Assembly (NCBI GenBank): GCA_023663705.1
Contig: JAMPGY010000021.1
Location: 1-41,446, forward strand
Direction of reading: 5' to 3'
From: Clostridium sp.
Lineage (GTDB): Bacteria > Bacteroidota > Bacteroidia > Bacteroidales > Bacteroidaceae
DNA length: 41,446 nucleotides
Shown: in pieces, positions 1 to 41,446 of the stretch
Layout: each line of letters opens with the position of its first letter
Position numbering within the stretch: position 1 is the stretch's first letter
Made by a program: the position numbers and the translations under genes
Notes under the pieces: generated by a model
What the model saw: the letters and a program-made list of their open reading frames with translations, nothing else
The model's database searches: none
Told to the model about the DNA's origin: nothing

Positions 1-310
1 AAAAGGTTCAGTTTTAGTTTCATTTATCCTTCACAAACGGTTCACTTTTTCGGGAGAGCCGCCGACGCCATTCGTAATATTACCTTACATGATACGGAAA
101 CGCTAAAGCACGCTAATGCACACCTTCCCGTTTTTGAGGGTAATCCCATCCTGCAATACTCGCCCGCGGGAGGATAATGCGGTGTGCATGATGGCAATGC
201 CGCACGGGGGAATGGGCAGTTGTGAAGTTGGAATGACGGAACGGTGAAGGAAAAGTGAACCTTTTCTCGCTCATTCACAAATAGTTTGAACCATTGAAGG
301 ATATTCTGCA
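1..310. repeat. non-coding, inverted-repeat-rich stretch at window edge
   Basis: No convincing gene is seen here. The stretch holds scattered GGTTCA/TTCAC words that recur as inverted copies: AAAAGGTTCA at 1-10 against TGAACCTTTT at 256-265, GGTTCACTTTT at 40-50 against AAAAGTGAACC at 252-262, and ATGCACACC at 116-124 against GGTGTGCAT at 181-189. The nested pairing gives a roughly 265-bp imperfect palindrome. It may be a MITE-like or repetitive extragenic element, or the foot of something that extends beyond the window. A minus-strand reading frame at 42-311 is open but shows no recognisable protein. Confidence 0.45.
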
Positions 311-360
311 TCCAGCCGTATTTCGGGGAGGATTGCCCTGTTATCGTCCCATGTTGCCGG

Positions 361-613
361 ACGCGTATAGAAGCCCCTACGGTACGTGTACTGATACTTC
401 TTATTTACGTGTACTTAAGCTCCTTCAATACACGTACTGAAGCACCTTATTTACGTATACCGAAGCCCCTTCGGTACGCATACCGCAGACTGTCCCGTAG
501 GCCTGTCCGATGTCAAGCCATAGGCAAGGCCAATGTCGAGCCGTAGGCAAAGCTAATGACAAGCCACAGGTAAGGCCAATACCAAGCCGTAGGCAGTTCC
601 AATCCATGATGTC
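361..613. repeat. 11-unit 23-bp tandem repeat array, two sub-families in one phase
   Basis: Eleven consecutive degenerate units of exactly 23 bp start at 361, 384, 407, 430, 453, 476, 499, 522, 545, 568 and 591 (the last one is decayed). Units 1-6 begin ACG(T/C).TAC and carry GAAGC near the middle. Units 7-11 begin AGGC(A)AGGCC and carry AAGCC near the end. The period does not slip at the switch, and most units end in GT or a T-rich variant. Because 23 is not a multiple of 3, this is not a protein repeat. There are no unique spacers, so it is not CRISPR. It ends 15 bp beyond the sdaA stop codon, so it would lie in the 3' untranslated region of an sdaA transcript. Confidence 0.85.
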
Positions 614-627
614 TCTTGATGGGATGT

Positions 628-1845
628 TTAAAAATGGCCGGTACTCCACATCTGTTTGAAGTCGTGTGCCAATCCTCCTTCGCTGGTTTCCTTGTAGAGA
701 GAGGGTAGGTCGTGTCCGGTTTTCTTCATCACTTCCACCACCTTGTCGAAAGAGACACGATGCATTCCATCGGTGAGCATAGCATAAGAGTTGGCATCTA
801 CGGCACGGGCTGCTGCATAGGCATTGCGCTCAATACAGGGTATCTGGACGAGTCCACACACGGGATCGCAGGTCAGACCGAGGTGATGCTCCAATCCCAT
901 TTCGGCGGCATACTCCACTTGGGTGGGGGTGCCTCCAAACAGTTGGTTGGCTGCCGCAGCCGTCATGGCACAGGCAACGCCCACCTCACCCTGACATCCC
1001 ACTTCTGCACCGGAAATGGAAGCGTTCTTCTTCACGATGTTGCCGAACAAACCACCGGTGGCCAAGGCACGGATGATGCGGATGTCACTCATTTCGCGCG
1101 ACTTATACAGATGATACAGCACGCCCGGCATTACGCCGCACGAACCGCAGGTGGGCGCCGTCACGATTTTCCCTCCGGCCGCATTCTCCTCGCTTACGGC
1201 CAGCGCATAGGCGAATATCAGTCCGCGTGTGCGCATGGAGCGCTGGTAGCCGTCGGCTCTTACAAAATACGACGCTGCCTTGCGGCGCAGATTGAGCGGA
1301 CCGGGCAACACCTCTTCCTGTTCCAGTCCGCGCTCCACGGCCTCGCGCATCGTCTTCCACACCTCGGCCAGATAGTCCCAGATGTCGGAATCCTCACATT
1401 CCTTCACGTATTCCCAATAGCTTTTACCCGTCTTGATACACCAGGCTAATATATCGGAGGCACTGTTTTTGTCGTAGATTTCCTCAAATTCCACCGGTGC
1501 TTCACCTTCTTCGGCCAAGGCTCCGCCCCCCACGCTATATATGGTCCATTCGTCCGTGACTCCCGATTCGGTGATCACGCCGAATTTCATTCCGTTGGGG
1601 TGGAAGGGTAGAAACACCTTGGGCTGCCACACGATGTGTGTGCGCTCTTCGCCCAGTACATCCATAATGGCCTTGTCGGTCATGTGTCCCTTTCCGGTGG
1701 CAGCCAGACTGCCGTAGAGGGTCACTTCAAACTGCGATGCTTCGGGATGGCGCACGAGATATTGCTCCGCTGCCTTGCGGGGGCCCATGGTGTGACTGCT
1801 CGACGGTCCGTATCCTATTCTATATAACTCCTTGAGTGTAATCAT
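628..1845 (-). CDS. sdaA: L-serine ammonia-lyase (L-serine dehydratase), single-chain
   Basis: Iron-sulfur L-serine dehydratase of 405 aa, which converts L-serine to pyruvate and ammonia in the cytoplasm. The beta-type domain leads with GPSSSHTMGPRKAAEQ at the N-terminus, and the alpha-type domain follows. The cysteines expected to hold the [4Fe-4S] cluster are visible: TCGSCGVMPG in mid-protein, then GCQGEVGVACAM and TCDPVCGLVQIPC toward the C-terminus. An upstream TTG at 1869 would add eight residues. I chose the ATG at 1845 because the family starts directly with a KELYRIG-type sequence. The gene is monocistronic. Its promoter module is nearly the same as that of lon, and a 23-bp repeat array follows the stop codon. 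The family call is firm. Confidence 0.95.
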   Translation of the reverse strand: MITLKELYRIGYGPSSSHTMGPRKAAEQYLVRHPEASQFEVTLYGSLAATGKGHMTDKAIMDVLGEERTHIVWQPKVFLPFHPNGMKFGVITESGVTDEWTIYSVGGGALAEEGEAPVEFEEIYDKNSASDILAWCIKTGKSYWEYVKECEDSDIWDYLAEVWKTMREAVERGLEQEEVLPGPLNLRRKAASYFVRADGYQRSMRTRGLIFAYALAVSEENAAGGKIVTAPTCGSCGVMPGVLYHLYKSREMSDIRIIRALATGGLFGNIVKKNASISGAEVGCQGEVGVACAMTAAAANQLFGGTPTQVEYAAEMGLEHHLGLTCDPVCGLVQIPCIERNAYAAARAVDANSYAMLTDGMHRVSFDKVVEVMKKTGHDLPSLYKETSEGGLAHDFKQMWSTGHF

Positions 1846-1873
1846 AGTCTGTAATAAAGGGATTAACAACGCA

Positions 1874-1923
1874 CAAACTTACAAAAAATCTATGGAATAA
1901 GCGAATAAAACGGAAGAAATGGC
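1874..1923 (-). promoter_or_regulatory. sdaA promoter with extended upstream module shared with lon
   Basis: On the minus strand, TTCG (1902-1905) lies 20 nt before TAAGTTTG (1874-1881), matching the Bacteroidota TTTG-N19-21-TAnnTTTG promoter with one -33 mismatch. Further upstream comes GCCATTTCTTCCGTTTT. The whole 50-bp block matches the lon promoter block at 39335-39384 at 42 of 50 positions without gaps. Confidence 0.7.
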
Positions 1924-2592
1924 GTCGAATGGTTTAGTGGAAAGGCATTTGAAGCGCTTACCTGAGCAAGAGTCCTATCAGTAGGGTGATTCATCTTCCC
2001 GTTTTTCTACAATCTGTACGATGGGTTCTACTTTTGACGGACCGATATTATGTTCGATGATGTCCGGCTGTGAGTTTAGTTGCAGTGTGGAGACTCCGAG
2101 ATGACGGCATATGCCGATGTGCCCGGTTGCCATAGGTTCGGCTGTGCGGATATGGCAAGCTGTGTAAAGGTAAGACAAAACAGAGATATGCTGTTTGGTA
2201 TAAATATCGCTGGTTTCCAAATTCAGAGGCAAGAAATTTTTATCATCTCGGCAAAAAACACTAAATTTGCCGTTGATTTGAGACGGTGGCTTCTGTCGCC
2301 AAATCACATCAAGACATAGTGAGAGCGTTTTTGCTTATTCCTACAACTGAAAATCGCCAAATTTAAGGTACAGGATGAGCAGTCATAAACGCTCCATGCG
2401 TGCGCTATATATCCACCCCACCAAGCGCGGGGCTGATTATATATCGGCATGGCGTGGGGTGGACTGTTTATTGTACCAATGGCGTTTGGCGATGCCTCAG
2501 TTGTAATAATCAGTGAACATTACCCACGCTTTTCGCATTTTTAACCAATTATTAAAGGCCAACGAGAGGTAACCGAGGCAACGAATTTTATT
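1924..2592. other. poorly supported stretch; one weak minus-strand reading frame
   Basis: No gene can be defended here. A minus-strand frame at 1978-2307 (109 codons from a GTG, or about 51 codons from an internal ATG) ends in KVEPIVQIVEKREDESPY, which reads more protein-like than its N-terminal half. It could be the tail of a decayed gene, but I do not recognise it. The rest contains the palindrome at 2342-2505. The last 60 bp are the A+T-rich leader of the next gene, with no clear TAnnTTTG box. Confidence 0.4.
2342..2505. repeat. 164-bp imperfect palindrome
   Basis: Matching arms nest in order: TACAACTGA (2342-2350) with TCAGTTGTA (2497-2505), ATCGCCAAA (2353-2361) with TTTGGCGAT (2485-2493), GGTACA (2367-2372) with TGTACC (2472-2477), TAAAC (2386-2390) with GTTTA (2466-2470), and TCCACCCCAC (2412-2421) with GTGGGGTGGA (2454-2463). 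The layout fits a cruciform or long RNA hairpin, or a MITE with long inverted arms. No flanking target duplication is obvious. TCGCCAAAT also occurs just outside at about 2296, as a direct copy. Confidence 0.75.
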
Positions 2593-3696
2593 ATGAAAAA
2601 CTGGATGTACGGTGCCCTCGTAATGTTGACACTCGTTTTATCGGGGTGCGATGATATATATAATCATCGTATAAATGTAGTATATGATGGCCACGGCAAG
2701 ACCATCACTTTCTATGATGCTAAATTGAAGCCAATAGGCTCATTTGAAGCGGAGACTGAGATTAAAATTTCAAATGATCAGAATTCCGTATCTGAAGGAT
2801 ATGTTCGACTGGATTCCCCCTTAATAAATACCCTTGTTGAATCCTCGGCTGTAAAAACAAGGACGATAACTGTCAAAAAAATCAGAGATGGAGAATTTGA
2901 GAAAGTACCCTCGTTTGTCGACAAGTTGGAACAGGCCGGTTCTTCATTGTCGGCAAAGGTGTTCGCAATCGTCGACGAAATGCATTATTACAAAACTGAT
3001 TTTAATGGTATTGTGTGGACTATTATAATGATTTTGGCGGCATTTGCCGGATGGGGATTGATAGCATTGGGAACAAATGTAGACAGTTATCTTGTTGCCC
3101 TAATTGGTGTGTTTGCCATGACACTCGCCTATTTCAGTGGATATGTTCTGTATGGCATACAAGAACCTTTTGATGATGGATTAAAATCTGGTGCCGGATG
3201 GTTCGTCGATTTATTTTTTTTCCTTGGAGTTGTTACTGCGGCTATAATAATGTTCTCTACATTCTCTACGACCATGTCGACAATTGTACCTTATACTATG
3301 GATGGGGATTTGTCAATGGCTGGAGCAAACACTATTATTCAATGGCTTCTTCTTTTTGTATATGGTTTGAGTTTATGGTTAATCAAAAGTATAGCAGACT
3401 ATGTATTATGGGCAATGATTATTGTTCAGATAATTTTTAGTCTGTATATTATTGTAATGAGTTTCAAATCGCTGATTGTAATTCCTCCATTACTATATGT
3501 TATTTTATTCCCGTTGTGTTTCATTATGATGGCAATCTCTGTGTTGACTATTGGATGGATGGTGTTTGTTTTGGTATTGATGATTGTTGGATTTGGATCG
3601 CTTTTGTCACAACCGAACACTGGTAATGGTGAAGTTATAGGAATCAAGGTAACAGATGGCATGGGTATCACGCTTTTTGAAAATAGATGGAAATAA
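2593..3696 (+). CDS. unrecognised lipoprotein with multispan membrane domain
   Basis: Not recognised. The 367-aa protein begins with a lipoprotein signal (hydrophobic stretch, then LSGC, with cysteine 19 as the acylation site). A soluble segment of about 115 residues follows, which looks beta-rich and may be small. From about residue 138 to 345 there are roughly seven hydrophobic spans, and a short hydrophilic tail ends the chain. A lipobox followed by many membrane spans is unusual, because lipid-anchored proteins rarely need a polytopic domain. It could sit in the inner membrane with its acylated N-terminus in the periplasm. The gene lies in an A+T-rich islet, 17 bp before the leucine-rich-repeat gene, and is probably co-transcribed with it. 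That it is a real gene is likely; the function is unknown. Confidence 0.75.
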   Translation: MKNWMYGALVMLTLVLSGCDDIYNHRINVVYDGHGKTITFYDAKLKPIGSFEAETEIKISNDQNSVSEGYVRLDSPLINTLVESSAVKTRTITVKKIRDGEFEKVPSFVDKLEQAGSSLSAKVFAIVDEMHYYKTDFNGIVWTIIMILAAFAGWGLIALGTNVDSYLVALIGVFAMTLAYFSGYVLYGIQEPFDDGLKSGAGWFVDLFFFLGVVTAAIIMFSTFSTTMSTIVPYTMDGDLSMAGANTIIQWLLLFVYGLSLWLIKSIADYVLWAMIIVQIIFSLYIIVMSFKSLIVIPPLLYVILFPLCFIMMAISVLTIGWMVFVLVLMIVGFGSLLSQPNTGNGEVIGIKVTDGMGITLFENRWK

Positions 3697-3713
3697 AATA
3701 TTAACCTTTTTAC

Positions 3714-5756
3714 ATGTATGTGGTAAATATGAGATTCATAATTTACGTTACTTTGATGTTATTGGTCAGTTCGGTGACTAAAGCATACGACTTTACTGTT
3801 GATGGATTGTATTTCAACATGACTTACACAGATGGAGAGTGTTCTCTTGTGAGAAACCCGGATGCACCATATTCGGGGAATATAACCATCCCTGAAAGCG
3901 TTACATATGAAGGAACCGTATTTAAGGTTAAATCAATTTCTGACGTAGCGTTCTATGAATGTGAAAATCTTGTATCGGTGGTAATTCCCAATTCTGTTGC
4001 ATCAATAGGTGAACAAGTTTTTTGGGGGTGCATATCTCTTGGAAAAATAACATTGCCTGAGACCATAACACACATTGGAAATCAATGTTTTTATGGTTGT
4101 TCATCACTCCATACGATAACTTTTCCCGGAAGTTTGAAAGATAAAATCGGCACTTATGTACTTTCAAATTGCACTGCAATTAAGTCGGTTATCATTGAAG
4201 ATGGAATTGTCAGGATCCCTGATGGCATGTTTGACAACTGTTCGGCTCTTGAGACTGTCACCATTCCGTCATCGGTTACAAATATCGGGAACGCCTTCTC
4301 CGGCAATACCAATCTTACAGAGATTATACTACCGACAGGGTTGACACATTTAGGAAGAATAGCGGCTGCTACCAAACTGGCGTATATTACATTACCGGAA
4401 ACATTAACCGAATGGGGCGGCATGCCGAATTGTTCCAGCATATATTCTCTCGACTTGCCAATCGGTATTACTGATATTCCCTCTGGGGCATTTGACGGAT
4501 GTTTGTCGTTGTCAGAACTGACAGTCAAAGGAAATATTAAAACGATAGGAAACCATGCGTTTTCAGAGTGTCGCAACCTTAGAGTAGTTCCATCTTTTGA
4601 AGATGTTGAAACCGTTGGCACTGAAGCATTTTATAATTGTACGTCAGTAACAGAACTTAAATTTTCGGATAAGCTAACTAATTTGGGAGATAATGCGACA
4701 TTTGGCAATTGCAAGAGTTTGACATCTATTGAATTAGGCAATGCAGTCAATGTAATCCCCTCTCAGTGCTTTATCAATTGCAGTTCTCTTGTCTCAATTA
4801 CAGTGCCTAAGTCGTGCATGATTTTCGGGATTAAGGCCTTTGAAGGCTGTAGTTCTCTATCGTCTGTCAATATGCCATTAGCCATGACTGAATGGATGCA
4901 GACTGACGAAAACATAGGAAGCGGTGGAAAAACATTTTACGGCTGTACTTCACTTAAGAGCATCACGGTACCTGAAGGTATTCAATATCTCCCATCAAAT
5001 TGTTTTGGTTTGTGTTCAGTCATTGAAACTGCCTATCTGCCATCTACCTTACATAGAATTATGGGATATGCTTTCTATGAATCCGGCATTAATAAGATAA
5101 TCCTGCCCGATGGGCTGGAATATATTGGACAACAGGCATTTGGGAATGTGAATAATCTGCTTGAACTGACTATTCCCGGAAGTGTTAAGGAACTCGACAT
5201 CTCATTCTTGCAGTCAGAGTCGCTAAAGTCACTTTCAATCAGTGATAGTAGCGAAAAGTTAAATTATAATGAAGTGTATTCTTTACCCAATTTGGAAAGC
5301 CTATATATCGGACGAAATATCTCAGTTTCTACCGGCCGGTTCTTTAACGCAATGGAGTCTCCAAATCTTATTTCGTTGACATTAGGTGCATATGTAGAGG
5401 ATGCGACCGGTTTAATTCTTGAGCATAATGATTTTAAAAGTATTATCTCAAAGGCGTTGAATCCCCCGTCCATATGTACTTTTAAGCAAGAAGTATTTCA
5501 AAATGTAAAACCGGAAATTGATGCAACCTGCGAGATTGCCTATCGTGAAGCCGAAAATTGGAAAAAATTCTATAGTTTTGAGTTGAAAGAGGGACTGAAC
5601 GGAGTTGAGGATATTCGCATTGATAAATTTGAAACATTTGAAGTCTATGGAATAGATGGCAAATTGATTAAACATCAGATATCTGATATTTATGGGCTTC
5701 CATCTGGCGTGTATATACTTAAATCAACCGATAAGACAATTAAAATAAAGTTATAA
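3714..5756 (+). CDS. BspA-like leucine-rich-repeat (LRR_5) surface protein with T9SS-like tail
   Basis: Secreted protein of about 680 aa. An N-terminal signal peptide (MRFIIYVTLMLLVSS..., cleavage near TKA-YDF) is followed by many copies of the Treponema pallidum/BspA type leucine-rich repeat, recognisable as F.GC.SL..I.LP..(V/I)..IG..AF. They run from about residue 60 to 590. The C-terminal 50 residues (VYGIDGKLIK, then GLPSGVYILKS and a basic end) resemble a type A sorting domain of the type IX secretion system. Such proteins are usually cell-surface adhesins or ligand binders in gut and oral Bacteroidota. An inner ATG at 3729 gives a more usual signal peptide and may be the true start. The gene is A+T-rich like its upstream neighbour. 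Confidence 0.85.
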   Translation: MYVVNMRFIIYVTLMLLVSSVTKAYDFTVDGLYFNMTYTDGECSLVRNPDAPYSGNITIPESVTYEGTVFKVKSISDVAFYECENLVSVVIPNSVASIGEQVFWGCISLGKITLPETITHIGNQCFYGCSSLHTITFPGSLKDKIGTYVLSNCTAIKSVIIEDGIVRIPDGMFDNCSALETVTIPSSVTNIGNAFSGNTNLTEIILPTGLTHLGRIAAATKLAYITLPETLTEWGGMPNCSSIYSLDLPIGITDIPSGAFDGCLSLSELTVKGNIKTIGNHAFSECRNLRVVPSFEDVETVGTEAFYNCTSVTELKFSDKLTNLGDNATFGNCKSLTSIELGNAVNVIPSQCFINCSSLVSITVPKSCMIFGIKAFEGCSSLSSVNMPLAMTEWMQTDENIGSGGKTFYGCTSLKSITVPEGIQYLPSNCFGLCSVIETAYLPSTLHRIMGYAFYESGINKIILPDGLEYIGQQAFGNVNNLLELTIPGSVKELDISFLQSESLKSLSISDSSEKLNYNEVYSLPNLESLYIGRNISVSTGRFFNAMESPNLISLTLGAYVEDATGLILEHNDFKSIISKALNPPSICTFKQEVFQNVKPEIDATCEIAYREAENWKKFYSFELKEGLNGVEDIRIDKFETFEVYGIDGKLIKHQISDIYGLPSGVYILKSTDKTIKIKL

Positions 5757-5760
5757 TAAT

Positions 5761-5862
5761 ATGAAATTAATTTATTGTACGGTAGTCATAATACAGACTA
5801 TATGTGTTGCATGTTCAGGCAACAAAAGTGGAACTACGGCTGATTTTGTAACTACTGTCTGA
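5761..5862 (+). CDS. 33-aa lipoprotein stub, possibly a truncated gene
   Basis: This short frame starts 4 nt after the stop of the leucine-rich-repeat gene. It encodes a hydrophobic leader ending in VCACSGNKSG, a plausible lipobox with cysteine 18, and then stops after only 15 more residues (TGA at 5860-5862). It looks like the start of a third gene of the A+T-rich set whose remainder was lost, because base composition becomes G+C-rich within a few tens of bases. It could instead be a genuine lipopeptide. Nothing else supports function. Confidence 0.4.
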   Translation: MKLIYCTVVIIQTICVACSGNKSGTTADFVTTV

Positions 5863-5947
5863 TAAGGATTCTCTCATAAGGTCTGTTCCGTTTGTGCAGG
5901 GATTCCGACGATAATCGGCTTCCGGCAATCCGAAAGGAGGGGATAGA

Positions 5948-5979
5948 TTTGATACTTTAGCTGAAACTTTTTAATTTTG
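5948..5979 (+). promoter_or_regulatory. promoter of the HpaII-like gene
   Basis: TTTG at 5948-5951, a 20-nt spacer, then TAATTTTG at 5972-5979: a full match to the Bacteroidota housekeeping promoter. Transcription would start near 5986, leaving a leader of about 78 nt. Confidence 0.75.
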
Positions 5980-5984
5980 CATGT

Positions 5985-6026
5985 CTTCCGCCGTGGTATG
6001 CCGGAAGAGTATCCGCCAAAGGCGGA
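5985..6026 (+). other. two leader hairpins before the HpaII-like gene
   Basis: The leader contains CTTCCG (5985-5990) paired with CGGAAG (6002-6007), and the compact hairpin TCCGCC-AAA-GGCGGA (6012-6026). Together they occupy half of the predicted leader. A CCGG tetramer, the HpaII target, sits at 6001-6004. CCGG is common in this window, so that may be chance. Confidence 0.5.
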
Positions 6027-6063
6027 CGGGAGACGATAAACGACTAAAAACAGAAATACAGTT

Positions 6064-7149
6064 ATGCTGACAGCAACACGCAGAGAGTGGAATGAATTGT
6101 ACACCTTTTTCTCCATATTGGCCGAGGGGTATCTGACGATGGGAACCGCAGCCGGCGAACCGGGTAAGCAAGTGACGGTGGCCGCCGTCCGCAGGCATGA
6201 ACATGACGGAGACAGGCTCTACAGGATAGAAGAAGACACAGTGCACGTGACGGGAGAGACCATGGACAAGGCGTTTCCACGCGAGGAACTGGCCACCGTT
6301 TCCTCCATGATACTGAAAGTGTTGATGGAGAGTCACGATGACGAACCGCAGGCACCCGAGGCTGTGGAGGCTTTTCTGGATGCCGCGAACATCTACGACA
6401 TGGAGGCTGTGACCGACGACCGCACGGACATGTATGTCTATTTCTATTCGCTGGAAACCGAGCCGGTGGGAATGCGCATCTATTCCCGTCTGTGCGGCAT
6501 GGCACCGTTGCTGGACGGCGGACGCACGGCCAATCTGAAGTTTGAACAGACCGGTGTCCGTTTTTCCCAGCCTGCCGTGAACAAGATAAACCAGACGGAT
6601 AATCCGGAAAATGTGACCGACGTGGCCCGGCGTATCCTTTACATCGAGAGCCAGGGAGGCGTGCTGAAATACAGTGATGTGGCCGATAAGATATTCCGCA
6701 GCAACCTGTCGATGATCGATCTGCATTTTCCCCGTATGCTGGCTGATATGACCCGTCTTCTCCATCTGGACAACGTGACCCGTATTGACGAACTCACCGC
6801 TTTGATAGAGGAACGTAATCCGTTGAAGATAAAAGATGAACTGATTCATAAGCACGGATTCTACCGCCATAAGATAAAGACGTTTCTGTTGGCTTTGGCC
6901 TTCGGCATGCGTCCGGCCAAGATGTACAACGGTACGGATTCCGCCGTGGCTGGTTTCATCATGGTGGACGGACAGGGGCATACACTTTGCTACACTAAGG
7001 CGGACAGCCGCACTTTTGCCGATTATCTGTTCTCGCACACCCGACTGGAGAAGAGTTCGCCCGAGAAGGATAAATACGGTTATCTGGAGCGGGAGAACCG
7101 ACTTTATTATCTGAAACTGAATCTGAAGATCGGATTCGTGCGCAAGTAG
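6064..7149 (+). CDS. orphan HpaII-family restriction endonuclease-like protein, catalytic Lys apparently lost
   Basis: A 361-aa protein, about the length of HpaII (358 aa). By eye it follows the family from end to end: an N-terminal EWNELYTFFSILAEG block, the catalytic region near 117-145, INQTDNPENVTDVARRIL (175-192), NLSMIDLHFPRMLADM (214-229), KIKTFLLALAFGM (270-282), GHTLCY (305-310) and the closing KLNLKIGF (351-358). In the family the nuclease core reads roughly DKSDI...GFSIKSQLG. Here it reads DRTDM...GMRIYSRLCG, so aspartate 122 is kept but the lysine position is tyrosine 140. No DNA methyltransferase lies nearby, although HpaII-type enzymes (target CCGG) are normally paired with one. 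It has its own promoter and a strong terminator. It may be a catalytically dead, domesticated CCGG reader. The alignment is from memory. Confidence 0.7.
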   Translation: MLTATRREWNELYTFFSILAEGYLTMGTAAGEPGKQVTVAAVRRHEHDGDRLYRIEEDTVHVTGETMDKAFPREELATVSSMILKVLMESHDDEPQAPEAVEAFLDAANIYDMEAVTDDRTDMYVYFYSLETEPVGMRIYSRLCGMAPLLDGGRTANLKFEQTGVRFSQPAVNKINQTDNPENVTDVARRILYIESQGGVLKYSDVADKIFRSNLSMIDLHFPRMLADMTRLLHLDNVTRIDELTALIEERNPLKIKDELIHKHGFYRHKIKTFLLALAFGMRPAKMYNGTDSAVAGFIMVDGQGHTLCYTKADSRTFADYLFSHTRLEKSSPEKDKYGYLERENRLYYLKLNLKIGFVRK

Positions 7150-7178
7150 AGATTCTCCTGTGACGGACTGAACAGACG

Positions 7179-7222
7179 AAGCGGCCACGAACCTCCTCAT
7201 TCCGGATGGTTCGTGGCCGCTT
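7179..7222. terminator. bidirectional terminator
   Basis: A perfect 15-bp stem (AAGCGGCCACGAACC at 7179-7193, its complement at 7208-7222) with a 14-nt loop and A/T flanks lies between two convergent genes. It serves the HpaII-like gene (+) and the flavoprotein gene (-). Confidence 0.9.
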
Positions 7223-7246
7223 TGTATATAATCAGGCTACTCCCGC

Positions 7247-8413
7247 TTATTCTGCCAAAATGGCATCGGCGAGCGTTTCCAGGCCCACAATGTCAGCATC
7301 CTTCATGCGGCTGCGGATGGTGATCATGGGATCCACGATGTCGATATTCTTCATGCCCTCGAGCATCTCGCGCATCACGCGTCCGGCTGTGGGTGCCCAC
7401 GAACCGTTTTCGATGATGCCTACCCGTCTCTTCTGATATCCCTTGATCTGGAGATGGTGGAGGAAGTCATGCATGGGGGGGAACAAACCGGCATCGTAGG
7501 ATGGGGCTGCTACCACCAGGCAATCGTAGCGGAAGGCATCTTCCACAGCTTCGGCCATGTCGCACCGGCTCAGATCGACTGTCACCACCTTGGCTGCGCC
7601 TTTTTCCGTAAGGATGTCGGCCATCTTGATAGCCGTCTCGGCTGTTCCGCCATGGATGGAGGCATAGGCCACCAGCACACCCTTGTCCTCCGGTTCGTAT
7701 TTGCTCCAGATGTCATAGAGGCCGATGTAATGTTCCAGATTGTCGCTCAACACGGGACCGTGGAGCGGGCAGATGACGGCGATGTCCAGGGTGGCGGCCT
7801 TCTTCAGCAGGTTCTGCACCTGCATGCCGTATTTGCCGCAAATGTTGAAGTAGTATCTGCGTGCCTCACAATCCCAGTCTTCCTCGTGGGATAAAGCGCC
7901 GAACTTGCCGAATCCGTCGGCCGAGAAGAGTACCTTTTCGCTCTGTTCATAGCTGACCATCACCTCGGGCCAGTGCACCATGGGCGCCATGAAGAACTGT
8001 AAGGTGTGGTGTCCCAGCGACAATGTCTCGCCTTCCTTCACGGTGCGGATGCGCCGGGTGAAGTCGATGTGGTTGAAAAACTGGGGAAGCATCTGAGCCG
8101 CCTTGTTGCTGAGCACGATCTCCATTTCGGGATATTTTTCGGCCAGAATGCCGATGCTGCCGGCATGATCGGGCTCCAGATGCTGCACGACCAGATAGTC
8201 AGGACGACGGCCGTTCAACTCTGTCTCCAGATGCTGAAGCCATTCCTGTGTCTTGCGGCTGTCCACCGTGTCCATTACAGCGGTCTTCTCGTCCAATATC
8301 AGGTAGGAATTGTAGGAAACCCCGTTCGGCACCACGTACTGGCTCTCAAACAGGTCGATATCGAGATCGTCCACACCGATATAGCGGATAGAATCAGAGA
8401 TAGATGGTATCAT
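7247..8413 (-). CDS. fprA: FprA-family A-type flavoprotein (diiron O2/NO reductase)
   Basis: Cytoplasmic flavodiiron protein of 388 aa. Residues 1 to about 250 form a metallo-beta-lactamase-like domain with the diiron ligand motif HLEPDHAGS (His78, Glu80, Asp82, His83), the later MVHWPEVM histidine, FSADGFGKFG aspartate and CPLHGP histidine. Residues from about 250 on are a flavodoxin domain that binds FMN (VAYASIHGGTAETA). The family reduces oxygen to water or nitric oxide to N2O, and in strict anaerobes it is mainly an oxygen-scavenging defence. No rubredoxin or reductase is fused or adjacent. The gene is transcribed alone, with its own promoter and terminator. Confidence 0.93.
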   Translation of the reverse strand: MIPSISDSIRYIGVDDLDIDLFESQYVVPNGVSYNSYLILDEKTAVMDTVDSRKTQEWLQHLETELNGRRPDYLVVQHLEPDHAGSIGILAEKYPEMEIVLSNKAAQMLPQFFNHIDFTRRIRTVKEGETLSLGHHTLQFFMAPMVHWPEVMVSYEQSEKVLFSADGFGKFGALSHEEDWDCEARRYYFNICGKYGMQVQNLLKKAATLDIAVICPLHGPVLSDNLEHYIGLYDIWSKYEPEDKGVLVAYASIHGGTAETAIKMADILTEKGAAKVVTVDLSRCDMAEAVEDAFRYDCLVVAAPSYDAGLFPPMHDFLHHLQIKGYQKRRVGIIENGSWAPTAGRVMREMLEGMKNIDIVDPMITIRSRMKDADIVGLETLADAILAE

Positions 8414-8450
8414 TCTTTTATATATGTTTAGTTGAATTTCTTACTGCGTG

Positions 8451-8482
8451 CAAAGTTCGCTATTTTTCTTGGTTCGTGCAAC
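8451..8482 (-). promoter_or_regulatory. probable promoter of the flavoprotein gene
   Basis: On the minus strand, GTTG (8479-8482) lies 20 nt before GAACTTTG (8451-8458). The spacing is right, but there is one mismatch in the -33 box and one in the -7 box. The leader would be about 30 nt. Confidence 0.45.
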
Positions 8483-8521
8483 CGTTACAGCGATTCTTTA
8501 ATCTCCGGCAGACAGCGGTGT

Positions 8522-9223
8522 TTACGCCCGTTGCATCTGGCGCAACAGTTCCTGCTGGCGTTCGTTGAGATGTTCGGGCAATTTTACCTGATATTGTATG
8601 ATCAGGTTGCCCCGGCTTCCGTCCGCCAACTGTGCTCCCTTGCCCTTGAGCCGCACTTTGGTGCCCGGCTGGGTACCCGGTTTTATCTTAAGTTTCAGTT
8701 TGGTTTCCGGTGTCTGCACAATCACGTCTCCGCCCAGCAGAGCCGTATACAGGTCGATCGTCACTTCACAGGTTTGTTCCGCAGGTTGCGTGGCACGTGT
8801 TCCGCCTTGACCGAACCCGCCGAAGCCGCTCTGACCAAAGCCGCCGAAGCCACCTTGTCGACCGCCACCGGTTCGTCCGCCGCCAAACAGATTCTCAAAA
8901 AATGAGGAAAAGCCGCCTCCGCCACCGAACTGACTGAAGTCGAAGCCTTCAAATCCGCCTGCACCACCCGTGGTGCCACCTGCACCGAATCCTCCGGCAT
9001 GTTTCCAATGCTCGCCATACTGATCGTAGCGCGCACGCTTCTCCGGATCACCAAGCACATCATAGGCCTCGTTCAGAGCCTGAAACTTGGCTTTGGCCTT
9101 GGGATCATCGGGATGGAGGTCGGGATGAAACTGCTTGCTGCGTTTGCGGTAAGCCGCCTTGATGTCCTTCTGAGGGGTATCCTTGGGGATGCCCATAATC
9201 TTATAATAGTCTATAAATGCCAT
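8522..9223 (-). CDS. cbpA: CbpA/DnaJ-type J-domain protein, short form
   Basis: Co-chaperone of 233 aa. A J domain (residues 1-70, with the HPD motif at 33-35) stimulates Hsp70/DnaK ATPase activity. A long Gly/Phe-rich linker (about 75-150) follows, then one beta-rich C-terminal substrate-binding domain (LGGDVIVQTPETKLKLKIKP...). There is no zinc-finger region, so it is CbpA-like rather than canonical DnaJ, and with one C-terminal domain it is shorter than E. coli CbpA. The start at 9223 has a good AAAGGAG ribosome-binding site ten bases upstream; the frame stays open further upstream, but that part has no family resemblance. The J-domain call is firm, the exact subtype less so. Confidence 0.88.
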   Translation of the reverse strand: MAFIDYYKIMGIPKDTPQKDIKAAYRKRSKQFHPDLHPDDPKAKAKFQALNEAYDVLGDPEKRARYDQYGEHWKHAGGFGAGGTTGGAGGFEGFDFSQFGGGGGFSSFFENLFGGGRTGGGRQGGFGGFGQSGFGGFGQGGTRATQPAEQTCEVTIDLYTALLGGDVIVQTPETKLKLKIKPGTQPGTKVRLKGKGAQLADGSRGNLIIQYQVKLPEHLNERQQELLRQMQRA

Positions 9224-9247
9224 ATCGTTAATCTCCTTTCGTGGATT

Positions 9248-9293
9248 TAATCCAACAAAAGAGGTGCCAATTCGTTGCCGGAATGTTGGATTA
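9248..9293. promoter_or_regulatory. inverted repeat in divergent promoter region
   Basis: TAATCCAAC (9248-9256) and GTTGGATTA (9285-9293) are perfect 9-bp inverted copies 28 bp apart. They lie between the divergent cbpA and phosphoesterase genes, with the right arm inside the latter's promoter spacer. This is a possible operator; no regulator is identified. Confidence 0.4.
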
Positions 9294-9305
9294 TCCGTAT
9301 TTTTG
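9274..9305 (+). promoter_or_regulatory. probable promoter of the 5'-nucleotidase-like gene
   Basis: GTTG (9274-9277), a 20-nt spacer, then TATTTTTG (9298-9305). The -7 box is a full match and the -33 box has one mismatch. Transcription would start about 14 nt before the ATG at 9326. Confidence 0.55.
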
Positions 9306-9325
9306 TTCCAAAAATCTGTCCTTAT

Positions 9326-11020
9326 ATGCAAACCCTCCATCCGTCGGTCACCCTGAAAGTGATATGCACGACTGACATACACGGCCGGTTTTTCCCGTCC
9401 CACCCGTCTTCGGGAGGACTTTCCTGCGTGTACGACTATTTGTGCGGACTGCGCGAGGAGTGGGAGGGAAGGCTTGTCCTGCTGGATGGAGGAGACATGT
9501 TGCAGGGCGATCCTTTCACCTATTATTATAATGAATTGTCCACATGCGGCCCCCATCCCGTGGCGTGCATGATGAACCGGATGGACTATGATGCCGCCTG
9601 TCCGGGCAATCACGACATAGAGGCGGGACATACCGTCTACGACCGCTGGGCGGCCGATTGCCGCTTTCCGGTGCTTGCGGCCAATCTTATTGACGAAAGA
9701 ACACGGGAACCTTATTTCAGGCCTTATGCCGTGATTGAGCGTTGTGGATTAAGAATTGCGGTCATCGGGTTGATCACGAAGGCTTTCCCTTGTTGGGTGC
9801 TCCGTTCGCAGTGGACGGGAATATGTGTGGAGGATATGGTTGCGAGCGCTCGCCGTTGGATGGCTCACGTCGAAGAGACGGAACATCCGGATGTCGTCAT
9901 CGGACTGTTTCATTCGGGTTTGGAGGGTGGGATGACACAGCCGGGATATGAAGAGAATGTCACACTGGGACTCCTGAAGCAGACGACAGGGTTTGATGCC
10001 GTATTTTTCGGGCACGACCACGGCAGATGCCTGCAGACCGTGACGGATGCGGGTGGAAAGTCCGTGCCTGTGATTAATCCGGCAGCCTACGGTCAATGGG
10101 TGGGAGAACTTACCGTCAGTGTATGGAAGGATGCGGAGAGACGGGTGTTTGACAAACACGTGGAAGCCGGACTGGTGGATGTACGCGGGCGACGGGGCGA
10201 CAAGGCAAGAGAATTTGAAGACGCTTTTCGGGAGGAAAGGGAGTCGGTTGCGCGCTATACCGGTGAATGGGTTGCTCTATCCGATGTGGAAATCTCTTCG
10301 CGCGATGCCTACTTCGGTCCGTCCGCCTTTGTGGATTTAATCCATGAATGCCAGTTGCAGCAGTCGGGAGCCGATGTGTCGTTTGCCGCTCCGGTCACCT
10401 TCGACACCTCTTTGCCGCAAGGTAACATCCGGGTGGGGGATGTCTTTAATCTCTATCGGTTTGAGAACAAATTGTGTACGCTGAAATTGAGCGGACGAGA
10501 GATTGTCGGTGCATTGGAACGGAGCTATGCCCTGTGGACGAGACGGATGAGGAGGCCGACGGATAATGTGCTGCTGTTGCAACCGTCGGATCGGACCAGG
10601 GGAAGATATTCCTTTGTGCACCCGGTGTATGATTTCGATTCGGCGGCCGGTTTGCGCTACAGTGTTGATGTGACCCGTCCGTACGGTAGTAAGATCACAG
10701 TGGAGTGTATGACCGGCGGAAAACCCTTCCTGCCGGATGCCACCTACACGGTGGTTACGAACTCCTATCGGGCAACGGGTGGGGGAGAGTTGTTCACGAT
10801 CGGGTGCGGGCTCACGCCTGAGCAGCTTTCGTCGCGCATTGTCCGTGTCAGTCCGTATGATTTGCGGTATTATCTCATCGGGATGCTGCGTCGGCAGAGG
10901 CTTTTGCTGCCCGGCCGGTGCAGTGATTGGCGTTTTGTGCCGGAGGAATGGGTGAGAGAAGCACTGGAGCGCGACAGGCTTCGTCTGTTTCCGGACACTA
11001 TTTCTTGTAGCGTTCCTTGA
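9326..11020 (+). CDS. 5'-nucleotidase/2',3'-cyclic phosphodiesterase-like metallophosphoesterase
   Basis: A 564-aa two-domain enzyme of the UshA family. The N-terminal calcineurin-like phosphoesterase domain has the metal-binding motifs in order: TTDIHGRF (Asp17, His19), GGDMLQGDP, CPGNHD, FHSG and FGHDHGRC. The C-terminal half (about 320-540) is the 5'-nucleotidase substrate-binding domain, with YRFENKLCTLKLSGREI and NSYRATGGGE. Family members remove phosphate from nucleotides or related compounds. Unusually, I see no signal peptide, whereas UshA-type enzymes are commonly exported. The ATG at 9326 is the first in frame after the promoter; an upstream TTG at 9275 lies inside the promoter and is unlikely. 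The 3' end overlaps the convergent fbp gene by 23 bp. Confidence 0.85.
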   Translation: MQTLHPSVTLKVICTTDIHGRFFPSHPSSGGLSCVYDYLCGLREEWEGRLVLLDGGDMLQGDPFTYYYNELSTCGPHPVACMMNRMDYDAACPGNHDIEAGHTVYDRWAADCRFPVLAANLIDERTREPYFRPYAVIERCGLRIAVIGLITKAFPCWVLRSQWTGICVEDMVASARRWMAHVEETEHPDVVIGLFHSGLEGGMTQPGYEENVTLGLLKQTTGFDAVFFGHDHGRCLQTVTDAGGKSVPVINPAAYGQWVGELTVSVWKDAERRVFDKHVEAGLVDVRGRRGDKAREFEDAFREERESVARYTGEWVALSDVEISSRDAYFGPSAFVDLIHECQLQQSGADVSFAAPVTFDTSLPQGNIRVGDVFNLYRFENKLCTLKLSGREIVGALERSYALWTRRMRRPTDNVLLLQPSDRTRGRYSFVHPVYDFDSAAGLRYSVDVTRPYGSKITVECMTGGKPFLPDATYTVVTNSYRATGGGELFTIGCGLTPEQLSSRIVRVSPYDLRYYLIGMLRRQRLLLPGRCSDWRFVPEEWVREALERDRLRLFPDTISCSVP

Positions 11021-12998
11021 TGATGCCGTGGCGGTAGGCGTAGAGCAGTTCGGTGAGTTCCTGAATCTGACTTTGCAGTTCGCGCCCCTTGTCGGTGTCG
11101 CACACCCTCATGCGCTGCGAACTCATTTCCACAATCTGTGTGGTGCTCACGATGTCCCGTCCGCTCTTGATAGCTTCTTCGGCCGAGGTGAACGGTTCGT
11201 GTTGCACCAGTTGGAAGCCTCGGCTGTGGAACACCAACGTATATCCGGCGATTCCCGTCGTGTCGTGATAAGCCTTGGCAAATCCGCCGTCTATCACCAT
11301 CAGTTTGCCGTTGGCCTTGATGGGTTTTTCTCCTTTGGCTGCCCTCACGGGTACATGCCCGTTGATGATGTGCCGGTGGGTACCTTCCACACCGAAGGCG
11401 TCCAGAATGCGGTCGCACACCTGCTCATCGTCGCGCAATGTATAATAGTATCCTTTCTCTTCGCGGTGGGTTTCCTTGTCCTCCAGAAAGTAGCGTTCGA
11501 AGGTGGTCATCTTGGACTTGTCGAACAGAGGTGAGTCGGCGCCACACCACAGATACCAAAAATAGTCGATGGCAAAGTCGCGATCCGCATGCGGAGTGTC
11601 GCTATTGAAGGCCGAGCGCATCGTCATGCCGATATGTTCGAACAGTTCACGCCCCTTGTAGCGCCGGCCGTTCAGATCCACCTCCTTCAGGCTACCGTCC
11701 GCATGGAGCGGCATGGAGGCATGGAACAGCAGGTTGGAATTGTAGATGCCATACATGCAACCGTGGGAGAACAGGCATTGGATGTGTTTTTTAAGTTTGT
11801 CGCTCACGCGGAACGAGTGGTGGAGTTTCTCCATCAGATCTTGCTCTTCGGGAGTGAGGGTATAGGGAGCCTCCGGATTCACGGTGGGCAGGAATGTGTC
11901 TTTCATGGCATAGTCCCGTCCGTCCCGCACGAAGACTCCACGCCGGAAATCGATAAATTCGAGTAGTTTCCGGTTCTGCATGCGCCATTCCGGTCGCTTG
12001 TCGATAAGTGCGGCTTCAAGTTTGAACTGTATGATGCTGATAGCCTTGTGCATTTGTGCGATAAGACGGCGGGTCTTCTCGTTGTGTGTCGTATCGTCCT
12101 TGTCCAGATGAGGTCCGAAAAGGTCGCACGGATCATTGGCGTAGGTTTCCATGGCAAAGGTGGCCAGCGGAACCAGATTGATGCCGTATCCGTCTTCCAG
12201 CGTGGCCATATTCCCATAACGGAGCGACAGGCGGAGCACGTTGGCTATGCAGCAGTCGTTGCCTGCGGCGGCTCCCATCCACAGGGCATCGTGGTTGCCC
12301 CACTGGATGTCGAACTGGTGATAGTTGCACAGCGTGTCCATGATGATGTGGGCACCCGGTCCGCGGTCGAAGATATCGCCCAGAATATGGAGCTGGTCGA
12401 TGCTCAGCCGCTGTATCACATTGCACAGAGCCACCACAAACTCATCGGCCTGCCCTGTGCTGACAATGGTTTCGATGATGCGGTTGAAATAGTCCTGTTT
12501 GTTGTTGTCCGACGGAGACTCGTGGAGCAATTCCTCGATGATGTAGGCAAATTCGCGGGGGAGTGCTTTTCTTACCTTTGAACGGGTGTATTTCGACGAT
12601 ACGCTCTGGCACACGCGTACCAGGCGGTGAAGCGTGAGATTGTAGAAACCATCCATTTCTTCTCCGGCCGCTTTTATGTACTCCAGCTTGCGTTCGGGAT
12701 AGTATATCAGTGAACAGAGTTCACGGATTTCCGGTTCGGATAATACGCCCTGATAGAGTTCGGTCACTTTTCGTTTGATGTTTCCGGAGGCATTCTTCAG
12801 AATGTGCAGAAAGGCCTCGTATTCACCGTGCAGGTCTGCCACAAAATGCTCCGTGCCCTTAGGCAGATTGAGTATAGCCTCCAGATTGATAATCTCTGTG
12901 CTGGCTGCGCTCACATTGCGGAACGTCTGCGAAAGGAGTTCCAGCACACGTCTGTCGTTTTCTATCTGCCGCGGGGTAATATCGCTATATTGGCTCAT
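10998..12998 (-). CDS. fbp: fructose-1,6-bisphosphatase class III
   Basis: Class III FBPase of 666 aa, the usual length for the Firmicutes/Bacteroidota type. It hydrolyses fructose 1,6-bisphosphate to fructose 6-phosphate in gluconeogenesis. It belongs to the calcineurin-like phosphoesterase superfamily: FVADLHGEYEAFLH, GDIFDRGPGAH and WGNHDALWMGAAAG give the metal-binding core, and NGHVPVRAAKGEKP holds a later histidine. The ATG at 12998 is preceded by a promoter and the N-terminus reads like the family. It is monocistronic and converges on the phosphoesterase gene. The call is firm. Confidence 0.96.
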   Translation of the reverse strand: MSQYSDITPRQIENDRRVLELLSQTFRNVSAASTEIINLEAILNLPKGTEHFVADLHGEYEAFLHILKNASGNIKRKVTELYQGVLSEPEIRELCSLIYYPERKLEYIKAAGEEMDGFYNLTLHRLVRVCQSVSSKYTRSKVRKALPREFAYIIEELLHESPSDNNKQDYFNRIIETIVSTGQADEFVVALCNVIQRLSIDQLHILGDIFDRGPGAHIIMDTLCNYHQFDIQWGNHDALWMGAAAGNDCCIANVLRLSLRYGNMATLEDGYGINLVPLATFAMETYANDPCDLFGPHLDKDDTTHNEKTRRLIAQMHKAISIIQFKLEAALIDKRPEWRMQNRKLLEFIDFRRGVFVRDGRDYAMKDTFLPTVNPEAPYTLTPEEQDLMEKLHHSFRVSDKLKKHIQCLFSHGCMYGIYNSNLLFHASMPLHADGSLKEVDLNGRRYKGRELFEHIGMTMRSAFNSDTPHADRDFAIDYFWYLWCGADSPLFDKSKMTTFERYFLEDKETHREEKGYYYTLRDDEQVCDRILDAFGVEGTHRHIINGHVPVRAAKGEKPIKANGKLMVIDGGFAKAYHDTTGIAGYTLVFHSRGFQLVQHEPFTSAEEAIKSGRDIVSTTQIVEMSSQRMRVCDTDKGRELQSQIQELTELLYAYRHGIIKERYKK

Positions 12999-13023
12999 AA
13001 TGCTTTTCGTCTTTGGGAGTGTG

Positions 13024-13055
13024 CAAAGTTACATCAAAAAAGTGAAATGCGGAAA
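13024..13055 (-). promoter_or_regulatory. fbp promoter
   Basis: On the minus strand, TTTC (13052-13055) lies 20 nt before TAACTTTG (13024-13031), giving a leader of about 20 nt. Confidence 0.6.
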
Positions 13056-13120
13056 GATATAAGGATGGATTTGAGCGACAGTGGTTTGGTGGAGCTTCCG
13101 GCGATGTTCCGATGACAGTG

Positions 13121-14530
13121 CTACTGATAGTGCCAGAATCTGTCGGCCAAATCCAGGCAATCCGTGTTCATCTTGTGGCCGAATCCCACGGCATAAACTT
13201 CCAGTCCCCGCTGTTTGTGTTCTTCGATGCACAGGCGCAGTGTGGGGGAGACGTCGTCGGTCTCGAAATCGGAAAGCAGGAGCAGATCGGCGTCCCGGTA
13301 ATCTTCTTGTTGCAGCGAATCCAAGGCGGTCTTGATCATGGGGGTGAAGTCTGTTCCGCCATGAAAGGTGGTGCAGAGGAAGTCGGTGAGTTTGTGTAGA
13401 GCCTCGCTCATGGTCCGGATTTCCAGTGTGAGGATGTCCGATGAGAAGAGGATAATTCTGCACAGGCGCCGCTCTCGTTCTGTCAGAAGAATGATGCTCA
13501 GGACGATGGCCTTGGCCACCTCTTCGTAACTTCCGCTCATGGAACCGGAGGTGTCCACACATATTACCATCGGACCACGTTCTTCGGGCTGCGAGAGTTC
13601 ATTTCCCCGGCGGTCGATCTTCCGGGCGTGCATGTCGGAGAGCGAACGGGAGTCGAACATCTGGAGATTGCGTTCCGCATAACGCTTCAGGAAGAGCGGT
13701 GTCAGGCGGGGAGTGCCCAGCATGCCGTATTCGAACGGCATCAGATGGTTCAGGTCGTTGCCCACCGTCACTCCTTGTATATCGCTTTGGCTCGCCCGCC
13801 GCACTTTGTTCATCTCGTTGCGGCTGGCTGCCGCACGATACTTCCGGCTCGACACGGTGGTGCGTCGTCCCAGCAGACGAACCAGGTCGCGTGCTATGGG
13901 ATTGCGTTGCATCACCATGGCCAGTTGGGCTATCCGTTGTTTCAGTTTGGGATCAACGTGTCGGCTCACCCACGCCATGCGCGCCACTTCCACGCCTATG
14001 CCTCGGTCTTCGCTGAACGACTCTCCGGCAGAAGCCTTCAGACGGAGTATGAAATCCCGGCACAACTGTTCCAAATGAGTGAGTTGGTAGTTGTATTCTC
14101 TGTCGGAAAGCACCCTGCACCAACGATCCAGAAAAAAGGTGCGTAGTTTGTTCCATTCCGGTGTGTCCGGAACAAGCTTGTTCAGTTCATTCAGATAATA
14201 GCGGGCATTGAGCCCGTAGGCTCCGTATTTGTTTTCCAACTCCTGAACAAGGTTGGAAAGGCGCGTGCGGAACACATCGGCTGTGGTTTCCTGGAGGGTG
14301 TAAAAGGCTTCCCATTGTTCCGTGTAGTAGGAATAGAACGAATGCAGTCCGGACTTATATTTGTCGTAATAGCGACGGCATTCTTCCTGTCCTTCCTCCG
14401 GAGTGATGACGCCGGCGTCCATCATTCCGCCGTAGTTCTGGGCGAAGGCCTGTTCCAAACGCTGCAAAAAGAGTTGCTGCAAATCCAGCAGTTGCCGGAG
14501 GGGACGTTGCTCGTAGTGTTTGTATGTCAT
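13121..14530 (-). CDS. viaA: ViaA-like von Willebrand factor A domain protein
   Basis: A 469-aa protein with a helical N-terminal region (about 1-300) and a C-terminal VWA/CoxE-type domain (about 320-469). The MIDAS metal site reads VCVDTSGSMSGS (Asp326, Ser328, Ser330), with later FHGGTDF and LLLSDFETDD motifs. Its start overlaps the ravA stop by 4 nt (ATGA), so the two are translationally coupled, as in the E. coli ravA-viaA pair. In E. coli ViaA works with the AAA+ ATPase RavA and has been linked to iron-sulfur or respiratory complexes and aminoglycoside sensitivity. The partner roles here are inferred. It is the last gene of the minus-strand operon. Confidence 0.88.
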   Translation of the reverse strand: MTYKHYEQRPLRQLLDLQQLFLQRLEQAFAQNYGGMMDAGVITPEEGQEECRRYYDKYKSGLHSFYSYYTEQWEAFYTLQETTADVFRTRLSNLVQELENKYGAYGLNARYYLNELNKLVPDTPEWNKLRTFFLDRWCRVLSDREYNYQLTHLEQLCRDFILRLKASAGESFSEDRGIGVEVARMAWVSRHVDPKLKQRIAQLAMVMQRNPIARDLVRLLGRRTTVSSRKYRAAASRNEMNKVRRASQSDIQGVTVGNDLNHLMPFEYGMLGTPRLTPLFLKRYAERNLQMFDSRSLSDMHARKIDRRGNELSQPEERGPMVICVDTSGSMSGSYEEVAKAIVLSIILLTERERRLCRIILFSSDILTLEIRTMSEALHKLTDFLCTTFHGGTDFTPMIKTALDSLQQEDYRDADLLLLSDFETDDVSPTLRLCIEEHKQRGLEVYAVGFGHKMNTDCLDLADRFWHYQ

Positions 14531-16098
14531 AGTTTCTGCTTACGCGCGGCAACCAGTTCTTTCCATTCATGCTCCAGGCGCTCCAGACTGATTGCGGCTT
14601 TACGCAACGACAGACTGACGGCTTCACGCTGATCCGGGGCAAGAAAAAGGTGACGGTCAGTTGCCTCTTGTTCTGTTTGTCTCAAGGCCTCCAGTCTGTT
14701 GCGGCTTTCCTCCATCTGGAATTTCATCCGGGCAAAGGTGTCCTCTGAAATTACAGACGGTGAGGCGGTTTCCTGTGACAGCGGTGTTCCGGATTCATTA
14801 TCTCGCAACAAAGGATATTCCCGATCGTTGACCCGAATGCCTCCCGGTGTGCGTACCACTTCAAGCAGATCCTTGGGGAAGACGCTCGGATAGCGGCTGC
14901 GCTGGTAGAGGCGCAACAGTTGTGCACCGGTCTTTCGCTTATCGTCCACAAGGATAAAATGGGTGGGAGCCGTCTCCGTCAAGTGTTCAAATTCGCTTAT
15001 GTATATAAGTATAGGGCGAGAGAGTGTGGAACGCTCCACTTGATAGAAAAAGTTCTTTATCGTACGGAAAACCGTTGATCCCGCCGGTGAGGACATCGGA
15101 TTGCTATAGCCGGACTCGGCACGTATCATGCGGATGCGTTCGTCCAAAAGGGGCAATTCTATGAGTTCCTCCACCACTTCTTTCATCACTTCAGCCAGCA
15201 GGCGCAGCAAGGGCTCTATCTGTGACGGATCATCCCACAGACAATGCAGCAACAACATCATATCCGTCAGGCGTACGCGGGATGAACCGCAAAGGAAAGC
15301 GGACATGCGCAAGAGTCCGACAATCTTTTTCCATCGACGATCGCTGACGTAGAGTGGTGTGCCGCTGCCTTTTGTGCCGGGTTCCTTTACGAAAGTAAGC
15401 AGTGCCGAACGTACTTTGTGGATGAAGGAAAAGATCTCGCCGGGGAGTTCCACCAGCTGTGCATTGTTCCTCCATTGTTCCAATTGCTCGGTTGTGAATC
15501 GTTCGTCGGAGGGGATGTCGCAGGTTGATGTGTTTTCTCCAGCCACCATCCGGTTGAACAGATCGGCACGGCGGATGCCGCCTACCATGCAACGCACGAG
15601 GAAACGATCCCAGAGTGCCTCCAGCCCCTCACCCTCGGCGGGCAGTTCGTTGGATGCTGCCACGGTGAGCTGCAGGGGCAACTGCATCAGCTTCCGACCG
15701 TTGCGGAATGTTTTTTCATTGAGCACCGTGAGCAAGGCGTTCTGTATGCTTGGTCCGGCTTTCCAGATCTCATCCAGAAAGACCACCGTGGCATCGGGGA
15801 GATAGCCTTGCGTGACACGTTCGTAGCTGTCCTCGTCTTTCAGACGGGAGATGGATACCGGACCGAAAATCTCGTCCGGAGTACTGAATCTCGACATCAG
15901 GTATTCAAACGAGGTACCGTCCTTGAAAACGTCTTTGAACCGAAGGGCAATCATGCTTTTGGCCACGCCCGGAGGCCCCAGGAAGAAGATGCTCTCTCCG
16001 CATACAGCCGTCAGGAAAGACAGGGCCACCACTTGTTCCCGTTCAAACAGTTTGTCGTTGAGCTTGCTCAACAGTATCTTGATTTTGTCCGCATTCAT
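14527..16098 (-). CDS. ravA: RavA-like MoxR-family AAA+ ATPase
   Basis: A 523-aa MoxR-family AAA+ protein. It has Walker A GPPGVAKS (41-48), FEYLMSRFSTPDEIFGP (64-80), Walker B VVFLDEIWKAGP (105-116) and sensor VAASNELPAEGEGLEALWDRFLVR. These blocks match E. coli RavA much better than generic MoxR proteins. The C-terminal half is longer and diverged, as expected of the RavA arm. RavA and ViaA act as a chaperone-like pair in the cytoplasm. Here ravA follows yjjB by 18 bp, so it is probably transcribed from the exporter promoter. A TACCTTTG box directly abuts the start codon but has no -33 partner. Confidence 0.9.
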   Translation of the reverse strand: MNADKIKILLSKLNDKLFEREQVVALSFLTAVCGESIFFLGPPGVAKSMIALRFKDVFKDGTSFEYLMSRFSTPDEIFGPVSISRLKDEDSYERVTQGYLPDATVVFLDEIWKAGPSIQNALLTVLNEKTFRNGRKLMQLPLQLTVAASNELPAEGEGLEALWDRFLVRCMVGGIRRADLFNRMVAGENTSTCDIPSDERFTTEQLEQWRNNAQLVELPGEIFSFIHKVRSALLTFVKEPGTKGSGTPLYVSDRRWKKIVGLLRMSAFLCGSSRVRLTDMMLLLHCLWDDPSQIEPLLRLLAEVMKEVVEELIELPLLDERIRMIRAESGYSNPMSSPAGSTVFRTIKNFFYQVERSTLSRPILIYISEFEHLTETAPTHFILVDDKRKTGAQLLRLYQRSRYPSVFPKDLLEVVRTPGGIRVNDREYPLLRDNESGTPLSQETASPSVISEDTFARMKFQMEESRNRLEALRQTEQEATDRHLFLAPDQREAVSLSLRKAAISLERLEHEWKELVAARKQKL

Positions 16099-16116
16099 AC
16101 GGCAAAGGTAATGCTT

Positions 16117-16623
16117 TTAAGACACATACTTCTTGCGATTGGCAGAAAAAAGTATGTTCTTCAGGGCGAACATGGGCAGCACGATGCCGGCCACCAACAG
16201 AAACAGAACAAACGATGCCGTAAGAAAATTGTGAAAGAAAAGATTGATGTATTGCAGCGCACTGGCTTCATCCTCGGCATTCATGTAGTAGGCTAAAGAT
16301 TGGATGGCCCGATAGGCGTACAGTCCCGGTATCATCGGCAGTAATGAAGGGAAGGCGTACACTTCGACGGAAACACCTTGCCGTCGGGCGAAAAACATGG
16401 CAAGAAAACCGATGCTGAACGATGCCATGAAGGTGGCCGGACAAATGGGAAGGCCAAAAGCATTCATCAGCATGAAGCGTAGCGAATGTCCGATGGCCGC
16501 CAGCAGGGCGCTGGCGGCCAAGGTCCTCAACGGCGGGTTGCTGATGATGGCAAAACCGGTACCGGCGATTGCCGCAAAGAGTGCATCCTCCAAAGTGCGG
16601 CATATAAATGTGAAGTCAAGCAT
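16117..16623 (-). CDS. yjjB: ThrE/YjjB-type exporter subunit (C-terminal half)
   Basis: A 168-aa membrane protein with about four or five hydrophobic spans (for example ALFAAIAGTGFAII and FLTASFVLFLLVAGIVLPMF) and the family-type motif FPSLLPMIPGLYAYRAI. It corresponds to the C-terminal domain of the threonine/serine exporter ThrE, which is a separate gene in E. coli (yjjB) and many other bacteria. It needs the YjjP partner. The ATG at 16623 overlaps the yjjP stop by 8 nt; the frame also has a TTG at 16632. In Corynebacterium ThrE exports threonine and serine, and E. coli YjjPB has been reported to export succinate. The substrate here is not known. Confidence 0.85.
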   Translation of the reverse strand: MLDFTFICRTLEDALFAAIAGTGFAIISNPPLRTLAASALLAAIGHSLRFMLMNAFGLPICPATFMASFSIGFLAMFFARRQGVSVEVYAFPSLLPMIPGLYAYRAIQSLAYYMNAEDEASALQYINLFFHNFLTASFVLFLLVAGIVLPMFALKNILFSANRKKYVS

Positions 16624-17410
16624 AGTCTGCAATTCCTAATATTAATAAAGTGAAAGTGAGTCCCAGTGCAATGCCGGCAATCAACATGGCGGCATTGAAC
16701 AGCCGTGTGTTTCCGGTCACGATATGCCCGTCGATAATGTCCATTACTCCATTGATGAGCGGAACGCCTGGAATGAGGTAGAGTACACTGGTGGCCAAGG
16801 CAATGTCCGGTGTGCCGCCCCATTGACACAGGTAGGACAGACTGCCGAAGACCGACGATACAAACGAGCAGAGCATGAAGGTCAGACATTCATTGAAATG
16901 CCACATTGTCAGGTTTTGTTTGATGTAGAATCCCACAAATGTGGCTATGAATACCAGCCCCATGGCTATTCCATCGCCTTGAAAAAGGCGGCAAAACGAT
17001 GCGTTGGCCAAAGCCACCATCATCACAACCAGTCCTTGTGAATAACGCCGCCGGCTTACAATGTATTCATATAAGGCCTCCGCTGTCTCTACAGGCAGGT
17101 GTCTGTCGTGGATGCGCCAGCCCAAACGGCATAGCAATGCGTTGGTCTCGAAATTAAGCGGGCGCTTTTGTATTCGGCACACCGTAGTGCAGCCGTTTTC
17201 CTGCTGTGGTGTATGCAAGGTCATGATAACGGATTTTGGAAAGAAAGCCAGTTCGGCTCTCATTCCGTATGCCTCCGCCACCCGCACCGCATTGCGCTCC
17301 GTGCGGGAGGTCTGAACTCCCACGGCCATTTGGCAGGTGATGTATCGGGATAAAAAAGCGCTGGTCTTCAGTGCTTTTTTTCGGTCCGATTCAGTTCTTG
17401 TCATATTCAT
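16616..17410 (-). CDS. yjjP: ThrE/YjjP-type exporter subunit (N-terminal half)
   Basis: A 264-aa protein matching the ThrE N-terminal domain family. A soluble cytoplasmic part (about 1-115; RNAVRVAEAYG...ELAFFPKSVIMTLH) precedes about five membrane spans from residue 125 on, including the typical YLIPGVPLINGVMDIIDG. It forms the transporter with YjjB. Two ATGs fit, at 17410 and 17404. I chose 17410 because GGAAA lies about 10 nt upstream. The start overlaps the preceding 36-aa frame by 20 nt, suggesting translational coupling. Confidence 0.85.
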   Translation of the reverse strand: MNMTRTESDRKKALKTSAFLSRYITCQMAVGVQTSRTERNAVRVAEAYGMRAELAFFPKSVIMTLHTPQQENGCTTVCRIQKRPLNFETNALLCRLGWRIHDRHLPVETAEALYEYIVSRRRYSQGLVVMMVALANASFCRLFQGDGIAMGLVFIATFVGFYIKQNLTMWHFNECLTFMLCSFVSSVFGSLSYLCQWGGTPDIALATSVLYLIPGVPLINGVMDIIDGHIVTGNTRLFNAAMLIAGIALGLTFTLLILGIADYA

Positions 17411-17501
17411 TGTCGCAAGCGTTTCCAAATACAATCAGACCAATGACATAAAATACGGCAAAGCTGATGATGCCGGCTGCATAAATATAGGAAGGCAACA
17501 T
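17391..17501 (-). CDS. 36-aa single-span membrane microprotein
   Basis: A short frame that exactly fills the gap between the 61-aa gene and yjjP. It starts 2 nt after the previous stop (TGA-TC-ATG) and runs 20 nt into yjjP. The protein is MLPSYIYAAG, a hydrophobic span (about residues 5-28), then an acidic tail NACDNEYDKN. I do not recognise it. A small helper subunit of the exporter is the obvious guess, by analogy with other transporters that carry tiny accessory subunits. There is no strong ribosome-binding site, which is common in this phylum. Confidence 0.55.
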   Translation of the reverse strand: MLPSYIYAAGIISFAVFYVIGLIVFGNACDNEYDKN

Positions 17502-17503
17502 GA

Positions 17504-17689
17504 TCAACAGTTTTTATTGTGGATGTCATAAAAACGTTTCCATTCCTTCAGACGACGGTTGTAAAGCGCGAGGAATACCACACAGGCCAGAGAAAAGCCG
17601 ACTATGCTTCCGATAGCAACACCGGACATCGGGCTCAACATCAGCACGGGGGCCTGTGCGTCGGCTACGGTAATAAGTAAAGATGTCAT
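17504..17689 (-). CDS. 61-aa single-span membrane protein
   Basis: First gene of the minus operon. The N-terminal 20 residues are probably outside, one membrane span covers about 22-42 (MSGVAIGSIVGFSLACVVFL), and a basic cytoplasmic tail follows (NRRLKEWKR). It is not recognised. The gene starts about 35 nt downstream of its predicted transcription start and is followed at once by the 36-aa frame and yjjP. Its position suggests an accessory subunit of the ThrE-type exporter, but the sequence alone does not prove that. Confidence 0.6.
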   Translation of the reverse strand: MTSLLITVADAQAPVLMLSPMSGVAIGSIVGFSLACVVFLALYNRRLKEWKRFYDIHNKNC

Positions 17690-17729
17690 AAAAATACGAT
17701 TTTTAGATGAATTGTTATTTTTTCGACTG

Positions 17730-17737
17730 CAAAGGTA
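17730..17737 (-). promoter_or_regulatory. -7 box of the exporter/ravA-viaA operon
   Basis: TACCTTTG on the minus strand, a full TAnnTTTG match. No TTTG-like -33 box is seen at the right distance, which would suit an activator-dependent promoter. Confidence 0.5.
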
Positions 17738-17781
17738 GGGGATTGACGAAAGACGGAGTATACATCAATTATGTTATTTTT

Positions 17782-17822
17782 CAATCGCAGCGATTGGTGG
17801 TTTCTATCGATAATCGATTGGT
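17782..17822. promoter_or_regulatory. candidate LysR-type operator pair
   Basis: CAATCGCAGCGATTG (17782-17796) is a perfect 15-bp palindrome. ATCGATAATCGAT lies just beyond it, and CGATTGGT is repeated directly at 17791-17798 and 17815-17822, 24 bp apart. The sites sit between the divergent lysR and exporter promoters, where LysR-type regulators normally bind. Confidence 0.55.
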
Positions 17823-17886
17823 AAAATCAATTATATAACAGAAAAAAATAGGGCTTTTCGATAATGGAGGATTAAAAACAATGCTC

Positions 17887-17894
17887 TATCTTTG
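17887..17894 (+). promoter_or_regulatory. -7 box of the lysR gene
   Basis: TATCTTTG, a full -7 match, 28 nt before the ATG at 17923. No clear -33 box is present. Confidence 0.5.
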
Positions 17895-17922
17895 CAGCGG
17901 CTTTATCAAGTGACAGGATGAC

Positions 17923-18825
17923 ATGGAATTAAGACAATTGAAGTATTTTGTCCGCTCGGCGGAAACATTGAACTTTACGGAAGCGGCACGAACATTGTTC
18001 ATTACGGAAAGTACGCTTTCTCTTCAAATAAAGCAACTGGAAGTGGAGCTTAACACGCAGTTGTTCGAGCGCGTGAGACGAACCGTTTATCTCACCGAGG
18101 CCGGTGAGGTGTTCCTACCTTATGCAAGACGCACCTTGCTTGATGCCGAACATGCCACCCAGAAACTGGACGAACTGAAAAATCTGCACACCGGCTATCT
18201 GCGTATCGGGGTCACATACAGTTTGTCTTCTTTGCTCACCGATACACTTGTCCGTTTTTCCAAAACGTATCCGGGCATAACGCTTGATGTGGAGTATCGT
18301 ACGGCTACGGATTTGCAGGAATTGCTTAAAAACCGCCAGGTGGATTTTGTCTTGTCATACGAGCCATTGAAACCGGAGAAACAAATGGAAATGCAGCGTT
18401 TGTTCGATGCCCAGCTATCGGTCATCGTGCATCGGCATCATCCTCTGGCCGCGCTCAAACGGGCCACGATCCAGCAATTGAGCCGTTATCCGCTGGTGTT
18501 GCCATCACGTGGGCTCAACGCTCGTTCGATGCTTGATAATATCCTGCAAACCAAAGGAGAAAAACTGATACCCTGCATGGAACTGAACGAAGTGAATATT
18601 TTGTTGCGACTGATTCGTATGCGCCACTGGGTGACAGTATTGTCCAGCGCCACGGTCAGAAACGAGGATGAACTAAAGGCTGTGCCTTTGGCCGACAAGG
18701 TGGAGATGCACGCGGCTTTGCTCTGGATGAAAGACGGCATGCCCAAGCATTCGGCACGCGAGTTTATGCGTATGCTCTTGCCTGTTGGTCAGTCTGCTGA
18801 GAGTCTCGCACGCTCATTGCCCTGA
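17923..18825 (+). CDS. LysR-family transcriptional regulator
   Basis: A 300-aa LysR-type regulator. The N-terminal winged helix-turn-helix (about residues 1-60: MELRQLKYFVRSAETLNFTE..., then STLSLQIKQLE) is typical, as is the effector-binding domain from about residue 90 on (GYLRIGVTYSL...). Divergent orientation to the exporter/ravA-viaA operon, with palindromic sites between them, suggests it controls that operon and itself in response to a small ligand. The ligand cannot be told from the sequence. Its 3' end overlaps the convergent folK-like gene by 12 bp. Confidence 0.92.
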   Translation: MELRQLKYFVRSAETLNFTEAARTLFITESTLSLQIKQLEVELNTQLFERVRRTVYLTEAGEVFLPYARRTLLDAEHATQKLDELKNLHTGYLRIGVTYSLSSLLTDTLVRFSKTYPGITLDVEYRTATDLQELLKNRQVDFVLSYEPLKPEKQMEMQRLFDAQLSVIVHRHHPLAALKRATIQQLSRYPLVLPSRGLNARSMLDNILQTKGEKLIPCMELNEVNILLRLIRMRHWVTVLSSATVRNEDELKAVPLADKVEMHAALLWMKDGMPKHSAREFMRMLLPVGQSAESLARSLP

Positions 18826-19194
18826 TTTCAGTTCGTTTATACCTTTCCTGATATAGAAAAGCTTCATGTCTTCCGGTTTTAAAACAGTGTCTCCGTACAT
18901 CAGCAGATCAATGTCCATCTTGACAAGTCCCTTTGATTTGTCCTCCCGACAACGACCGCAGGTGCATTCTATTTCCTTGAGCCGGCAACGTATTTCTGTT
19001 GTGCTCCATGCGCTGTGAAAACATGCCACCTGATTCACAAACGGAGCCGATGAAACGAAATTGACAGGTTTTGTTGTTTGCTCCGTTCCGAATCGGATGT
19101 CTCCAAACAGATCCGTCAATTGCTTGCGTGCACGGGGCATAGCGGATGCTGCTCCGTGATTACAACCTAAACATAACCAACATAGCTCCATCAT
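18814..19194 (-). CDS. FolK-like (HPPK family) protein, short and diverged
   Basis: A 126-aa protein resembling 6-hydroxymethyl-7,8-dihydropterin pyrophosphokinase, the folate-pathway kinase. Similar parts are the N-terminal LCLGCN block (like LGxGSN), the helix ARKQLTDLFGDIRFG, PFVNQVACFHS, and KMDIDLLMYGD, which matches the metal-binding DxD of HPPK. It is shorter than usual FolK (about 160 aa). The arginine-rich segment that normally precedes DIDLL (W..R..D) reads LVKMD here, and CTCGRC adds an unusual cysteine cluster. It may be a bona fide short FolK or a paralog with another substrate. The start codon is one of two adjacent ATGs (19194 or 19191). Confidence 0.65.
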   Translation of the reverse strand: MMELCWLCLGCNHGAASAMPRARKQLTDLFGDIRFGTEQTTKPVNFVSSAPFVNQVACFHSAWSTTEIRCRLKEIECTCGRCREDKSKGLVKMDIDLLMYGDTVLKPEDMKLFYIRKGINELKSGQ

Positions 19195-19233
19195 AAAATC
19201 TGTTTATTTTCACCACAAAGTAAGTACAATCCA

Positions 19234-19263
19234 TTTGTTCTTACAAGTTTTTTATTAAATTTG
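19234..19263 (+). promoter_or_regulatory. kdsB operon promoter
   Basis: TTTG (19234-19237), an 18-nt spacer, then TAAATTTG (19256-19263). Both boxes are exact and the spacer is slightly short. Confidence 0.6.
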
Positions 19264-19288
19264 CAGGATAGCAGTGAAAATACAATCT

Positions 19289-20041
19289 ATGAAGTTTATA
19301 GGAATTATTCCAGCAAGATATGCATCTACTCGCTTTCCCGGAAAACCCTTGGCTGTTTTGGGTGGAAAGCCGGTGATTCAAAGAGTGTATGAACAAGTGG
19401 TCGGTGTGTTAGATGATGCCGTTGTGGCTACAGATGACGAACGCATAGAACAGGCGGTTAAAGATTTCGGTGGAAAAGTGGTTATGACATCCCCCCTTCA
19501 CAAGAGCGGAACCGATCGATGCTTTGAGGCCTTTACGAAGTTGGGCGGAGGATATGACGTGGTGGTCAACATACAGGGTGATGAACCGTTTATCCAACCC
19601 TCCCAGTTGCGTTCCGTGCAGGCTTGTTTTGATGATGGGGCAACGCAAATCGCCACATTGGTGAAACCTTTTTGTGAAAGCGACGGTCTGGCCGCTTTGG
19701 AAAATGCGAACTCGCCCAAAGTGGTGCTGGACCGCAATCGGCGTGCCATCTATTTCAGTCGTTCGGTAATCCCGTTTCTGCGCGGACGAGAGCGTGACGA
19801 ATGGCTGTCGGCCCACACATACTATAAGCATATCGGATTGTATGCCTACCGTGCCGAAGTGCTTCGTGAGATCACGTCTCTGCCACAGTCACCGCTTGAA
19901 CTGGCCGAGAGTCTGGAACAGCTTCGCTGGATAGAAAACGGATATGTCATCAAAGCGGGAATAAGCGAAGTGGAAACCATCGGCATAGATACTCCGCAGG
20001 ATTTGGCCCGGGCTGAGGATTTCTTGGCGCAGCTCGGATAA
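19289..20041 (+). CDS. kdsB: 3-deoxy-manno-octulosonate cytidylyltransferase (CMP-Kdo synthetase)
   Basis: A 250-aa enzyme of normal length. It joins Kdo to CMP, activating it for lipopolysaccharide core assembly, in the cytoplasm. Family motifs: IIPARYASTRFPGKPLA near the N-terminus (nucleotide binding), ATDDERI, MTSPLHKSGTDRCFEA, VVNIQGDEPFI (metal-binding Asp), HIGLYAYR and the C-terminal IGIDTPQDL. A GTG at 19274 is in frame, but the ATG at 19289 gives the normal start. First gene of an operon with the MORN protein (16-bp gap) and the inositol monophosphatase-family gene. Confidence 0.96.
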   Translation: MKFIGIIPARYASTRFPGKPLAVLGGKPVIQRVYEQVVGVLDDAVVATDDERIEQAVKDFGGKVVMTSPLHKSGTDRCFEAFTKLGGGYDVVVNIQGDEPFIQPSQLRSVQACFDDGATQIATLVKPFCESDGLAALENANSPKVVLDRNRRAIYFSRSVIPFLRGRERDEWLSAHTYYKHIGLYAYRAEVLREITSLPQSPLELAESLEQLRWIENGYVIKAGISEVETIGIDTPQDLARAEDFLAQLG

Positions 20042-20057
20042 ATAGTTGAAAAACGAT

Positions 20058-21176
20058 ATGGACAGAAAAAAATATATAGTCGGTGTTTTGTCGTGTATGC
20101 TTTTTGCACAACTGAATGCCCAACAGTTGAAGATAGGGAATTATACCTTCAAAGGTGAAGGTGAGTATCAGGGCGAATTATTCAAGGGCAAGCCCAACGG
20201 AACGGGAATCACTACCTTCCGGAACGGAGACGTCTATGAGGGTGAGTATCTGAAGGGGAAGCGTCAGGGACACGGTGTCTATCGGTTTGCCGACGGAGAA
20301 CGCTACGATGGGGAGTGGTTTCAGGATCAGCAGCACGGATTAGGTACGTTCTACTTTAAAAACAACAATAAATACGTCGGATTGTGGTTTCGCGACTACC
20401 AACAGGGGCAAGGTACCATGTATTATTACAATGGAGACACGTATGTGGGTGAATGGGCGAACGACAAACGTAACGGTGAGGGTGTGTACACCTTTGAAAA
20501 CGGAGCCTATTATAAAGGCACATGGAAGGATGACCAAAAAAACGGTGAAGGAACTTTTGATTGGAACGACGGATCGAAATATGTCGGAGGATGGAAAAAC
20601 AACCAGCGTAGCGGACAGGGTATTTTTACGTATGCCGACGGAGACCGGTATGTGGGTGAATGGCAGAACGATGTGCAGCACGGCAAGGGTATCTACACAT
20701 TTCACAACGGAGATAAATACGAAGGTGATTACCAGGATGGAGAACGTACCGGACAGGGCATTTTCACCTTTGCCAACGGCAATCGCTATGTAGGTTCTTT
20801 CAAGAACGGAGAACAGGACGGACAGGGAATTTTCACTTGGCACAACGGAGCTTCATACAACGGCGGCTGGAAGGCTAACCGGCGCGAGGGACAGGGAAAG
20901 TATGTGTGGAGCAATGGCGATGTTTATGAAGGTGGCTGGAAAAACGGGCAGATGGATGGAGAGGGTATATTGCGACTCACAGACGGCACCAAATTCAAGG
21001 GTATGTTCAAGAACGGTGAGAAGAACGGACGTGGCATCATGGAGGATAAGGACGGGAACCGTTTTGAAGGCAGCTTCAAAAACGATCAGAAACACGGTGA
21101 TTTCGTGGAAAAAGACAAACACGGAAAGGTGATCCAACAGGGAACGTATACGAATGGTTTTTTAAATCGTAAATGA
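20058..21176 (+). CDS. exported MORN-repeat protein
   Basis: A 372-aa protein with an N-terminal signal peptide (MDRKKYIVGVLSCMLFAQLNA) followed by about 14 MORN repeats of 23 residues each, pattern Y.GEW.....G.G...(F/W).NG..., filling the rest of the chain. MORN repeats form elongated beta-hairpin rods that bind lipids or proteins. Exported bacterial versions are poorly characterised. Its place between kdsB and a phosphatase suggests an envelope role, by inference only. The start at 20058 is the ATG that precedes the signal peptide; a TTG lies four codons upstream. Confidence 0.85.
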   Translation: MDRKKYIVGVLSCMLFAQLNAQQLKIGNYTFKGEGEYQGELFKGKPNGTGITTFRNGDVYEGEYLKGKRQGHGVYRFADGERYDGEWFQDQQHGLGTFYFKNNNKYVGLWFRDYQQGQGTMYYYNGDTYVGEWANDKRNGEGVYTFENGAYYKGTWKDDQKNGEGTFDWNDGSKYVGGWKNNQRSGQGIFTYADGDRYVGEWQNDVQHGKGIYTFHNGDKYEGDYQDGERTGQGIFTFANGNRYVGSFKNGEQDGQGIFTWHNGASYNGGWKANRREGQGKYVWSNGDVYEGGWKNGQMDGEGILRLTDGTKFKGMFKNGEKNGRGIMEDKDGNRFEGSFKNDQKHGDFVEKDKHGKVIQQGTYTNGFLNRK

Positions 21177-21183
21177 TATCCGG

Positions 21184-21981
21184 ATGAACATGGAACTGAA
21201 TCTGCTATTGGAGGAAGTGAAACAATTGGCCGTAGATGCCGGTCGGTTTCTGTGTGCGGAACGGGCGACGTTCCGGCGTGAAGAGGTTGAGCAAAAGGCA
21301 GCACACGATTACGTGTCGTATGTGGACAAGGCCTCGGAAAAGATGATTGTGGATCGATTGCGTGCGCTTTTGCCCGGTTCCGGTTTTGTTGCGGAGGAGG
21401 GCTCTGCCGCTTATGCAAATGAGGATTATTGTTGGTTGGTGGATCCTTTGGACGGCACGACCAATTATATCCATGATCATGCCCCGTATTGTGTCAGTAT
21501 AGGGCTGCAAAAGGGAAATGAGATGCAACTCGGGGTTGTGTATGAGTGTACGCGCAATGAGTTGTTCTGGGCTACAAAAGACAGTCCGGCCTACTTGAAT
21601 GGCCGGGAGATACATGTGAGTGCTGTGAACACACTTGATCAGGCTTTCATCGAATTGGGATTCCCCTATGATGCCGAGCGCTTCCGCCCTTTCGTCAATG
21701 GCTTGATTGGACAACTCTATGGCCGGGTGGGTGGATTGCGTCTGTTGGGATGCGCTGCGGGAGAACTTTGTTATCTGGCCGCCGGACGGTTTGAGGCTCG
21801 TGTGGAAGGCCTGTTGGGGCCCTGGGATATTGCAGCCGGTTCGCTCATTGTGCAACGAGCCGGTGGACAGGTGACGGATTTCAGTGGTGGATTGTCGTAC
21901 GGCAACGGCCGTGAGGTGTTTGCTTCCAACGGTTTGTTGCACCAAGAGTTGTTAAACGTCATTCAAGCACAAAAAAAGTAG
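21184..21981 (+). CDS. inositol monophosphatase-family phosphatase
   Basis: A 265-aa Mg2+-dependent phosphatase of the IMPase/SuhB/CysQ superfamily. The metal-binding motifs are all present: VAEEG (acidic pair), WLVDPLDGTTNY (DPxDGT) and GPWDIAAGSLIVQRAGG (WDxAAG). Substrates of the family include inositol phosphate and 3'-phosphoadenosine 5'-phosphate; which one cannot be read from sequence. The gene starts 7 nt after the MORN gene stop and is the last of the kdsB operon. Confidence 0.92.
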   Translation: MNMELNLLLEEVKQLAVDAGRFLCAERATFRREEVEQKAAHDYVSYVDKASEKMIVDRLRALLPGSGFVAEEGSAAYANEDYCWLVDPLDGTTNYIHDHAPYCVSIGLQKGNEMQLGVVYECTRNELFWATKDSPAYLNGREIHVSAVNTLDQAFIELGFPYDAERFRPFVNGLIGQLYGRVGGLRLLGCAAGELCYLAAGRFEARVEGLLGPWDIAAGSLIVQRAGGQVTDFSGGLSYGNGREVFASNGLLHQELLNVIQAQKK

Positions 21982-21989
21982 AGGTATAC

Positions 21990-22020
21990 TTCGTTCAAGA
22001 AAATAAAATTCCTATATTTG
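21990..22020 (+). promoter_or_regulatory. promoter of the yhcH-type/glgB operon
   Basis: TTCG (21990-21993), a 19-nt spacer, then TATATTTG (22013-22020). Confidence 0.6.
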
Positions 22021-22057
22021 TGGTGAACGTATACAAGTAACCGATAAAGAATATACT

Positions 22058-22504
22058 ATGATAATAGATACTTTAGATAACCTTGGCAAATATACACAAT
22101 TGAATGACTTGTTCGATGATGTGGAAGACTATTTGCATACTCATTGTCTGGAAGATCTGCCATTGGGACAGATTGTGTTGAAAGAGAATGAGTTGTGGGT
22201 TAATGTGGTGGAAACCGGAGTGAAAAGCCGTGAGGAGGCAAAAGTGGAGACTCACGATCAGATGATAGACATCCAAATACCGCTTACGGCTACAGAGGAA
22301 ATGGGCTGGTGTCCCCGTACAGCACTTCCACAAGTTCCGTATAACGAGACGGATGACATTTCATTTTATGCAGAGAAACCGATTACTTATTTCCCTGTTT
22401 CACCGGGAATGTTCGTAGTCTTTTTTCCTGAAGACGGGCATGCACCGGCTATCACGGCAACCGCTCTTAAAAAGATTATTATAAAGGTACGCGCGAAAGT
22501 GTAA
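22058..22504 (+). CDS. YhcH/YjgK/YiaL (DUF386) family protein
   Basis: A 148-aa cupin-like protein of the YhcH/YjgK/YiaL family. Features: ELWVNVVETGVKSREEAKVETHDQMIDIQIPL (metal-binding His and Glu region), then FPVSPGMFVVFFPEDGHAP and a C-terminal IIIKVRAKV. Characterised relatives are linked to sialic acid or uronate metabolism, possibly as anomerases or isomerases. Here it is first in an operon with glycogen branching enzyme (40-bp gap), an uncommon context that suggests a sugar-handling role. Confidence 0.88.
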   Translation: MIIDTLDNLGKYTQLNDLFDDVEDYLHTHCLEDLPLGQIVLKENELWVNVVETGVKSREEAKVETHDQMIDIQIPLTATEEMGWCPRTALPQVPYNETDDISFYAEKPITYFPVSPGMFVVFFPEDGHAPAITATALKKIIIKVRAKV

Positions 22505-22544
22505 TCTATTTCAGGAATACAAACAGAACCTAAATCAAGACCCC

Positions 22545-24587
22545 ATGGCACGAAAGAAAGTGACGGAAAAGAAAGCCGTTTTAAAATTGGTGAAGAATGA
22601 TCCTTGGCTGCTGGAATATGAGCCGGCCATAGAAGGGAGACATAAGCATGCGTTGGAAAAACTCGATGAGTTGACAAACAAAGGAAAGAAATCGTTGTCG
22701 GATTTTGCCACCGGTTATCTTTATTTCGGCTTGCATCGTCAGCCGCGGGGATGGGTGTTGCGTGAGTGGGCACCCAATGCTACAGCCATTTATTTAGTGG
22801 GAGACTTTAATAAATGGCAGGAACTCCCGCAATATGCAATGAAGCGTGTGGGGGAAAGTGGCAATTGGGAGATCAAACTGAAAAATGCCGACCTGAAGCA
22901 CGGTGATCTTTATAAACTTAAGATTCACTGGGAAGGCGGTTGCGGAGAGCGCATTCCCGCATGGGCACGTCGTGTGGTGCAGGATGAAGAGACAAAGATA
23001 TTCAGTGCGCAGGTCTGGTGTCCCGAACAGGAATATGTGTTCAAGAAGAAAAATTTTAAACCTTCGGTTTCTCCGCTGATGATATACGAATGCCATATCG
23101 GCATGTCGCAGGATGCAGAAAAGGTGGGCACATATCGTGAATTTCGGGAGAATGTGTTGCCGCGTATTGAAAAAGACGGTTACAATTGTATTCAGATCAT
23201 GGCCATTCAGGAGCATCCCTATTACGGTAGTTTCGGTTATCATGTATCCAGTTTTTTTGCAGCTTCCAGCCGTTTTGGAACACCCGAGGAATTGAAAGAG
23301 CTTATTGATGATGCTCATCAGAGAGGTATTGCCGTGATCATGGACATTGTGCATTCCCATGCTGTGAAGAACGAGGTAGAGGGCTTGGGGAACTTTGCCG
23401 GCGATCCATGTCAGTATTTTAATCAAGGAGCACGACGTGAGCATCCCGCATGGGACAGTTTGTGTTTTGACTATGGTAAGAATGAGGTGCTCCATTTTCT
23501 GCTCTCTAATTGTAAATTCTGGTTGGACGAGTATAAATTCGACGGTTTCCGTTTCGATGGTGTCACCTCCATGCTGTATTACAGTCACGGATTGGGTGAA
23601 GCTTTCTGCGGATATGGCGACTATTTTAACGGACATCAGGACGACAATGCCATCTGCTATCTGACACTGGCTAACGAATTGATTCATCAGGTTAATCCCA
23701 AGGCCATCACTATAGCTGAGGAAGTGTCCGGCATGCCGGGACTGGCCGCTCCGTTCAAAGACGGCGGATATGGTTTCGACTACCGCATGGCTATGAATGT
23801 ACCCGATTATTGGATCAAGACAATCAAGGAACTTAAGGACGAGGACTGGAAGCCCAGCAGCATGTATTGGGAGGTGACAAACCGCCGAAAGGATGAGAAG
23901 ACCATTTCGTATTGCGAGAGTCACGATCAAGCCTTGGTGGGCGACAAGACCATCATATTCCGTTTGATTGATGCGGATATGTATTGGCACTTCAAAAAAG
24001 GGGATGAAAACCATGTTGCCAACAGAGGCATAGCACTTCATAAGATGATCAGATTGCTCACGGCGTCCACCATCAACGGAGGATACCTCAATTTTATGGG
24101 CAATGAATTCGGACATCCCGAATGGATAGATTTCCCGCGTGAAGGTAACGGGTGGAGTCATAAGTATGCTCGTCGCCAGTGGAATTTAGTTGAGAATAAA
24201 GAGTTGTGCTATCATTATTTAGGTGATTTTGACGAGGCAATGGTGAAGCTGATCAAAGGGGAGAAAAACATACAGAAGAGTCCTGTGGTCGAGATTTGGC
24301 ACAACGATGGCGATCAGGTGTTGGCTTACAGCCGCAACAACCTGATATTTGTCTTCAACTTCAGTCCCACATGTTCTTTTACGGACTATGGCTTCATGGT
24401 GCCGAAAGGAAGTTATGAGATAATTCTCAACACAGACAATCCGGCTTTCGGAGGTCAGGGTTTGAACGATGACAGTGTGTGTCATTTCACCAACTATGAT
24501 CCGTTGCTGGAAAAGGATGGAAAGGGATGGCTTAAGCTTTATCTGCCGGCACGTACAGCTGTTGTACTGCACAAGATCTCTGAATGA
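22545..24587 (+). CDS. glgB: 1,4-alpha-glucan branching enzyme (GH13)
   Basis: A 680-aa branching enzyme that forms alpha-1,6 branches in glycogen. An N-terminal CBM48-like domain (about 60-165: GWVLREWAPNATAIYLVGDFNKW) is followed by the GH13 barrel, with DIVHSHAV, FDGFRFDGVTSM (nucleophile Asp338), AEEVSGMPG (acid/base Glu392) and CESHDQALVGDK (transition-state Asp), then a C-terminal beta domain. The shape and the FRFDGVTSM motif match the eukaryote-like GH13_8 subgroup rather than the E. coli GlgB type. It works with the amylomaltase downstream. Start ATG 22545; no strong ribosome-binding site. Confidence 0.95.
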   Translation: MARKKVTEKKAVLKLVKNDPWLLEYEPAIEGRHKHALEKLDELTNKGKKSLSDFATGYLYFGLHRQPRGWVLREWAPNATAIYLVGDFNKWQELPQYAMKRVGESGNWEIKLKNADLKHGDLYKLKIHWEGGCGERIPAWARRVVQDEETKIFSAQVWCPEQEYVFKKKNFKPSVSPLMIYECHIGMSQDAEKVGTYREFRENVLPRIEKDGYNCIQIMAIQEHPYYGSFGYHVSSFFAASSRFGTPEELKELIDDAHQRGIAVIMDIVHSHAVKNEVEGLGNFAGDPCQYFNQGARREHPAWDSLCFDYGKNEVLHFLLSNCKFWLDEYKFDGFRFDGVTSMLYYSHGLGEAFCGYGDYFNGHQDDNAICYLTLANELIHQVNPKAITIAEEVSGMPGLAAPFKDGGYGFDYRMAMNVPDYWIKTIKELKDEDWKPSSMYWEVTNRRKDEKTISYCESHDQALVGDKTIIFRLIDADMYWHFKKGDENHVANRGIALHKMIRLLTASTINGGYLNFMGNEFGHPEWIDFPREGNGWSHKYARRQWNLVENKELCYHYLGDFDEAMVKLIKGEKNIQKSPVVEIWHNDGDQVLAYSRNNLIFVFNFSPTCSFTDYGFMVPKGSYEIILNTDNPAFGGQGLNDDSVCHFTNYDPLLEKDGKGWLKLYLPARTAVVLHKISE

Positions 24588-24633
24588 TATAATGAGTAAA
24601 ACGAGTTGTTTACCGAATTTTATAATGCGCAAG

Positions 24634-24673
24634 GTCGGGTGATGGATGTTGAATGCGTCCGTTACCCGACTTT
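24634..24673 (+). terminator. weak terminator-like hairpin after glgB
   Basis: GTCGGGT (24634-24640) pairs with ACCCGAC (24664-24670), followed by TTTATAAAC. The U-tract is short, so it may be an attenuator. It covers an in-frame ATG at 24646, arguing for a later start of the next gene. Confidence 0.5.
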
Positions 24674-24687
24674 ATAAACAAGGATTG

Positions 24688-25830
24688 ATGGAAGGAAAGA
24701 GGGGAGATAGGGGGATGTTAAAGATCGTCCGATGGGGGATTGGCGGTGTTTTTGCCATATTCTGTTTTAGTTTTCTCTACGTTATGCAGGCTGATTTCAT
24801 GGCGGCTCTGCAGCACGTGTTGTCTCATGGTCAAACGGTGTATTCTCCCTTTTGGGGGGCATTTATTCCCACAATGCTTCTCTCTGCGCTACCTTTCTGC
24901 ATCTCCTGTAGGATGTCGGTTCCTATATGGGCCGTAGCTATATTCTATTTCCCTTCTTGTCTTGCCTTGGCATTGCTCACGGCCGCACGTCTCACTCCTG
25001 AAGGTACATGTGCTTTGAACGAGGCGTGGTGGTGGAGCATTCCCGTACTGATCGTGTATGTGTTATTTCTGAGGATTCTGACACAAATTCCGGAGTCACA
25101 TGCCAAGGGTTCTATTTGGGGACGACTGTGGCCCAATGCCTTGTTAATGACCTTTTTTTTTGCTATGATCGGATTCGGGTCCAATACCGATATTCGTCTG
25201 CATCATGAACTCAGAACCGCTCGACGGATACAAGACGAAGACTTCGACGGGGCATTGGAAGTAGGACGGAAATCTCTTGAAATCAGTCGCCGGCTCACTG
25301 CCATGCGATGTTATGCCCTTGGACAGACCGGGCGCTTGGGGGAATGCCTGTTTGACTATCCTATGTCCTACGGTAGCAAGGGACTGTTGCCCTGTGCGTC
25401 AGATTCGGTGGGTTTGGCAAGTTGGCCGGAGGATTTCTATCGCTACATGCAAGCTCGTCCGTCTCTGCGCATGGAGAATCATCCGACTCTGTTTTTTCGC
25501 ATTCTCTGCGAGAGGGAAGAGGTCAATAAAGCAGCCTGCGATTACCTGCTATGCGCGTTGCTGTTGGACAAGGATTTGGATGGATTTGTCGTAGCCTTAC
25601 CTCGTTTCTATCCCATAGACGCGAATCTGCCACGTCACTATAAAGAGGCATTGATTCTCTATGCCCGTGTACGCATGAGTCCGACAATTGTATACGAAGA
25701 CATTGTATTGCAGACCAATTATACCGAATACCTGGCTCAGAGACGTAAATCACGTACAGCGGACGAACGCTATAAAGTGTGTCGCGGTTTGTATGGGAAC
25801 ACCTATTGGTTCTACTATCATTTCAATTAA
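24688..25830 (+). CDS. membrane protein of unknown function (Bacteroidota DUF type)
   Basis: A 380-aa protein from this start. About five hydrophobic segments fill residues 10 to 165 (a span ending FLYVMQADF, then AFIPTMLLSALPFCI, AVAIFYFPSCLALALLTAA and others). The C-terminal half is soluble, helical and perhaps TPR-like (RIQDEDFDGALEVGRKSLEISRRLTAMRCYALGQTGRLGE), ending in NTYWFYYHFN. It resembles uncharacterised Bacteroidota membrane proteins. I do not assign a function. Other in-frame ATGs are 24646 (inside the hairpin) and 24715 (after a purine-rich stretch), so the start is uncertain. Confidence 0.7.
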   Translation: MEGKRGDRGMLKIVRWGIGGVFAIFCFSFLYVMQADFMAALQHVLSHGQTVYSPFWGAFIPTMLLSALPFCISCRMSVPIWAVAIFYFPSCLALALLTAARLTPEGTCALNEAWWWSIPVLIVYVLFLRILTQIPESHAKGSIWGRLWPNALLMTFFFAMIGFGSNTDIRLHHELRTARRIQDEDFDGALEVGRKSLEISRRLTAMRCYALGQTGRLGECLFDYPMSYGSKGLLPCASDSVGLASWPEDFYRYMQARPSLRMENHPTLFFRILCEREEVNKAACDYLLCALLLDKDLDGFVVALPRFYPIDANLPRHYKEALILYARVRMSPTIVYEDIVLQTNYTEYLAQRRKSRTADERYKVCRGLYGNTYWFYYHFN

Positions 25831-26228
25831 AAGAATGATGGTACGCTCCATTACCTTTATACCAAATAAAGCTTGTTTGAAAAAGTCGGACAAACGAAAG
25901 TAAAAAGAAGCCGCACCGATGATGTGATGAAACTCCGAGTATAATAAGATTTGAGTGCCCGTCACCTTTGTAATCCACCGGCATAAAGCTACCCGAAGGC
26001 GTGGCCCGCCATTGGTCAACGAAGCATTCTCGGTTTTCAGTTTGAATTTGATGAGTATCCCAATCGAACCGATGCGGCTTTATTCTTTTTCTGAGGACAA
26101 AGTTAGACAAACACCGCATACCATCCAAATATTTGAGATGTATTTTGCTTTTTTTTATGCGTGCGGAACATTAGTTTACTCTGATTCATTATCTTTGTAA
26201 AAAGAACTAAAAAAACGAAGCGTAGCTT
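25831..26228. other. 398-bp gap with decayed-looking sequence flanked by 18-bp direct repeats
   Basis: No supported gene. On the minus strand two overlapping frames (25823-26128 and 25750-26019) are open but look fragmentary. The segment between 25878-25895 and 26095-26112 is bounded by imperfect 18-bp direct repeats, matching at 14 of 18 positions and read on the minus strand as GTTTGTC..ACTTT.TC. It may be a relic of a mobile element or a lost gene. The amylomaltase promoter occupies the right end. Confidence 0.4.
26190..26197 (+). promoter_or_regulatory. -7 box of the amylomaltase gene
   Basis: TATCTTTG, an exact match, 31 nt before the ATG at 26229. No good -33 box. Confidence 0.5.
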
Positions 26229-28919
26229 ATGAAATTAGAGTTTTCGGTGAACTACCGTACCCAATGGGGAGAGGATGTTCGCGTACAGATACAAACTACA
26301 AATACTAAAGGACAGCAACGTGAACTGTTGTTTTCTCTCGATACCTCGGATGGTGAAAAGTGGCAGGGTGAGACCACTCTGAATGGTAGAGAACTGACCG
26401 CTTTTACCTATCGGTACTGTATCTATAAAGGAGATGAGGTGATTCGTATGGAATGGAACATGCAGCCACGCCGTTTCAGGGCAGACGACACCAAGACCTT
26501 TATTTTTCCGGATAGCTGGAAGGATGTTCCGTTGCAATCCCATCTTTTCAGTTCGGCTTTCACCCGATGCATCGCTCCACGTGATATTAGACCGATGTTT
26601 CAACCTTATTTCAGCAATACAGTTGTGCTTCGCGTGTCAGCTCCTCAGTTGAAAAAAGGACAAACCTTGGCTATTCTGGGCAATCAACCGGCTTTGGGTA
26701 ATTGGGCTCCCAACATGGCATTGCGTATGCATGAATCCGGACTTTATGAATGGGAGATAAGTTTGAATACCATTGGACTGCGATTCCCGTTTGAATATAA
26801 ATACGTGGTGCTGGACGAGAAAAACGGTGCATTGCTATCATGGGAAGAAGGAACCAATCGTTGCTCGGGTTTTAGAGGAGTGGATAAAAATACGGTTCTG
26901 GTCATCACCGACGATGAACTCCGTTTGGATGGAGAGCGATGGAAGGCAGCCGGAGTGGTTATCCCTTTGTTTTCACTTCGTTCGCAGACGGGATGTGGTG
27001 TGGGGGATTTCGGTGATTTGCACACTCTTGTGGATTGGGCTGTGCAGACAGGAATGAAAGTGATTCAATTGTTGCCCATTTACGATACCACAATCCACCG
27101 TAATTGGCACGATTCTTACCCCTACAATAGTATTTCGATCTATGCTCTGCATCCGCAGTACACCGATATGCGGCAGCTGACGAAATTAAGAGATAAGAAA
27201 CTTGCAGCGGATTTTGAAGCAGAGCGTATGCGGTTGAATGCACTGCCCCAGGAGGACTATGAGGCTGTGAATAAACTGAAGAGCAGATGGCTGAAGGCAG
27301 TGTTTGAGCAGGAAGGCGAGGCTGTGCTGGCTTCTGCCGACTATAAGGATTTTTTTGATAACAATCAAGAATGGCTGCGTCCCTATGCTGTGTTCTCCTG
27401 CTTGAGAGATTGCTTTGGGACAGCTGATTTCCGTAATTGGCCGGAGTGTTCCATCTATAACTCCGATGATGTGGTGCGTTTGTGTCAGCCGGGTAGAAAA
27501 CATTACCAAGCCATTGCCTACTATTTCTTTGTGCAGTATGTGCTTCACCGGCAGATGAGCCGGACAAGCCAATATGCCCGTCAACGAGGAGTGGTGCTAA
27601 AAGGAGATATTCCTATAGGCATCAGTCGTAACAGCGTGGAGGCATGGATAGAACCCTATTATTTCAATCTGAACGGACAGGCCGGTGCTCCACCGGATGA
27701 TTTTTCGAAGAATGGACAAAACTGGGGCTTTCCAACCTATAATTGGGATGTCATGTTCAAGGATGGCTGCAAATGGTGGAAACAGCGGTTCATCAAAATG
27801 TCCGAATACTTTGATGCTTATCGTATAGATCACGTGCTTGGTTTCTTCCGAATATGGGAAATTCCCCTTCATTCGGTGCATGGACTGTTGGGGCAGTTTG
27901 TGCCGGCATTGCCTTTGAGCATAGGGGAGATTGAACGTTATGGTCTGCGTTTCCGTAAGGAATATTTCACCCGTCCCTATATCACCGACTGGGTGCTTGA
28001 ACAGGTGTTCGAAAAAGAACAGGTTCAGAAGGTTAAAGATACTTATCTGAATACCATCGGTTACGATTGCTATGAGATGAAGCCGGAGTATGACACACAG
28101 CGAAAAGTTGAACTTGCTTTTGTCGGACGTTGGGACGAGGCCAGTGCTGCGTTGCGCGAGGGGCTTTATTCGTTGATAAGTAACGTCCTGTTTGTGCCGG
28201 ATAGAACGCGTCCCGATCATTATCATCCCCGTATTGCCGTGCAAAATGACTACATCTATCGTACGCTGAGCGGAAAAGAACGCGAAGCTTTTGACGCACT
28301 TTACTATGATTATTTCTATCGCCGTCACAATGAATTTTGGTATGGTGAGGCCATGCGCAGGTTACCTATGCTCATAGAGGCTACTACCATGCTGGTATGT
28401 GCCGAAGATTTGGGTATGGTGCCGGATTGCGTGCCTTGGGTGATGAACGATCTCCGCATTTTGACGTTGGAGATTCAAACCATGCCTAAACGGATGGGCA
28501 TACGCTTTGCTTCTCTTGAAGAGAATCCTTATCGTAGCGTGAGCACCATTTTCACTCACGATATGCCTACATTGCGCGGTTGGTGGGAAGAGGACGGAAA
28601 GAGAGCGCAAGAGTATTACAACCGGGTTCTGCAAAAAGACGGTGATGCTCCTCGTGACATGCCTGCATGGCTTTGCAAAGAGGTGGTGGCCCGACACTTG
28701 TTTTCGCCTTCCATGCTGTGCCTCATATCTTGGCAGGATTGGATGTCTGTCGATCAGGATCTGCGCTATTCGGATGTACAGGAAGAACGCATCAATGTTC
28801 CTGCCAATCCTCATAATTATTGGCGATACCGGATGCATTTCACGTTGGAGGAATTGATGAAGTTTGAATCGTTCAATCGCGAAATAAGATTGATGATCGA
28901 GCATAGCGGACGATGCTGA
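26229..28919 (+). CDS. malQ: 4-alpha-glucanotransferase (amylomaltase, DPE2-like) with tandem CBM20
   Basis: An 896-aa GH77 enzyme that transfers alpha-1,4-glucan segments between oligosaccharides. Two N-terminal starch-binding CBM20-like domains (about 1-115 and 130-240; the second has LAILGNQPALGNW...) precede the GH77 barrel from about residue 255 on (VVIPLFSLRSQTGCGVGDFGDL). Catalytic region motifs: LKGDIPIGISRNSVEAW, AYRIDHVLGFFRIWEIP (nucleophile Asp), VCAEDLGMVPDCV (acid/base Glu) and FTHDMPTLRGWW. The layout matches plant DPE2 and Bacteroidota amylomaltases, not E. coli MalQ. There is no signal peptide, so it acts in the cytoplasm with GlgB. Confidence 0.93.
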   Translation: MKLEFSVNYRTQWGEDVRVQIQTTNTKGQQRELLFSLDTSDGEKWQGETTLNGRELTAFTYRYCIYKGDEVIRMEWNMQPRRFRADDTKTFIFPDSWKDVPLQSHLFSSAFTRCIAPRDIRPMFQPYFSNTVVLRVSAPQLKKGQTLAILGNQPALGNWAPNMALRMHESGLYEWEISLNTIGLRFPFEYKYVVLDEKNGALLSWEEGTNRCSGFRGVDKNTVLVITDDELRLDGERWKAAGVVIPLFSLRSQTGCGVGDFGDLHTLVDWAVQTGMKVIQLLPIYDTTIHRNWHDSYPYNSISIYALHPQYTDMRQLTKLRDKKLAADFEAERMRLNALPQEDYEAVNKLKSRWLKAVFEQEGEAVLASADYKDFFDNNQEWLRPYAVFSCLRDCFGTADFRNWPECSIYNSDDVVRLCQPGRKHYQAIAYYFFVQYVLHRQMSRTSQYARQRGVVLKGDIPIGISRNSVEAWIEPYYFNLNGQAGAPPDDFSKNGQNWGFPTYNWDVMFKDGCKWWKQRFIKMSEYFDAYRIDHVLGFFRIWEIPLHSVHGLLGQFVPALPLSIGEIERYGLRFRKEYFTRPYITDWVLEQVFEKEQVQKVKDTYLNTIGYDCYEMKPEYDTQRKVELAFVGRWDEASAALREGLYSLISNVLFVPDRTRPDHYHPRIAVQNDYIYRTLSGKEREAFDALYYDYFYRRHNEFWYGEAMRRLPMLIEATTMLVCAEDLGMVPDCVPWVMNDLRILTLEIQTMPKRMGIRFASLEENPYRSVSTIFTHDMPTLRGWWEEDGKRAQEYYNRVLQKDGDAPRDMPAWLCKEVVARHLFSPSMLCLISWQDWMSVDQDLRYSDVQEERINVPANPHNYWRYRMHFTLEELMKFESFNREIRLMIEHSGRC

Positions 28920-28985
28920 CTATATGTGGAATTCACTTTCTTTGTGAAACATCATAAATGACACACAAACACAAATATACAATTT

Positions 28986-31103
28986 ATGAAAACGATCGTT
29001 TGGATAAGTTTGATGATGATAAGTATGTTGTCCGGAAACGCGAAGGCACAATCCGAAATCAATACGGTTAGTATTAATCCGCAAGATTGTAGGCAGACCA
29101 TAGCGGGGTGGGGAGTCTCTCTATGTTGGTGGGCGAATATGTGCGGTAGATGGAGTGAATCGCGCATCAATGAGATTGTAGATTTATTGGTCAGCCCTGA
29201 AGGACTTAATTACAACGTATTTCGTTATAATATAGGCGGTGGGGATGATCCGGAGAACCGCAATTGCACACCGCATCACATGGGGGCTTCCGGCGGCAAG
29301 GGACTGAGAGCCGAGATGGAAGGTTTCAAAGTATATGAGTCATCGGATTATGATTGGACTCGGGACGAAGCGCAGCGACGTATTATGTTGAAGATTAAAG
29401 AACGCAGACCGGATGTGGTGTTTGAAGCATTCAGCAATTCCGCACCGTGGTGGATGACATACAGCGGATGTTGTGCCGGAAACGTTGATGGGGGTAAAGA
29501 TAATTTAAAACCGGAGTATTATGAGGCTTTTGCTCATTATCTGGTGGATGTCTGTAAGCATTATAAGGAAGTATATGGCATTGAATTCCGTACGTTAGAG
29601 CCGTTTAACGAACCGTTGACATCTTATTGGTATGCCAACGGTAGTCAGGAGGGATGTCATTTCGACCGTGAGTCCCAAGTTGCCTTTCTCAAGATATTGG
29701 CTCCCATATTGAAAGAGTCCGGGCTGAGTACCCGCATTGCAGCTTCTGACGAAACGGCTGTGAACCAGTCGATAAATGCATTTGAAGAATATGCCGCTGA
29801 TGTGGAAGCACTTTCGTTGATTGGTCAATGGAATGTGCATACCTATTCAGCATCCAATGCCGATCGTACCAGACTTCGGTCATTGGTTTCCGATCGAAGT
29901 CTGCCCCTTTGGATGAGTGAGAGTGGATCCGGTGGTGATGGAATTGCAGGAAATCTGTCAATGGCTCAACGCTTGATGGATGACATGCGCTATCTGATGC
30001 CCGATGCTTGGTTGGATTGGCAGTATGTGGAAGAATACGGAGACCAATGGAATCTGGTACGAGCCAACTTTTCCGAGCAGACGTATGAAGTGGTGAAGAA
30101 TTATTTTGTGAGACAACAGATTACACGCTTTGTTAAGCCGGGTTACACTGTGCTCAATGTAATGGACGATCAAACCCTGGCTGCCTTAAATCCGTCACAA
30201 GACTCTTTGGTTCTGGTACTGCTCAACAACACGGATACTCCACGGAATTACTGCTACGACTTGTCTTCCTTCAAGCAGGTACAGGTCTCCGTGACAGGGT
30301 ATGCAACCTCAGAGAATCAGTCACTGTCTCGCCTGATGGGAATACGTGTGAAAAATAATAAGTTGGAAGGGATGATACCGGCTCGCAGTATCCGTACATA
30401 CATTGTTAAAGTAGAAGTGAGAGAGGGGGCGGTCGATCATCCTTCAGAGGATTTCAATTATATGATTGTGCCACGCAATGGCGCTTATGCCATTACAGCC
30501 ACAGGCGAGGGCCTGTCTCTTACAGACTGTAATATCGAAGATGCTAATCAGGTGTGGCACATAATGGCTTCAACCGATGGCTATACGATAACCAATGAGA
30601 ATGAGTTGTCCATAACAAACACAGGTGACTATTTGTTGTCTGCTCAACCGGAATATGTCGGAAATCAATTGTTTGTATTTCATAAAGTGAACGATGGGTT
30701 CTTTTACATCCGTGAGGCAGACGGCGCACGTGTATTTGATCTTCAGGGAGCTGTTTGTAACAAAGGAACGCACATCGGTCTATATGCTTTGGGAGACGCT
30801 GTCACTGCCACCACACGTCAATGGGCATTGGTTCCTTTTTTTAACTATAGTTTAGCCAATAGTCTGGATTTGAATGTAGTAGAGAAAAATGTAGTGATAT
30901 GTGCTTTTCCCGGTCTTCTTCGCGTTTCCAATCCGCTTCCCAAAGTTCCAACTGTCATCAGTGTTATTGCATCGGACGGTAAAACTGTCTGCAAGCAGAA
31001 ATGTGAAGGTTTGCTTACGGATCTGTCTCTGCAGCGGGGCTTATATATTGTCAATATAAGCAATTCATCCTTTTCCGTGTCGCGCACAGTTCTTGTACCT
31101 TAA
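28986..31103 (+). CDS. secreted GH30 glycoside hydrolase with ricin-like domain and T9SS-like tail
   Basis: A 705-aa protein. A signal peptide (MKTIVWISLMMISMLSGNAKA) is followed by a GH30 TIM barrel with flanking beta-sandwich (about 25-470). The acid/base is in LEPFNEP (Glu209) and the nucleophile in WMSESGSGG (Glu312). Residues about 490-630 look like a ricin-type beta-trefoil carbohydrate-binding domain (QVWHIMASTDG...YLLSAQPEYVG...RQWALVPF). The end (VISVIASDGKTVCKQ...LQRGLYIVNISN) resembles a type IX secretion sorting domain, so it is likely surface-bound. GH30 enzymes cut beta-1,6-glucans or galactans, xylan or glucosylceramide; the exact substrate is not clear. No SusC/SusD pair is nearby. 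Confidence 0.88.
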   Translation: MKTIVWISLMMISMLSGNAKAQSEINTVSINPQDCRQTIAGWGVSLCWWANMCGRWSESRINEIVDLLVSPEGLNYNVFRYNIGGGDDPENRNCTPHHMGASGGKGLRAEMEGFKVYESSDYDWTRDEAQRRIMLKIKERRPDVVFEAFSNSAPWWMTYSGCCAGNVDGGKDNLKPEYYEAFAHYLVDVCKHYKEVYGIEFRTLEPFNEPLTSYWYANGSQEGCHFDRESQVAFLKILAPILKESGLSTRIAASDETAVNQSINAFEEYAADVEALSLIGQWNVHTYSASNADRTRLRSLVSDRSLPLWMSESGSGGDGIAGNLSMAQRLMDDMRYLMPDAWLDWQYVEEYGDQWNLVRANFSEQTYEVVKNYFVRQQITRFVKPGYTVLNVMDDQTLAALNPSQDSLVLVLLNNTDTPRNYCYDLSSFKQVQVSVTGYATSENQSLSRLMGIRVKNNKLEGMIPARSIRTYIVKVEVREGAVDHPSEDFNYMIVPRNGAYAITATGEGLSLTDCNIEDANQVWHIMASTDGYTITNENELSITNTGDYLLSAQPEYVGNQLFVFHKVNDGFFYIREADGARVFDLQGAVCNKGTHIGLYALGDAVTATTRQWALVPFFNYSLANSLDLNVVEKNVVICAFPGLLRVSNPLPKVPTVISVIASDGKTVCKQKCEGLLTDLSLQRGLYIVNISNSSFSVSRTVLVP

Positions 31104-31286
31104 GAGGCTCTTATTGTGCCATGAAAGGCCTTGACTGAAGTAGGAGCCTGTAGATAAAATTGCTGTATATGTTTTCTGCCTATTTTTTTGCAATTAGTCC
31201 GATTGTGCACGGATTGTGTGCTAAGGTACACATGTTTTCCAATATTTGTGCTAATTATTGCGAATTTTGTGCAGGGTAAAATATAG

Positions 31287-31333
31287 AAAAAGCACTGAAT
31301 AAATCACCTTAATTCTGATTTTCAGTGCTTTTT
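31287..31333. terminator. bidirectional terminator between GH30 gene and tRNA-Pro
   Basis: AAAAAGCACTGAA (31287-31299) and its complement at 31321-31333 form a 13-bp stem with A-runs on one side and T-runs on the other, so it can work in both directions. Confidence 0.85.
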
Positions 31334-31339
31334 ATCTTG

Positions 31340-31414
31340 TCGGGGTGACGGGATTCGAACCCACGACCCCCTGCTCCCAAAGCAGGTGCGCTAACCGGAC
31401 TGCGCTACACCCCG
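31340..31414 (-). tRNA. tRNA-Pro (anticodon UGG)
   Basis: A 75-nt tRNA on the minus strand. The acceptor stem is CGGGGTG paired with CACCCCG, with discriminator A at 31340. The T-arm contains GGTTCGAATCC. The anticodon stem CCTGC/GCAGG encloses the loop TTTGGGA, giving anticodon TGG (proline). The CCA end is not encoded, as the next bases read CAAG. It has its own perfect promoter and a terminator immediately downstream. Confidence 0.97.
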
Positions 31415-31447
31415 TATCACTAACAAAAGTGATTTTCAAAAACGATG

Positions 31448-31479
31448 CAAAGATAAGCTATTTTACGGGATATGCCAAA
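31448..31479 (-). promoter_or_regulatory. tRNA-Pro promoter
   Basis: On the minus strand TTTG (31476-31479), a 20-nt spacer and TATCTTTG (31448-31455): a perfect consensus match. Confidence 0.85.
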
Positions 31480-31613
31480 TGAATCGGTTGAATTTATTGG
31501 AAGTATCCGATATAATTTTCGCTATGTTATCAGGTGTTTTTCGATGTACTGTTTCATAATTATTGTATCTTTACAGCCAAAAATAGAATCTGTCAATGCA
31601 AGATAATTAGTTT

Positions 31614-32927
31614 ATGGCAAATCTTCATAAGGATATCGGTAGAATCGCCTTTCCTGCCATTTTGTCCAATATTACGGTTCCGTTGCTGTCGCTTGTAGAC
31701 TTATCCATTGTAGGACATTTAGGTTCAGCAACATATATAGCGTCCATATCGGTGGGAGGAACCATCTTTAATATGCTATATTGGATTTTTGCCTTCCTGC
31801 GGATGGGAACCACCGGACTGACTTCCCAAGCTTTCGGGCAAGGGAATCGGGACGAAATCAGCGGATGTATGATCCGGGCATTGATGGTGGCGTTGAGCAT
31901 CAGTATACTAATTATTCTATTGCAATGGCCGTTGAGAGAACTTTTGTTGCACTACATGGAACCTGAGGAAGGGGTGCGATGTCTGGCTTCGGTTTACTAC
32001 AATGTGTGTATATGGGGTGCACCGGCTGTTCTGTGTCAATATGCACTGACCGGCTGGTTTATCGGAATGCAGCAGGCCAGGTACCCGTTTTATGTGGCGT
32101 TGGGGCAGAACATCGTGAATATTGCATGCAGCCTCTTTTTTGTATATGTGTGGAACTACGGAATGGAGGGAGTTGCATGTGGGACGGTTGTGGCACAATA
32201 TGCCGGACTATTATTGTCTGTCTTCTATACCATACGTCTGTTGAAAAAAACAGGAAGGGATTTCCATCTGTCAAACTGGAGAAAATATTTCACTCCGAAA
32301 CCGTTGAAAAGATTCTTCCAGGTGAACCGTGATATCTTTTTGCGTACCTTGTGTCTGGTGGCTGTGACCACATATTTTACATCAGCAGGTGCCCGACAGG
32401 GTGAGATTATCTTGGCGATGAATACTGTTATGATGCAGTATTTTCTTATTTACTCCTTTTTTATGGACGGAATTGCCTATGCGGGTGAAGCCTTGGCTGG
32501 AAGATTTTCCGGAGCAAAAGATGTTGTGGGTTTAGGTAAATGTATTTACCATCTGTTTCAATGGGGATGGGTTGTCACACTATTGTTTACTGTTCTTTAT
32601 ATGTTGGGAGGAACACATTTCATAACTATGCTTACAGACAATGCAGAGGTGGTGAATGAAGCATCGCTATATGATATTTGGACGATTGTGATTCCGGTTG
32701 CAGGTATGGCCGCTTTTCTGTGGGACGGTGTGTTTGTCGGACTCACGGCAACCCGTCAGATGCTGATTGCCATGGCTGTCGCTATGTTTATTTTTTTTGT
32801 GTTGTATTTTTCTTTGGAGGAAAAATGGGGCAACCATGCTCTATGGTTGGCTTTCATTGCCTATCTGTTTGTGAGAGGTTGTGTTGAGACTCTGCTTTAT
32901 CAACAAATAAAAAAATCGGGAAAGTAG
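31614..32927 (+). CDS. MATE-family multidrug/sodium antiporter
   Basis: A 437-aa inner-membrane protein with about 12 hydrophobic spans. It matches the DinF-like branch of the MATE family: the N-terminal IAFPAILSNITVPLLSLVDLSIVGHLGSA is the family opening, and the repeat in the second half begins near VNRDIFLRTLCLV. Members export cationic drugs or metabolites in exchange for Na+ or H+; the substrate cannot be told. The ATG at 31614 follows an imperfect promoter (TATCTTTA at 31566-31573). The stop codon is part of a hairpin that terminates the convergent helicase gene. Confidence 0.92.
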   Translation: MANLHKDIGRIAFPAILSNITVPLLSLVDLSIVGHLGSATYIASISVGGTIFNMLYWIFAFLRMGTTGLTSQAFGQGNRDEISGCMIRALMVALSISILIILLQWPLRELLLHYMEPEEGVRCLASVYYNVCIWGAPAVLCQYALTGWFIGMQQARYPFYVALGQNIVNIACSLFFVYVWNYGMEGVACGTVVAQYAGLLLSVFYTIRLLKKTGRDFHLSNWRKYFTPKPLKRFFQVNRDIFLRTLCLVAVTTYFTSAGARQGEIILAMNTVMMQYFLIYSFFMDGIAYAGEALAGRFSGAKDVVGLGKCIYHLFQWGWVVTLLFTVLYMLGGTHFITMLTDNAEVVNEASLYDIWTIVIPVAGMAAFLWDGVFVGLTATRQMLIAMAVAMFIFFVLYFSLEEKWGNHALWLAFIAYLFVRGCVETLLYQQIKKSGK

Positions 32928-32948
32928 GTTGTCTGCAACTTTCCCGAT
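32915..32948 (-). terminator. terminator of the helicase-end minus operon
   Basis: ATCGGGAAAGT (32915-32925) pairs with ACTTTCCCGAT (32938-32948), an 11-bp stem. On the minus strand it is followed by TTTTTTT, a good U-tract. The plus direction has a poor tract. Confidence 0.85.
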
Positions 32949-32978
32949 CTCTTGGATTTTGTTAAACATTTTTGCAAA

Positions 32979-34448
32979 TTAAGCTTCAGATGCAGTCACT
33001 TGTCCTTCGTTGTTTTCCGAATTAGATTTGGAACGTCGACGATTGGCGTGATGATGTGGACGTCTTCTTTTCTTCTTTTCATTGTCAACAGGTTGGATCA
33101 CTTTTGCTTCGGATATAGTCGAAGCTGTTTCTACGGGAGTAGAGGTTGTCTGTTGTTTGCCATTCTGACGCTTGTTTCTGTTTCTGCGCAAACGATTATC
33201 AGTTCCGGTTTTCTTATTACCTTCATTATTTCCTGCACTACCGCGTCTGCGTGAAGATTTTCCTTTTGAACCGGAAGATCTACGTGAGCTGCAGTCCTTC
33301 TGATAAGACGGTGCTTCTCCCAATCCTTCGGGCAGAGGACGCTTTTCGATATCTTTTTCCAAGAAACGCTCGATAGCGGCAAAGCGGATCTGGTCCTTTT
33401 CGCCAACAAAGGTGATTGCTTCACCATCGTGGTTGGCACGGGCTGTGCGTCCGATACGATGCACGTAGTCTTCTGCATCATGAGGTACATCGAAATTGAT
33501 TACCAGCTGAATGTCGTCTATATCAATGCCACGTGCCACAATGTCCGTAGCTACCAGAATGTCAATCTGTTGGGTTTTAAAACGATACATCACGTCATCG
33601 CGTTCCGCCTGCTCTAAATCGGAGTGCATGGCACCGGCGTTGAATCCCGCACGTTGCAATGTGATATTGATGTCCTTTACCTTGAGTTTGGACGAAGCGA
33701 AAATAATAACACGCTCCGGTTTACGATCACGGAATATTTCTTTGACCAACCGAACCTTTTGGGCTTCGTAACATACGTAGGCCGATTGCACAATCTTTTC
33801 AGCCGGTTTGGATACGGCTAATTTCACCTCTGCCGGATTGTGTAATATTGTCTTGGCCAATTCCTGTATTTTGGTCGGCATGGTAGCTGAGAACATTATT
33901 GTTTGACGATTCTCAGGTAAATGCTTCACAATTTGCATGATGTCGTCGCTAAATCCCATGTCCAGCATGCGATCGGCCTCGTCCAGGATAAAAAATGACA
34001 CATGTGAGAGATCCACATTCCCCAGGCTGAGGTGACTTATGAGGCGACCCGGAGTTGCGATGATTACGTCCGCTCCCATTGATAATCCTCGTTTTTCCTG
34101 TTCGTAACGGATACCGTCATTACCTCCGTAAACAGCTACACTGGATACCGGTACATGATAAGAAAATCCCTCCATCGCCTGATCAATCTGTTGGGCTAAT
34201 TCACGGGTGGGAGACATGATGATGCAATTAATGACATTGGAAGGATAGTCGCCATCGCTCAGCTTGCTCAGTATGGGCAGCAGGTAAGCAGCGGTTTTTC
34301 CTGTACCGGTTTGTGCGACTCCTATCAGGTCGCGTCCTTCCAAAATGACTGGAATAGCGTGCTCCTGAATGGGAGTACACTCCGTGAAGTTCATATCGTC
34401 CAGTGCATCAAGAATGGGGTCGCTTAAGTCTAAATCGTAAAAATCCAC
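32979..34448 (-). CDS. DEAD-box RNA helicase (RhlE/DeaD-like)
   Basis: A 489-aa ATP-dependent RNA helicase. Motifs in order: Q motif TPIQEHAIP, Walker A AQTGTGKT, PTRELAQQ, TPGRLISHL, DEAD (FILDEADRMLDMGF), SAT (MFSATM), ARGIDID and HRIGRTAR. The C-terminal 110 residues are a disordered, lysine/arginine-rich tail (SSRRSSGSKGKSSRRRG...), an RNA-binding extension typical of Bacteroidota. Likely roles are ribosome assembly or mRNA decay, especially in the cold. Start: GTG at 34448 (giving a DFYDLDLSDP start like family members); an in-frame TTG at 34478 would add ten residues. It lies 39 bp after lptG and ends at a strong terminator. Confidence 0.93.
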   Translation of the reverse strand: MDFYDLDLSDPILDALDDMNFTECTPIQEHAIPVILEGRDLIGVAQTGTGKTAAYLLPILSKLSDGDYPSNVINCIIMSPTRELAQQIDQAMEGFSYHVPVSSVAVYGGNDGIRYEQEKRGLSMGADVIIATPGRLISHLSLGNVDLSHVSFFILDEADRMLDMGFSDDIMQIVKHLPENRQTIMFSATMPTKIQELAKTILHNPAEVKLAVSKPAEKIVQSAYVCYEAQKVRLVKEIFRDRKPERVIIFASSKLKVKDINITLQRAGFNAGAMHSDLEQAERDDVMYRFKTQQIDILVATDIVARGIDIDDIQLVINFDVPHDAEDYVHRIGRTARANHDGEAITFVGEKDQIRFAAIERFLEKDIEKRPLPEGLGEAPSYQKDCSSRRSSGSKGKSSRRRGSAGNNEGNKKTGTDNRLRRNRNKRQNGKQQTTSTPVETASTISEAKVIQPVDNEKKKRRRPHHHANRRRSKSNSENNEGQVTASEA

Positions 34449-34487
34449 TTTATTTTCTTTACTTATATGATATAACAAAAGATGTAA

Positions 34488-35678
34488 TTATCTCGGTGCC
34501 TTCTTATATAGGAAGAAGGCAATAAATGTAAACAATATGTTAGGCATCCACACAGCAATCACCGGCGGCCAGTCAGCATTGATGGCCAAGGTGGCGGATA
34601 TGCTCTGGAATAGAATGTAGGACGCACTCAGTGCCAGACCGATACCTAAATAAAGCCCCATGCCGCCTTTTCGCTTGCGTGAAGAGAGAGATAGGCCGAT
34701 GGTTGCTAAAATAAAAGAAGCGAAAGGAGTGGCATATCGCTTGTAGTATTCCACCTCAAATTGCTTGACATTGCCCGAACCGCGTCCCTGTTGTTTGATG
34801 ATAAACTCTTTCAACTGGGGATTGGTTAGCGTCTCCTGTTGGTTACGTGTCAACAGGAAGTCCGAAGGTTCCATATTGATAACGGAATCCAACACAATGC
34901 CATGCGATATATGTTCACGCATACCTTTCAATTCGCGTTGTGTGTAATCGGAAATCTTCCAATGATAGCGCTCATCGGACAATGTATCATAGCTGATTCT
35001 TGTTGCTGTGAGATGAGAGACTAATTTTTTATCTACAAACTTATCTAGAGAGAAATGGTAGCCGGTTTTCGTGGCTCCGTCAAAATGTTCGATGAAGGCA
35101 ATGACACCGGTGTCGACCTGTAACTGTACGTTTTCAGCAAAATTCGGGTTCTTTTTTTTCTTATAGGTATTCTCAAAATTCAGTCTGATCACACTGCCTT
35201 CCGGTACCACGTAGGCACCCAGATAAAAGGACATGACGGCTATCACCGCAGCCGAAATCATATAAGGACGCAATAATCGGTTGAAACTCATTCCGGTGGA
35301 CATCATGGCTATAATCTCAGAGTTCTCAGCCAATTTGGACGTGAAAAAGATAACGGCAATGAATACAAATAACGGACTGAATAAATTGGAATAGAAGGGA
35401 ATAAAGTTTAGATAATAATCAAAGATTATCCCTTTCCACGGTGCATTATTGACGGTGAATTTGTCTATGTGTTCGTTAAAGTCGAAAACAACAGCGATGG
35501 AGATGATCAGGATAATGGAAAAGAAATAGGTTCCCAGGAATTTTTTTATCAAATAGCGGTCTATGCGGGTGAGAAATGTGTAGCGGGAAACCAGTTCTTT
35601 CATACGTAACTTGATATTCCTGCTTCGCTCATTCCAACCGGACAGCATTTGCTTGATGTAAAATCGTCTCCTTTTCAT
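34488..35678 (-). CDS. lptG: LptF/LptG-family LPS export permease
   Basis: A 396-aa inner-membrane permease (YjgP/YjgQ family). About three spans lie in the N-terminal third (near KKFLGTYFFSIILIISIAVVF, then FIAVIFFTSKLAENSEIIAMMSTGMS), then comes a periplasmic beta-jellyroll (about 180-300) and three C-terminal spans. With LptB and LptC it extracts LPS from the inner membrane. The choice of LptG over LptF rests on gene context and is not certain. An extra 28-residue basic N-terminus precedes the first span. Start 35678 is supported by CAGGAG 10 nt upstream and an 18-bp gap after tgt. Confidence 0.85.
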   Translation of the reverse strand: MKRRRFYIKQMLSGWNERSRNIKLRMKELVSRYTFLTRIDRYLIKKFLGTYFFSIILIISIAVVFDFNEHIDKFTVNNAPWKGIIFDYYLNFIPFYSNLFSPLFVFIAVIFFTSKLAENSEIIAMMSTGMSFNRLLRPYMISAAVIAVMSFYLGAYVVPEGSVIRLNFENTYKKKKNPNFAENVQLQVDTGVIAFIEHFDGATKTGYHFSLDKFVDKKLVSHLTATRISYDTLSDERYHWKISDYTQRELKGMREHISHGIVLDSVINMEPSDFLLTRNQQETLTNPQLKEFIIKQQGRGSGNVKQFEVEYYKRYATPFASFILATIGLSLSSRKRKGGMGLYLGIGLALSASYILFQSISATLAINADWPPVIAVWMPNILFTFIAFFLYKKAPR

Positions 35679-35696
35679 GACATCTGCTACTCCTGA

Positions 35697-36827
35697 TTAT
35701 AAACGTTCGGCAACACGTTTGACCATGATGTCTTTCCACAGTTTGAAATCGCCGGCCAGTATATGGCGGCGTGCCTCTGCAGTCAGCCACACGTAGAAAG
35801 CCAAATTATGAATGGAGGCTATCTGCATGGCCAGTAATTCGTTGGCCTTAAACAGGTGATGCAGATAGGCCTTACTGTAGAAGGTGTCCACATAAGATGT
35901 GCCATCGGGGTCTACGGGTGAAAAATCATCTTCCCACTTTTTATTCTTCATGTTCATAATCCCCTTGGAAGTAAACAACATCGCATTGCGGCCGTTTCTT
36001 GTGGGCATGACGCAGTCAAACATATCTACTCCGCGTTCTATGCCTTCCAGGATATTTACCGGTGTACCGACTCCCATCAGATAGCGCGGTTTATCCTCGG
36101 GCAGAATGCTGTTCACTACTTCTATCATTTCATACATCACTTCGGCCGGTTCGCCTACGGCAAGTCCGCCAATGGCATTTCCGTCAGCTTCTTTGGACGC
36201 AATATATTCAGCCGATTGAATGCGAAGATCCTTATAGGTGCAGCCTTGTACAATCGGGAATAAGGTCTGGCTGTATTCGTATTTCGGTTCAGTTTCATTA
36301 AACCGCCGGATACAACGATCCAGCCATCGGTGGGTAAGTTCAAGACTTTTCTTTGCATAAGCATAATCCGACGTTCCGGGCGGGCATTCATCAAAAGCCA
36401 TCATGATGTCTGCACCGATGGAACGTTCTATGTCCATGACCCTTTCGGGAGTGAAAATATGCTTGGAACCATCAATATGGGAACGGAACTCACATCCTTC
36501 CTCACGTAACTTGCGGATACCGCTGAGCGAAAACACTTGGAAGCCTCCGCTGTCTGTGAGCATGGGGCGGTCAAAGCCATTAAACTTATGAAGTCCGCCG
36601 GCTTTTTCCAATATGTCTATACCGGGGCGCAGATAAAGGTGATAAGTGTTGCCCAATATAATCTGTGCCTTGATGTCTTCGGTCAGCTCCCGCTGGTGTA
36701 CACCCTTCACGCTACCCAGCGTTCCCACCGGCATGAAAATCGGAGTCTCAATACATCCATGATCGGTTGTGGCCACTCCGGCACGTGCTTTGCTCTGTAC
36801 ATCCGTATGCAAAAGTTGAAATTTCAT
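35697..36827 (-). CDS. tgt: tRNA-guanine transglycosylase (queuosine), Zn-cysteines absent
   Basis: A 376-aa enzyme that swaps guanine 34 for preQ1 in GUN-anticodon tRNAs, the key step of queuosine formation. Active-site motifs: LTDSGGFQVFSL (Asp92), GGLAVGEP, MFDCVMPTRNGRN (Asp271). The usual zinc site in bacterial Tgt is C-x-C-x2-C plus a later histidine. Here the equivalent stretch reads DPDGTSYVDTFYSKAYLHH (307-325) with no cysteine at all, while the histidine of IHN (340) remains. The gene overlaps the lon stop by 1 nt (TAATG), so it is translationally coupled to lon, and lptG follows. Confidence 0.94.
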   Translation of the reverse strand: MKFQLLHTDVQSKARAGVATTDHGCIETPIFMPVGTLGSVKGVHQRELTEDIKAQIILGNTYHLYLRPGIDILEKAGGLHKFNGFDRPMLTDSGGFQVFSLSGIRKLREEGCEFRSHIDGSKHIFTPERVMDIERSIGADIMMAFDECPPGTSDYAYAKKSLELTHRWLDRCIRRFNETEPKYEYSQTLFPIVQGCTYKDLRIQSAEYIASKEADGNAIGGLAVGEPAEVMYEMIEVVNSILPEDKPRYLMGVGTPVNILEGIERGVDMFDCVMPTRNGRNAMLFTSKGIMNMKNKKWEDDFSPVDPDGTSYVDTFYSKAYLHHLFKANELLAMQIASIHNLAFYVWLTAEARRHILAGDFKLWKDIMVKRVAERL

Positions 36828-39286
36828 TATTTCACTTCCTCCTTCTTTTCCTCTTCAAACACAAACTGTATGGCATCCTTCACTTTCTCATCCAGCAGAG
36901 CGAAATCTATCACTTCACCCACGTTTTCCACAAAATGGAAAGACAGTCCTTTGAGATACATCTCCGGTATCTTTTCTACATTTTTGCGATTGTCCTCACA
37001 CATGATGATATCTGTGATGCCGGCACGCTTGGCAGCTAAGATCTTTTCTTTGATGCCACCGACCGGCAACACCTTGCCGCGTAGGGTTATCTCTCCCGTC
37101 ATAGCCAGATTGGGACGTACCTTTCTTTGGGTCAATGCCGACACCATGGAGGTCACCATCGTGATACCTGCCGAAGGACCATCTTTGGGTACGGCACCCT
37201 CAGGCACATGGACATGAATGTTCCATTGCTCGAAGATACGTGTGTCGATGTCCCATTTGCCGGCATGCGCCTTGATATATTCCAAAGCCAGCATGGCAGA
37301 CTCTTTCATCACATCACCCAGATTACCGGTCAGGGTGAGCTTGCCGGCTTTTCCCTTACTCAAACTGGTTTCAATGAACAGTATCTCTCCGCCTACGGAC
37401 GTCCAGGCCAATCCGGTCACCACGCCGGCGTATTTATTGCCCTGATATTTATCCCGAACATACTCCGGTTTGCCGAGTAGGGTTTCCACCTGCGGTATTT
37501 TGATGTCTGTAAATTGGAAACAGTCATTGCGAGCATAGTCCAATGCCATCTTGCGGAATAACTTATTCAGTTGTTTTTCCAAACTGCGTACGCCGGACTC
37601 ACGGGTGTAGTTCTCCACGATATACTCAATGGCCTGCTTACTTATCTTTATGTCCTTATGGTCAGCCAGTCCGTTGTTTTCTTTCTCTTTAGGGATAAGA
37701 TGACGTTTGGCTATTTCCACCTTCTCTTCCGTAATATATCCACTCACCTCAATCAGTTCCATGCGATCAAGCAAAGGCCGGGGGATATTCCCGATGTTAT
37801 TTGCCGTGGCGATGAACATGGTTTTGGACAAGTCGAAATCCATGTCAAGGAAGTTGTCGTGAAATGCGTTGTTCTGCTCCGGATCAAGTACCTCCAACAG
37901 AGCCGACGAGGGATCGCCATTGATGGTATTCTGGGTTATCTTGTCAATCTCGTCCAAGATAAATACGGGATTGGAACTGTTTGCTTTAATCAAACTCTTG
38001 ATGATCCGCCCCGGCATGGCGCCTATGTATGTGCGGCGATGGCCGCGTATCTCAGCTTCGTCATGTACACCGCCCAAAGAGATACGCACATAGGAACGGT
38101 TGAGTGCCGTGGCTATACTTCTGCCTAATGATGTTTTACCCACTCCCGGAGGACCATAGAGGCAGATGATGGGAGATTTTAGGTCTCCCCTGAGCCGTAA
38201 CACAGCCAAATGCTCTAAAATACGCTCCTTCACTTTCTCCAATCCGTAGTGGTCTTTATCCAGTACTCGCTCGGCATGTTTCAGGTTCAGATTGTCTTCC
38301 GTGAATATGTTCCACGGCAAGCTGAGTACGGTCTGCAAATAGTTCAGTTGGACATTGTAATCGGGGGTCTGAGGATTCAGACGTTCCAGTTTGTTCAATT
38401 CACGTTCAAACACCTTGGCAATATCCTCGTTCCATTTTTTTTGAACCGCCTGCTCGCGAAGTTCCTTCATATCCTGATCCTGCGGTGCTCCTCCCAGTTC
38501 ATCTTGGATATTCTTTATCTGTTGCTGCAGAAAATATTCGCGTTGCTGTTCGTCGAGGTCTTCTTTTGTTTTGCGTTGGATGTCAGTCCGTAGTTCAAGA
38601 TATTTTATTTCCCGGTTGATGAGTTTCAGCAAACTGTATGTTCTTGCTTCCAAAGAGTCTTCTTTCAGCAGCTCCATTTTGTGGGAAATTGCAAACGGAA
38701 AATTGGCACAAACGAAGTTGATAAAGGACATTTTGTTATTGATGTTCTTTATGGCAAACATTGACTCTTTGGGCAACATGTCGTTTGCTTTGACGTATTG
38801 GAGAGTTTGGTCGCGGCAGGTTTGCACGAGTATTTCAAATCTCTTGTCGTCTTTTTCCGGAAATATCTCGTCCAGTTTATTGGTTTGTCCCACCATGAAG
38901 GGGCGTGTGGAAACCAACTTTTGAAGTTCAAATCGGTTCAATCCTTGCAGAATGACCGTGGTTGTCTGATTGGGTAATTCCAATATCCGCATAATTTTGG
39001 CAACAGTGCCTATGTGGTACACGTCCTCAAACTGCGGCTTTTCAGTCTCTGCTGCCACTTGACAGACAACGCCGATATTCATTTTATTTTTTTCAGCTTG
39101 CCGCACCAACTTCAGGGAAGCTTTGCGTCCCACGGCTACGGGCATAACCACACCTGGGAACAACACCATGTTGCGCAAGGGCAGAATGGGCAATGTATCA
39201 TCTACCTCTGTGTCAAACAGAGCGGATTCATCTCCTTCAAAATCTGCAATAAAAGCGAATGGGTTCTGATTCTCATCAATATGCAT
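36827..39286 (-). CDS. lon: ATP-dependent Lon protease
   Basis: An 819-aa Lon of normal length. N-terminal substrate-recognition domain (LPILPLRNMVLFPGVVMPVAVGR), coiled linker, AAA+ module with Walker A GPPGVGKT (378-385) and Walker B VFILDEIDK, then a peptidase domain with catalytic Ser in PKDGPSAGIT and the Lys of KVLPVGGIKEK. It degrades damaged and regulatory proteins in the cytoplasm. ATG 39286 was chosen, since the frame's upstream start at 39337 lies inside the promoter region. Its promoter module is shared with sdaA. First gene of a lon-tgt-lptG-helicase cluster. Confidence 0.96.
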   Translation of the reverse strand: MHIDENQNPFAFIADFEGDESALFDTEVDDTLPILPLRNMVLFPGVVMPVAVGRKASLKLVRQAEKNKMNIGVVCQVAAETEKPQFEDVYHIGTVAKIMRILELPNQTTTVILQGLNRFELQKLVSTRPFMVGQTNKLDEIFPEKDDKRFEILVQTCRDQTLQYVKANDMLPKESMFAIKNINNKMSFINFVCANFPFAISHKMELLKEDSLEARTYSLLKLINREIKYLELRTDIQRKTKEDLDEQQREYFLQQQIKNIQDELGGAPQDQDMKELREQAVQKKWNEDIAKVFERELNKLERLNPQTPDYNVQLNYLQTVLSLPWNIFTEDNLNLKHAERVLDKDHYGLEKVKERILEHLAVLRLRGDLKSPIICLYGPPGVGKTSLGRSIATALNRSYVRISLGGVHDEAEIRGHRRTYIGAMPGRIIKSLIKANSSNPVFILDEIDKITQNTINGDPSSALLEVLDPEQNNAFHDNFLDMDFDLSKTMFIATANNIGNIPRPLLDRMELIEVSGYITEEKVEIAKRHLIPKEKENNGLADHKDIKISKQAIEYIVENYTRESGVRSLEKQLNKLFRKMALDYARNDCFQFTDIKIPQVETLLGKPEYVRDKYQGNKYAGVVTGLAWTSVGGEILFIETSLSKGKAGKLTLTGNLGDVMKESAMLALEYIKAHAGKWDIDTRIFEQWNIHVHVPEGAVPKDGPSAGITMVTSMVSALTQRKVRPNLAMTGEITLRGKVLPVGGIKEKILAAKRAGITDIIMCEDNRKNVEKIPEMYLKGLSFHFVENVGEVIDFALLDEKVKDAIQFVFEEEKKEEVK

Positions 39287-39334
39287 AGTATCTATCCTTA
39301 AAATGGAAGAATTAAATATTTTCAATAAACTCTG

Positions 39335-39384
39335 CAAAGGTATAGAAAATCTCCGGAATAAACGAACAAAACGGAAGAAATGGC
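39335..39384 (-). promoter_or_regulatory. lon promoter with extended upstream module shared with sdaA
   Basis: On the minus strand TTCG (39363-39366), a 20-nt spacer, then TACCTTTG (39335-39342). The upstream GCCATTTCTTCCGTTTT is identical to the sdaA module. Leader about 40 nt. Confidence 0.75.
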
Positions 39385-39459
39385 CTCAAGGAACCATCTA
39401 TAATGACACGCATGCAAGACAATATGACAGTAGTAGAGGGAAAGTAGCATTATTTTTCT

Positions 39460-39467
39460 TAATTTTG
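39460..39467 (+). promoter_or_regulatory. -7 box of the trmN6 gene
   Basis: TAATTTTG, an exact match 20 nt before the ATG at 39488; no -33 box seen. The leader would be short (about 14 nt). Confidence 0.45.
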
Positions 39468-39487
39468 CATATTGTTTTTATTTCTAC

Positions 39488-40201
39488 ATGATGAAGAAGG
39501 ATTCGTTTCAATTCAAACAATTTACTATATACCAAGATCGTTGTGCCATGAAAGTGGGTACAGATGGGGTTTTGTTGGGTTGCTGGTGTCCGCTACCGGA
39601 AAGCGGAACGATATTGGACATCGGAACCGGAACCGGACTTATTGCACTCATTATTGCCCAACGGCATTTGTCCGTCCAAATTACGGGAATAGACATTGAC
39701 GAACAGGCCATAGGCCAGGCACAGGCGAATGCCGGACTATCCCCATGGTCGGACAGATTGAATTTCATACACACGGACGTTCTTGCATTTACTCCGGGGG
39801 GGACGTTCAACGCCATAGTCTGCAATCCCCCCTTTTTCCCAAATTCTCTTCAAGGACCGGATCCTCGTCGAAACCGGGCAAGACATACTGATAGTCTGCC
39901 GTTTAAATCATTGGTAAGCAAAGTGTCATTGTTGTTATCGGCCGATGGTTTGTTTAGCGTTATCATTCCCTCGGGATATTCAGACGAATTTGTGCAAATT
40001 TGTTGGGAGAACAACTTGAACCTCTATCGCAAATGTATGGTCTTTACCAAACTTGGGAAACCATCCAAAAGGGTTCTGCTGGCATTCCGAAAGGGTAGTA
40101 CTGCCTATCCGTTAGAGGAAATGTTGAACATTATGGAGCAAAACGGAGAATACAGTCAGGCATATATAGCGCTTACACAAGATTTTTATTGGGATAAATA
40201 A
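39488..40201 (+). CDS. trmN6: tRNA1(Val) (adenine37-N6)-methyltransferase
   Basis: A 237-aa Rossmann-fold SAM methyltransferase of the TrmN6/YfiC family. Motif I ILDIGTGTGLIALI binds SAM, FNAIVCNPPFF carries the NPPF motif of N6-adenine methyltransferases, and the N-terminal KQFTIYQDRCAMKVGTDGVLLG is typical of this subgroup. It methylates A37 next to the anticodon of tRNA-Val. A second ATG follows immediately. The gene converges on the lipid kinase gene with a 33-bp gap and no obvious terminator. Confidence 0.92.
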   Translation: MMKKDSFQFKQFTIYQDRCAMKVGTDGVLLGCWCPLPESGTILDIGTGTGLIALIIAQRHLSVQITGIDIDEQAIGQAQANAGLSPWSDRLNFIHTDVLAFTPGGTFNAIVCNPPFFPNSLQGPDPRRNRARHTDSLPFKSLVSKVSLLLSADGLFSVIIPSGYSDEFVQICWENNLNLYRKCMVFTKLGKPSKRVLLAFRKGSTAYPLEEMLNIMEQNGEYSQAYIALTQDFYWDK

Positions 40202-40234
40202 GAAACTTGAGAACATATTCTGTTTGTCGGAGTG

Positions 40235-41266
40235 CTATTTTTGTCGCAACTTACGCAACAGTTCTTTGTTCAATGTCAATATACGCTGGTTGCCATGAAT
40301 GAAATCTTCGCTCAGATTGGCTAGGTCGCTATAGAAGTCGGTAAACATTTTTAGTAATGGTGGTGGAGTGGGAGACACGCCCCCCGGATTGACAATCACT
40401 TTTAATCCTTTCTTTATCACCTCCACGTCCAGTTCTTTCCCTGCCATTACCGGATCACCATCAAAATGAATCACACCAGGTTGTTCACGGGAAATATGTA
40501 GTTTCTGACATTGGAACGTTTTGATCCGGCTGTTGCTTGTGATTGTCTTGTTGAACAATTGAAAGGCTATTTGCGGAGCTTCCAACACGGAAAAGGGCTC
40601 CATGATAGTCACGTCCATCAGTCCGTCGTGCATGCAGGCATGCGGGGCGATATACACATTGTTACCATATTGTGAGGCATTGGCACAGGCTATTAGAAAT
40701 GCCCTGTATTTGCTTTTTTCTCCGTCTATATCTATCTCATAGATGTCTGATTGATATTTAATTCCTTCGCGTAAGGTGTTCTCAAGATAAGAAAGCAACC
40801 CTCGTTTACCGGATTGCGCAAATTTGGAACTGACAAATGCGTCAAAGCCCACTCCGCATGTGCAGAAAAAAGGAATATCGTTGATTCGCCCGTAGTCTAA
40901 ATCCTTGATGATACATTGATCTATGATGTCAATGGCACCGGCCGGATCCATCGGTATTAACAAATGACGGGCCAATCCATTTCCAGAGCCACAAGGTATG
41001 ATACCCAGTGCTGTGTTTGTGTGAACCAGCGAACGGGCCACCTCGTTTACGGTTCCGTCTCCACCTATGGCTACCACTGCGTCAGCACCTGCCTCCGCCT
41101 CCTGAGCAGCCAATATGGCGGCATGTCCCGGATATTCTGTTTTTATCACCTTCCAATCAAAGCGATCGGGACTCAATCGTTCAGACAGCATCTGCAATAT
41201 CAGCTTCTTACTTGTTGTTCCGGATATTGGATTCACCACAAAAACCAACTTCTTTTTTCTTGGCAT
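40235..41266 (-). CDS. YegS/BmrU-family lipid kinase (diacylglycerol kinase-like)
   Basis: A 343-aa member of the diacylglycerol kinase catalytic domain family. Motifs: VVNPISG at the N-terminus, VVAIGGDGTVNEVARSL (nucleotide-binding GGDGT), IPCGSGNGLARHL, and the second-domain HDGLMDVTIMEPFS and IHFDGDP. These enzymes phosphorylate diacylglycerol or related lipids at the membrane; the lipid is not known here. A roughly 50-residue helical C-terminal extension follows the kinase part (PPPLLKMFTDFYSDL... to RKLRQK). ATG 41266 has its own promoter. Confidence 0.92.
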   Translation of the reverse strand: MPRKKKLVFVVNPISGTTSKKLILQMLSERLSPDRFDWKVIKTEYPGHAAILAAQEAEAGADAVVAIGGDGTVNEVARSLVHTNTALGIIPCGSGNGLARHLLIPMDPAGAIDIIDQCIIKDLDYGRINDIPFFCTCGVGFDAFVSSKFAQSGKRGLLSYLENTLREGIKYQSDIYEIDIDGEKSKYRAFLIACANASQYGNNVYIAPHACMHDGLMDVTIMEPFSVLEAPQIAFQLFNKTITSNSRIKTFQCQKLHISREQPGVIHFDGDPVMAGKELDVEVIKKGLKVIVNPGGVSPTPPPLLKMFTDFYSDLANLSEDFIHGNQRILTLNKELLRKLRQK

Positions 41267-41293
41267 ATCGAATCAAGTGATTAAAAACATTCA

Positions 41294-41301
41294 CAAAGAT
41301 A
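41294..41301 (-). promoter_or_regulatory. -7 box of the lipid kinase gene
   Basis: TATCTTTG on the minus strand, exact, 27 nt before the ATG; no -33 box at the expected distance. Confidence 0.5.
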
Positions 41302-41446
41302 ATCATTTTTTCTCTAACTGCTTTTTGAATATCCCATAATCATGCTTATATTGTTTTTTTTGATCCAATCGGTCATATAACAGATATTTTTTGGCACAAG
41401 CCGAAAAGTCGGTGCATATGTTAAAAAGCAGATAGTAGAAGAGTTA
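41302..41446. other. window edge, no supported gene
   Basis: Two minus-strand frames run through this 145-bp edge. One ends at TGA 41303-41305 with a basic tail (YKHDYGIFKKQLEKK) but meets a stop at the window edge and has no ATG. The other is open to the edge and stops near 41318. Either could be the end of a gene outside the window. A small hairpin (CCGA-AAAG-TCGG) lies near 41401. Confidence 0.3.

Follow-up and report, generated by a model that had tools for sequence, protein, structure and literature searches.

Type II restriction enzymes are usually viewed as mobile, short-lived genes. Eleven similar HpaII-like restriction enzymes of Bacteroides were described by Ershova 2012 (PMC3488263), where, in the parts of that paper considered here, unlinked methyltransferases were proposed for five of them and none for the remaining six. 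One of these proteins, BthVORF1149P, is given in the same parts as inactive according to REBASE, and it is suggested there that the proteins may have changed their function. A literature search covering titles and the beginnings of abstracts returned only this study on these proteins.

In the present work we analysed a gene of this kind in a stretch of DNA of 41,446 nucleotides, referred to as the window. Like the solitary enzymes of Ershova 2012, as far as they are characterised in the parts considered, its product is an HpaII-like protein of the Bacteroidaceae without a linked methyltransferase. Group 37 of that study, with its orthologous groups 6 and 7 (including BthVORF1149P), probably comprises the same proteins as the solitary clade described below, the match being one of description. 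The initial annotation of the window regarded a catalytically dead, recruited reader of CCGG as new; solitary HpaII-like Bacteroides genes, one of them inactive, had however already been recorded together with the suggestion that their function had changed (PMC3488263). The parts of the 2012 paper covered here contain no active-site alignment, phylogeny or rnhB-linked lineage. Relative to the literature found, as far as it was covered, our data add a residue-level explanation, the delineation of a clade, its near-core spread, a set of new invariant residues and a link to rnhB.

Identity of the protein and its neighbourhood

6064 to 7149, + strand: gene for a solitary HpaII-fold protein, an open reading frame of 361 amino acids with a match to PF09561, included in the main clade of our alignment (64 rows)

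The host genome is Paraprevotella-like, with Paraprevotella clara, P. xylaniphila and uncultured Paraprevotella as its closest named relatives. The proposed full-length relationship to the HpaII family was confirmed, since residues 5-358 match the RE_HpaII model (PF09561, E 1.1e-122) over positions 1-359 of its 359. PADLOC assigns the protein to REase_II (E 9.5e-39), and the automatic annotation of WP_007753179.1 reads "HpaII family restriction endonuclease". Pfam bit scores leave both kinds of HpaII protein unseparated, because those of solitary proteins (410-451) overlap with those of full-length proteins from restriction-modification (R-M) systems (346-479). Searches of PHROGs, NCBIfam and a viral contig collection with the window protein gave no match, while the plasmid and phage collections yielded seven and six matching records, respectively. 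These 13 records comprise two from Bacteroidaceae, five plasmids from other phyla and six short, unannotated "phage" contigs. NZ_OY725969.1 and OY725990.1, labelled as plasmids of B. finegoldii and P. massiliensis, bear a solitary HpaII-like gene; as serC, gcvP and rsmG adjoin it in NZ_OY725969.1, this record may be a mislabelled piece of chromosome. The B. finegoldii member of our locus set (L102) is likewise of the solitary type.

On the structural side, sequence searches for a PDB chain similar to HpaII-like proteins gave nothing significant, and a structure of HpaII was not among the results. Foldseek returned no structural match at E<=0.001; the predicted model has a pLDDT of 70.4, with residues 147-178, 197-217 and 331-361 below 50. 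MspI and HinP1I, which are monomeric PD-(D/E)xK enzymes, were absent from the matches listed for a modelled R-M relative, and a relationship of these enzymes to the present proteins is tentative.

None of the 26 other window open reading frames scanned with Pfam, a subset of those in the window, encodes a DNA methyltransferase or Vsr protein, in agreement with the initial annotation. They are mostly metabolic, protease, transport, regulatory and carbohydrate genes, and one has no Pfam match. The methyltransferase-domain protein at 39488-40201 matches small-domain and PrmA-type models, and the weak ResIII match at 32982-34478 (E 2.7e-6) ranks below the DEAD and Helicase_C matches of the same protein, a DEAD-box helicase. 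A MORN-repeat protein (PF02493, E 6.3e-79) is encoded at 20046-21176 beside a cytidylyltransferase gene. The serine dehydratase gene is separated from the HpaII-like gene by a region of low G+C content (2593-5756, about 36-42% in 1-kb windows) encoding a BspA-type LRR protein and a protein without a Pfam match. This region looks like an insertion, since the P. clara and P. xylaniphila loci (L062, L044) have a dehydratase-like gene directly beside the HpaII-like one.

Local gene orders are shared within groups. A serine dehydratase gene is common to the Paraprevotella loci, a YigZ-family gene (Pfam UPF0029 checked in one locus) and a gcvP-like gene occur in genera g3 and g10, and amylase-like and FabD-like genes stand beside the g14 and g2 members. 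We take the last two names, and gcvP-like except in L102, from sequence starts. Such shared orders favour vertical descent rather than a functional connection. A conserved neighbour was considered as a possible partner, and the loci compared share none across the genera of Bacteroidaceae.

Two kinds of HpaII protein

An alignment of 106 proteins, including that of the window, was divided into 64 main-clade rows from Bacteroidaceae (among them close relatives), four from the Bacteroidaceae genus g16, eight from a further two Bacteroidales families and 30 of the R-M type, of which 21 came from genomes or plasmids and nine from viral contigs. The labels of g3 as Bacteroides (from gene order, L102 versus L132) and of g14 as Phocaeicola are putative.

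The two kinds differ in their surroundings. A C5-methyltransferase resembling those of known R-M loci is encoded in the locus of all 30 R-M genes, at a distance of up to about 50 nt in 29 of them and of 677 nt in the remaining one. The 21 rows taken from genomes and plasmids had received their label partly on account of this very neighbour, so that the viral rows (9/9) are the only independent test. Such an enzyme is found at 0/76 solitary loci, some of which have a flank of less than 300 nt on one side before the contig ends. In a tree built without the methyltransferase label, the solitary and the R-M rows (64 and 25 rows) fall on opposite sides of one branch with SH-aLRT 99. This was a quick, unrooted tree with SH-aLRT as its only support measure; 13 near-duplicates were left out of one tree, and the 17 rows left out of another were 13 near-duplicates, three R-M rows on long branches and a truncated row of g16. 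The position of g16 beside L030 is weak (SH-aLRT 79). The window protein belongs to a separate solitary clade. With HpaII-type Type II enzymes (PF09561) this clade shares homology over the full length, EW-x-E at the N-terminus, the aspartate strand, N157, D219 and an LN close to the C-terminus. It differs from them in its loci without a methyltransferase, in a putative catalytic set that is never completely intact, in its near-core chromosomal presence in three genera and in the loss of a C-terminal Q-x-(R/K).

A methyltransferase elsewhere in the genome would make the protein half of a separated R-M system, a reading to which we give very little probability. PF00145, the C5-methyltransferase model, does match somewhere in 29 of the 54 orphan-bearing genomes searched. 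However, it is absent from the other 25 (13/29 and 12/25), among them the genome of the window (G000; 2.74 Mb, 43 contigs, 96% complete), and the family lysine is gone from all 64 main-clade rows. Half of the 14 single-contig orphan-bearing genomes (7) are without a PF00145 match. A divergent or N4-type enzyme would still fit such a system, and for PF01555 the single match in G000 lies under the cut-off. At least four genomes bear an R-M-type HpaII gene in addition, three with an adjacent methyltransferase and one as a partial copy.

Catalytic residues

6094 to 6096, + strand: codon of Glu11, which is E in 30/30 R-M and 61/64 main-clade rows and K, R or H in 8/8 rnhB-linked rows
6427 to 6429, + strand: codon of Asp122, which is D in 30/30 R-M and 59/64 main-clade rows and His in 4/4 rows of genus g16
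6481 to 6483, + strand: codon of Tyr140; position of the family lysine, with K in 30/30 R-M and 0/64 main-clade rows

From the PD-(D/E)xK pattern we infer that E11, D122 and K140 form the catalytic set of the family. Alignment with the R-M relatives places Y140 at the invariant lysine of FSIKS and D122 at the family aspartate, as had been proposed from the window alone. All three residues are intact in 30/30 R-M rows and in 0/76 solitary rows. Tyrosine as a conserved replacement, on the other hand, did not survive the comparison: across the 64 main-clade rows the site is R in 31, Y in 20, Q in 8, F in 2 and C, L and H in one each, and Tyr140 is one drifted state at a variable site. The aspartate has become N, H, S or A in five of the 64 rows, and D119 is present in 63.

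The other lineages are broken at different positions. In g16 (L106-L109) Asp122 is replaced by His and Asp119 by Gly, yet DGGR-x-AN-x-K and the C-terminal LNLK are kept, and a function shared by the clade may consequently not need the old active site. The rnhB-linked lineage retains the family Asp in 8/8 rows and the Lys in at least 5/8, this column being alignment-dependent for two rows, but has lost E11. That each lineage broke the catalytic set elsewhere fits a relaxed need for a nuclease, following a methyltransferase loss common to them. As the trees are unrooted, the order of change, with the R-M type first, is one that we infer.

According to the part of PMC4081073 considered here, the PD-(D/E)xK lysine can be replaced by E, Q or N in active restriction enzymes. 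Because some active enzymes lack the lysine, inactivity of the solitary HpaII-like proteins as nucleases is likely rather than proven. They could still cleave with a re-sited basic residue (R142 or K159) and a new substrate, such as modified or structured DNA or RNA-DNA hybrids, for which no protecting methyltransferase would be needed. We regard this as rather unlikely. It would agree with the retention of E11 and D122 in most main-clade rows, with R or K at residue 142 in 59/64 and K159 in 64/64 of them, with the dispensability of the lysine in some PD-(D/E)xK enzymes (PMC4081073, in the part considered) and with the position of a sister lineage directly before rnhB in eight of eight genomes. 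It is opposed by the replacement of D122 in g16 and in the five main-clade rows, by the loss of E11 in the rnhB-linked rows, and by the conservation of G136 and S141 near residue 140, which speaks against a register shift of two residues.

Recognition elements and newly invariant residues

6514 to 6540, + strand: motif D151-G-G-R154-x-A-N157-x-K159, conserved across the solitary rows
7117 to 7128, + strand: C-terminal strand LNLK355, with Q in the R-M clade at the position of K355; K in 68/68 main-clade and g16 rows, E in 7/8 and A in 1/8 rnhB-linked rows

In MspI, residues after the lysine and residues at the C-terminus touch the bases. The corresponding parts of the solitary proteins have been rewritten. 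A C-terminal Q-[IV]-[RK] is found in 30/30 R-M rows, whereas all 68 Bacteroidaceae solitary rows have K-x-(G/S/A) (K355-x-G357 in the window protein). The R-M-invariant T/S148 has become P in 60/64 main-clade rows and the R-M-invariant N151 has become D in 63/64; R-M-invariant W288 is kept in 2/64 and G296 in 8/64. By comparison with MspI, the residues that changed from the R-M clade are likely to be the CCGG readers, and binding of CCGG by the solitary clade appears unlikely.

The initial annotation had proposed a reader of CCGG or methylated CCGG. A dead HpaII that still binds this site as a regulator, sensor or nucleoid protein would be in keeping with the full-length homology and with the abundance of CCGG in the window, which was borne out (251 sites versus 258 expected from trinucleotides and 145 in dinucleotide shuffles, so that the site is unavoided by either measure). 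CCGG is also somewhat enriched upstream of main-clade genes, with 0.92 sites per 250 nt versus 0.45 in mononucleotide shuffles. Against it stand the rewritten reading elements, the absence of CCGG from the 250 nt upstream in 34/64 main-clade rows and the 25 of 54 genomes without a C5-methyltransferase match. This part of the proposal is probably wrong, and we hold the reading as a whole to be very unlikely. Of other tetranucleotides in the window, CTAG is very rare (2 observed versus 42.5 expected from trinucleotides) and GATC occurs at 0.63 of expectation.

While these positions were lost, others became invariant. R154 is present in 76/76 solitary and 2/30 R-M rows, N157 in 76/76 and 29/30, and K159 in 75/76 (R once) and 0/30. 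P170, K255 and E342 occur in all 76 solitary rows, as does R or K at 283, and K257 occurs in 74. Ten positions are basic in 64/64 main-clade rows (R51, R154, K159, R224, K255, K257, K270, R283, R327 and K355), with K270 being usual in R-M rows too. Invariants of this kind, extending over all solitary lineages, would be expected if the clade gained one common function before splitting. As the model is only fair (pLDDT 70.4), the placement of these residues on a DNA-facing side is presumptive.

The net charge (K+R-D-E) of the main clade, with a median of -6.5 versus -2 in the R-M proteins, offers no advantage for binding nucleic acids. Together with the change of the likely DNA-reading residues and the acidic nature of some conserved positions (D119, 63/64 main-clade rows; E342, 76/76), it would suit a protein-interaction module, in which the HpaII fold serves as a decoy, inhibitor or immunity protein without contacting DNA. 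Most of the new invariants are nevertheless basic, and no neighbour is conserved across the Bacteroidaceae genera compared; we therefore consider such a module quite unlikely.

Selection and spread

The low dN/dS ratio that the initial annotation would predict was found. Nei-Gojobori values were 0.028-0.090 in seven pairs with dS below 1, and over 37 pairs (dS 0.1-1.5), which share rows and of which 30 lie at dS >=1, near saturation, the median was 0.098 (range 0.022-0.250). The solitary clade is under purifying selection.

Seventeen of 18 genomes of the window's own genus carry the gene, as do 85 of 95 in genus g3 (two partial) and 37 of 38 in genus g14 (one broken). Across the Bacteroidaceae, 167/399 genomes have some match, R-M types included, which indicates a gene that is near-core in some genera and absent from others. 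Over the phylum the Pfam model matched 11/395 genomes, and 1/14 controls (Bacteroides ihuae). Order-wide 19/294 genomes matched; of the 15 outside Bacteroidaceae, the 13 inspected were all of the R-M type or rnhB-linked.

Broken or partial copies occur in G016 of the window's genus, which has an internal TAG stop, and in G711, G1101 and G681, as would be seen with a silent relic or a pseudogene on its way out. Given the low dN/dS, the near-core presence and the conserved upstream promoter element described below, this is an extremely improbable account of the clade.

Expression signals

5948 to 5979, + strand: Bacteroidota-type promoter TTTG-N20-TAATTTTG, an exact match to TTTGN{18,22}TANNTTTG
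7176 to 7225, + strand: terminator-like hairpin between the HpaII-like gene and a convergent metallo-beta-lactamase-fold gene

The consensus promoter claimed for the gene is present in the form of TTTG at -33 and TAnnTTTG at -7, which we take to be the Bacteroidota-type consensus; a sigma-70 site was not found there in the scan. The -7 element TANNTTTG occurs within 250 nt upstream in 46/64 main-clade rows, compared with 12.5% of mononucleotide shuffles, and only 3/64 rows match the -33 and -7 elements exactly as a pair. As to the strong terminator, the RNA fold of 7150-7235 supports it (-43.3 kcal/mol, z -8.0), whereas a consensus terminator scan did not report it. An Rfam match to mir-486 at 7176-7225 was rejected in favour of the terminator hairpin, its 28 bits comparing with a gathering threshold of 69. 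Judging from the promoter and the element upstream of its relatives, the window gene is probably expressed, as initially supposed. CTTCCGG and CCGGAAG flank the promoter of the window on either side. Autoregulation through a CCGG operator was considered and dropped, CCGG being missing upstream in 34 of the 64 main-clade rows.

The rnhB-linked lineage

Two further Bacteroidales families (f114 and f131) have a solitary HpaII-like gene in 4/5 genomes each. In all eight loci (L110, L111, L112, L114, L115, L147, L151 and L152) the gene lies directly upstream of rnhB, encoding RNase HII, on the same strand and with a gap of up to about 170 nt; RNase HII was confirmed by Pfam for two of them. The rnhB gene was single-copy in 20 genomes searched, and in 12/12 Bacteroidaceae genomes checked the orphan and rnhB are far apart or on other contigs.

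We take this linkage as a lead towards RNA-DNA hybrid metabolism and nothing beyond that, as shared descent could also keep the order. Carried further, the solitary clade would be a housekeeping nucleic-acid family of the Bacteroidales, derived from a restriction enzyme, whose targets are RNA-DNA hybrids, ribonucleotide-containing DNA or replication intermediates, with RNase HII still linked in one lineage, the Bacteroidaceae gene separate from rnhB yet near-core in several genera, and a new R-xx-N-x-K site replacing the nuclease site. In this full form we consider the idea unlikely.

Discussion

Overall, the solitary HpaII-like protein is genuine and conserved, and it is very probably no restriction enzyme. 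The half of the initial annotation that described a dead, recruited HpaII was probably right, given the broken catalytic set, the loci free of a methyltransferase and the low dN/dS. Strong preservation despite the loss of key residues and of the partner suggests a new job.

We favour, with somewhat more confidence than doubt, a retired and re-used HpaII-type restriction enzyme, which would most likely be a non-cleaving nucleic-acid-binding protein with a specificity other than CCGG. An HpaII-type enzyme would have lost its methyltransferase on one Bacteroidales line. Its catalytic set would then have decayed, and the fold together with new charged residues would have come under strong selection. 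Today the gene is near-core in the chromosomes of several Bacteroidaceae genera and has a promoter of its own. The retained HpaII fold may bind duplex nucleic acid via a rebuilt surface, made up of the R154-xx-N157-x-K159 loop, K255-x-K257, R283/K286 and the C-terminal K355. Against this explanation, the R or K at residue 142 might stand in for the lysine, and most main-clade proteins retain E11 and D122.

The bare existence of solitary HpaII-like genes was noted in 2012; they now present a testable case of domestication. It appears that a restriction enzyme underwent a single domestication and that major gut genera have retained it as a near-core gene. Its labelling as a restriction enzyme, by automatic annotation and by PADLOC, would mislead surveys of defence systems and transformation work, as the CCGG barrier that is counted is probably absent. 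The series formed by the R-M proteins, the rnhB-linked lineage, g16 and the main clade offers a natural experiment on a nuclease turning into something else.
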